Origin: Allodiplogaster sudhausi
Lineage: Eukaryota; Nematoda; Chromadorea; Rhabditida; Diplogasteridae
Reading direction: 5' to 3'
Assembly (NCBI GenBank): GCA_945643635.1
Contig: CALZFC010000031.1
Span: forward strand, 1,963,501 to 2,027,500
DNA length: 64,000 nucleotides
The notes beneath the pieces were generated by a model. That model was not told where the DNA came from, made no database searches, and saw nothing but the letters and a program-made list of their open reading frames with translations. This document shows positions 1-64,000 of the stretch, piece by piece; positions within the stretch are counted from its first letter, which is position 1, and every line of letters starts with the position of its first letter. A program made the translations under genes and the position numbers.

Positions 1-2952
1 CGCTCTCTCCGCTCTCTCCTTGTCAGTTGGTCTGCCCTTCTTGCGTGGCTTGAGCAGCAGCGGCACTTCGTCCTCCTCCTTCTTTTCTTCCTCCTTTGCA
101 CTGCTCGCCGGTGTCAGCCTGGCAACGGTGGATCCTACCGTAGTTGAAGTTGACGGTGCGGGAGAGGAAGACTCCATGCGAGAGCGAGAGCGGTGACTCG
201 AACAACTCTCAGCGTCTGCCTCACTGAAATACAATTTAAAAAGTTGTCTTCAATAATTACAATATAAAACAAACTGGAATTTTAAACATCATGACTGGAA
301 AAGACATGTATGTAAAATACGATTTATGATAAAATGTTTAAATATCTTGCTCATACTTGACGTGAAGAATAGAAAATAATACAATTCCTTTGCATTCTTT
401 TAATTACGTCTGAAATGAATATCATTTTTACCCAAGAAGTGCATTATTAGAAATAGATCTTGAGAAACCTCTTGATGTCTTCGATTGTCCTTTTCTCAAT
501 GGAAGACGTGGAGAGCGGACTGCTGGCGGTGGCGGGCGGGGCAGACGTGGAAGCAGTGGCAACGGGTGGAGAACGGGACATCCTCTTCGTCGTTCCCACC
601 TCTTCCTTCGCCTTCTTCGATGTGGATGGCCTTTCATCCAAAGAACCAGCTTCGCTTTTCACTTCCTGTAGACACAAATTGATCTTGAGAAATTATCAAG
701 ATGCCTTTCATCTCCCTGCCCTTTCAATTTCTTAATTCTTAATACCATGTACAAAGAGTACAATATCAAAAACCTCAGGGTTCTATCCCTGAGGTTTTCG
801 ATATTTTACTCTTTGTACATAGTATTCAGTGACTGAGAGCAAAAGAAGAAGAGCCTGTTCGTGTGAATAACCAACATCCTTCTCCTTGTCGCTGGCGTCA
901 GCCTTCTCCTCCTCCTTCAACTTGGTCTCCTTCGTGCGCTCCTTCTCCTTCGGCCTCTCTCTATCTTTCTCCTTATCGTCCTTGTCCTTAGCCTTCTCCT
1001 TATCCTTTGTCTTCGGCTTTTCCTTCTCTTTCTCCTTGTCCTTATCTTTCTCCTTTTCCTTGTCCTTCTCTTTCTCCTTGTCCTTCTCTTTCTCCTTTTC
1101 TTTCTCCTTCTCCTTTTCTTTCTCCTTATCCTTCAGTTTCTCCCCCGGCTTCTTATCGATGCTCTTACGTCGCTTAACCTTCAAAGGTCTTTGTCAACGA
1201 TGTTCTTACAATAACTATGTTGTGATGAAATGATGAAAGTCTAACGAGGCTGTAGTCGAGATTGCGGCGTGCGCTGCGAGGATTGTTGATAGAATTCGCG
1301 GACAACTCGTCGAGACTCCAGCCAAGATTCTTGTAGACCGAATTGAAGTGAAGGAGATATCTGAAGAGAATCAAAGATGGCTCTTGCTAGACAACATTAG
1401 ATGCCAACCTCTGATAGGCCTTCTTCAATGTCATAGAAGAGGCACCCGGGCATCCGTCTAGTTTCATCCTCTTCAAAACCTACAACAAGAGAGGAAATCT
1501 GGCTAGAACCTCTATTTTTTTTAAATTAAACTTAACAATTTATGCTTGCATTCTTCATGCGGCTGTTGATCAAGAAGCAGAAAGAGGGATGTTCAATAAC
1601 GGTACCCACACACCTTTCTCCACTTGTTGTTGTCCGTGACCCGCTTGTAGCCACCGTAGTCTTGGCAAACACGATAGAAACGGTAGAGGTCAATGTCCTT
1701 GCCACCGAGAATCGGCGCTCGGTTGATTGGAGTTCCTAGAACATACGTACTTATCGTCAAGTCGCCTTAACCCGCACCGAAAGATACATTGCATACATAC
1801 ATACATGAGTATTAATGGGTGTTTGTTTAAAAAGGCCATACACAAATGCTAGAAAATAGTTGAAAAATGTTCTGTTCACCTCTTTCTTCGTGGAATTTGT
1901 AGAGTTGTGCGATGAAGAGATCGCGGTGCTCTCCTCCATCTTCGTCTTCGTCGCTCTCTTCCTCACTCGACGAAGAAGCCTTCGAGTCCGTCTCCTTCGT
2001 CTTCTCTTTCTCCTTTCTGCAAACATCTGTTCAAACAAGGCAAAGAGTAATCAAAAGTGTTAAAGGGTAAAATACATATGTACATAAATGCGTCGTCATA
2101 ATGACATTTTTTGTGACATCGAGGAAATACAATGATGAAAAGACTGACTTGATCTTCTCCTCTTCTTCTTGTTTCTCCAGCTTCTCCTTCCTTTTCTTCT
2201 TCTTGATCAACTCCTCCTTATCTTCTTTTTCCTTTTCTTTTTCCTTTTCCTTGTCCTTCTTCTTCTCCTCTTTCTTTTCCTTCTCTTCCTTCTTCACCTT
2301 CTCCTTTTCTCTGAGCTTTTCCTTCTTCAACTCCTTCTTTTCCTCTTCTTCTTCGTCCTTAGTCTTGGCTTTTTCTTTCTCCTTCTCCTTTTCCACATCC
2401 TTTTCTTTTTCCTTATCTTTTTCTTTTTCTTTCTCCTTCTCTTTATCCTTTTCCTTAATCTCCTTCTCCTTTTCCTTATCCTCCTCTTTCTTCTTCCTCT
2501 TCTCTTCCTTCTGTTTTTCCCCATAAATGGAAGGACGCTCCCATCCATTTGGAAGCGCTCCTGAAAATTAATTAGAAAACATATTGAATTAAAACGAAGA
2601 CAACTACGAACTATCAAATTCACGTATGTATGCATGTATGTACATACATACATGCATACATTTATTGCCAGTGATGTGAAATCAGATCAATAAAACTGGT
2701 TAACAAAGGAATAACTTTTTTCGAATTTAACATGAATGACAGTAAGTGTAATACTAACGTTTGGACAGGAAGAGATTGCATCGCTCCACAGCAGCTTTCA
2801 GAGAAGTGCTCGCCTCAGCCAACTTTTTCCGGCCAGGGAACGACGTGTACGGACAAGCCAATCCGAATGGCGCCGTGGTGCTGGAAACATAATTTGGTTT
2901 AAGAAACAAGTCATTTTCTCCTCTGTTTCTCTCTCTCCATCCCTCTCTCTTT

Positions 2953-2993
<41 letters not shown>

Positions 2994-3841
2994 GTTATCT
3001 CTCTACAATGGAATGACAACACTGACTATCGCCCGTTCTGGAAGCTCCTGCACGGAATGTCGGTCTTGCTGATCTTGAGCACCTTGCCCGCATTTTCTCT
3101 GTAGGCCGAAGGGGACACGACCACGGCCGGATACCATTTGCCGCGGCGGCTCGGTTCTTCGAAGATGCACACTACGCTGCCGACCGGCTAAGGAGAAAAG
3201 ACTTGGAAAAAAATATTTGAAATATAAAACTTCTAAAGGAAGAAACCGGTCTCTCCGAACAAGTCCCTTCGATGTCCTTCCTTTCTTCATCCCTTTTCTT
3301 CTCCTCCTTCTTGTCTTTCTTGCTCTCCTTCTCCTTCTTTTCTTCCTTCTTCTTCGGCGTCTCCTCCTTTTCCTTATCTTTCTCCTTGCCTTTTTCTTTG
3401 TCTTTCCCCTTATCTTCTTCCTTCTTCTCCCGTTTCCTCGGCGTTCGCTCCCTGGAATTGAACACATTTCTTCCTAACTTCCTGCCTACAGTAATCTTTG
3501 CAGACATCGACAACATGCTACAACTCGAATTGTTCAAAGAGAGTAGCATACGGTGTGTCCATCTTGCCGTCTGCCTTTCCCCGTTCCTCGTGTTCCTGCC
3601 GTCTCTCGTCTCTGCTTGTTCCCTCCTTCTTCTCTCTTTCTCTGATCTCTCTCTTCCCCTGCTCTTCGTCCTCTTCCGTGTTGTCGTGCTCGCTCTCGTC
3701 GAACTCTGCCAGTGCCTCCCTGGCCACGCTCGCCGCCACGCGCTTCTTTCGTTTCTATGGTTCCATACACCCATTAAGCTTACATTTTTAGATTTGCAAT
3801 GATTGTTCCAATTCATGGGTGCTCACAGTCATTCTCCTCTA

Positions 3842-3873
<32 letters not shown>

Positions 3874-3909
3874 CTCTCTCTCTCTCTGTTCTCCCTCTCC
3901 TCTCTCTCT

Positions 3910-3941
<32 letters not shown>

Positions 3942-3959
3942 GTTCTCCCTCTCCTCTCT

Positions 3960-4004
<45 letters not shown>

Positions 4005-5256
4005 CACCTTCTCAATCGGCGGTGTCCTCTCATCACTGTCGTCGTCGCTCGCCGCCCTCCTCAACCGTTTCTCTCCGAGATTCCTCCGTGCTCTCGATGA
4101 GTCGTCTACGGACATCTGCCTTGGTGTTTTCCGACTCAGCCTGCAGTGATTTGATGGAATGCTTCACAGCCGAGAAGTCTCAGATAATTGAATGCAACTG
4201 ACATGGTTGCCTTAGAGCCAGCGAGGACGGGCGTACAGAACTGTTCTGGATTGTAGAGCGGAAGGGCGTCCAGATTCACAGACTTGTCAAAGTGGCGGCC
4301 GCTTTTAAGGCATAACTAAAGAGAGGCTGACAAAATAAAACAAATCTCATCGCGCTATTCTTCAAAGAATCAGGAATGATTGTCAATAGTTTCGTACCTG
4401 AGTCCGGCGTAGCATTCGCTCGTCGCCATCGTTGAAAACTGCAAGCAAATATATATATATATATATATATATATAATTGGGAGAACAATTAAAAAGAACA
4501 ACAACAATTAGAAGAACTCAGTAAATACAAAAAATAACAAGTACAGATGGTGACTGAAAAATGAATTAAAGAAATAAGAAATAAGTAAGCCGACACAGTA
4601 ACTTACCCACGGTGTACATGCTGCAATCTTTGACGTTCTGAATCTGAGCACGCACAATCTGCTTGCCATCGTTCACTTCCACCTCCAATACTCACATTAT
4701 CTCATTCTTTACAAGAATCCCTAATATATTCCTTCACTCGAGTTCATCTTAACAAATGTATAAACTACAAGTACGCATGAATATACATAGAAGATATAAT
4801 TGATGATCTTATTTAAATGTTTAAGACGCAGTGATAAGGCATACGAGAATCAACGGTCAGGCACTCACCTCAGAGTTGAGTTTGATCAATCCACGAATGT
4901 CCTTCTCCTCCACTTGCACGCTCCCGAATGGAGCTTCCTTCAGGCTTACCTTCAAGTCATTCCATTTCTAGGTATGTACATAAATATGTACAAGAATCCT
5001 TTCTTTTGTATAGATCGGTGTTATGAATATATGTACATGTACACACCCATCCCAGGGATCCGTGAACATAAAGGATTGTTGGCCGAGAAACAATGAAAGA
5101 AATATGTATATGCAAAAGAGCTGGAGAATAAAGCAAAATGATAACTTTGCATTTGACGTGCTTTGCGAGCTTCTTGACCTTGGCCTCGCAGAAAGCGCCC
5201 TTGAACTTGGCACTGACTTCAGTACCAATCGGAAGGAATGGTGGGTCGTCCGACTA
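1..5256 (-). CDS. ARID4 (RBBP1)-like chromatin protein, many exons, 3' end outside the window
   Basis: ARID4 proteins bind chromatin and act in Sin3/HDAC-type repression. Exons read from high to low coordinate. The Tudor-like N-terminus (5256 to about 4390) reads [19 protein letters not shown], then [11 protein letters not shown] and [17 protein letters not shown], very close to vertebrate ARID4 as I recall it. A following exon (about 4315-4200) has LKSGRHFDK and [15 protein letters not shown]-type exon (about 3189-3030) has [20 protein letters not shown]. The ARID spans four exons (about 2020-1260) with [39 protein letters not shown] and [18 protein letters not shown]. Between these lie long Lys/Glu/Arg blocks. 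A 48-bp intron at 1408-1361 joins AYQR to YLLHF. Coding continues at 666-460 and 200-1. The true start is unresolved: candidate 5' exons lie near 5440-5346 (frame ends KIIVYE, phase compatible) and an ATG lies at about 5804. The locus starts only a few hundred bases after the NSE1 stop on the same strand, so co-transcription is possible. Confidence 0.85.
741..826 (-). repeat. 86-nt intronic hairpin (40-nt arms, 6-nt loop)
   Basis: Positions 741-780 and 787-826 are reverse complements with 3 mismatches in 40, around the loop TTCTAT (781-786). The element lies in an intron of the ARID4-like gene, between the exon ending near 880 and the one starting near 666. In a transcript of the minus strand, the strand of the host gene, two of the three mismatches become G-U pairs. 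It could be a miRNA-like or siRNA hairpin precursor, or a small MITE. There is no direct evidence of processing. Confidence 0.8.
2626..2661. repeat. CATA/TATG inverted repeat in an intron
   Basis: Two 17-nt arms (2626-2642 and 2645-2661) are exact reverse complements with a 2-nt spacer, built from ATGT/ACAT units. It lies in an intron of the ARID4-like gene. Similar palindromic ATGT/ACAT tracts recur elsewhere, for example 38181-38206, so this is probably a microsatellite type of this genome and not a specific signal. Confidence 0.75.
3839..4003 (-). repeat. (GA)n microsatellite inside a coding exon
   Basis: On the plus strand this is nearly uninterrupted CT with occasional C or T slips. Read on the minus strand it sits in the open frame of an ARID4-like exon (about 4132-3824) and encodes alternating Arg-Glu with short EE/EN interruptions. 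The frame runs from [15 protein letters not shown] into the repeat and out to EIEEND, followed by a GTGAGC donor. Length variation in steps other than three bases would break the frame. Confidence 0.7.
4448..4475. repeat. (TA)n microsatellite
   Basis: About 14 uninterrupted AT units, directly upstream (minus-strand sense) of a short ARID4-like exon that encodes [13 protein letters not shown]. Confidence 0.9.
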
Positions 5257-6063
5257 GAAATATGATCGCGTTCCTTTTAGGAGATTTACTTAATATTGTA
5301 ATTGATAGAAAAAAGGAAAAAAAGTATCACTGCAAATTAGACCTCGTAAACAATGATTTTTCGAGTGTTCGACTCGGCAACACACCTGCATGTTTTACGA
5401 GTCACAATCTTGGCATTGCTTCAGCCAGATTCTCTAGCTTCTGAAAGGGTTAATGTATGCACACGGAAAATGGTAACAAAACTATTACAGCGGTACGTTC
5501 GCGTTGACATAGAGCGGGGCATCGTGGATGGATGTATGTAAGTATATATGTATGTATTTGCATATACATTAATATACGTACATAAGCGTTCATGCCACAG
5601 AAACGATGCCACTCAAAAGATACTGCAAGACGACACGTACATAGGAAAGATACCACTCAATAGAATGCGCTTGGAGCAAAAAATGGTCATGCGTGAAGCA
5701 TACAAAACCGGCTCAAGGCAAGAGCACCGCTATATTTAGTGCGGCGTCGTCCGTAGAATAGATGAGACCCTTTAGCGCGATAACGAATTCCATCCTTGCC
5801 TTCATTGTTCTGACAAAAAAAAAGAACTTTCATAAAAAATAGATATGTATTTAATGTGCCATCCAATTTCCAACAAAGCCCGCTATCCCAATGAAACCAC
5901 CATTTTTCAAGATATTGATGTATTCTTTATGTATTCTTTGTACTCCATTACAAATGTATTTATTTTACATATTTATTCATACATTCATGTGACAAGGGAT
6001 AGAGCGAATTAGATAAAAGTATACAAAAAAACTGGGAAGGGAAGAAGGGAGAGAGGATACGAA

Positions 6064-9000
6064 TCAATCATCTTCTTCATCCGAGGAAACCTACAACGAC
6101 AAATAAATCTCATCAAAACTCTCTGACATCAATATATACTCTTTTCCCCCCTTTTTATTTTATCTCTCGCTTTCTCAGTCCTTATTCTTTTCTTACCATT
6201 AGCTAGCTCAATCTCTTATCTCTCTGTCTCTCTCTCTCTCTCTTCGTAATGCCCACTCACAATAACTCTCTGCCGGATATTCCGTTGAGTGGATGGCTCT
6301 TCGTCGCTTGAAGGCTGCAAAAACAATGGATATCCTCCTTTTCAATGTCTTCCAGATATCAGAACTTCGCTCACGATACCTTCGATTTTTTCACGTCAAT
6401 ATTCAGAGATTAACAAAAAAAAAACGCGTGAGCATAAAAATGAAAAAAAGTGAAAATAAATATATCTCACCACTTCCTTGCCAAGCACTTCATCCGGCCC
6501 GAAGGACAACTCGGACAACTCATCTTCCTTAACCAGCAGAAATCATTCATCGGAATCTCCTTTTCTGTTGCACATCATTCAAAAATAAATTCCTTCTCTT
6601 CATGTTCTTATTCAATATTCCTTCTTAATTAAGGCCCGTTACAATGTTACTAATCGTTGTAAAAAAAAACTGACTGAAATGCCAACTCAAATAAATCGTC
6701 AAAATATTAGTTTACTTAGTTATCTACAAAGTCGAGTATTTTTATTATTATCTTCCTAGGTAATCCATAAAGTAGTCGCCTATTAAAAGAGTGAGTAGTT
6801 CAAACACGGGATCATGTTATCTTTCTTCAAAGAAGTGGGACCCATGAACTTGAAAAGGGACTCAAATATCCTGATGTGCTTACCTCGCGTGGCTTCTGCT
6901 GGGTTGCCCTGATCCGACTGGACTTGGCACGCTTAGTCAGTTCATCGCTCATTCTCTTCTCCTTTCTCCTCTGCGCTGTCTCTGCCGCGCGGCAACGCTC
7001 CCTTGAACATTTCACTCCTTAGAACTCAATTTTAAATCCACATCTTTAAACAATATATACATATAAAATTACTCGAGAACGGTTTAATTTAATTACGCAA
7101 AATTACACTTCTCTGATACATTCTACCTTAATAAGGAAACACGCGGTTTTAAACCATGGAGGAAAAGAAGTAAGTATTTCAGCAAGATTTCAACCAGAAT
7201 CAAACCTCACCGATTGGAGATGGCCTCTGCCGCCTTGGCTGCTTCCAGAACATCCTTGATCTGCGCTTCCATCTCCTTCTGCAATTCATTTTTTTAGTAA
7301 TAAATATAATTTACTGTATATGTAAAAATATTTCTGTCTCAAACCTTGTTAAGTTCCTTGCTGCAGCTGACAACTGGACATTTGGTCGTGTCATTGTTAT
7401 CTCGCTGAGCCCACCTGAAAAAGAGCAAATGTTGAAGTCACCAAGTACGAGTACAGTAGTTCAATTAGCAAGAGATACGGTAGCGACTGACTTGGTCCAG
7501 CAGAGTGGATGCATGCGAGTCTCGCAGTGTTCGCAGGAGACACAGCGATTGGAACGGAACGCGACGCGTTGGCACACGCAACGCGGCAGCTGAAATTGTT
7601 CAATCGATATATTCCTTGAAGCATATCTCACATTGCTTAATATGGGGCACCCAAATGCCCGAGGAAGGATGAGTGAGGGCTAGCTTTTTCCTTGTGCGTA
7701 TAACTCGAGCCAAAAACAGCTAATATATTCTATTACATGTTGATCGGGCTGGAAATTACGATTTTTCAACCAGGAAAGATGACTGAAAAGTTGTCAAGCC
7801 AGTCAGCTTTTAAGCTATGATATCTCAACGTAATGATTTCCTTTAATTAGACTTCTGCATTGCCGTCCATGAAATGTTTCATTGTTTCGCAAATGCAACA
7901 TCATATTTACGGTCAGGTAACTGTTAGATGCCACATGCTATTATTTAGTTTTTCCACTTTATTTCTATGTAACTGGTAACTGCTTATCGCAGGATCAGTG
8001 GCTTACAAAAAAAAACTATATTTTTTAACAACCTTGTAACGAGCGGTGAGCAGAGGTGCCATTTCTTCGGTGGCGCGAGGAGTGAGTGTGATGTCATCGC
8101 CATCCTGGATATTAGGCATATTTAGTTAATCATTCATATCTCGAGAAAACAAAGGAGTTATCGATTTGGATAGGCCGAAAAGGAAAATAAAGGTTTACCA
8201 GCAAGAAAATGCCACCAGCAACAATCTTGTCGATTAGCTCTTGTGCATTCGCCATGGTCATGGGCTTCGGCAGATCGCGCGCTTTCTGAAAGACAAGCTA
8301 CCGTATACGCAAACCCGTCCAGTCATACTATTCCCTAGCACAAACTTTTCCAATGCCATGAGAAACACTGTGTAGCTGGTAAAGGAAGGTAGGAACAAAT
8401 ACACACAGAGAAACAAGAGAGCAACAATTAAAGCGGTTAATTAAGTTAATTAATCATGTGGAGTACTGCACTCATTTTTTCTTCAGAAATTACTTCAACA
8501 AGAATGACAACTACAGTAACCCGACCTGGAGTGCTGCTCCGTAGCGGACGCTCCCGTTCTCGGTCACCATCTGATCCACCCAAGACATCAGAAGGAATTG
8601 TTCGTCGGCGCTGAAGAAAGAATACATTCCAAGAACCGCGGTTTCTAGTAGTGCAATGACACGGCTGACACACGCGCATCTTCGATCTTACATTCCAATC
8701 ATTTTCGCAAATGTTAGAACTTAATGTGCACATTGTAGAAAAAAAGCTTAAGGGGGGAAAGAAGGATAACTAAAATATGGCAAAATTCAATAGTGTATTA
8801 CCAGATGAGTTTCCCCGGTGCAGCCACCGGGACAACTACACTGAATGAACTCTGTGTTGCTGCAGCAGAATCAGAATTCAGTAAGTGCCTCCTGACCTGA
8901 GATGGGAGGCGGCTCCGAGTGCGTCAGTGTGTTTGTGCTCGCTGATCAGCACCATCCACTCCTGACTCTGCACTCCGTTGTCCATTCGAATCAGCCGCAT

Positions 9001-9812
9001 CCCAAGCTGGCAATCAGTTTCATCATCATTCCAATGTTTAATCGTAAACAACACGAATACAGAAAGGTGCCATACCTTCTTGATCTTCTCATCAATGCTG
9101 CTCTTGAGCTTCTCCGTTAATTCATCCAGTCTCGCAGCAGTGACATTGAGGAGTGACAGCTGATTCTCACGAGTGTCCACCTCTGTGAAAGCAGATATTA
9201 GTAAGGTATTTTGGGCCTTACCGACGCCATACCTCAGCCAAATATTGACGAACAAATTCTATTTTTTACGCTCTCAACCCTGCGCACCGCGACCCAAGCC
9301 TCATAACCCAACCCTGTTTTCCTCAGCAGCCTACAGTGCAATTTATTCTCTGCTTTTCAGGTCACGATCGAAAAACTTTAGTCATTCCCACAGGTCAATC
9401 AAGGAGAAATTAGTTGGGCAAAGAAATGTAAAGAAAATTCGCGCAACCTTTTCGTTCATTCAGGAGAGCAAAGTTGCGGATGAAACTCATGCAGAACCTC
9501 TTCTTCTACAAAAATAGAATAAGAACCTGATATTGAATAAGTAAGCTCGGTTCGAGCCTGAAAAGGCTTTAGTTAGAGACCAGGTCCATTGCCAACACGA
9601 CGTGGTCGATCTAGTGTATCACGAGCCAAACTTCACCTTGAAATGACAGTACTGACCGTGATCTGTCCATGTTGAATGAGTTCGTGCAGAGTTGCCTGGT
9701 GTGGCTGGCCGAATCCTTCGGCCGCATCCAGGACTAGGCCAAAATCGAGTGGCTGAGCAGCAGCTGGCTGGCCGCTGCCGCCGCTCTCTTCGTCGGAAGG
9801 AGACTCAGACAT
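6064..9812 (-). CDS. NSE1-like RING subunit of the SMC5/6 complex
   Basis: NSE1 is a winged-helix plus variant-RING protein that works with NSE3 and NSE4 in the SMC5/6 DNA-repair complex. The ATG at 9812 opens MSESPSDEESGG, and exon 1 ends at 9657. Later exons give EWMVLISEHKHTDALG, SADEQFLLMSWVDQMVTENG, NAQELIDKIVAGGIFLL and DDITLTPRATEEMAPLLTAR, the last matching the winged-helix end in human NSMCE1. The RING-like exons (about 7590-7340) contain CVC, CVSCEHC, RMHPLC and KCPVVSC. After the RING come about 105 more residues: a charged helix, an Arg/Lys-rich stretch (RRKEKRMSDELTKRAK) and an acidic tail ending SSDEEDD at the stop 6066-6064. My model has about 12 exons and 370 residues, longer than the human protein because of this tail. 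Phases join cleanly except that one acceptor near 6995 is weak. The first RING pair is C-x-C and not the usual C-x2-C. Confidence 0.82.
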
Positions 9813-10204
9813 CCACAATCAACAGCAGGAAACCGGGCTAAAGTAGACAACGAAAAAGGAGTTATTCAAGAAGAAGAAAAGTTCTGATGGTGAAATCACA
9901 TTCTAATATCTCTGGTAAAAAGCGAATGGTCCAATTCCCCGCGAGGTAATGGTGAAATGGTGCAAAACTTGCAATATTTCGCAGAAATATGCGATGAACA
10001 CTTCACGAACATGCGCGGTTGAAATTGGAAGAAAAACGTGTTGGAACATGAGACTTGGAAAGAATGTTTGAAAATGAAATTTAACCGCCAAATTAGAACA
10101 GTTCTATGATTCCACCAATCAAACAATAGATAGAAAATGTGAAACACTGATGCAACACACCAGAATTACCTATACCATTATTGCTTTCTCTCTTTGTCTC
10201 TCTC

Positions 10205-10261
<57 letters not shown>

Positions 10262-10471
10262 TTTCCTGAATCTTTCTCTTTTCTTTTTGATCTTTCTCAC
10301 TGATTTCCTCCTTCTGAATCTCATATTTACAACTTTAATTCTTGGACTGAAGTTCGAATGCTCGAAGCTGAGTGAATCTCATTTATCAGATCACGTTTTG
10401 AGGACAGCCAAAATTCTACCTATTTGTGAAAAATACCAGTAATGTTTCGTAACTTCATTCAAAGATCGAGA
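9813..10471. other. Intergenic, NSE1 to acyltransferase A
   Basis: This is AT-rich sequence with a (CT)n tract at 10194-10262. It holds the promoter region of the NSE1-like gene and the 3' flank of acyltransferase A. I see no further gene in it. Confidence 0.6.
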
Positions 10472-13010
10472 TCAATAGAACTCTAAGTGATTCTCCTTCT
10501 GGATGCCAAATCGCTCTTTGTGTTCCTCAAACAACTCGGTCAGCTTCTCGATGTACAGAGCGTGTAGCTGGTCGACCTTACAAATCATTACAATTTAAAA
10601 GTATGAATGATGGCGAATTGTAGACAAGTAGGGAGAAATCCAAGCAATCCAATCTGCGCTGACCTGTTTCGAAGTCGGCTTCTCCACTCTTTCTACCGGA
10701 ATCGGTGCACCCATCACAGTGTTCAGAGGTTTTCTAAATACAAATTTAATTCATAGAATATAATCTAACTATGCTTCAATAAGACGGCGAAATTAATCAA
10801 GTACCTAAAAGGCATGAAGCCAATGTTATACTGGAATATGCCGCGACCGTAGGCCACCACGGGAGAGAAGGAAAAGGCGCGCTTGAAACGATCTTGCAGC
10901 CAACGAAGCACCGAACCCTGACAGTCACAGACAGAGGGAATGATAATGGGAAAGTGAGAGAGCGAGAGAGAGAAATAAAGAGAAAGAGAAAAAGGGAAAC
11001 GTTAGACGAAAAGAGATAAGCAGAGAGAGAGAGAGAGAGAGAAAGAGAGATAATGAGAGAAAGAGAGAACATGCATACCCGTGGATTATCCACTTGCATG
11101 TAGAGATCATTCTCACCGAAGGCGAAGACTGGCACGAGATGAGCGCCAGTCTGCAGGGCAATCCGGATGAAGCCCTGTGGATATCTGACGTGATCACTTC
11201 CTTTTCCCGTAAAATAACTAATGGTAAGAGTGTTTTATGAGAATATTACATGATAAGAAAAGTGAGACCTTTCGATTGGCGAGCGCAAGAAGATACCTTC
11301 CGGGGCGTGCCTCGAGTGCCTCCTCAGCCCCGCCCACCACGAGCACTGCTGCCTGGCCAGCACGGCGCCCGCCAAGCACGTACCTGAAAATACCTTCTTT
11401 CCTACTTATTCTATCTGGTGTAACCAAAAGGATTGATTCTATGTCTTTCAAAGACTATAGCTAAAAATGATCATCCAACACGAGATCATATTTCTGAGTA
11501 GCTGAACCTGAGCGATTCCTTGGAGCAGTCGATGACTCCGTGTAGCATCAGCCACTCTCGCCGCAGCGGAAACATGAAGTTGCTCTCCTGGAATCGGTGG
11601 AAGGGTTAAGAAGAATTTTTCTTCATATTTTACATTTTTGATTTAATTGTTGATTTAATTAACCATAAGATAAGAGTTTTTAAAATGACAGAATGCCTTC
11701 GTACAAGAGTGCAGAGATGGAAGTCAATGTTGGGGAACTCGTCGTGGACACCCGTGCAGTTACTGTAGAAGTTCTGTGAGGAGAGCCCGCCGATGCCATG
11801 GGGGTGCATGCACACCAGGTAGTTCTGCAATAAAATTCATTCTATGTACTATAATATAGAAAAGCTATGTTTGGCGTAACTTTATAAGCTTATTTCCGTG
11901 AGACAAAAGTTTCTTCTTCATTTTCAAAAAGGATGGTTCCTAAGTATGGGTTGAAAAAAACTTATTGTACTCTTAACTTGGCACGGTGTAATATGACTTA
12001 TTCACTTCTCCTTCAAAGTGATAACGAATTGGAAGAGTGATTATCAATTAGGCTCAAGGTGAGATTCATGCACTTGCGTGTTCTTTGATCCAGAATTGAA
12101 GCACTACGTTCCAGGTAGTGAGTGCACAAATGTAGTGAGTGAGAAGAGATAAGAAGTGAGTGATAAATGTTAAGAGCAGTAGAGCGGAAAAGGGAGAGAA
12201 TGGAGAAAGAGAGAGCAAGGGAAGGGAGAAGTAACTAAGAACGACGTAATGCAAGACTACGCACTCAACACACTCAGGTTGATTAGCCAACGCTTGCATT
12301 CCTGCCTAACTGTGTGATGCAATCTTAATATCATGCTTCAACATCGCTTATTATATGGCTTGGAAGAAACAATAAAATTTACAAAAGATATTTAAAAACT
12401 TATGTAAAAAAGTAACTGAGAACCTTGTCAGCTGGCAAGTCAGCGGTTCGGTGAAAGGAGAGCGGAAAATACTCTGAGGCCCAGCGATGGAGGCGGACGT
12501 TCGAGAACCAGCGAGAGCGATACGCTCCCTACACAAAATTTGCTTGCTTTTGTAAATTACTGCAGAATGGCTTAATTATCAAAAATGTATAAATATTGGA
12601 TAGAAAAACCAGCCTGTTTCGGAGAATCGCGATCCCACCAGAACCACGCGGCGTAGATTGGTGCGAGAGCAAGACCGTCGCATAGAATCTATTACTTTAT
12701 TATTCAAATAAAGTAGCGCTTATCTTGCTACTCTGTGAGAAACAATGTCTACTGAATAAAGAAAATGTTTGGCTTTGACTGAAGGAATGCCCACCAGAAC
12801 GAATGGAAGGAGTGCGATAACAAGTGGAGAGATGGCAAAGACGAAGATATGGAAGAGGACGGCGAAGGTCTGCAGACGTCGTTCGAGGGGAATGGAGAGG
12901 GGAGCGAAGCGAACTCCCAGCATCGAGGGAGGGGAAGCCCAGTCAGGAAATGCGAGCTGCAACCAAACACTAATACATTGCTGTTCAACACCAAGAAAAG
13001 TTTTTTTCAT
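10472..13010 (-). CDS. DGAT2/MOGAT-family acyltransferase, array copy A
   Basis: DGAT2-type enzymes of the ER membrane move an acyl group from acyl-CoA to mono- or diacylglycerol. Exons in order: [19 protein letters not shown] followed by a hydrophobic segment; [47 protein letters not shown] with the catalytic [78 protein letters not shown]; and the last exon, ending HLEFY with stop 10474-10472. The frame is intact through all of these. The start is uncertain. The in-frame ATG at 13010 ([11 protein letters not shown]) gives the longest reading, but a TTGCAG just before LAFPDW could be an acceptor, and the ATG in SPPSMLGV is also possible. The intron 12613-12529 begins with GC. Confidence 0.88.
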
Positions 13011-14545
13011 TTTACTTTCGCTGTCTTAATATTAATCACATTTTTTCAGCTACAAAAATAGCTCCAAGTTATCAAAAAGATGAAGAGAAGGAAGCATCTG
13101 GCTCTTTTGAAGAATAAGGTCACGCACTTTTGCACTATTCCTGTTTTCGATTTAATTCCAATCTTTCGCTCTCCTCTCTCGTTTTCTCACTCTTCCTCTA
13201 TTCTCGATCTCTAACTATCTCTAACTCGCTCTCTCTCTCTCTCGTTTTCTCTCTCTCTCTCTTTATTGGTCTCATATATTTAATTTCGCCTTTTTTTCCC
13301 TTGCAGCCCCTAGCAATTTCTCGCTTTCGTTCTATCTTCTTCTACTCTCCATATACATACATACGTTCATGGTAAGACTTAACTGATGTGAAATAAATGC
13401 ATAATTTTTGCATTCTAATAGTTTCAATAATTTGAAAACCAAAAAACAGAATTGCAAAAATTATCATAATATTCCGAAGAGATGAGCGAGCGATTGCTGT
13501 GAAACCCATTGTAATGCAATGTGCTCTAACAAGGGCAAAGAAGTGCAATTCCTCTCGAGACTAGACTAGAAAAGCGGGGAACACGGCAGAGAACAGAAGG
13601 AAAAGATAACAGGGGCTGAGGCAGAAACAGAAAAAGGCAGCAGAAAGAGAGAGAGAGAGAGAGAGAGAGAAAAGAAGAGAGAGAGGGAGAGAGAGAGTTT
13701 GTGAAAAAGTGAAAAAAACACTTGATGAAGAATCATGTACAAATCTGTTATCGTTCAATACCAAAGCATCACGATGCGAAATGTCACCCTGAATGTAACA
13801 TGTTTTGCATAATATAATCTTTACTTGTAAATTAGTAATTTGCATTAGCAGATTGAAATACCCATGTAAGTGAAGATACCAGATACGTTTATTCTCGTTT
13901 TCAATGTACATACATATATGTATGTACATTGAAAACGAGAACATGAATGATCTCAGTTGAAGACGAAAGCGTACGGCGAAGATCTTATCGAATGAAGTAA
14001 AAGCACGACCGACAAGTACAAGTAAGAAGCAGTTTATATACTTCACGTGGTCCTCATGTTATTTTGTATCGCTGAATCCATTAGACTGCAGCCAGTCAGT
14101 AAAAAAATTTAATCAATTTTTTGTGACATTTATCTCTCTAAAACACATGTTCTCGAGGTCTCCGGTCAGGCTAGTTGGTGCAAATTCAAGTTTGGCTTTT
14201 GGCTCCTTTAATACTCTTGAATCACAAAATCGTAATCTCGAAATATGGAATCAAAGACGATCATATGAAGTATCATTTGAGACGATGGCTTACTAAACTC
14301 TGCTACTGACCATGAGATCACATCGGAGAAAGTAAGAATAGAACGTAATTGTACAAATGCACACGAACACGTTTAAAACTTGGCCTAGATTAACAGTGCA
14401 GTAAAGCAAGCATACGGGGAGTTTAAAAAAGTACATATGCAAGAGAGCAATGAAGTCTACTAATTGAAATGTATCCAATTTCTACCTTCCATGAGGTTTG
14501 ATCAGTGAGAATTTCTGTAAAACGAGATTTAAGGGAAAAAACGCA
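13011..14545. other. Intergenic between acyltransferases A and B
   Basis: No gene was recognised. The stretch holds (CT)n near 13230-13265, (GA)n near 13645-13700 and a perfect 50-bp palindrome at 13892-13941. The open frames here are microsatellite translations. Confidence 0.6.
13892..13941. repeat. Perfect 50-bp palindrome
   Basis: The 25-nt left arm (13892-13916) is the exact reverse complement of the right arm (13917-13941) with no spacer. The outer part reads TTCTCGTTTTCAATG and is unique-looking sequence; the core is ATGT/ACAT repeat. It could extrude as a cruciform or be a minimal inverted-repeat element. Confidence 0.9.
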
Positions 14546-17177
14546 TTAATAAATGTCAATGTGGTTGTCCTCTGAGATGCCAAATCGTCCCTTGTGAGTT
14601 TCATAGAGTTCGCTGAGGCGCTCGATATAGAACAAGTGCAGAGTGTCAATCTAAAAGGACCACAGTACAATTTCATGATCGATATCATTTTTGTTCTAGG
14701 AAATAAAATCTTGGTAAGATTCAAGAGAGAGAGAGAGAGACAGAGAGAGACAGACAGAGAGAGAGAGAGAGAAATAGAAAACAATATAGTTATCTACCTG
14801 CTCCTTTGTTGGATTTTCGCTCTTGGTCACAGAAATCGGCGCTCCGATAACCATGTTTAGAGGCTTTCTAAAAACTTTTTTTAGTTTTATTTTTAAACGA
14901 TTCAAATAATATATACATAATAAATTTTTCAAAAAATTTAACAGCAAAAGTGTTACATGAGTGTCAAATACGCTAGGAAGTAATAAACTTTTTGTTAAAA
15001 ATCGTATTATAAAAATGCAAAGCATATAAAGCACAAAGTGCCTGTAGGGCAGAATGCCGAAGTTGTACTGGAAGATTCCCCGGCCATGGACGATAACGGG
15101 AGAGACGGAAGTCGTCTTCTTCACCCACTCCTGCACACGGCGCAGCAGAGAACCCTGCCAAGAGAATTCTTTTTCTCAATAGCAAGTAACTCTAGCGTCT
15201 ATTTCAAACAGAATTTTTTAATTACTTGTCTTTTAATTACAATAAAAAAAAGTATTCAAGATAACGATTGAAACCTTTGGATTGCGCGCCTGGACGAAGA
15301 GGTCGTTCTCGCCAAAGGCGAAGATCGGCACAAGTTGCGCGCCCGTCTCTAGGGCCAGCTTCACGAATCCCTGCAAATCATGGCATGAAAAGGAAACATT
15401 TATTTAAATTATGGTTCTTTTTCAATCTCATCCTTTTGAATGACAGTTAAATATCCATAATCCTCTTGCAAAATGTGCGGTCAAGTTTGTGTCAGTGGAG
15501 ATTACCAGGGCAGGGGGCTGCGGTCTGGTCCGATAATCCACCGCCCCCGGACCTGCACATGCCACAATTCCCGGTTCTCAAGATAAACCCCCCATGAAAG
15601 AGGCTCCCTATGTTTACTGCGTTTTCCACTGCGCAGCGTTACTCTTTCGATGTGACCTTGACAACGAGCGAGGAGGTAGAGGATGGAGAATGCTCGGTGT
15701 TATACACTATCGTTCATATGAACTAGCACTGACGTGTGTGTATTACTGTACTGTTTGGATTCGACATCAGCTGGTATTCTATCTTATTATAAATAATTTT
15801 GAATTAATCTGTACATTTAAAATGAGAAAAAAATAATAAAAAAGGTGAAAGACATACTTTACGGTCCTTGAGCTTGAGCCGGTGCACTCCTTCGTGGGCC
15901 TCGAGTGCTTCGTCTGCTCCGCCCACCACGAGAACGGCGGCCTGGCCATGTTTACGGTCATCCAATACGTATCTAGACATTTCCATCATGCTTTCAACCA
16001 TAAAACAAAAAAACATTATGCTACTAACTTAAGCGCTTTCTTTGAACAGTCAATGACGCCGTGCAGAAGGAACCACTCACGGCGCAGGGGCACGTAGAAG
16101 TTGTTGGCCTGAACGAGTCATCTTAGACATATCCTCAATATAACACAGCCAGCAAATTCGGCAAAATGATAAAGGAGACAGAGAGAGAGAAGAGAGAGTG
16201 AACGAGAGGTGAGAAAAACTGTGATGAAAAAGAGATGTGATTGCGAGGAAGGATAAAGAAGGTAAAAGGGAAAATGAGAGAGAGAGAGCGAGAGAAAGAG
16301 AAAGAGGGTGTAGAGAAAGAGAATGAGGATTGAGAGAGAGATAAAGAGAAAGTGAGAGATGAGACAGAAAGGAGAAAAAAAAAACTGTACCAATGTAGCG
16401 ACGCGGATGTCGATACCTTGAAGTGATCATGAACGCCCGTGGCATTTGTCATTAACTGGAAGACCGACAGGGAGAAGACGCCGTGCGGGTGCATGCACAT
16501 CAAGTAGTTCTGTTACAAATGAACATAACATATCTATTCACATCGGATATTTAAAAAAATATATATATATATAATTAGTCAACGCCCTGAAATGAATTTA
16601 ATAATCGGAATTGTGAATTAGAACAAGAAAAGCAACCTTGTCGGCCGGCAACTCAGCCGTCGCATCAAAGCGCATGGGGAAGTAGCTGGCGATGTAGTGC
16701 TGGAGGCGGATGTTGCTCAGCCAGCGAGAGCGGTACGCGCCACGCCGAGGAGACTCCCAGTCCCACCACAACCACACCAAGTAAGCGAGCACCAGGGGAA
16801 GGAGGCCGCAGATTATCTGTGGTAGACAGACATTAGGAGAATATTTCAGCAGGAAAACGCTACACATTTACAGAGAATTATTTACGTACATATGTATTTA
16901 TGTTGATAATTCGCTGCAAAGAGATCTACAAACAATCGAAAGTCCAAGTAATATTAAAATTATCGACTGAAAGCACGATGCTGACCATGAAAAAGGGCAC
17001 GATGACGGTCATGAGAATGGGCGTGACCAGGTAGAAGGTGACATGGAAGCAGATGGCGGCGGTCTGCAGACGACGCTCCAGGGGGAGGGAAAAGGGGGCG
17101 AATTCGATGCCCAGGAAGGAGAAGGAAGATGGAGGAGGACTAGGCGAGACTGGAGACGTCATCCTGGAGAAGGCCAT
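14546..17177 (-). CDS. DGAT2/MOGAT-family acyltransferase, array copy B, with one-base frame problem
   Basis: Same family and exon order as copy A. The ATG at 17177 opens [16 protein letters not shown], then [19 protein letters not shown] and a membrane segment. Later exons give [37 protein letters not shown] (catalytic HPHG present), [60 protein letters not shown] and [12 protein letters not shown], ending with HIDIY and stop 14548-14546. Near 16416-16417 the sequence has CC on the plus strand where the paralogue pattern (D-x-F-x-x-I-D-I-x-x-A-T-L) needs CCC, so the HPHG exon shifts frame. Splicing at AAG|GTATCG at that point would restore the frame to the next exon at the cost of about ten residues. 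The intron 15041-14869 begins with GC. Confidence 0.8.
15483..15590. other. GC-rich structured island in an intron of acyltransferase B
   Basis: A roughly 100-bp GC-rich block sits in an AT-rich 485-bp intron. It contains GGGGGC and GCCCCC arms that can pair around an inner GCGGT/ACCGC stem (minus-strand sense) with a loop of about 15 nt. It resembles a structured small RNA or SINE fragment, but I could not match it to U1, U2, U4, U5, U6, a tRNA or a spliced leader. Identity unknown. Confidence 0.3.
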
Positions 17178-17450
17178 ATTTTAAGATTATTAGCAATTGC
17201 GATATTCAATGAAATTAATAAATTCTAAATAAAAGCGCAAATTTCGTGAGGCAAGACTTAGGGAGGCGAAGTTGTGGACGAAGAGCTCTATCCGGCTGAA
17301 AGTGAGACGACTCGTACTCTTGATGAATCCGCGCTATTTAAAGGTCTATGAGGCTAAGGCGACAAACTACACGAGAGATCAGAGTGTATGAACACTTGAA
17401 ACAATCAGTGATCCTTGGCCGGCGGTGTGAGAGCGTGAAAGTGCAATTAG

Positions 17451-17485
<35 letters not shown>

Positions 17486-18176
17486 GAGAGAGAGAGGTGA
17501 GATGTAAGATAGAGAGAAAGAGATAGAGAGAGAGAGAGAGTGGTGAGATAGAGGCAGCATACAGGAGAAGAAGAGAACGATGTGTGATTAACACACGTGC
17601 TATGAGATGCTCACGCTTGTTGTATTCTCATGTAGTCAAGGAGCCCGTTCAAACTACAAGACTTGTTGTTCTTTTCAAGACTTTCGGGAATGCAAAGCAG
17701 TGCTGACAAAACTATTTGCAATGCATCAAACCACACGGAATGATGCAAAACGAAGAAGCAAGAAAAGGATAACAATTACTCTGATAACAACTGATAACAA
17801 ATGAGACACAATGAACGCGCAAGAATGAAACCTTATTCTGTATTTTGCAGAATAATCTTCACGGTGACCTTATTGTTAGTCGTTTCACCTCTTCCGTTTA
17901 TCTCCCAAAATGGTTGCTTTGTTTCAATATCAATCCATCACCTTCACCTTCAATTTGTATATACTACATATGCATTTTATTTAGGTAACGTCAATGATAT
18001 CTGCGTATAGGAAATAACTCATGGCATTCAAATATCGATAAACCTCATACTTGTGAACGTTTTGAAAAGGCTCAAGAGATCGCGAATATCACAGCAAGAA
18101 TAGATCTACATATCTGGTATGTTCCTACATGTATAGATTACTAAGTTCAATCAGTAGTTCGAAAGAGCATTACAAT
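17178..18176. other. Intergenic between acyltransferases B and C
   Basis: AT-rich sequence with a (GA)n tract near 17455-17540. No coding sequence recognised. It holds the 5' flank of B and the 3' flank of C. Confidence 0.6.
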
Positions 18177-21023
18177 CTAGTAGAAAACGAGCTTGTTGTC
18201 TTCGGCGATTCCGAAACGTCTTTTGTGTTCCTCGAAGAGGGCGTTGAGACTCTCGACGTAGTCCGCGTGAAGAGCATCGATCTGTTTGTTATTATTCCTG
18301 TTTATCTCTTTCTTTCTCTTCATCTCTCTCGCTCCTAACTTTTTCTCTTTCTCTTTTCCATCGCTCTTCTATTCTTCCATCTCTCTATCTCTTTCTTTTT
18401 CCCTTAAGAGAATGCATAACAACTTGAGCAATAATTGTTTACGCAGCAGCAATTTTTAGCATTGATAAAAGAGCCAATAAAATATCTCGTTCTACCTGTT
18501 CCTGTGACGGATTCTCGATTTTTTCGACAGGGATCGGCGCACCAATCACAGTGTCCAGCGGCTTCCTCAAAGGCGAAAGCTTACCAACTCGCATAAATAT
18601 CATTTATCTTATTATGCAATCCCACAGACTACTCACCTGTATGGCAAGAAGCCAAAGCTGTACTGGAAGATGCCGCGGCCGTGCGCGAGGGCGGGCGAGA
18701 AAGAGAACGCCCTCTTCACTCGTTCTTGCCACGCGCGCAAACGAGAGCCCTGCGATTTTGTTCGGTCTTTCAATCAAAACAAAATTTATTTTCTATCCTT
18801 AATAAACTTGTTATACTCGGCAACTAATGTAATATTTCTACTTAATTGACAGAAAAATCTATCCAAATGATCACAGGGGCAGAAACCTTTGGATTCTCGA
18901 TCTGCTCGAAGAGGTCGTTCTCGCCAAAGCCAAACACGGGCACGAGCTGCGCTCCCGTTTGCAGGGCGATCTTGATGAAGCCCTGCAGCATCACCCTACA
19001 TCTATTAGCACTCAAATTGTCAAAGATTGTTCTTATCTTTATGGTTAACTTGAATAAGATAATGCCATAACTAAAGAAAAATTAAATAGCCAATATTTAT
19101 TCAAATGTGAATAATAGGCTGACCTTTCGATTCTTGAGCGCGAGAACATAGCGACCCGGATGTGCCTCGAGCGCCTCCTCTGCTCCGCCAACCACGAGAA
19201 CCGCAGCGTGACCGCGTCGCGTGTCGTCGAGGACATGACTGACGATTTACAAACACAAAACTATATATATTTCATATTTTATCAAGGCGATGCAGGAGGC
19301 GAAATAATGACGTAATAGACATTTTTTATATATATTATATATTTAAAAAAGAGCGTATCTGACAGGAGTGATTCCTTGGAGCAGTCGATTACACCGTGGA
19401 GCATGATCCATTCCCGACGCAGTGGAAAGCGGAATTTTGTTGCCTGCACAATTATATTATTACCTATGTATGTATTTATTTACAGAGAATGAAATAGAAG
19501 CAATGTTTTTTTAAACTAAAAAAGTTCTACTTGTATAAAAAGCTTACAAGAGTGCAGAGGTTGAACTTGATGGCGGGGAATCGGTCAAAGAGCCCGGTTC
19601 CGTTGCCGATGAAGTGGTACGAAGAGAAGCCGAGAATTCCAGAGAAGATACTTCTAAATATGTACTATGTAAATTAGCTATTAATAATTCCACAAACCAG
19701 GAAAGGATGTCCCTTTCTATCTTTCGAAGCACCTTCAGCCCCTGTCGGGAACTATCTCTCTATCTCTCTCTTTCTCTCTATTTCTCTCTTTCGTCGCTCT
19801 ATCTATCGCTCATTAAATCGCTCTATCTCTCTCTCGCTCTCTCTCACTCTCTCTATCTCTCGATATGTCCCTCACACTCTCGTTATCTCTCGCACATACC
19901 TTATCCTCGCTGAGCTCTGAGGTGGTGTGTAGCTTCATGGGGAAGTAGTCCGCAACCCATCGATGAATAGGCAGTCTGGTGATGAAGTCCGAGCGGTATG
20001 CGCCCGTTTGGGGAGAGTGGCGGTCGTAGAAATACCAGATGGCATATAATGGGAGAAGGTACCACCACAGAGACACGAACTGAAACGAGAAAAAGCATTC
20101 TTGTCAGGACAGAAAAGAGTTCTATTTTTATTTTTCTTTACAATGATTTTCTCTTCAGTTGATTTCGTTTCCGCTGAGAGAGGAGAAGATATCTTTCAAA
20201 GACTTGGTGCGCAGTTGTTTATACTTTACCGATGACATAAAGATCACGTGGCCCACGTTTGTTTCGAGAAAGGCGTCACAACTGTTTGCCAGAGAATTTC
20301 TGCTGAACAGGCAAAAAGTGACAATCTCCATTTTCTATCTCTATCTCTCTCCCTCTCCCTCTTTCTCTCTCTCTATTTTTCTCACTCGCTCTCTTTTCTC
20401 ACTTCCTCCTTCTTATCTCAGGCCTCCTATCAAGCTGATATGATATCCATCGTGCCACGAAAGATGTTTGACCTTCATTATTATATACTTTAATCACACT
20501 TGTAAGGAAGAATTATTTGCTTTAAAGCAGAAAATGAAAATGCTGACGAGAAAGAGAATGGCGAATGGCGAGAGAACGAAGAGAAAAAGATGCAAGCAGA
20601 CTCCAAGAGTCTGGAGACGACGTTCGAGGGGAAGATGAAGGGGAGCGAAGCGAATGCCAAGGAGGGAAGGGGAAGAAGTGGTGGAGGAGGAGGAGAGAGA
20701 GGAGGACGAGCAGGTGGAAGATGCATGGGGACGGCCAGCCTCAGGCGGCCCCAAAACTATGTTCGACGGCTGAAAATCAATGTGTACTTTTTAAACATAA
20801 GATATGTATGTATTGGAGAGCGACTATTTCAGGGAAGAGGTAGAAAAATAATATATTTTTAAAAGATAAAATATACTGTTTGCATAAAAAAGATGCATTT
20901 TCAATACCAAAGCTAAGAACTGACCGAGACATCGGCAGTCATTGTACGATTCTGGATGGATATTATTCCGTCCTGCGAGTTAGAGAAGACGGGGGTTCGC
21001 GATGACCTGAGAGTGGCTGACAT
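18177..21023 (-). pseudogene. DGAT2/MOGAT-family acyltransferase, array copy C, catalytic motif deleted
   Basis: A complete exon set for the family is present. The ATG at 21023 opens MSATLRSSRTPVFSNSQ. A phase-0 donor leads to PSNIVLGPPEAG and [19 protein letters not shown]. Later exons give [79 protein letters not shown] and [12 protein letters not shown], ending LVFY with stop 18179-18177. The HPHG exon begins AAG TAT CTT CTC T (KYLL, paralogues NYLV/NYLM) and jumps straight to GGA ATT CTC GGC (GILGF). The 14 bases that would encode C-x-H-P-H are missing at the 19640/19641 junction. The gap shifts the frame and leads to an early stop. No other HPHG lies between 19,640 and 19,910. All other exons are clean, so the lesion is recent or an assembly error. 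Confidence 0.8.
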
Positions 21024-21094
21024 ACTAACAGGCGGCGCAGCCAAGATCACTTACGAGATAGAGGTAAGAGAGAAAGAAAGAAAGAAAGAATGAC

Positions 21095-21137
<43 letters not shown>

Positions 21138-23095
21138 CGGTGAAAAAGAGTGAGCACGTGAGAGAGAGGGAGAGAAAGCAGAATCCAGCCTTGCATCGAA
21201 TGACAAGTACATATCAGTAACAAAGCATACACACCAGATAAAAGACTAATCGTAAGTACTTGTAAATATAAAAATTAAAACGGCCGGGTTTACAAGGAAC
21301 AAAGGAAAGGACCGATGGCACAAATTCATGGAGAGAACTTACAAATGGAGAGAGAGAAAGGTGAAAGAGGAGACGTCATATGAGAGCAGAGAAAGAGAGA
21401 CGGGGGAAGAGGGAAATCAGTGATAATGAAGTGCTGAGGTTGCAGACAAAAATCTTTGGCAGGAAAGTTGCATTCACGTGCAGATCTGCTCATCTTGCAC
21501 GTGTGAGGGACGGAATGAGTTAGAGAAGAAGAGAGTGAGAAAAAGAACAGAGAGGAAGAGAGAGAGAGAGATAGAGAGAAGAAGAAAGAGAGACAGAGAA
21601 GAAGAGAGAGACAGAGAAGAAGAGAGAGACAGAGAAGAAGAGAGAGACAGAGAAGAAGAGAGAGACAGAGAAGAAGAGAGAGACAGAGGCAAAAAGGAAG
21701 ACTGAGAGATAAATGAGGTGGCAGTCGGAAGCACGGGAACGAAAACAACGGAGTTGGCACACTGGCAGGAAAACACCCGCAAACCATAAGAGAGGTCGTC
21801 ACCATTCAGCAGCAGCTGCTTTGTAAACTCTTCCCCTCCAATAAAGTATTCTTATCTCTGATATCTCATGCGCCTCTCTCCCTCCCTGTCCCTCTCTCTC
21901 TCTCCCTCTCTCTCTCCTTCATCATAAACAAGAACCTGTTTGCTGTTTTGAAATCTGTAATTAAATGAAGGAGCCAATTTTGCACGTCATCTTGATATCA
22001 TTGCGAATACATGAGAAAGGCAAACGCGGGTAATGACAACCATTAATGTACATGCAACTTGGTTGCCCCTTTTTCATCAGTCAAAGTAATCATCAATTAT
22101 GCTCCAACTCCATTACAACTTATTACGTTTTCTGCTTTTTTTCCCTCACCCGCTCTCTCTCTCTCTCTCTCTCTCTCTCGCTCACTCTCTCGCTCGCCCT
22201 CTCTTCCATATTTGCATTGATCGCACATGCGTCTGCCACGGTATTAAGAGAGCAGACGGCTGGCCCGTCGCAGACTTAATCTCTCGCAGTATTGCTTCTT
22301 GTCCTTCTAGGCTCCGATGTATCCTAATGTTCAGACTCATTATGTTCTCAATGCTCACAAATAGTGGTATTCCAGGGAATGGGCGGGATAGTAAAAGAGC
22401 AGACGATGGATCAGACCCCCGCAAAGCCAATTCTGCTGCTACGTTCAATCGTCAGATATTCGGAGAAAAAATACTTAAATTAAGATTAAAAGAAAATCGC
22501 TATAAAATTGCGAATACCAACCACGTTTTTCCATTTAAAAAAATTAAGAAAACGATGAGCAGTCACGATTTGAACGATATTGGCAGGGTTATTGTCGAAC
22601 GGTATGGGTGGAATTCTCTTCTTCTCCAGCATGCAAGAGGAATTTATTTTGAATTTTGAAAAGTTGGTTAGTTATTGGGAAAACAATGATAGGGGTGCTG
22701 AAAAAAGAGTATGCTATATGTGGCAATTTACGAAATATTCTTGAGCTTATCCATGCAACCACAAATATCTACGACATTCGATAGTCAGCATATAGTAAAT
22801 GTATTAGACTTCAAATAATACCTGAGAACATACGAAACGAATAGCTGATACAGTAGATCCGTATGCATTTCGAGCAAGAATAATGAGATTTCTTTCTCCT
22901 CGTCTTGGAGTTGCGTGAATTTCGAATTAATCTCCTATGACATATATGATTTAGGAAACATAGTGGTGACGGATCTTCTAAAAAATAGTGCACTAAATAT
23001 TTTAGAATATCGCAGATCAAGAAGAGCTAAACGTATGCAATATGTAGGAGTATGTTATTAAAAGAGGCAGATATAAATATAGGCAGATTGTTTAA
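21024..23095. other. Intergenic between acyltransferases C and D
   Basis: Contains (GA)n near 21095-21130, an 18-bp minisatellite at 21579-21687 and (CT)n near 22156-22180. A plus-strand open frame at 22099-22659 has no recognisable domain, and part of it is microsatellite. No supported gene. Confidence 0.55.
21579..21687. repeat. 18-bp minisatellite, about six copies
   Basis: The unit is close to GAAGAAGAGAGAGACAGA. The copies are nearly identical, so the array grew by unit duplication and not just by GA slippage. On the plus strand it reads as a repeating Arg-Glu-Glu-Glu-Arg-Asp hexapeptide, but no splice or start context supports translation. Confidence 0.8.
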
Positions 23096-23901
23096 TTAGT
23101 AAAACTCGAGTTTGTTCTCTGCCTCAACGCCATAGTTTCCCTTGTGCTCTTCGTACAGCTGAGTCAGCCGGTCGATGTAGAGAGCGTGGAGGGCGTCAAC
23201 CTGGACGAGAGTTATTCATGAAACTCGCATATCATTTTAGAGAAAGTACTAATAAAGTATGCATGTACATACTATAGAAATTGATTCAATGTCAGAAGAA
23301 CTTGCTCAAAAGACCTGTTCGGGGGTCGGATTTGCGGTTTTCTCAACGGGAATCGGTGCGCCCATCACGGTATTCAAGGGCTTCCTACAAAGCAAAAATT
23401 TTTTTCTCGTGACGAAAATTTTTCTGGTAATTCTGGAAACGTACTTCCAAAACCATTGAATAATTCTACGGTAACCAACGCACCGGAATGGAAGAAAGCC
23501 GAGGCTGTACTGGAAGATGCCGCGGCCACGAATGAGAGGAGGAGAGATCGACGTCTTCTTCTTCACCCAATCTTGTGCACTTCTCAGCCAAGAGCCCTGA
23601 AGGATTTCATTACAGCTTTCACTCTCTTTTCTACTCATGGGCGGAAATGAGGTGAGAAGTATAATACGTGAGGGAGAGAGAGGGAGGGAGATAGCGAGAG
23701 AGAAATGATAAGAAAAAGGCCTACCCGTGGATTGGCCGCCTGGATGTAGAGGTCGTTCTCGCCAAAGCAGAAGACCGGAACGAGATGAGCACCCGTCTCG
23801 AGAGCCATGCGCACGAAACCCTGAAGGAGGAGGAGAGAGAACGTGGCAGACAGAAAAAATGAGAAATCGTATTTGAATGAAGGAGAGGGTGAGAAAGAGA
23901 A

Positions 23902-23936
<35 letters not shown>

Positions 23937-24229
23937 AAGAGGGAAAGAGAGAAAAAAGATAAAGAGTGAAAAAGAGAAAAAGAAAAGTGAAAGTGAGTGA
24001 CAGATATAATGAGGCGAAGAGAAAGACTGACCTTCCTATTCTTGATGGTGAGTACATGTCTTCCTGGATGTGCCTCGAGTGCTTCCTCTGCTCCTCCAAC
24101 AACAAGAACGGCAGATTCGCCCGTCTTCTTGCCCGACAGCACGTATCTTTAATGTCTACTCATTCTCTCTCTCCTCTCTCTACTTTTCTTCTGTCGCTAT
24201 CTCTCACTCTCTCTCTCTCTCTTTCGCCC

Positions 24230-24280
<51 letters not shown>

Positions 24281-25715
24281 CTGCCACTATTTGGTCTTCC
24301 TTCTCTGACTTTTTCTTCACATATTAACTGAAATATGCAAATATAAATATAAATATATTAATCTCTATATATGAGATCTCTAACCTCAAGGATTCTTTCG
24401 AGCAATCGACCACTCCATGCAACAGAAGCCACTCGCGCCGCAGAGGGTAATAGAAGTTGGAGACCTAACAAAGCAATTCGTCCGTCACCTCTTGGTCATT
24501 CTCTCTTCGCTCATCTCTCTCTCTCTCTCTCACTCCCTCTCACTCTCCCCCCCCCTCTCTCTCCCTCTCTCCTTACAAGTGTGCAAGTGTGGAAGTTGAT
24601 GTTAGGGAAGCGGTCCATGACGCCGGTGGCATTGCCGAAGAAGTTGTATGCAGAGACAGAGATGATTCCGTGCGGGTGAAGGCACACCAAGTAATTCTGC
24701 AGGAGCATGTCTATTTAGTTTATTTCGGTCAGTGTTTAATATTTAATCCTTTTTCAGCACCAATTCAAATGCGAGGACATACATATGTACCTTGTCAGAA
24801 GGCAGATCAGCGGTGGCGTGGAATGTGATGGGGAAGTAGTTGGCGTACCAGCGATGGATTCCCAGGGTTGAGAAATACTTTGATCTGAGAAATAACACTA
24901 ATTAATCATATACTAATTAAAGTTATCCTTCTCCTTTTGAAAAAACTACTTTTGCGTCTTGAAGAAGAATCCTTGTACCTGTACGCGCCCATTCGCGGTG
25001 AGTCGCGGTCCCACCAATACCAGATTCCGTAGAGAGGAAGCAGCAGGAAGCCGCCGAAGAGCGTCTGCAAGCGAAGGATTGCGATGTGAATTAGCAGAAT
25101 TAGAAAACCAGTGCCTCATATGGTTCATTTCTTATGCTTGTCTTAAAGTACCAGGAAGACGGGGAGGAAGAAGATCATGAAGCAGGGCAGCCAGATGAAG
25201 ATGAAGAGATGGTAGAGGACACCGAGTGTCTGCAGACGGCGTTCGAGGGGGACGTGGAGGGGTGCGAACTCCATTCCCAGCACGGACTTCGACGCCGACG
25301 GCAGCATCATCACCTTCAAGTTTTACCCTTCGAAGTCGCGCTCTTTTCATACCACCGTGACAGGTCAATCAAAGGAATGCCCCGTGATAACAAAGCAAGG
25401 AAAACTAATGATACAAGATAAGAAGATTGCCATTCTAGTCTGATCGCCAACTTATGAACAATATACTAGTGCATTTTCATCAGTAAAGATCTTTAACCGC
25501 TTAAAAAGTAAATGTCATTGGCCTAAGGTTCTTACCTTATCAGTGTCATTGACAGAGGAGTCATTTCGAGTGTCGACTCCATTGCCGACTCCGCTGCTCT
25601 GCTCGGAGTTGGAGTGCCCATTTGTCACGAGCGGCTCCTCATCCGGCGCCGGGCCGTTCTCCGTCTCGGCCGTCGGCTTCCCTCCGGCTTTCTTGCCGGT
25701 TTTGGTAGGCGCCAT
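23096..25715 (-). CDS. DGAT2/MOGAT-family acyltransferase, array copy D (intact)
   Basis: The clearest member of the array. Exon 1 (25715-25536) encodes a hydrophilic N-terminus starting [12 protein letters not shown]. Exon 2 (25313-25152) has [20 protein letters not shown] and a hydrophobic segment ([18 protein letters not shown]). Then come [54 protein letters not shown] with the catalytic [88 protein letters not shown] and the last exon, ending NKLEFY with stop 23098-23096. Every intron phase I checked fits. The model is about 406 residues. Its extra N-terminal exon resembles that of C and differs from B. Substrate (mono- or diacylglycerol, wax alcohol) cannot be told from sequence. Confidence 0.92.
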
Positions 25716-26309
25716 CTGCTTGATGATTCAGAAGCCGTAAGAAGAAGAAGAACAACAACGTGAAAACTAACAATAGTCGAAATCGAATTTTCTCTAACGT
25801 CTTTTCATCTCTCTTCCATTCTTTTTTTCTTTCTTTCATTGTCTTTCTTTCTGGAGCGCATTGAACAAATTTCAAAAGGTATCAAAAAATTAAGAATAAG
25901 ATCAATAAGATAACTCGCTATCGGAAGGGCCAACACTTTTGCATTGCGTCTGCTCAGTGCATGACGCGACCACGTGAGATGACAAGGGACGGCGTGTTTT
26001 TATGCCATAAAGTGCAGAAGAAGTCAGAGAATGAGCAAGGAAAGAGAATTTCCCCATTTCTCCCCCTCATAAATCTCACCATTCCAACTTGACCTTTACT
26101 TTCAGCTTGGTATCTCTCGTATTTACAAAAACAGAAACTAAAGAGTGGCGAGAAGGGGAAGGAACTCTGCTGCTTGCGCTTCTGAGGAAGGAGGACCGCT
26201 CGCCAGGCGGAGCAGATAAGAGATGAAGGGAAGGCCAGGAAGAGGAGGGAGGAGCGAAGGGCAAGCCAAAACATGTTTACACTTCGGCAGAAGATACGGA
26301 AGGGGGGGG

Positions 26310-26349
<40 letters not shown>

Positions 26350-26918
26350 GGAGAGAGAAAATTAAATTGCAAGATTGTCGTCCCGTACTTTATACCTGCG
26401 TACACTTCATCAGATGAATGGTCACAGCTGCAATGCACGAGAAGGTGATACGGAAAATAAGATGATGGGGAGGCCAAAGAATGAGAGAGAAGAGGGCAGA
26501 GTAGAAAAGGCAGCAGAAGGCTGACCCTCCGAGGTAGAAGAAGAGAGGCTCTAGCAGCTAATGAGGGAATATCACTCGAGTGATAAGAACGCCTCCTTTT
26601 AGCGTGTTCATTCCTTGTGATATGGGAAGGACACCAGAGATATGGGAGTGATAGCGAGAGAGATATTGAGAAGGGAAGAGAGGTCAGAGATGCAGAGGGA
26701 GATCGAGGGAGGAAAGTTGGAGAGAGTGCAGAGGGCAAAGCAATATTATGACTATCAGAGTGGTTCCTTTCGAAGACAGAGAACGTCAGGGCAGCGAACA
26801 CACGCCACATAGAACAAATAACTCGTGCAAAAATGCAAGAACATCATGAGTTTCTTGGAATTGGAACTAATGGCGTCTGCGGTGCCAGCGAACAAGAGAA
26901 ATGTTCGATGTTCAGCTA

Positions 26919-26956
<38 letters not shown>

Positions 26957-27499
26957 ATCTCTTTTTTCATAACTCTTGCTATCTCTAACTATCGTTCACT
27001 CTCTCTCTCTCTCTATCTCTCTTGCTCCACATCACTCTCTCTCTATTTCGTTCTCTCTCTCTCTCTCTCTATCTCAATCCCCCCTAGTACCCTGTTTCAT
27101 CTGTTTCATACCGTGCCAATCTCTACTCCATAATTCGCCTCTCTCCACTCCATGGTTCGCGTGTCCACAGCATGGTCGATAGAGCTTGGATGACTTGGCA
27201 CACTTCTTGATCTCTTTATTTTAATCTCTCTTTATTTTAATCAATCTTCTCCCCTTCCCTTCTACATGTTGTTGAGTCGCGATGACAAGATGTTGCATGG
27301 CATGAAGAGATCCGTGCGAGGCCTCCCAGACCCCTTCAGTCTCGTGCACTCCTGAACCGATATTCAACAGGAGGGCACCAATAGTCTACATCAACTCTTA
27401 CTTGCTCGGGCAAAGAGGATGAAGATACGGCAAGCAATTCCTACAATAATATCTGTCAGTTCGGTCCAAGGTCCTGGTGGCGAGGGATATCATAGGTAG

Positions 27500-27549
<50 letters not shown>

Positions 27550-27562
27550 CAGAGGCAGAGGC

Positions 27563-27614
<52 letters not shown>

Positions 27615-28750
27615 GAAGGTGAGAGTGGGGAACAAAGAGTGGAGCTACAGCGTTCCTTGACTAGGAGCATATCAGGGAGATCTTTCGAGATGACGAATCG
27701 TCAGTGAATCCGACTGAAGTTGTCGATCAGAGGAGGAATAACTGCTGGAATAAAACAGACTTTTCTCTGCTTTCTCATTCAAGACGTGACCATTACGTCT
27801 GCATCCCAACATCGCTTCTTCTTCTTCTGTTCACATTTACTGGACTTTTAATGTAGCAAATCATTTTAAAGAATTAACACTCCACAAACTCTGCAATGTC
27901 TCTGATGTTGCTTCCTTTGTTATTCATGTCCGCATGCGCTCGTCCATCTAGCAAACACGACTTGTTTACTCATTTTCCGGACTATCACGTGCAGCTGCTC
28001 GTGAATTTATATATCTGCCGACATATTTATGGGCATTTAATACTTAAATGGTAGTGGTAATGATCCTAACTTGAAGTAAGTAAATAAATACAAAACCCCT
28101 AAAAGCTAAAGAAACAAAGTTTTTGAATGCAACCTCCTCGTGCGCGATGAGAGAAAAGCGAAAACATGCCCCTATGCCGCATTTCTCGGACGTCCCACTC
28201 ATCGGAAAAGCGTTTTTACTCTTCAAAACTGCTTCAGAAATATACTACGAAGTCTTAGCTATCGAATGAGCTCAAATGTCCCTTGGTTTCTCCAAACTAA
28301 TAGCGAAAAAAAGTCAAAATATTTTGCATGGTGTTGTTAACCGGCATCACAAACTTGACTGGCATCGCAAAGTTTTATCTTATAAACATGTGAATATTAT
28401 CACCGTTCGATAGCTCAGAGACTTGTCTTTCTTCTAATTTAGACTAAACTTTTATTTGAAGTCTTCTTTGTTTGTGGGAAAGCAAGAATGGATTCCAACT
28501 TGTGCTCCCTCCGTGTAATGCTCGCGGAAGAATTGCTCTTATCAAGAGAACATGGAGCCTTTCAGCATAACTCTACCATTTCCAGATAGCGCAATCTCTA
28601 CTCAATCGAATGATATATAATTTGTAATTTTTCATGATCAATAAAATTGAATATTCTTACCTTAAAGCGAACCATCTACCACTGCATGGCTTAGGAAAAG
28701 TCTCGCGTGAGGGACTAGTATGGTGTCCGCGCGTGGTCTAGCCAGGTTAC
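25716..28750. other. Intergenic between acyltransferase D and histone H1
   Basis: Divergent promoter interval. It holds several long (GA)n/(CT)n runs (26308-26350, 26924-26955, 27001-27075, 27505-27612). I found no coding exon with family resemblance on either strand. Confidence 0.6.
27505..27612. repeat. (GA)n microsatellite pair
   Basis: Two long AG runs separated by a short GAGACAGAGGCAGAGGC segment. The frames running through it in both directions are repeat translations. Confidence 0.9.
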
Positions 28751-28751
28751 A

Positions 28752-28787
28752 TATAAATAGAGAAAGTGAGGGACGCCCGTCCATTCA
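28752..28787 (+). promoter_or_regulatory. TATA box and probable initiator of histone H1
   Basis: TATAAATA lies at 28752-28759. TCAGTT at 28785-28790 gives an initiator-like A at 28787, about 35 bp downstream of the TATA start. The implied 5' UTR is about 170 nt before the ATG at 28959. Confidence 0.6.
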
Positions 28788-28958
28788 GTTCTCTTGCGAT
28801 CCCTCTAGGAGTGTTTAGGGATTTTCTTCTTTTTATCCACTTTTTTCCTGACCTTCGTTTCGGTTCCCTCGCGGCCGTGTGATAATCACTTGCGGCAAGC
28901 TTACATTGCAAACGCTCTACCTATTGCAGTTTGCTCATCCTCGCTCTCTCCTCTCGAT

Positions 28959-29913
28959 ATGTCGACCGAAGCAGTGATCACTGATGTTCCGGAGGTGGCC
29001 GCCGCGCCTTCGCCCGTACCAAAGAAGGCAGCGACGCATAAGAAGTCGAAGAAGGCGGCTGGCGCCAAGCCCAAAGCCGCGCCTGCATCGCATCCTCCAT
29101 ACTCCAACATGGTGAAGGCGGCCATCACCGAGCTCAAGGAATCCAAGGGATCTTCGCGCGCTGCCATCCTGAAGTACATCGTGCAGAACTACAACGTCGG
29201 CGAAAACCTTGCCCAGGTCGAGTGTTTTTTCCAGGATTTCGGAGGGACAAATTCTTGTTCATTGCTTGTTTTCTAACTTCTTAAATGCCTTCTTGATTAG
29301 AATGAATAACTTTTTCTTCACAGGTGAACGGCCGTCTCCGCAAGGCGCTGACCAGCGGCACGACGAACGGTCTGCTGAAGCAAGTGAAGGGCACGGGAGC
29401 GTCCGGCTCTTTCCGTCTCGCCGACGAAAAGAAGACAACGGAGAAGAAGAAGGCCACGAAGAAGGTCGTCAAGAAGCCCGTCGCCAAGAAGGCCGCCGTT
29501 GCTTCGCCCTCCAAGCCGGTCGTCGCCATTCCCAAGGCTGCTGCCGCCAAGCCCAAGGTATCTGCTCGCCTTCCTTATGGTACCTCATTGTAGTTACCAA
29601 GCCTTCTATTTTCTGAAGACGAGTTTAATCAGTAATTTGTTCGCTTTTACTCATTTTTACTTCGTATTTTGAGGCCGTGAAGAAGACGAAGTCGCCTGCG
29701 AAGAAGGCCGCAGCTAAGCCGAAGGTGGCCGAAAAGCCGAAGGCTACCAAGCCCGCGGCCGCCAAGAAGGCTGTGAAGTCGCCGAAGAAGGCCGCAGCCA
29801 AGCCTCCCAAGAAAGCCGCCGCCAAGTCTCCAAAGAAGGCCGCGAAGAAGCCGGCTACCAAGAAGGCCGTGGTCAAGGCTAAGCCTGCAGCTGCCGCCGC
29901 TGCGGCTAAATAG
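28959..29913 (+). CDS. Histone H1 (linker histone) with two introns
   Basis: Linker histone that binds the nucleosome dyad and compacts chromatin. Exons are 28959-29216, 29324-29557 and 29674-29913, all phase 0, giving 243 residues. After a short tail (MSTEAVITDVPEV) comes the winged-helix H15 domain: SHPPYSNMVKAAITELKESK, SSRAAILKYIVQNYNVGE, then (exon 2) VNGRLRKALTSGTTNGLLKQ and GTGASGSFRLADEKK. The rest is the Lys/Ala/Pro-rich C-terminal tail with repeated SPKKAA and AKPKKAA-type motifs. An in-frame upstream ATG at 28890 would add 23 residues, but the MSTEA start fits linker histones better. No replication-type histone stem-loop was noticed. A poly(A) signal follows, as expected for nematode H1 genes, which also carry introns. 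Confidence 0.95.
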
Positions 29914-30228
29914 GCCCATTCCCCGTCCCCGCTATAATGTTATTTTTTGTGTCATTTGTGCTGCCTCAAAGCTGTTTCCCATGCTACTGTTAACCGATCT
30001 TAATATCTACCGGTTTTCTTCTGTAACAGTTCACTCTCGTTGTTACATTTCGTTCTTCGCTAGTTCCAGGTGAACCTTAACCTTGTTACTTATATTCGAC
30101 AGGGAGCTATCCCTTCTTGTTGTACATAGGTGATTGTCCTTCTGATCTCGATACAGAACTTCTTTCCGAAGACTGTAGGGATGTTTTGTTCTCGTCTATT
30201 CTGTAACATTTACTCATGTTCCATGAAT

Positions 30229-30234
30229 AATAAA
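30229..30234 (+). terminator. Poly(A) signal of histone H1
   Basis: AATAAA lies 316 nt after the H1 stop and before the DcpS gene, in a T-rich 3' UTR. Confidence 0.6.
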
Positions 30235-30486
30235 GATTCATCTTATCCATTGTTACCAACGCTAGAGGTTTTTTCCACAGAAATTTATAAAAGATCGCTT
30301 GCTGCTGCTTTGGGGTAGTCATTGTGGTGTGGCGTCTACAGTAATATGCGAGGAGCAGCGTTGCCCTCCATTTCTGATATTACCGCCTAACGGACACTAT
30401 ATTCTTGGAATGCGACGTGCTATCATCATGTTTTATGATTCGTCATTGTGCATCCTTATCTACCTGAAAATTATGTCGTTAGAGGA

Positions 30487-32973
30487 ATGGCAGAAGCTGC
30501 TTCTGAAGTGGCCGCAATGAACGGAGAGAAGGCAGCTGGGCAGAATGGAAATGCTCAGCTAGAGGCGCAAGCTTGGCTCGCCGACGCCCGCTTCAAGGAG
30601 CTCCTGGGTGCGGATCCTTCTCACAAGGTTGCTCTCTTTGTGGAAGCTTTTGTTTATAATAATAGCGCGATAACTTTATCCCATGAATTATTTTCTTTTT
30701 CTCTCTCCTTAATATTGTATTTTCTATCGTCCTAACAACTTCTTCAGTCCCTTTTCGTTCTGCTGGAGAAGAAGAATGGCGAGCAGGGAGTGCTTGCCGC
30801 GAACAAGTCTCCATTTGCCGAGTCCCCAGAGGTTGTTACGTAATTTTTTTAAACAAGAATAGCTGACTAATCAAATTGTTGTCGAAAGCAAGTTTATGCT
30901 AATTACTTACAACCCATCTCCTTCTTGATTAAGGATGTGAACAAGCTAATCGAGTCGGCTCAACTCACGGAGGTGGCTCGCAATGATGTCTTCGGTAACT
31001 ACTCGGCTACGGTAGCACCAGAACTCAATTGTTTGTTCTTTCCACGATATCCTGGCCTTGTCTTTCCTTTTCTAATTGCATTGCTTTCCATCACAGGCCT
31101 GACCGCGCAGCTGATCTTCCCCGCCAACGAGAAGATCATCGCCAAGTACCGCAGAGAAGAGAAGTTCGTGATCCGCGAGACTCCCGAAGACTACGCCACT
31201 CTCACGCTCGAATGGATCAACAAGCACCAGCACGATCTCAATGTCAGTCTGTTTCGAGGAATTCATGGAGATGATCTGTATAGAAGAAGATGAAGGGATG
31301 CTCGCCCGTAGCAGCAACGGCCGGGTTATCCAGCACCCAACTTTCCCAGCCTTTCCGGATTCTATCTGGAACATAATCTCACTGTGGGAGTGAAGATCCA
31401 AATTGTTGCGTTCTTATCCTCATTCTTTCCTGGCTTCTCTTCTCGTGACGGTCTCTCCCACGACATATCATTTTATAACCGTCTTTTCTCCTAATGATTG
31501 TTTCGTTTTGTAGTGGGTCTACAACCTTCTCGATGGTCGCGCCGAGGCTGATCGCGTCATCTTTCATGTATGGTTTTATCTTCCCTTTTTATTGTTAGAA
31601 AACAAAATTCTTAACTAATGATGACCTGTCTGCCGAACTGTTGAGAAGTGATGCCAATATAGCAGAAGCTTGTTATTGATGTGAATATAGCAGAGATTAT
31701 GAATCCCTCATCAATCTTATTGAAAACTTTATTTTCAAGGACCCCGACCCGCAGAATGGATTCATGCTAGCTCCAGATCTCAAATGGAATGGCAAGGATC
31801 TAGAGAATCTCTACGTTCTCGCCATTGTTAAACGTCATGGTATCAAGTCTATCCGGTAGGATTTAATCTTATTGTATCATGACATTTTAATGGCAGGGCC
31901 ATCTGCCGTCTCTTGGCCAGCAATAGTAATCCGAAAGTTTTTTTTTACATTTAAAAAATTGAATATGAATTAAAAAAAAAGTGCATCCGCTTTTAGCAAC
32001 CTGGCAGCAGCGGATCTGCCGCTCCTGGAAGGGATTCGGGACAAGGGAGCGGACGCAATCCGAGAGAATTACGGAGTGCGGACTGACCAGGCTAGCATTC
32101 TTGCTTATCCTTTACATTCTATGCCATGAATTCCCAAGTGAAAACATTTTCCTTTCCCGAAAATGTGAATTTATGGTTAGAGTGACCGTTTGAATTACAA
32201 GATTAGTGAATAGCAGTATGCGCAACACACAGACCGTGTTTGACTATACTGTAATAGGAGCATATCTTGTAACATTGTGGAGTAACATATTAAAATAATT
32301 ATTAATTACACTAAAATATATTTATGGGATCACAATTGCATGATTATAACTGTTGAGGAAATTTGTAAGACAAATTTTTTTTAAAGAAATATTGTAATGT
32401 TCTCAACTAACCCTTGCATTCTCCGCAGCTGCGCGCGTACTTCCACTACCAGCCCACCTTCTACCATCTCCACGTCCACTTCGTCGCCCTCTCATACGAT
32501 GCCCCCGCTTCCCAGGTAACAACCAGTTATTCTCCGGTAATCGTCATGGCTTCTAGCAGTTGTTAGTAATAGCAAGGCCTGCAGAGAACGAGCAGTAGTT
32601 ATATATACAAATCAGTTCCGCGGGCACAAGTCCTCTCTTGAATTCATTGGTCCCGGTAAGAATCTATGGATACTGTAGGTGGTATCCGCAGTTGCATTGG
32701 ACGACGTGATCAACAACATCAAGCTTATGCCTGACTTTTATCAGGTTTGTAAGGAGTTTATTGCTTCTGTTTCGATTTCTCACTAAAGTCGTTTTGTTAA
32801 CTGTGTTTTTTTTCTCCATTAAAAAGGGAAATATTGTGTTATGAGTGCAATGAGTTTGGATTGCCTTGTGTCTTCACTGATTATCTTTCCAGAAGGCGAC
32901 TCTTACCTTCGCTCGGAAGAAGAGTGATCCGCTTCTCGAGATGTTCCGCCAAGCCGGCAGAGCCTCCGAATAA
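30487..32973 (+). CDS. Scavenger mRNA-decapping enzyme DcpS (HIT family)
   Basis: DcpS hydrolyses the m7GpppN cap left after 3'-5' mRNA decay, releasing m7GMP. Ten exons: 30487-30627, 30748-30831, 30934-31030, 31097-31242, 31514-31567, 31740-31855, 31997-32090, 32429-32515, 32679-32744, 32893-32973. All phases join, giving 321 residues (human 337). Visible family landmarks are LIFPANEKIIAKY, FVIRETPEDYATL, WVYNLLDGRAEADRVIF, FMLAPDLKWNGKDLENLY, KRHGIKSIRDL-type sequence and the histidine triad YHLHVHFVAL in exon 8, with all three His present. The C-terminus is ATLTFARKKSDPLLEMFRQ. The intron 32091-32428 begins with GC (CAG|GCTAGC) and no nearby GT would keep the frame. The ATG at 30487 lies 6 nt after a TTAG, which could be a trans-splice acceptor; an in-frame upstream ATG near 30448 is less likely. 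Confidence 0.93.
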
Positions 32974-33942
32974 GGCAGGAGGTCAGGAATAGGGCCTTAT
33001 CCCTTTCCTTGGCCCATCTATAGCTTTCTACTCACTCTCTGTTTCTCTCTTTCGAATACATTTTTCTTCCCTTAATAGATCTTCCAAGTTGGCTTTATCG
33101 CATTTAAAGGGCGTGAGAAACAGTTTAAGCTCTGATTTTCAGTCATTCTCGTAGCCTTTATTCATCATTCCATTATTTTTATGCTTTACGGTATACGTTG
33201 TTAGTTTACCTAAAACATGTGTTGTTGTATCTCAAACCTTGCATGTTCGGGTTGTTTAGGATTATCTAGTTATTATTTTCTCTTCTTACGACGGTGTAAA
33301 AGAGGATAGAATGAAGAAATGGAACGAAGTCGTTTTTGGTGGAACACATGACGCCATTCCTGCTTTTTCCACAGATAATTTTTTTGCATCTGGTAAACTG
33401 GCATATTCTGAGGAACTGGGCTGAAGGAGATGAGATAATATACTATTGTCGAATGGAAGGGGAGACGAAGATAGTTTGGATGGAAGTGAGATGCCAAGTT
33501 AGTTAGAGCAGGAGGGATAAAGAACATCGCATCCAAAGAGACACTTGAAGACGCGGAATGGATGTTCTGGCTCTCATGATTTATACTGCTCAGAAAGACC
33601 GCCCAGGATGTGGCAGATCACTTGATTGGGTTGACTGGGCACGTGCTTTGGTGTGACTGTGATTTGTTTGCTTCTGATATGAGAAGAGTTATTTTTTATG
33701 CGGAAGAGGTTTGTTCCCTTTGCTTGCCCTGAATTTTGGAAGAGGAAAGAGAGAAAAGTGAGAGAGATAACCTGAAATAGAGAGTTTAGAGAAGTACAGA
33801 AAGAAAACATATAGTGAAAAATGCTGAGAGCGCAGGCATTGAATTCGCTCGACGAACAGATTTCGAGAATGCGCATACCTAGTGATGCGAGTGCGCTCTT
33901 AGGCAACAGAATACGAAAGAAGAGAGGATATCTATTCCATCC

Positions 33943-33994
<52 letters not shown>

Positions 33995-34138
33995 AAGAGA
34001 TGGTTCGGTGAAAAATAGGAGGCAAAAAAAAGAAAATTGTTCTAGAGTCTTTTGCTCACATTCATGTGCTATCCTGGGAAGGGAGTGATGAGAGATAAAG
34101 ATGCTGAGAGTGTGAGAGGGCGACAGAGATGGAGAGAA

Positions 34139-34170
<32 letters not shown>

Positions 34171-35377
34171 CTTGAGATGGGTAACGCCTGAAATGCATCC
34201 CAAACCCCAGTCGGCTTAAAACCTGAAGCGTGCTCTGCTCAACGAATCGGAGGCGATTGTCGACGGGCAACGGCAGCTGACCACTTTATGCTTCGAGTTT
34301 CCTTGTCAAACCAAACTTTGTCTGATCACTCTTTATCACTCTCTCTGTTCTCTCTCTCTCCTCGTCTCCCTATATCTCTCGCCCTCTCTCTCTCTCGCTC
34401 ATTTTCTTCTGCTACGTCTAGCTATCGGCATACTCTTTGTAATCGTGATATATTTCGCAAGTAAGCTGCCTTTGCCTTTTCCTTTCATTTCCAGGCAGTT
34501 ATGATCAGCATGAATGTAGTGGTGGTGAGAAAGAGAAGAGTGGTGAGCAGATCATCAGCTGTTGATGGATGTTTAACAATATCCACTTTTTATTTGCATG
34601 CTCGATGTGAGCTTGTCTTGACGTCAGAGAAAGAGGGAACGATGTAGAGAGAAAGAAAGAGAGAGAGAGAGAGTCAGAGAGAGAGAGAAAGGAAGAGTGA
34701 CGTAGAGAGAGCGAGAGATTCAGAGAGCAAAGAAGTGCCGCCCACGTCACGCCCAAGTCTTCGTAATTGCCCTCTCTCTCTGGGAACGCCCGAATTATCT
34801 CAGTCCCACATTTCCGTGTCTCTTTGCCATCTCTGTCATGTTAATGCGTAATCAGATGTCGCCAGGTGGCTTCTATCCAACTTAAAAGGAGATGTGGACG
34901 TGTCTATCAGACTTTTATTTGCTATCACAAAATTAGCTACTAGATTACTGATATAATATGAGTTCGGTTATTGTTGTGTGGAGGGGGGAGGGGGTTGCGC
35001 ATGTCGGATGAGCCCAACAGTGTTAGAGATACAGTGTGTGTGAGAGAGAGAGAGACGGAGAAAGAAAAGAGTGGGAGGAGGAGAGAGAGAAGGAAGGAAA
35101 AGAGTGATAAATAGATATATGATATGGAAAGGGATTTGACTGATAGCTGTGTACGAATGACTGAATGACTATGTGCACGGTAGAGCTCCTGCAATGAGAG
35201 GCTAACCATAAGTGTTGGCAGCTGCAAAAGACTCCCTTTCTTCTGGGTTTCAAGATGCTAACCATTTTCTCTTACTATACGATATCTCCGTCATTCCTTG
35301 TCTCGTTTCTTCGCTTATTCGTTTATACTCTTGCGGAGCAATCTCTTAAGGAGAAGGGTTCTGGAAGAAGAAGGAGA

Positions 35378-35464
<87 letters not shown>

Positions 35465-36090
35465 AATGGGGGAGCGTGATTCGTTGTTCGAATAAGAAAA
35501 TGTTCGAATAATTGTGCCATAGTTCTGGACACTAGTCTATCGAATTATAGAAGCATTGTAAAGCTTGATAGGGACAAAGCGATTAGAAAGAGAGAAGAAT
35601 AAAGACAACGTGGGTGTAAGAGAGAGAACGAAATGAGGGAGAATAGAAGTTACGCCGGAGTATTTGGGCCGGCTCTGCTAATAAATTTAGGGTGATATTT
35701 TTTTTGTTGTATTTTAATGGTGATCTGATTTTAAATAAACTACTTCTCAGTGGTTGAATTTGCAAGGTTTTTTTTAATGTCTCTTCATATTTCTAAGCGT
35801 TTTAACAAGGAGATTAACAGCTACACCCTCATTCCATTACTATTACTATTAGCAGGACACCTAACAGAATTTTTTTTTTGAAATAACAGTTTTAAGGAAT
35901 ATGCATCTGGAAATCAAACGCGTACACTTCTTCATATTCTGAAGTTCTTCAGCTGCACATTTTGCATCGCTTTAATCCAGTCTGACTATTTATCACTGAG
36001 TCTCTTCCACTCTTCTCTCTTCCCGCCTCTTTCTCCCTCTGTCTCTCCCTGTCTCTCCCTCTGTCTCTCTCCCTCTCTCTCTCTCCCTCA

Positions 36091-36138
<48 letters not shown>

Positions 36139-38858
36139 CCCTCTCTCCATTGCATGAGTCTGCAAATGCCCTTTACCCACCCTGCGCATCGCTCATGTCT
36201 CGAAACCCCCTTGAGAAGTAGATGGCGTACCTCCTAATTCCAGTCCACATCTGCTTCCCCCTCACCTTGTTCATCTCTCCTCTTCCATTAGCAGCGCCCC
36301 TCCAGCAACCAAGCAACCAGAACATTAAGAAGATCTGTAACGTCAGTATGGATATGTTAACAATCTTAGGACTAACTGCTTTTAGGCAAGTATGTATGTA
36401 GCATCATTCGTAGACGTTTGGATTTTTTTGCTTTTCGAGCTAGACATCTGAATGCATACATGAAATCATATCAGTGCAAATGATTAGAGAGCCGATTTTA
36501 ACAATTGGACAAACGGCTGAAAAACTTTTTTTCTAATTTCAATTGTATTCAAAGAACTATTGAGGCTATTGTTTGGAGAGCGATGTCAATAAAATTCGCA
36601 TGTTTTTCATGAGAGGCTTGGAGGAAAGCGTCGAGAGAACTGCGTTTGTTTCAAATTACGAGCATTATTGCTGAAACCTCCAATGAATTCACACAGAAGT
36701 TTAATTACAAAAAAAGCGTTCTTCCCTCGAAGAGAGGAAATATTAAACTCTTTCCGTGTCCATTTTTAGCCAGCTCTTTCTCCTTTCGGAATGTTCGCAT
36801 TTCTTTCGTACGAATCTCTCGATTCTCTGGCATTCTTCAATCATTTCTCGCGATGCTTTTGGCGGTGTTTGGCTGCCCGTTCGCGCCTTCTCCCGTATCG
36901 CTGGCAATTCTGCAACCTCGGCCAGGCGTGCCTTCCTGGGCCAGCCATGCCAATAAGCCCCCTGGGGGAGAATACCCATGTGATACTGGGAAAGACAGAC
37001 TAAGAGCGAGTGAGAGAGAGAGAGAAAGAGAGAGAGAAAGCAAGGTGCAGAAGGAGATAAGAGAAGAGCGAGAGAGGGAGAGAAAAAGAAATTGAGGCGG
37101 GCATTGCTCAGACGCCAACGAAATCATTTAGATTCTCGCCCAAAGGTCATGTCAAAAAAGGATGTCCGTTCCTCTTCCTCGTTTGATGAACAAATCAGAG
37201 GTTTTATGGAATTGAAGAAAATCTTATCAGGTATCTATTTGTTTAGGAATTATTAAATCGTGGAAGTAAATGTACCTGTTCACATTTCCAAAGATGACTA
37301 AGTGGAGACACTCTATTGGAGAGGGATGCTCAGCTATTCTCTATGGCTGATCCATCGATCATAGTGATATCTCGCAGGTCAGAGATTAGAAAGAAACTAA
37401 AGAGTGCGGCAAATGAGGAGAGATTGAGAGAGGGTCATTCATTCTTTCTCTCTTTCTCTTTATCCATTTCTCTTCCCCTTTCTATCGCTGTTTCTCTATC
37501 ACCTTCCTCTCTCTCGCCTCCCAAGTCTTCTGAGACACGCCTTGGGGAGGGTGGAAGAAAGGAGGCGGAGTCCGACCTCACCCCCCCCCCTTCCCTCCAC
37601 CACTCCGGTCATGTACATACTCCTTTTATTCCTCCAGTTTTCTCCGCCGCTTCAGGCACTGGAGCTTCTTCTTCTTCTTCTTTCTTCTTCCCGTGCACTT
37701 TGCCATTGCGTGTGAACGTTGCTCTATAACTGAAGAGAGAGAGCGAAAGAGAGAGAGAGAGAAGAGAGAAAGGGAAAGAGAGAGAGAGGGAGAGAGAGAG
37801 GGAGAGAGAGAGGAAGAAGAGATAACGAGTGAATGGAAGCGAACAAAGAGACTTCAGGAAGACAAAGATGAGAGGAAGAAAGAGAAGGCGGGAGAGATAA
37901 AAGGAGAGGAAGAACCAGGTGATATTTCCGCGCAATCTTGATGAGATGCGTCGCTTCTTCGTCTGTACTGCGTTTTCTGAGTCCTTCTATTTCCGTCGCA
38001 ATTACCTTTTTTTTAGATCATTAAAAGGTGAAAATTAAAAAAGTAATCGTGGAGTATGGATTTCGTAAATGGGCATGTACATACATACGTGAATATGTTT
38101 ACATACACATGATACTTACATATGATATTTACATACATATTTTCACATTTGGCGGTCTTTTTTCCTTTTAAAGATTAGCATATGTATGTATGTACATACA
38201 TACATACTTATGAATATATATGTTGGTGGCTTACAAAGCAGCAATTCAATATGGTGTTTTTCTTCTTGTTGCTACTAATGCATGGATATTGCACAATAAG
38301 CTGAACGTTGTGCAGAATTTCAGAAAAGTAATGCAATGACCACGAAAAAGTATTCTCATAGCCTCAAGAAAGTAAACTATTATTTCGTTAAACACAAGAA
38401 TGCCCTTAGGAAGTGCTAGTTCGATTCCCATAGATTCTCATACACTCGCTGTGATTCCCAGGCACTTTTCCGAGTAATAACTGTCGCAGACTTTGCGAGA
38501 TGCAGGCAAATTGTTCAGTTGTAAAGAGCTCCAGATATTAACTTATTCAAATGGTTTTTTTTTCAAATTTTCATTAATTTTTAGTAGTATTATTCTGCGA
38601 AAGTCGATTGATCCATACTAATTCGCTGTTACGAGACCGTTCAATCCTGCGCTTTTTTCTCATTCCAATTCTATTCCGATCGCTCTCTCCCTCGTGATAT
38701 AGTTATCGCAGAAGAACAATACTTTATATTGTGATTACAAGATGCTTGTGATTTCAACTCCATAATAACACTAGTTATCACAATGGACATTATTCTCTTG
38801 CAGATGACCGTCTATTATTACCCTCCCTGTTTTCTCCATTGGGGAACGCTTCTCTCTC

Positions 38859-38894
<36 letters not shown>

Positions 38895-38910
38895 CTCTCT
38901 CTCTCTCTTC

Positions 38911-38947
<37 letters not shown>

Positions 38948-39159
38948 CTCTCTTGGCTGCTTGAGCACCCCCTTGGCACCCGTCCAAGTCCCCCATCCGA
39001 CCCCTCTCCACCCTCCCAGTTCCTATTCCACACTAGCCATTTGCATTCTTCTCATCTCCACACGCGCCGTTCTCATGCTTCGTGGTTCTTCTAACAAATA
39101 AAAGACGCGCGAAGCGCGGGAGAGAGCGTTAGCGAGGGAAAAAAGAGCGAGAGAGAAAT

Positions 39160-39197
<38 letters not shown>

Positions 39198-40316
39198 AGA
39201 GAGGGAGAGAGAAAGTAGGAGAGAGAATCGACCAATTTCGACACCTCGGGCGTAATATAATTCATTGCTTCACTCCTTTCTGTCTCCTCATCATATTCTA
39301 CTCTTCGGCTGCTCAAACACTGGTCTATATATTGCCAGAGGCAACACGTGCTGTTTGCTTTTCGCACCAGGCAATCGAGGAGGCCTTACCTAGTAGATCG
39401 CCATTCTGGCTTTCTCTCTCTCTCTCTCTCTCTCATTTTGTCACTAAATTTCTCTCTCTCTCTCCTACTGTTACTCTCTTCCCTTTTATGCTCTCACTTT
39501 GTATCCTCTCTGTACCTCCCTCTTACCCTCTTCCTCTCCGCCCTCTTTTCCTCTCTCCTCTTATGAAGGTAACACAATATTGCGTATGTCAGCGCTAACA
39601 CGGTAAAAAGTATCATCTATACAAATTTTAGACGAGGCCAGTGTATTTGTCTTGTTCGATTCTTAGAGCTCCAGGGCATGAGACGGAGAGAGTCAATGAG
39701 AGGGAGAGAGAGAGAGAGAGATACAGACAGACAGATATTCAAGGAGAGAGGTGCGAGAGACAGAGAGACAGACAGACAAACAAAGTGTCCAGGAGAGAGG
39801 GAGAGAGAGAGTCAGAGCGAGAGAAAGTGATTCAGAGAGAACGAATACATGAGAGAGACAGAGAAAGAAAGAGAGGGTTCATCAGCATCCATCAAGAGTG
39901 CATAACATCAGAAAGGCAATTCGTATCTTCTACGGCGCAACACTAATATTTGCCATTCTCATACACTCATTGCACTCATAAACTTATGGCCATAACGAGT
40001 CAGAACTGAAACTCATCAAATAAGTCTGCTCTTTCTTTCCTTTATTATGCAGTAGAAGTATGTATGTCTATATAATGTATACATAGAAACATTGTGTATG
40101 ACTCGAGAATTGCGGCATCTTTGATCTGAACGCGTAATGTATGTAAAAATTCATTAAAAAAGAATATACACATAATTATGATAATAAAAAGAGTGCGGAT
40201 ATAAATTGCGTACTTACTTACTTATTAATGTATTAATTTGCAGCTGTAGTGGCGGCGAGGCCGGAAGGCCTTGAGATCTCCTTTCTCTCCTCTTCCCTCT
40301 TCAAGATCTCTCCCAA
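32974..40316. other. 7.3-kb intergenic region rich in microsatellites
   Basis: Holds (GA)n at 33944-33987, 34139-34170 and 35391-35461, (CT)n near 36060-36135, a C10 run near 37581, (GA)n near 37735-37815, (CT)n near 38860-38945, (GA)n near 39160-39215 and 39700, and an exact 26-bp ATGT/ACAT palindrome at 38181-38206. Frames longer than 100 codons here are repeat-driven. I recognised no protein domain on either strand. Confidence 0.55.
35391..35461. repeat. (AG)35 microsatellite
   Basis: About 71 bases of uninterrupted AG repeat, the longest perfect run noticed in the window. Confidence 0.95.
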
Positions 40317-41320
40317 ATGCTCCTCCGCTCTCTGCTCGTGCTCGTGCTGTTGCTGTTCAGGGCGGGCCACGCCATGAAGACGGTCATGCGGGGAGCCACC
40401 CGAGACGATCAGGTTTACTCACATTTCATTCTACTTTCATCTATTCTTGCGTGGCTTATATTTCTGATAATCATTGACTGGTTCTCTTCACAAGCTCTAA
40501 AATTCATCCACAAATTTAATCGATATGAACATTTTGTGCACTTCCTCAAAACTTTAGCAAGGTACTTACAATTTTGCATAAATATATTCGAGAGCCACGA
40601 ATGAGATGGGGAGGGAGATTGAATTGGGTGTTTTTCCGTGTTCTCATTCTCGTTGGTCTCTTCAAGACTCCTGTGGAGGGGAATGCAGTCGGGAGATGTG
40701 AGGAATTGTTGTGATTGATGAGTGCTTATAATGGGGCGGCTCGAAATGTCTTCACTTTTTCCTCATTCACACTTTCATTTCCACTTCTTCTCTTTACCTC
40801 TCTCTTCATCTCCCTCTCCCTCTCACTCTTTCCACCTCTCTCTCTCTCTCTATCTGTCTCTCTCTCTGTCTCTCTCTCTCTCTTCCGTAATCAGTCACTT
40901 GCCGTGGCCACAGGCGGGTGCCACCATCCCTCTCCCAGCAACTGATGCTCTCGCCGCCTGGCCATCTTTCATTTATTCTATTCTCGCTCTCCAACGGAAG
41001 TACAAAGAATGTGCGATACACTTTCATGAGAGACAGCTCGTGATAAGATTCCGCTGAACGGATTTGTGTTATATCAACACTACAAAAATATGTAATAAGC
41101 AACGGCTTCAAATTAAAAGAATCTTTTGCTTTGCCAAGTCCCTTAATCTTTGACACCAACGCACTGGTGTCGATAGAAGCGAGTTCAGTAGAGAAGAATA
41201 GCATTGAATTTGCCTGTAACTTGTCTCAATCCGTTTGGGGCCCGGGGAATGGCTTCTGGTCTCTTCCTCATTGTTCTCCTCTCCTAATCTTCTCTCTCTT
41301 TCTCTCTTTCTCTCACTCTT

Positions 41321-41351
<31 letters not shown>

Positions 41352-42298
41352 TTTCTCTTCATTTCTCTCTCTCTCTATCTGCCTTTCTCTATGCATTTCC
41401 CTTTTTCTCTCTCTCACTTTCTATCTCTCGATTTCTCTCTATCCTGAATGTTGCAACAATCTTGTGTGAAAGACACGTAAAGGAAGCGCCATCTTAGGTT
41501 TCACGACGTTCGCAAAGCCAAGGCCAAAGTGATTTGCTTGCTTCTTCTGATTCCTCGCTCTTTTCTTCTGTCTCTCTGTCTCTCTCTCTCTCTCTAATTC
41601 TTGCACTCTGCTTGAATTCTTCCATTTTTCCTACTTTGCAGCACATATCACCCATATACTTCCCTCTCACGAGCCTTTTGCGACGGTTATGCACTTTCTT
41701 CTCGTTAACGCTGCACGACATCCCCTTTCGCCGTCTGCGTCTCTCTCTATCTCGTGCTCTCTCGCCACAGTCATGACTGTTGTCTGTTTCTTTTCGTCTC
41801 TCGTCTCGGCCTACTCTTTCTGTCCCTGTCCTTGCCTTGATTCCAGGATGCCCAAACTAGGCCAATTATCAGGCACGGCCTCGGCGACCACCCCGGCTGA
41901 GCACGCTGCGCATTCAGGGAACATTTCCGGCCAAAAAGCGAGGAAATGCCATGACGATGAAGAGAGAGTATGGGTTCAGTGGAGACAGAGAGAGAAGAAA
42001 AGAGAGGGAGAGAGAGAGCAAGAAAAGGGAGAACATGGTGCAAAGTCAATAAGGGATGATGCCGGCGGCACTAAAAGGAGAAAGGTCAGAGAGAGAGAGA
42101 AGCGGAGAGAAGCAGAGAAAGAGAGACATCATGGCTGATTGTGAGTGAGACAATGAAGACGAGAAGGAAGGATATGTGGAAAAGGAGAAAGCGAACGCTG
42201 CCGCCGGCAAGAGATTAAGCTGGAAGAATGCCAAGGAATAAGCTTGAAAAATTGAGGGTCTCGCAGGGAAAGATCAGCCTGGAGTGAGAGAGAGCGAG

Positions 42299-42331
<33 letters not shown>

Positions 42332-43325
42332 AACTGTTAGTGACCGAAGAGAGATCTGAGAGAAAAGCGAAGGATGGAAAGATACGGAGAGACAGACATT
42401 GAGAGAGGAAGAAAAAGACGAGGGGTAAATGAACGAGGAAGAAAGAAAGAAGAAGCCATTGATTCCAAGTGCCCTTCTTCGACTCGCTGCCCCGGTCGAG
42501 TGGCAGTGCTACAGGCCCCCAGGGATCACCAATGCCCGGTCGCTCCCTTGAGGTAGAGAGAGGAAGAGGGAGAGAGAGAGTGATGGAGAGGGGAAGAAGG
42601 AGAGAGAGTGATAGAGAAAGAAAGAAGGTGAGAGAGAGTGATAAAGGGGAAAAGAAGGAGAGAGAGAAAGAGAAAGAGAGAGAGAGAGAGAGAAAGTGGA
42701 AGGATAAAAAGTAACAGAGAATGAAAGGATTTGCGCGTGTCACTGACTAAGAGCCCGAGGCCGCTCTGTTTTCAGTGTCATTCCAGCAATTCTCAGCTAA
42801 AAAGTGAAAAAGAAAGAAGACGGGAAAGAAGAGATCTTACTAGAAATGAAGAGGAATTGATGGCGGGAAACAAAAAGAGCGAGAGAGAGAAAGAAAGCGA
42901 GAGAAAGAGCGAGAGAGATAGAGAGAGAGGTAGAGAGAAAGAGAGAGATAGAGAGAAAGCGAAAAAGAGAACGACTGAGAGAGAGAACCAGGAAGTAGAA
43001 GATAGGATGAGATAACTGCTGGAAAATGTTCGCGGAAAATTTTAGCACATACAAAGAACCGTGAGTGATTGTGAAAGCACAAGTATAAAAAGAAAGAATG
43101 GAAAAAATTTCCTTCTACTTCCACTTCACCGCTACTCATTTTCCTCAAAGAGTTGAGGAGAAAGCATAAGGCAAGATAATTTCACCATGAGAATTCTCAA
43201 TCCTGACTTTCTGTCTAATATCCTTGGCGAATTTGACATGCATTTACACAATATGTAAGGTTGACGTCTCTTTCATTTATCATTTTCTGTAGTTTGCTCC
43301 ATCGTTCCATGGGTTCTCTCTTTTC

Positions 43326-43374
<49 letters not shown>

Positions 43375-45199
43375 GAAACTCTCTCAATCTCTCTTCCTTA
43401 CTCCCTGTCTCCATTTCTGTTTTCGAAACCATCCACTTTCTCATATTTATCTGCCCAAAAGAGGATTGTGGCCAGCTTCCGACTAGAAGGTGTTTTGAGT
43501 ACTGGATAACTGGTAAGTGCTTGGTTGGAAGAAGGCGTTGCAAGTGAAACAAAGAACTTCACTCTCTTACAGTAGCCACCTCTGTCGTAATGCAAAGTTG
43601 CTCTCTCTTTCATCTCCTTTCTCTCTCTCTTACATCTTTCATTATCTCTCGTTGTGTCACTTTCCCTCTCACTTTTCCCTTCATCTCTTTCGCATTCTCT
43701 CTCACATTTCTTCCTTTCCTTTCTTAATCCCATTGAAGAGTCTGTCATTGAGCAGGGAAACTTGGAATTTCGGATGGCAGCAACAATGTTGAAGAGAAGT
43801 CCACGAGGAAGTTGTGAAGTTGAGAGGAAGAATGAGAGAAAAGACAAAGAGAATGTAAGAAAGTATGACAGAGATAGAGAGGAGAGTAGAAAGGTGCTCT
43901 GGGAGAGGATAAGGAGATGAAGAGTGTGGGATGGCAAGAGAAGAGCGCGTGGATGAATCTCGTGAGAACGACTGAAATATTCAGGCTGTTTGAGCGGGAG
44001 CGTGTCGTGTATGGGAGAGTGAAGAGAAGAAGATAAAAGGAGGCCTGCCAAGGGAAGGTTGTCAGTCCAGCGAGAAAGGAAAGCAACATAACGAGCAACT
44101 GCACCAAAAGAATACCTACATCAATATCAATCATCGAATTGGTCATTGGCTATTTCACAAATCAATCAATCGAGCGATATTTCATATCATTGGGAATGGA
44201 AAGGATCTGTTAATCCATTTAAAGAAAGAGTAAGAAGAAGAAGAAAAAAAGCAAAGAAACTATTCTGTGCAGGACGCGATGGGTGATCATCAACAGCGGC
44301 CGACGCCACAGCGGACAGTCGCGAGCAGACGCGACCGCTACACCGTCCTCGCGCAGCACGCGTCGCGTGAATCACCGCCCATGCCTGCTCATCACACAAG
44401 GACGCCATTCGATGATGTCATCGAGTTAGAGGAAGAAGACGACACGGCCGAAGCAGAGGAGGAAGAAGGGCGAGCCACCACCGCCACTACCGTACCCACG
44501 CAGACGGCAGCCGCACCCAAAAGTCATGCGAAGCGACAGCAGCAGGTGCAGATGAATAATGTACCATCTCTTCTTTTTTTTTCGCAATTTAATATATGTA
44601 CAAACATAGACACTTATGAGAAATTAAGTGAGACAAATTAGTAGTTTTCATTAATAATAATTTTCTTGCCTTGAGCCTGCCGTCCCACCGTATCCGGGCG
44701 CAGCATTCGGCCGCAATGACTATCTGCTGCCGGAGAACTTCAAGACGCTCAGACGGCAAGACATTCCTGTCACCTATCGACTCCACGACGATCTCCTCAG
44801 ATACTACAGGTTCGTCACTTATCACACACTAACTCTGTGTCAGCTTACAAAGGCGATTATTTTTTTTATATTGATAATTTTATTTATAATTTTGCTCAGA
44901 TCCTTCTTCCTATTATAAATCCATACATTTTAAATACCAATTAATTGTTTTTTTTTGCAATGGAGACTCATGCATATTCTATTTGGCTGCCGCGGCTTCC
45001 AGTGAAGAGAAGGAACATTACCCGTCATTCTTGTTGCAATTCGCTTGTTTCCTCGTTTTCTTTTCTCTCCCGGGAGGAGAAGTAGCGCTTCATTTGAATA
45101 TTAAATTGCACTTGACCTAGCGATCGAGATTCTCGTACTCCATTCTTTGTAGATGTCTCTTTGTCTACATCTCTCGCTTATCTCCACTTCCACATCCTC

Positions 45200-45244
<45 letters not shown>

Positions 45245-46646
45245 CTCCCTCTCTCTGCTCAGTACATGGATAGTAGACCCCAGCGTAATCAGGGTCTATG
45301 TCGCTGCTTTGTTGTCGCCGAGGGGAGCCAAGCCAGAATTGTCTTCCATAACAATAAGAGAGGAACAACCAAGAGAGCAAAAGAAGAGAGAGTAGATTCG
45401 ACTGCTTCTTATTCTTTGTCTAATCGAGCCTGTTCAGAGGGGGGAGAGAACGAGGGTGCGAGACAGAGAGACAGATACAGAGAAAGAGAGGGAGAGAGAG
45501 AGAGAGAGAGAGAGTGGAAGAGGCATTGTGGTAGAGATGGAAGCCGCAGGCTATTTATTCCGCATATTCCTCTTCTTGCGCTTACTGCTCAGCTACAACA
45601 CATTTCTCTGCGGCTTTTAGAGCTTATGCGGGGTGATGGGCAGCGACTTGAGAGAGTGAAATGAGAAGAGAGGAAAGAAAGAATGAGAGAGAAAATGAGA
45701 AAGAAAGGAGCAAAGAAGAAGAAAAGGACAAGAATGGAGAAAAGAACGAAAGGGTCAGTTGATGGAACAACATAGGTTAGAGGATCAGAAATTTACTTTG
45801 AGCAGTATAACTAATTTTCTAGCAATAATTACTTATTACACCATTTAATATATATACATATGATGTGACCATACATGATGTCGTAAAACCGCGATATCAT
45901 GAAAAATGCATATTTGTTTTTGATAACAATAATGATTTAGATATAATTAACTAAATTCTTGTTGTTGCACGCCTCTCTGTGAGAACGCGCTGCTTTCTTC
46001 CTTTGCTTCTTCTTTTCCTTGCACCTCCTCCCCCTTGCTGCTGAAATATTCACGCAGAGCCAATTAATCGCAAGTACAAATGAAATCTGCGCAGAACGTG
46101 TATTGTATGATCTTTTTCCTCCCTGTCATGGAACATACAAAAATTGTACATGTATTTTGTAGCAATAGAAAGGAGCGGAAAGGAACGCCGGAAAGAAATG
46201 AATGGTCCAGCTGAGACGGCCACAATCAAATTAACTGTAATGAAGTCTCCCCCGGAAGAATGAAGATTTCCTCCTTGGTAACCCTCCAATCAATTCTCAC
46301 TTCACTTCCATTTTCGATAGGGAACGCTTTGAAAAACAGAAGGAGGCTCCTCCTTCCATTAAGAGTTCCATCGGCAACAATTGGAACAGATTCAGCTTAA
46401 TCTTATTTTAATATTTCACTTTTTATTATCTAACGCTATTAGGAAAGGGACCATTTTTGTGTAATGGTAAGCCAGAGTCTTCAATCGTATGAATGTACTT
46501 TGAATCCCAGGAGTTACTCCTTGTTGAGAAGAGAGAGAGCAAGAGAGAGGGAGAGAGAGAGAGAGAGAGAGAGGAGAAAGAGAGAGAGAGAGAAAGAGAG
46601 AGGGGGAGAGAGAGAGAGAGAGCAAGAGAGAGGGAGAGAGAGAGAG

Positions 46647-46685
<39 letters not shown>

Positions 46686-47324
46686 AAGTGTGACTAATTT
46701 CAGAGGATTTAAAATGAGACTGCAAGGTTCTACATACTTGCGATCATTGGGTGCTCAGTTGCTCGATTTTTGTTCTTTTATGAGAGAGAGAGAGAGAGAT
46801 ATAGAGAGAGAGAGAGAAAGAGAGTTGTGAGAAAGAGGGAGTGGAACTGGAGAGAGAGGGAGCGAGAGGATCGGTCGGCCGTGCTATGATGAAGCATTCT
46901 CAGGCAGCTAGAAGCGGTGGCGGATTCATTGCTGGGAAGGTATATTCCTTTTTTGTGAAGAGAGACTCGCAGTCACTGACCACCCCCTCTCTCCATCCAA
47001 ATATGGAAAGACACCACTGAGACTCGCTGATCCCACCACTCAATCACTGAGAACATGCAAGGATACCAATGTACTCAAAGGCACTTTTTAATACCTCTGC
47101 TGTTTCGAAACCTTTGAAGACTTGGTACTTTCTCCAAAGAGAAAAGAGACGAAGAGAGAGAGAGAGAAATGTATTGTTAGATGCGACGGAAATGGGAAAC
47201 GGGAAGTCCGAGAAAGATTGGAGGAAAAGGCGGAGTTGGCCAGCGGCATTGTCGCAGACTTTGTAGTCGGCGGGAAGTAGCAGACGGGTAGAATGCGTGA
47301 GTATTTGTTACCAGCTCGGGAAAC

Positions 47325-47376
<52 letters not shown>

Positions 47377-47774
47377 AGAGAGAATGAGAGAGAGGGGGAG
47401 AGAGAAACAACCGCCCGTATTGCTGATATCGTTAGGGAGGGAAGTGTTTGCCAGATAGCCGACGGGGTGGGACCAAGAAAGCGGAAAGAAGAAGCTTCAA
47501 GCGGCCAGACGGGATTTCATAAGAGACGCGAATGAACGCGTATTATAAAACCATCAATAAGATGTGACCAACATTTAGAATGGTTCAGGTCTCTAATATC
47601 GTAATATCGCAAAAAAAAATTTAGTGCTAAATATTCATTAAATTATGGGGCACATGGTTGGTTGGGTACTTTAAAAGAAGGCATCTCTTGTCTATTTATA
47701 TCCTCTCGCTATGGTCCTATCTATATATCTCTCTATTCTCTCGCGCTCTCTCTCTTTCTCTGTCGATCTCTCTC

Positions 47775-47834
<60 letters not shown>

Positions 47835-48579
47835 CTGCCACCCAATTGGCGGTCCACAAAATTTGAGTGTGCAGAATGGAAGGGGCACACTTCGTCTTCC
47901 TCATTTCGGCCCCTGCAGCAGTCGCCACTCGGCCATCGTTCCTATTCAATCCAATTCTCTCTTTAATCTCCTCTCTCTCCCTCTGCGTCTCTCCTTCCTC
48001 CACCCTCTCTTCCTCCACAGCCAAATAGCTCGTTGACAAGCAAAGAAATACAGCCCGAAGGTGCTCCCTCTCGCCAAGATTGCCTATGGTGAGAATGGCA
48101 AGAAGAGGGGGGAAGACGTTCAAGGCCTCGAGGGGTGTGCAGTCTGAAAAAAGGGAATCCTCGGATAGCCATCGGGTGTCCGCCATGAATAGTTGCAAGA
48201 GTCGGAGAATCTGGAATGGAATTCCTGATTGTGTCACAAATGTGCAAGCAGTACAGAGACATGCAGACGCGGCGAATATTATGTTCAGCTTCTTCTCCTG
48301 CCTGCAGTAAATCCGGTTGCTTTTTGTATTTCGTAGTTGACTTATTATTCTTTATGCAAAAAGAAAACAAAGTCTAGTGGAGATGACAAAGTTGTCGTGT
48401 CAGTTCTGCCGCAAGCTTCTCGCGCCTTCCTGAATCATGCTTGGCTGCTTGTCTTCCTTCTTCTCTTTCACTTCTTCTTCTTCTTCTTCCGAGCCGAAAG
48501 GTCAATGACGGACCGGGTTTTCGGCGCCTGAGATGCTCTTGTCGTGTTTAGAAGGAGCGAGAGGAGAGAGGTTGAGATG

Positions 48580-48630
<51 letters not shown>

Positions 48631-48990
48631 AAGACATCTTGAGAGAGTGATTAGAGACGAAAAAGGCTGACGTGATGACGCGAGGTGCCATGGTATCCGA
48701 GAAGCAGTGGTGCTGCAGAGGGTGACTGCTCCCCTGGGGGAGAGAGAGAGAGAGAGAGAAAGAGGGAGAAAGAGAGAGATAGAGAGAGAGAGAGGCAGAG
48801 AGAGAGAAGGAGAAGGAAAGAACGAAACATGGGGATGTTAGAGATCATGACAAAGAGAGCAAGAGACAAAGAGATCTAAGAGAGAGCTATATATTTATTC
48901 CAAGTATGGAGAGAGAGAGAGAGATATGGAAACAGAGCGAGAGTAAGGGAGGGATTCAAGGACAGAGAACGAAAGAGGGAGAAAGATAGT

Positions 48991-49036
<46 letters not shown>

Positions 49037-51332
49037 GACTGGGAACAACGCCATGGGAGTCGCGCATGCATATGAGGAATGCAATGTCTACCAGTTCTGT
49101 CCTCTCTCTTCTCTCTCACCCTCTTTCATTCTCTCTGTTTCTCTCGCTCTCTCGCTTATGCTTTCTCGTCTGCATCTTTTTCTGTGGATCTCTCTCAGAC
49201 TTTCTCAGGATGTAGACAGAGTCAAAGGCGTTGTCCTCCTTCCCCGAGGGCGCGAATGAGATCTCGACACCAGGCACATATTTGTATATTTTGGAACAAA
49301 TAGGGAGATCAGAGCACGAGAAAGTTAGAGAGGAAACAAAGGAGACGCAGTGCTAGGAGGAAGAAAAACTTGGGAAGGAAAGAGATGCATTGAGAGTGAG
49401 AGAAAGAGAGAGAGAGAGAAAGAGAGAGAGAGGAAGAGGAAGAGGAAGAACTGAATTGCATAAGATAGGGGGAGGGAGGGAAGGAAGGAAAGAAAGACAA
49501 GTAGAACGACGAATGACGCCATCGGGTGGCTAGTCATCCAACTCGTAGTCAGCCTCTCCAACCACATCAAACATCACAAAGAATCATTTGAAATATTATT
49601 CGACTGCAAAAGTCACGCGAAGAATCTGCAAGAAAAAAAACATTAAATGAATAATCGAAGAGAAAATATATTTTATCTAAAATTAAGTTATATAAAATAT
49701 GATCTTCAGCTCCCTTTTCTCTGCAGAAAAGGCACGAGACCTGTGAAGCATCCGAACAAGATTGTCTCTGTTACAATGAGCGTCTTCCTCTACCAGATCA
49801 TCAAATTGGTACCTTTTTCGCTTATATCATTTTTGCAGTAGTTTATTCTTATTTTCTTGTAAATCTTCATGAGAAGCTCGGGGAACGAATTAGTTGGAAT
49901 ATTAATTGTGAGTCGTGTCAAATCTCCAATTGTATTTCAGGATGCCGTGAAGAACACAATCAGCTTGTCGGGCAGCTTCGAATTGGTATTTTTATCCCTT
50001 TTTATAATTATTAAAATATAAGATTTATTTATTTATTAATAAAGTTACTTATTTATCTGATAGATGAAATCTTGAATTAACCATAAGATTTTGCAATTGG
50101 CAAGATTACAACCTTGAGAATCTCCAAAGCTAGACGAGAAGTTACACTGCTTCACGATTTTAATGATTTTATCAATTTTATTCTGTTCCATTTTCGTATG
50201 ACATCAACAGGAGAATTAAACATTTGATTGCATGGCAAGCATAATTGCAAGGTGCTTAATCTATGATTCTTTTTTGATATTCTGGTATACTTTTCGCCTT
50301 GCAATGGAGGAAATAGAGATCATTGGAGTGTGGCAACGCAGAAGTGGCACTTGAAGTGGCATTAGATAGCCTAGCCGAGAGGGGCGGCGGGGGTCGCTGA
50401 CACTGGCCTGAACTCCTTCAGGTAGTCCCGCGTCCGCGTGTATCTCAAATCGAAACATTTTGCTCTTTCTCTCTACCATCTCTCTCTCTCTTCTCTTCCA
50501 CTTTCTTCCACTTTCTCTCTCTCTCACTCTCTCTCTCTACCTCTTGAGCCACTTGCGCACTTGCCCATGCGCGTCAGTGTAAATGACGCGTTCCTCAAGC
50601 GTGCTGGGACCGAGAAGGCGGAAAAGCCGTTTCGACTGAACAGGAGGGAGTTGCGATTAAAGAAAGCGACCAAAGATCAGGAATTGCCTTTTTGCCTGCA
50701 TGATGTTACATGACACGCTGCAGTTGCAATGGTACAGTTCTGTTATGAGTAGGAATGTAATGCTTTAGAAAGTAATAGAGCAAAGAAAAGAAGAAAAAAC
50801 AAATGGAAACAGAGAAATTTTTATATGCATACTTGTAGTTCCGCCTATTTCCTGCATACTGTTACCCAGCTTCCATGACTGACCTCCTTGAACTCCTGCC
50901 GCCAGCCGGCCACAGACTTCTTGTGCATTGACTCGAGTCGGAAGGACTGCCCCTTCAGAACCCCCTCCTCTATCGTGATCAGACCTAAAAAGGAGATGGC
51001 GGGTAGAACACGGTAGAGCAGAGAGTGAGAAAGAGAAAGAGGGAAAAAGACGGAGAGAGAGAGAGAGAGGGTAAAAGACAGAGAGAGACAGAGAGAGAGA
51101 AAGACAGAGACAGATAGAAAGAGAGAGAGAGAGAGAGGGAGAGAGCCACTAACCAGTGGAGGAGACCATCTCGATGCCGACCTTGTCGTCTCCTTCGGCT
51201 GGCTTGTCAAACTCGACGAAGCCAGTGTCCTCGTTGAAGGGCTTCCCTGTCATGAAACCAAGCTCGCGGTAGGTGTCCAGGCCATCCAGAGAAGTCGCCG
51301 TCACTCTGCAAAGGGAACGGGGGAACGGAGAG

Positions 51333-51367
<35 letters not shown>

Positions 51368-54300
51368 AGGTGCAGAAGATTGAGAAAAGTACGGTTTTGA
51401 ATGGACTAGACCGTGTACTTAGTGAAATCGTAAAAGAATAGTATTCTATGCGCCTAGAGTCTTCTCGAGTCGACAACCAAAAGGTGAGAAGAAAAGCATT
51501 CTTTGATCTGTTGAAAGCCAGCTTGTCCTTTATTATTTAGCGAAGGCTTTCAGCTTATCTTCACTGTGAAAGTGTGGATAGAATATGCGCTCTTGAAATA
51601 TTCAAAATGGAGAGGCAGTGAAGGACGAGAGAGAGGGGAGAAGTAGTGAAGAGAAAGAGAGACATAGAGAGAGAAACAAAGAGAGAGAGAGAAAGAGTGA
51701 AGGAAAGAAATCGAGAGAGATACAAAGAGAGAGAGGGAGAGAGAGAGAAAGAGTGAAGGGAGAGTACAGAGAAGTGTGTTTTCCCCGCGTTAGGAGCATC
51801 GTCCACAGTAGATTCTCCAGAAAAGCCTTAAGAATTGCCCCCTGGGAGCACTTCAGAGACTCTTCTTCTTCCTTCTCTCTTTGAGGTGCGAACGGGGCCG
51901 AAATAAATGGTTTGGGCAAGAGCGGGCGGATATGTTTCCTATGACTTTGCACCTTGCACCATGGCAGGGAAGAAAGCGATGCTGGGAAAGGATTACCCTT
52001 GCTAATGGTAAGAAAAAAACAAGTCAATAGTTGGAACTGATTTATTTAATTACGTAATTATACTTACGAAATGTTGACTGGCGGCCGGTCGAACATCGGC
52101 ACTTCGGACAGCTGGACCTCGAGCACCTCGTGGTAGGGACCGCGCATTGGCTCAGGGAAACTGGAGGAGAGAGGAGAGAAAGAGAGAGAGAGAGAAAAAG
52201 AGAAAGAGAGAGAGAGAGAGAAGGAGGAGCGAGAGTATAAGAGAAATGGAGGGAGAGAGAGAAGTAGCGAGAGAGCAATGATCTCACAATCAGAGAAAGA
52301 ATGAGAGATATCATTTACCGTTCTCCTGAAGAAGTCCGTGTTTCCCATCGACCAACGAACCAAGAAATCGGTTCGAGAATCGGGGGCAGAGGAACGAGCA
52401 ATTCTGAGAGGGAAAAGGAAAGAAAATGAGCGGAAGAGAGAAAATAAGGATTATGATGTGATATGACAGGTATAGTTACTAATCTTCGTTGCTATTACCA
52501 TAAGAATTGTAGTAACTGGCTGTCTACATACATCTTTTCATTAATATTCTGCGTTGTGAAAGGTGTACTTATTTTAATGCATAAAAAAAAACTAAAAGTG
52601 GAGAAGAGAGGAAAAGAGACCTGAGCCAGTGCTTCGGCACTGTCCGCAGGAGAGGGCGCAGTTGTCGGAGAAGAAGGGCGAGATCGGACGGGCCCAATGG
52701 CAACGCTCCTCCTCGCGCCACTTCTTGCACGACTTGTAGATGTCTTGGCAAGGGCCTGTAGATCAAAATCTCACTAATGTTATCCTCTGTCAAATCTTGT
52801 CATTACAATATATTCGTTTCAAGAGCCAAAAGATTATGTTTAAGAAAATGCCTGTGTGTATGTACTTCCCCAATATTATATACATAAGCAACAATTAATA
52901 CAACTAAAGAAAAAAAGAATGCTACCGTACGCTTGCATCCGGGTCCCATCCAGCCATCGGGGCACTGGCAGCGATTGCCTGATCTCTTCGGTATGCAAAC
53001 GCCACCCCTCCCGCACGTCTCCGGGTCTCGCGCATCGCAGTAGTGCACCACTCCAAGAGATACGATAGACAATGATAGTACAGTAATCCGGCAGATTTAC
53101 TCATGATGAGATACTCAACAATATTTTGTATGTATACATATGAAAAAGTATAAACAAAGATTACGCCTGAACTCGGTTTTTAATTATAAAGGGCCCTTCG
53201 ATCCCTCCTTGGTACCAAGATCCTGGGCGGGACTGTACGTTCTCAACAACAGAAAATTTCCTTCTCCTTCGCGTTGCTTTCCTGATCTTATTGCTTTTCT
53301 AAATGATCTCTCTACATCTCGCTTTTCTGTCTCTCTCAATCTCTTTTTTCTTCCATCGCTCCCCTTTTCTTTCAAAGCTGTCTCATCCTTTCTGCTCTCG
53401 TTTTATCACCTCTGCCGTTCCAGTATTTCGATCTGCCTGCGTTAATTGCTTTATTTGCAAAAAGAGTAAGCGGTATGCTTTTTTTATTGGAACTTTCAAT
53501 GTCGTTTTACGACTTGAATGTCACGTTATGGATAAGAGGATATTATTTTTTTATTAAGATTGATTTTTATTTTTTAAGCTAAATTTATTAATTCGCACCA
53601 AAATGATGGTGAGATTGCTGCTAAAACATGGGTTCATTTCTCTCTCAAATCGCGCAACTTCTCATCTTGTTTCCTGCTTGTGAAAAGAAGGCAGTTTTGC
53701 TCTCGTCGTTGAAACCGCAACCTGTTGCTGTTTATATGCATTTCGACAACAACCCGTTGGGGGAATTATGACACTTGGAGGCGAATGAGAGATAGAGAAG
53801 AGAAAGAGAGAAAGAAAGAGAGAAAAGGGACAAAGAGAGTTTGAGAATGCGCAAAAGTGGGAGAGAAGGTGAACGATCAAGCAGTTGAAAAGCGTCTTCA
53901 AGGTTTATAATGCGCACGTATTAAACAGCAACAATACGTGCGAGAAAAAGAGGTTTAATGGGGAGAGGAACCGTGAGGGTAATATAAAGACTATCCATTG
54001 AAAGATGAGTGAGAGATGAGGAGGGAAAGAAAGGAAGAGAGTGAGAAAGAAAGATGACTGTTACAAATGAAGAAGAATTAGAATGATGTGGTACCTGCTT
54101 TGGTTGTGACTTGTGCATGGGAGAACGGAAGAAGCTGCAGCAGAAGAGGAAGAAGAACGAAGAGGGCCAAGTGAGTTGGCAGGCCGAGGGGAGAAGAATA
54201 GAAGAGCGCCATCCTCGTACGCCTCAGGGCCAGTGAGTTTCTCAACTGCCCTCGGGGAGCTTCCTGTGAAGGACATGCAATAGAGGGTTCACTTGAATTG

Positions 54301-54722
54301 CTTAAATCGAACCATCTGCATCAACAATCCCATTATTTAAAATCATAAGTATGTAAATGACAAGGATATGTAATGTGGCTTAGAGAAGGACCGTCAGTGC
54401 AAAGAAAGAGAGCATGCACTTCAAGCCTCGTTTTCTCTAACTCTCCAGCCAGAATTCTCTCCCTCGCTTCCTAAAGGTGGAAGGTTCTGACTTTAAATTT
54501 TTTCTGATGATTAGCACGTCAGAAACATAAAGAGAGCTGTAAGAGACTGTAAGATGTCTATAAATGGTCCTTGTGCAACGTAAACGCAAAGCAATCGTTC
54601 AACATTTCTTTAATGAATGCAGAACCCAACGCTCTCATTTCTCCTTACCTCTGCTTCTCTATTTCTCGCTTTCTATGTACATACATACATACATGTATAC
54701 ATACATTTATCCGCATATCCTA

Positions 54723-54753
<31 letters not shown>

Positions 54754-55338
54754 TCTGCCCTGGGATACATCCCCTTCCCAATGGCTATTCCAGTTGCGCG
54801 CCCTTCCTGTTTCACTCATGGAACAACAAGCACACCAGACATTAGTAAGATTCGAAAATATAGCATGGTGAAATTATTTTAAAAAAATAAATAATTTAAG
54901 GCACGTTCCATATTCTTAATATTTCTATATTTCAGTACTGGATCGATGATTTTCTGACATGGCGGCCAGAGCTCTACGAAGGAGCAACGGAGATCTTTCT
55001 GTCCTCTGGAGACATTTGGATTCCCGAATTCTCGCTCTATTACAGGTGAGATTGCTCTCTCTCTCTCTATTAATCTCCTTTCTCTCTCTCTGTCTCGTCT
55101 CGCCTCTCTCTCTCTCTCCGTCTGTTCTAGGCCTTACAAGTAAGTAACAATGAAGCTGAAGAGGAGATTGGCACAAAAGGAGAAAATGTATGTAAAGTAC
55201 AATCATTTGCAAGCGCTATCAAGTAAAAGTGATAGCCGGCTATGGCGCATTTTGACATGAGCCGAAATTGCCAAGCAATTCTCAGCCTTGCGTCAATGTC
55301 GACTTTGGTGGAACGTCCGAAACCCTAAGCGGAAGAGT

Positions 55339-55387
<49 letters not shown>

Positions 55388-58300
55388 GATAGAGAGACAG
55401 CGACAGGCAGAGAGAACGAGAGAGAGAGAGAAAAGGAGAGAGAGAACGAGATAGAGAGACAGAGACAGCGAGAGGCAGAGAGAACGAGAGAGAGACAGGG
55501 AACAAGAGAGAGGAGCACGAGAGAGAGACAGCGAGGGGGCAAAGAGAACGAGAAAGAATGAGCCAAAGTGAAACAGTATTTTGGAGGTTGTTCAGTGAAG
55601 TGTTGTCCAACACGCGAACGGGCGGCGCTATTCAAGTGGCGAGCCGTTTAGGTTCTCAGAAAAAGGGATGAAGGTGAAAATGTGAGGGAGAAAGCTGCGG
55701 CACCACGCAAAAGTGCTAGTTATCGTGGCAGGACAAGCTTGACAATCTCTCTCTCTCTCCCCCTCTCTCTTTCCTTCTCTCTCTTCCTCTCTCTCTCACT
55801 CTCTCTTTCCTTCTCTCTCTTCCTCTCTTTCTCTCACTCTCTTTTTCCATCGTTTGCCCCGTATCTCTTTTTATTCTTAACGACCTATCACTTTCTTATT
55901 GTAAGTCTTTCTCCAATTCTGTCCTCTCTCATTACATCGCTCTCTCTCTCTCTCTATCTCTATCATTGTGCTCTCTCCTACTTGCACTGCTTCTTCCTGC
56001 TTCAGATGTTTTCACAACTTACTGCCAATGACATTCACTAAATAACACTCAACAGCGTAGAAACCGTAGTCATAAGCTGCCAAAAAGGGAAAGATAAATA
56101 TAATAAAGAAATAAATCAGTACCAGGGGGAAGAGTGGAAAATACGGAGAAATTACGTGACATGTAGGTTGACAAAGAGCGCGAGTGATGAATGGAAGAGA
56201 TTGCATTGTAGTGCTAGAAAGGGATTGAATGAAGGAAGCATTGAAAGTGATAGTCGCCCCCTCCCCTCTCTTCTCTGCTAACCGGTCTGACCTCAGACTT
56301 CTCTTCTCTTGCCGACCTCGCAGGATTCCAAGTACATCATTACTTTGAGACAGTCAAGGTCGCGCTCCTCTTGACTTAGTAGTAGTTCACATCGGAACAC
56401 ATGAAGAGGGAGAAGCTGAACAAGGGAGGTATAGAGAAATCAAGAAAAGTGTTGAGAGAGAGAAAGACAGGAGACAAATAGGGAGAGCGAGATAGAGAGA
56501 GATAGGCAGAGAAAGAGCGAGAGAGAAAAAGAGAGAGAGAGAGAGAGCGAGAGAGAGCGAGAGAGAGAGATGGAGCTGAAAGGAACACGATCGTGACGAA
56601 TATTTCGCAAAACCCTTAAAAAGGTCAGCCAAAAGAAACTCATTTTCCCTTCAAGGCTTCAAAGATGAACACACGGTAGTTGCATTGCAAAATTTCATGG
56701 AAGCAGTCTATGAGAGGAAGTTTGCATACAGCCGAACATTGATCAGGAATAATGGAAATGATGTTGTATGTTTTATGTATGTCTGAAAAAATAAAAGAAA
56801 CCTAGATTGTTTACAAAATAGTAACTGTCTTTAAGTATCTTCAAAAATAAAAAGAAAAAAAAACTGACTGGAAGCCACCTTCTTCACAGCCACAACTTCA
56901 ACGACGCTGCGAAGCTGCAGTCGAACAACGACTTGCGAGTGAACCACACCGGCCACATCCGATACTACATCCCCTTCTCCACTGAAAGTCTCTGCAAACT
57001 CGACGTCAAGTTCTTCCCTTTCGACGTGTACGGACACCTTTTTATTCATTTAAATATTTTAGTTTTTTTTGATAAATCAAATTCATAAAAAAAATTTTCA
57101 TAGAATTTATGTATTCGCATATGATTCTTTATTAAGCCTGATCTAGCACAATTAAGAATCAAGACTTGTTCAGCCAGCAATGCACTCTTCTCTTTGGCTC
57201 TTGGGCACACTCCAACGATTCGATAAAGTACTCACTCTACTCGCAGAATCTCTCTCTCATCGACTTCTACGACAATCAAGAGTGGGAGTTGGATACGGTA
57301 ACTGAATCAATACCCTCTTCAATCTCATCGAATATTACGGTAGATCACGAGTGACCATTCAAGATACACAGCAACATCAAGTCGGACGGCTTTCTCTATG
57401 ATTACTTGGACCCTCCACTCTTCTGGGAGATGATCATCATGGACCTCGTGGTCGTCAGGCAGAGCTTCTACTATGGCAAGGCTTTTTAATCCGTTATTTA
57501 AATGATTTATGTATAATGTATATATTTTGTTACAATTTCAGTGTTCAACCTTGTGATCCCGAGTACAATCATCACTCTTGTCGCCGTCATTGGCTTCCAT
57601 ACCCCGAGTACGAGCGGGCGAGTTCGGTATGCTCTTGAACTCTCTTTGTTACTGCCAACAGTACAATTTTGTTTTCAACATTGTTTCTAACAAATGTTAC
57701 TGTAAAAAAGACAGAAATGATTCTAATAAAATTCTACTCACAGCGACGCAAAGTTCCGGCTGGGAATCATGACTCTCATGAGTATGTCCGTCATTCTTCT
57801 CGCCATCGTCGAAGACATGCCCAAGTTCAGCATGTGGAGCACGCGCAAGGGAAGAGGCTCCTTCTCGGGCATTCCGCTCATAGGTACACATGGCATGACA
57901 AGTCGGACAATTAACAAGTACAAGGAATGAAACATGAGTTGTGACAATTGAGAGTGTTCAGGCCTGTACTACTTTATTCTGCTGGCGATCATCGGTCTGT
58001 CCACCGTGACCACGTCGATGTTCGTGTTCCTCGAGCGTGACTACCGCGTGACTCGTCGTATTCCGTGGTATCTCCGCTGGCTCGCATTCGATCTCCGGCC
58101 GACTCCACGGTCCGCTTTCTTTCCCATTTCTTGTAATAAAAGGTTTCAAAACCTTTCTTCTGTAATGAAAGATAATGATAATTTGCAGTGGCCTGAACGG
58201 GCCTCGCTTGAATCTCCGACGAAGTCAGAGTCACGGATTTCCCAACGGCGACGATGGCCAGACTACGGTTAGAAACGTTTAGCCTTTCTTCGCAAGACTT

Positions 58301-59423
58301 TAAGATTTATGGTTGAAATATATTGAGAAGTAAATGAATTGTTTGAAAGGAGCGACTGCTGTCGAATGGCCACGTGGGCGATGGACTGCGAGAGCGCGCG
58401 AGGGGAGTCGCGTCCACGCTGCTTGGGCTGCTGCCACTGCAGCAGGCAGAGCGGCAGGCGCAGCCGGCTCCTGACGCGTACCAATTGCACGTGCAGAATG
58501 TTAGAGCATCAGTCAAATTTATTATACTGCGTCAAATGCGAATCTGGAAATTACTGTTTTTTAACAGTAACAATCCTAATTGCCAACTAAGTAAGTTGTA
58601 AGAGTAAGAAGAATCCAGGAGGCGTCTCCGTCTCCTCGACAGAATCTACGTCGTCGCATGTCCATCTCGCAGTACGACAACCTCGTCCTCTATCAATACT
58701 TTGACCAGGCACTCGAGGATCTCATCCACTCCATCGCCAAGATTGAGGGATGCGTCGAGAGCATTCGGTAGGCGAAGAGTCTATCGACATTGGAGTGAGG
58801 AAGAGTGATAGCTGACAAGCAATGAATTACAGGAAGGAAGTCAATTCTCTCGTGCCGCAAGACGACACGAACAGCCGATGGCAGACTGTCATTCGCAGGC
58901 TTGAGGTTTAAACTTTTAATAACTATACACGAAAGGAATCATTTATAAGTGTCTTTGTACGCATGAGTTTTCTCGCGAGACGCGCGCGTAAAATTACACA
59001 AAAGCAATAATATGTTTAGCTAACAGTTTCACCGAACAAAGCTTAATAATTCCAAACATTAAGGTGATGTCGCTGGTCTTCTACGTGTCCGTACTCTTCG
59101 TTACGATGTTCCTGTTCTTCTATCATGACTGGTACGAGCGGTTGTTTGAATTCCTAATCGGAGGTTCCATTAATTGCTCTTCCACCAATTGTACTGGTGC
59201 ATTTTTTTTTATATATATCTAATTGTTCACCTCGTTTCCGATAATGAGCAGAGTGAATGAATGGAACATTCTCCCTAGCTCATTCTTCTTCTCTGAATAC
59301 TCAGACGGACTTGTCAGGTACTGCGCGGTGGGTCACAATCCGTGTGGCCAGGTGAATCTGAAGTGCCCATGGATGACAGTGACGCCGGATGATTCGAGCT
59401 GCGAGCACAATTCATACAATTAA
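40317..59423 (+). CDS. Cys-loop ligand-gated ion channel subunit (nAChR-like, divergent)
   Basis: Subunit of a pentameric neurotransmitter-gated channel of the plasma membrane. Exons: 40317-40412, 44273-44545, 44676-44809, 49727-49808, 49941-49985, 54936-55045, 56890-57027, 57174-57297, 57364-57475, 57542-57626, 57744-57883, 57962-58109, 58189-58267, 58350-58499, 58619-58767, 58833-58905, 59064-59131, 59318-59423. All phases join, giving about 703 residues. A signal peptide (MLLRSLLVLVLLLF) and an acidic linker precede the ligand-binding domain: KGTRPVKHPNKIVSVTM, YWIDDFLTWRPELYEG, DIWIPEFSLYY. The Cys-loop runs from CKLDVKFFPFD to VQQC with 13 residues between the cysteines. M1 is FNLVIPSTIITLVAVIGF, M2 KFRLGIMTLMSMSVILLAIV, M3 YFILLAIIGLSTVTTSMFVF, M4 VMSLVFYVSVLFVTMFLFFY. 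There is no vicinal Cys pair in loop C, so it is not a classical alpha subunit. Exon 9 ends before a GC donor. The last exon is uncertain: without the final splice the protein ends at 59222. Confidence 0.88.
40413..44272 (+). other. Intron 1 of the ion-channel gene
   Basis: 3.9-kb intron with many CT and GA tracts (40835-40885, 41290-41360, 42290-42330, 42540-42700, 42880-42985, 43325-43375). I found no nested exon on either strand. The join from the signal-peptide exon to exon 2 is by phase (0/0) and context only. Confidence 0.5.
46540..46684. repeat. Long interrupted (GA)n tract
   Basis: About 145 bases of GAGA with short GGGAG, GGAGAAAG and AGCAAG interruptions, inside intron 3 of the channel gene. 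Confidence 0.9.
47782..47831. repeat. (CT)n microsatellite
   Basis: About 50 bases of CT repeat with one CG interruption, in intron 3 of the channel gene. Confidence 0.9.
50371..54212 (-). CDS. Secreted EGF + ShKT + nitrobindin-like protein, nested in the channel gene
   Basis: Nine exons on the minus strand: 54212-54095, 53050-52931, 52755-52621, 52403-52319, 52160-52068, 51305-51154, 50984-50884, 50635-50541, 50443-50371. All eight junctions agree in phase, giving 323 residues. Exon 1 is a signal peptide (MALFYSSPLGLP, then LALFVLLPLLLQLLPFSHA). Exon 2 is an EGF module with six Cys (from CDARDPETCGRGG, then CQCPDGWMGPGC). Exon 3 is a ShKT module with six Cys (CQDIYKSCKKW, RCHW, NCALSCGQC). 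Exons 4-7 resemble the nitrobindin/THAP4 C-terminal heme-binding beta-barrel: PISWFVGRWE, GFMTGKPFNEDTGFVEF, EMVSSTGLITIEEGVLKGQ. Exons 8-9 add RLFRLLGPSTLEERVIYTD and TRDYLKEFRPVSATP, ending PLG. The usual C-terminal HL-containing strand, whose His ligates heme in nitrobindins, is not seen, so heme binding is doubtful. All of it lies in intron 5 (49986-54935) of the channel gene. Confidence 0.82.
55337..55455. repeat. (GA)n tract with GAGACAGCG interruptions
   Basis: Compound GA repeat in intron 6 of the channel gene; the frames through it are Arg-Glu repeats with no splice support. Confidence 0.85.
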
Positions 59424-60767
59424 TTCTTTCCATTTTGCCCATCTAATTGAACTGTTTGTGTCAACCCCAATGAGACGGAATTCTGCAGCTTCAACATGAT
59501 CATTACTTCTTAACTGTTATATCTGATTACAAGCTTTTGCCATATTCTCAGGAAGCGCTAACATGGATAATTTGAAGCCCTAGGAGCTCGTTTAAGTCAC
59601 CATTTCGCTCTTTAAAATGTTTCGACTGCACGCTTTACAACGGGTTCCTGTTTTCTTTTCTCGCTTTATTCTCTTCCTTAAAAATAGATTATCTTTATCT
59701 TCAATTGGTGACGCAGAGGAATCCTGTGGGTATGCAATGTTCATTTTGTCACCGTCTCCATTTTCATCTTCTTTCGACTGAGACGGGTCCTTCATGTCTT
59801 CTCAATGTTTCCTCGTTCTGTTGTTTGCTTGACATGATGCCTCCTTGTTTGGTCTACTTAATGCTTGTACCGGGTTTAATCGGAAATTTTTTTCTCTCGC
59901 AAAAGCGGAATTTTGACGTCCAGTTATCCTTTCGGAATTCGGAAATCGGAAGCAATAAATTTGATAGAACAGAACCCTGGTACATGCTCATTGTTAACAG
60001 AGTTCCTTCGTGTCTCAAGTCGTAGAAAACGATCGGCAAGCTCAATGAATAGTTCATGTGTTATTGTTCTAGTAAGATGATTAGCTTGGAAGTCCATCAC
60101 CTTCCACGTTCTCCCTTCTCTCCCTTGTCATATCCAATCACTTGATGATAAACATTGCTTCCACTGAGCGCCTGATAAACAATGCTATATCATATGAGTG
60201 CAGATTTAAGAAGACAAGAGCAATCTAGAAGAAAGGAATTGAAAACTTGGCACGCGAGCTCGAAACCTCGTTACTAATTGGAAACCTTCTAGCAACCAAA
60301 ATCTTTGATACAAAATATGGACAAGACGAGAGTGAAACTTTGCATACTTTCTCTACCACGTGAAATATGCGTTTTTGAATCATTATTCTTGGTTATCCTC
60401 ACTCATTTCTACAAGTTTTGAATCCCGTAAACGGTTGCCTCTTCTCGTCGTGAATGCAGCTTCTGCTGTTAGTGTTTTATTATTTGTACAATTATCACCG
60501 GGCTAGAATACAGATGTTTGACCTAAAAATACCAGTATAATTAATAGTACAATAAATCACATGAAATTGTTTGTTGTGCGGTCCAAACTGAGAAATCACT
60601 CGAGCACTTTCAGAGAGACCAGCGACGTCATGCGGCTGGTCCGTCTGTGCTGAAGATTCTTCAACTTGCTTACTTTATTCATAAATTCATGTTTTAGAAG
60701 AGAACAGTTCTAAAGTTAACATTTGAAGAAAAATGTTCACGATGGCCGGAAATATTTGGTTCTATAG

Positions 60768-61471
60768 CTGGTCGCCGTCGGCTGTCTCACTCTGTCGCTT
60801 CTTTGGTGCGCGCGAGAGAAGAAGAAGGAGCCATCAAAGGACCTCGAGGCACATGGGCATGGTACTTTATTTTTCTGCCTATACACTCTCTCCTCTCTCT
60901 CTCTCTCTCACTTTCGCTCGCTATCTCTCTTGCCCTCAACCACCCTCTACCTTCTAGCGATTCAACGCTGTCATTTTTGTTGCGAAGGATATGTATTCAA
61001 GCAGGAAATTTAAAGAATAAATTTCATTCGCATGAAGTTTATTCTTTACATTATTGTCTTTACTTTCAGATGCGGCGGTAGGCAAAGATTCTCAGAAAGC
61101 GAAAGTCAAGGAGGTCGGCCACAATTTTTTTTATGCATTAAATATCAACATATTTATTAAGCATCCTTTTAGCCTTCTTCCCTGGAGAAGAAGAAGAAAA
61201 TGCTGGTGAAGGGCAGCAAGGAAATCACGACTGCAATTGACGAGATGAGCGGCAAGGTCTTAAATGTTTCTTTTAGTATTATGAATATTTAATCTTATTT
61301 AACGTTATACACTTACAGAATGGTTTCCCTATTATCTGCTGATTGATAATAGCTTGACTTCAGGAGCAGGACAGCAAAAGCGAGCAGACTCTTCAAGAGA
61401 AGCCGCCGCTAGAGGAGACGCGACCGGCACGGCCCGAACCCAAATCCGACCAGTCGGGGCCGAACCCTTGA
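60768..61471 (+). CDS. Small single-membrane-segment protein with Lys/Glu-rich tail, 5' exon not found
   Basis: Four exons join in phase: 60768-60861, 61070-61113, 61173-61256, 61364-61471. The acceptor CTATAG precedes a hydrophobic stretch LVAVGCLTLSLLWC, followed by a charged tail: AREKKKEPSKDLEAHG, KDSQKAKVKE, SSLEKKKKMLVKGSKE, ITTAIDEMSGKEQDSKSEQ, and a Pro-rich end PPLEETRPARPEPKSDQ with TGA at 61469-61471. About 109 residues are seen, and at least one upstream exon with the start is missing. The ATG at 60733 is in another frame that hits a stop after the next splice. I do not recognise the family. The hydrophobic segment followed by KKK suggests a type I or III membrane topology with the tail in the cytosol. 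Confidence 0.6.
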
Positions 61472-63024
61472 AGGACCCCCCCCCCCTCTCCGACCCGAGC
61501 AGCGGACTGCCGTCGCTTCCTTCTACATTCACACTTTTGTTTCTGCTCGCTGAATAAATCGCTCCTTGACTTTCTGTCCTATTCACACAAGCATGGGGAA
61601 AATCAACAACTTTCAAGATTGAGATTTTTAAAAAAATGTATCAGAATCAATAGACTCATTCGAATGATCTTTCACCAATTTTTAGACATTTTTGTCTCTT
61701 AAAAGCTCACTTTGCTGCACAAAATCCAAATCCTTTTAAATTGTCCGAGAAAGTCGATATTTTTCAACAGATGTTTTGAGGAATAGTATGTACACGTTCG
61801 AAAACTTCTTCTCTCAAAGATTCTCATTTTGTTTGTGTACAAAATGAAAAGAACATCAAATACCGAAGGTGCAAATGATGGGAGATGAGCGAGCTGAGGT
61901 GAAACAAAGAAATGAGTGCCGGTCAATCCAACATTCCCAGGGCCCTGTCCGGATTCTCTGGCAATTAGCCGACCAGTGGAACCGATTTTCTCAAAATTCT
62001 TCTAAATTGTTTTGACAATTGAATACATTTTCACACGTTGTAGTCACGTTTACATACATACATATGCACATGCTACAGACCCAGCTGGGCTATTTTCCAA
62101 ATGGGAAGCTTATTTTATTGGCCAGCTGAACAAAAAAATTCTTTATCCTTAACTTAATAATAGTTAATTAAAAAAATTCAAATTCGAAAGTCAGGCACAG
62201 CCATCAGAATATCCTACAATCAGGGCCAATTACTCTGCTTGCCCCAGTTCTCGCATTATTAGGAAATAAGACGAGGGTCTATTGAATATAAACATTAGCT
62301 AAAATGAAAAAGAAATAGCAGAGAAAGAGAGGAGAGAGAGGGATAGAGAAGAGAGAGTACGGAGAGATAGGAGAGAGAGAGTATGGAGAGAGTAAGGAGA
62401 GAGAAAGGGAGAATACGGAGAGATAGGAGTGAGAGGGAGAGAGCAGAGAGGGGAGAGAGAGCGGGAGTTAAAGTGGATGGAAATAATCCGACATTTAACT
62501 GATCGGCATGCATCGGCAACAAGGGCACGCAGCCGAATTTTATCAGTAAAGAAGATGAATGGATGCGGGGCAAATTGAGAGAGATCGGAGAGACTGAGAG
62601 AGGATAAAGAAAGATACGGCGAAAGAGGGAGACAGAGAGAGACAGAGAGAGACAGAGAGATAGAGAGAGATAGAGAGAGGGAGAAAGAGAGAGAGGAAGA
62701 TAGAGAGAGAGAGAGGGGAGGGAGAGTGAAACAGAGAGAAAAAGATGACTCCATTCGGTCCCTATTACACATTTAAAACAAATTTCATTGATCAGTTTAA
62801 ATTACATAATCCCAATCAAACGTTCTGAAGGGAGAGCATACTAATAAAGTATCACGAAATTTTTTTTAATAAACTAGTAGAACACAGTCCCTTCTGTCAG
62901 AAGTCAATCTTCCGAGAAACCATTCAAATATATATAGTGCCAGGCCAAATTGATAAAAACTATGATACTTCAGCATGGTTCCTAAGAGCGGGTGGTCGAA
63001 TGAACGGGCGAGAGAACTGGAAGA

Positions 63025-63061
<37 letters not shown>

Positions 63062-63108
63062 GTGAGGAAAAGAGAGAGAGAGAGAGGTAGAGAGAGAGAG
63101 ATGGGAGA

Positions 63109-63139
<31 letters not shown>

Positions 63140-63493
63140 TGGGAGAGGAAAAGAGAGAGAGAGAGAGAGAGAACGATAGAGAGAGAGATAGACAGAGAAA
63201 GAGAATGAATGGGAAGAAGGGAAATTAAATATGTCAGTCGTTATATGGGTTCGAGCAGTTTTGAGGAGTAGCATGTACGAAAGTTTAAAAGAAGAAGAAG
63301 AAGAAAACGTTTTTACAGATCATAGAGCAAAATGAAAAAGGATAAAACAAAAGAAAGTATGCGATTATGTTGTGGATGAGTTGTTTTTGCTTCCGTCCTT
63401 TCTTCTTTCTTTCTTTAATGTGATCGGAGAAAGGCTGCACTTTTCTATACAAGTTTCTTATGTTATATTGCTATGATTGAGCAATAGTAAGAC

Positions 63494-63530
<37 letters not shown>

Positions 63531-63627
63531 GGAGAGCGGGAGAGAGAGAAAATAGAGAGAATGTGGAGCGATGGACTGATTATGTGACAAGTGATTGGAA
63601 GAGAAAGGGAGAGAGAGCGAGAGAATC

Positions 63628-63659
<32 letters not shown>

Positions 63660-63720
63660 GGAGAAGGAGTAAATAGAGTAAGGCAGAGAGAGAGAGAGGG
63701 AGAGAACATATGAGAGAAGA

Positions 63721-63751
<31 letters not shown>

Positions 63752-64000
63752 ACAGCTCATTTTTGATCTACAATGCCTTTCGCGCGCACTGCCACGGCAT
63801 CTCGCTGTCAACTCACTGCACTCACTCACTCGCTGCCCTGCCCTCTTCCCGGCTTGTACTGTGCTCCGCTCCCTCCTTCTACCTCCTACTTTCGAATGTC
63901 ATCATTCCTTACCATTGTTCGATGAGATTATCTTCTCCTTAACTCTTTAATGAGTTAAAAATTTCTCAATGACTCTCAATTGATGATCACCTAATGTCCC
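61472..64000. other. Intergenic, microsatellite-rich
   Basis: Purine-rich stretches at 62310-62470, 62590-62745, 63020-63200, 63498-63550 and 63600-63750 account for the open frames. No coding or RNA gene recognised. Confidence 0.6.
63020..63200. repeat. (GA)n compound microsatellite with GATGGG units
   Basis: GA runs are broken at intervals by GATGGGTGAGGAAAAG or GATGGGAGAGGAAA blocks, so the array has a loose higher-order period of about 40-50 bp. Confidence 0.8.

Follow-up and report, generated by a model that had tools for sequence, protein, structure and literature searches.

The window analysed here, a stretch of 64,000 nucleotides from the nematode Allodiplogaster sudhausi, contains a gene whose protein joins EGF and ShKT modules to a barrel of the nitrobindin type. 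This raises the question of whether the combination is a novelty, and of what role a nitrobindin barrel might play in such company. There is nothing unusual about the gene, which is conserved and belongs to a known family. Taken as a whole, the best explanation is probably that it is a mab-7 ortholog with a heme-less nitrobindin barrel and that its product acts as a matrix adaptor.

Gene model and family membership

Rebuilding the minus-strand exons from the window DNA, from the ATG at 54212 to the TAG at 50371, yields exactly 323 amino acids with consistent phases (Table 1), and thereby reproduces the nine-exon model of the preliminary description. Its further proposal, that a hydrophobic signal-like N terminus, an EGF module, a ShKT module and a nitrobindin-fold barrel are parts of a single gene, is likewise supported by the exons, the Pfam matches and the orthologs.

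Table 1. Exons and heme-site codons of the gene in the window
Feature	Coordinates	Strand	Content
Exon 1	54095..54212	-	ATG and hydrophobic signal-like sequence; ends in phase 1; exon also present in the second copy
Exon 2	52931..53050	-	Six-Cys EGF module; symmetric phase 1-1
Exon 3	52621..52755	-	Six-Cys ShKT module; symmetric phase 1-1; PF01549 above cut-off
Exon 4	52319..52403	-	Start of barrel, LPPILEPISWFVGRWE
Exon 5	52068..52160	-	Barrel; loop SEVPMFDRPP specific to the MAB-7 family
Exon 6	51154..51305	-	Barrel; loop KPFNEDTGF specific to the MAB-7 family
Exon 7	50884..50984	-	Barrel, GLITIEEGVLKG
Exon 8	50541..50635	-	Barrel; penultimate strand and first part of last strand
Exon 9	50371..50443	-	Rest of last strand, C-terminal tail, TAG stop
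Codon of Tyr196	51269..51271	-	Column of At-Nb His76 (distal-side His); place counted from exons
Codon of Lys296	50552..50554	-	Column of the heme-iron ligand At-Nb His158; place counted from exons

The Pfam model PF08768 (THAP4_heme-bd) matches residues 134-290 (E 1.9e-10; 41.5 bits, cut-off 25), and PF01549 (ShK) matches residues 81-119 (E 1.9e-5; 25.6 bits, cut-off 20.9), with the six ShKT cysteines at positions 82, 89, 98, 112, 116 and 119. The protein has 12 cysteines in total, every one of them inside the EGF and ShKT modules. Because no Pfam EGF model exceeds its threshold (EGF_2 at residues 44-78 scores 17.4 bits against a cut-off of 22.1, hEGF 17.2 against 29.3 and EGF_Teneurin 14.5 against 24.3), the EGF assignment rests on the six-cysteine pattern and on the orthologs; there is also a weak match to an EGF chain of EDIL3 (E 0.007). 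The ten strands that had been proposed for the barrel appear in the structure prediction of the Steinernema ortholog, and this model and the PF08768 match together place a ten-strand THAP4-type barrel in the window protein. Furthermore, an alignment of the protein with 22 of the 40 relatives described below shows that conservation extends through exons 8 and 9.

A search of the A. sudhausi genome (351.8 Mb in 382 contigs) uncovered a second copy of the gene on C19 (locus L013), in which all nine exon lengths are identical to those of the window gene, the exons are 90.7-98.5% identical in DNA sequence, and AG/GT is kept at all 16 ends of the eight introns. The two copies differ by a dN of 0.015 and a dS of 0.136 (dN/dS 0.11), which together with the exon and intron match amounts to purifying selection on one continuous protein. 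One might instead assign the exons of the EGF and ShKT modules and those of the barrel to two separate genes. However, all phases fit in the window model, the second copy has the same exons, and 31 of the 40 predicted relatives combine the EGF and ShKT cysteine patterns in a single protein. On these grounds we reject the two-gene reading, which we consider extremely improbable.

These 40 relatives were returned by a protein search with the window protein (E 2.0e-121 to 9.9e-49, far below what chance would give; 44-64% identity), with query coverage of at least 80% in 25 of them. Nematode names are borne by 36, the four from Caenorhabditis are 57-58% identical to the window protein, and two, P0006 (Toxocara) and P0029 (Dirofilaria), are annotated at the source as "Protein male abnormal 7". 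The nine relatives that fall outside the 31 with both cysteine patterns are 185-286 amino acids long, and several are marked partial. A profile search brought the collection to 54 proteins, newly including Plectus (P0161) among others; the MAB-7 counts given hereafter omit P0166-P0169 and P0172-P0174, which are short pieces. The identical domain order was thus looked for in other nematodes and is present, and the fusion, which had been put forward as a new find, is not borne out as such. Public annotation already records the architecture through Pfam tags, with the C-terminal part marked as THAP4-like or calycin-like, and P0028 carries the name 'Epidermal growth factor-like domain and ShKT domain and Calycin-like domain-containing protein'. 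We reject a new domain fusion particular to A. sudhausi, since the family is conserved among nematodes and some of its members bear the name MAB-7.

As is characteristic of MAB-7, the window protein starts with a signal-like stretch, followed in order by single EGF and ShKT modules and by the THAP4-type barrel, within about 300 amino acids. In two quick trees, the MAB-7 rows, including the proteins so named, form one group (SH-aLRT 97 and 99). We read the gene as the ortholog of C. elegans mab-7, a name that derives from the source annotations of orthologs and not from the C. elegans sequence. That the protein is a MAB-7 and that its barrel descends from nitrobindin are, taken jointly, almost certain. 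A section of a review (PMC11304992) cites the mab-7 paper (Tsang et al. 2007) among male-tail morphology genes and putative apical matrix components, and the role of mab-7 in male sensory-ray morphogenesis, as described in that section, comes from the C. elegans literature only (PMC11304992). In a passage of another paper, a Heligmosomoides mab-7 ortholog is grouped with male-tail development genes (PMC10225086).

Heme-site residues of the barrel

According to part of the relevant literature (PMC10135655), the iron of Arabidopsis nitrobindin is bound by His158, with His76 on the other side, and both residues are conserved from bacteria to man. We looked for the proximal ligand histidine in the L-INS-i alignment, where the His158 column is readable in 36 of the 46 MAB-7 rows (the window protein counted, ten rows having a gap), and found it in none of the 36. 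The column holds Lys in 29 rows, Arg in four, and Gln, Val and Thr in one each; in the window protein it is occupied by Lys296, whose side chain, judging from this column, might point inward. On the distal side, His is present in 25 of the 44 readable MAB-7 rows, and the window protein has Tyr196, such that neither histidine of the nitrobindin site is found in it. The probable absence of the heme-ligand histidine, which the preliminary description had suspected, is therefore supported both for the window protein and for the readable rows of its family.

The motif [FY]PT[ILM]Px[FV]xY occurs in Arabidopsis and in 104 of the 121 rows of the sister family introduced below, and in 0 of the 46 MAB-7 rows. 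The human THAP4 domain binds heme and yet lacks the exact motif, so heme binding cannot be judged by this motif in isolation, and its absence from MAB-7 has a supporting role only. The register of the ligand column was taken from the L-INS-i alignment and from hhalign, which are concordant. A first combined alignment (MAFFT --auto) was set aside, as its last strands were in uncertain register. The same was done with the HMMER register, which lays KPFxEDTGF on the distal-histidine strand of THAP4 and would give the window protein Asn at the distal-side position. The L-INS-i and hhalign register treats KPFxEDTGF as an insertion, which we accept because the strands of the AF2 model fit it. Given these residues, we believe that the MAB-7 barrel very probably no longer binds heme.

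The ShKT-nitrobindin sister family

A search of the A. sudhausi genome with PF08768 also revealed a pair of closely similar loci (L003 and L004) in which a ShKT exon is followed by a barrel ending in QEHTFIRY. A joined model built from them gave 133 protein matches, and those that carry species names are from nematodes, Trichuris included. Counts for these ShKT-nitrobindins (ShKT-Nb) use the 120 listed of the 133 matches, and the alignment has 121 rows. Most are about 230-245 amino acids long (P0041 and P0054, for example). Among the matches listed, the proximal histidine is kept in 113 of 115 readable rows (of 121) and the distal-side histidine in 120 of 120. Of the 120 matches listed, 87 have the ShKT cysteine pattern; the other 33 include short or partial sequences as well as complete ones in which the pattern may be genuinely missing. 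The EGF cysteine pattern was also sought and occurs in 0 of these 120. For P0054 Pfam gives no ShK hit, yet its six ShKT cysteines are invariant across the 34 rows of one ShKT-Nb alignment. An allowed cleavage site follows a hydrophobic stretch in 23 of 24 N termini, the exception being P0129.

These proteins bear on the idea that leaving the cytosol went together with loss of the heme ligand. The loss stands for the MAB-7 branch with its EGF module, but the signal-bearing ShKT-nitrobindins keep the histidine (113/115), and for them the coupling fails.

The kinship of the two families is also evident at the level of profiles and introns. The ShKT-Nb profile aligns with the MAB-7 profile from end to end, across the ShKT module and the barrel together (hhalign), and three barrel introns occupy the same column and phase (2, 1 and 0) in the window gene and in the genome's own ShKT-Nb copy. 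The ShKT exon is of phase 1-1 in both genes; its flanking introns are one and six columns apart, differences that are below the resolution of the linker alignment. Introns 4/5 and 8/9 of the window gene have no counterpart in the ShKT-Nb copy.

The trees were quick searches on 97 of 171 aligned rows (148 passed a length filter, after which every second ShKT-Nb row was used), and the second tree has three rows fewer than the first. As a single group, ShKT-Nb reaches support values of no more than 82 and 54 in the two trees, with a program warning that long branches meet, and MAB-7 might consequently arise inside ShKT-Nb. Beside MAB-7 stand two MAB-7-like proteins, P0170 (Onchocerca) and P0171, in which the proximal ligand column holds Ser and Gln, respectively, and His is absent. 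A third gene pair in the A. sudhausi genome (loci L014 and L015) has EGF, ShKT and barrel pieces like those of P0171.

We divided the hairpin loops into a heme end, where the two histidine positions lie, and a far end, according to strand order in two models and not by coordinates. Across the 46 MAB-7 rows, mean loop conservation rises from 0.52 at the heme end to 0.71 at the far end; the 121 ShKT-Nb rows show the opposite trend, with 0.73 and 0.42, respectively. The p-values for these comparisons (0.002 and 2e-5) should be taken as indicative, since residues within loops are not independent. Two small far-end loops in MAB-7 are poorly conserved (0.41 and 0.40) and one heme-end loop reaches 0.86, so the far-end trend is carried by two large loops. 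The loop motifs FDRP and E[DN]TGF are found in 41 and 34 of the 46 MAB-7 rows, respectively, and both in 0 of the 121 ShKT-Nb rows. In the P0002 model, residues 200-208, which form the far-end loop KPFxEDTGF, are of low confidence (pLDDT <50). We infer from the loop pattern that a role in cofactor binding might have given way to one in protein contact.

Proposed history and comparison with known systems

The simplest history would be that an ancestral ShKT-nitrobindin gene duplicated, that a phase 1-1 EGF exon was inserted in the MAB-7 branch, and that heme binding was lost in this branch, where the ligand histidine is replaced (by Lys296 in the window protein). The MAB-7 protein might then serve outside epidermal cells as a matrix adaptor whose EGF and ShKT modules bind partners, while the heme-free barrel would have become an interaction module, with its conserved loops opposite the old heme mouth, and would help to shape the rays of the male tail. 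We give this adaptor mechanism about an even chance. A broader proposal is that MAB-7 is a neofunctionalised nitrobindin, in which a duplicate of a secreted nematode heme protein received an EGF exon, exchanged its histidine for a basic residue, shifted its conserved face to the far end and took on a matrix-shaping function, its sisters being extracellular heme or NO proteins. This is more speculative, and we hold it only tentatively.

The window protein is probably secreted, although the title of Tsang et al. (2007) reportedly calls mab-7 a transmembrane protein. That title and the strongly hydrophobic N terminus both favour an uncleaved signal anchor, which would make MAB-7 a membrane protein. 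Against this, by a simple hydropathy and -3/-1 rule rather than a trained predictor, the window protein has an allowed site after residue 33 (SHA|QV), with a small residue before the Gln, and each of 20 orthologs examined has at least one such site. Moreover, among 19-residue stretches of the window protein that start after residue 45, none has a mean hydropathy above 1.1. We regard the anchor as somewhat unlikely.

The chief rivals of the adaptor mechanism are a carrier function and residual heme binding. In the first, which the preliminary description had in mind with its different extracellular ligand, the barrel would still be a carrier, with another small hydrophobic extracellular molecule held in the old pocket and Lys296 as its anchor. 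The fold match to FABPs might seem to speak for such a function, but it reflects a common barrel and not a common function, and in MAB-7 conservation is lower for the loops around the heme mouth than for those of the far end (0.52 versus 0.71); a carrier is thus rather improbable. Lysine is able in principle to ligate heme, and MAB-7 could conceivably retain heme through this residue or through the distal-side histidine that 25 of the 44 readable rows possess. However, the absence of the proximal histidine (0/36) and of the PTIPxFxY-type motif (0/46), together with Tyr196 at the distal-side position of the window protein, makes residual heme binding very doubtful.

Read as derived from nitrobindin and lacking the heme ligand, the barrel suggests how a factor of the male-tail matrix might work, and in a way that can be tested. 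If the broader proposal of neofunctionalisation is true, the ShKT-nitrobindins, which occur from Trichuris to Caenorhabditis, would form a widespread group of heme or NO proteins that act outside cells. Nematodes are generally regarded as unable to make heme. They depend on heme from outside, and for this reason a family that bears signals and keeps the heme ligands is of interest. In the open-access literature that we searched, we met no account that treats MAB-7 as a nitrobindin without heme and sets beside it a sister family with the ligand, which is no proof that the idea is unpublished.

Among known systems, the window protein is closest to the nematode MAB-7 proteins, which it resembles in domain order, length and cysteine pattern, at 44-64% identity to the 40 relatives; compared with relatives other than the C. 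elegans protein, it shows no substantial difference. The MAB-7-like proteins P0170 and P0171 have the same EGF, ShKT and barrel arrangement and group with MAB-7 (SH-aLRT 99), but they differ in their long branches and in the FDRP and E[DN]TGF loops (0/2). P0170 also has several EGF repeats, and the ShKT module of P0171 is recognized by cysteine pattern only, with no Pfam ShK hit. Relative to nitrobindins such as the C-terminal domain of human THAP4 (3ia8), Arabidopsis At1g79260 and M. tuberculosis Rv2717c, the window protein has its proximal heme histidine replaced and extracellular modules placed in front, and heme is predicted to be absent. The ShKT-nitrobindins have in common with MAB-7 the ShKT module and barrel, the three barrel introns and a signal-like N terminus; they differ in having no EGF pattern, in keeping the heme histidines and in the FDRP and E[DN]TGF loops (0/121). 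Because this family keeps the histidines and has the three introns in common, MAB-7 looks like a relative that gained an EGF module and lost its heme.

Nesting of mab-7 in an ion channel gene

The plus-strand exons listed below are those of a Cys-loop ligand-gated ion channel, and the peptide joined from them matches PF02931 (E 1.5e-17). The entire mab-7 gene is nested, on the opposite strand, within the intron of this gene at 49986-54935, and the same nesting is present at the second mab-7 copy (L013) in this genome. Simple repeats of (GA)n or (CT)n are very common in introns and intergenic DNA, both around 51000-52300 and elsewhere in 49500-55500.

Exons of the host gene contributing to the joined peptide
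Feature	Position	Strand
Cys-loop ligand-gated ion channel exon	49727-49808	+
Cys-loop ligand-gated ion channel exon	49941-49985	+
Cys-loop ligand-gated ion channel exon	54936-55045	+

Paired nitrobindin-type genes

Every kind of nitrobindin-type gene seen in the Allodiplogaster sudhausi genome (3/3) is paired, with the members carried by contigs C31 and C19, C136 and C5, and C35 and C27. The two mab-7 copies differ by a dS of 0.136, a divergence that more likely reflects duplication of a large segment or of the whole genome than two haplotypes.

Splice donors

In the ShKT-nitrobindin gene at locus L003, the intron at 5077-5153 is best read with a GC donor (gcaagt), whereas mab-7 has GT at the equivalent intron position.
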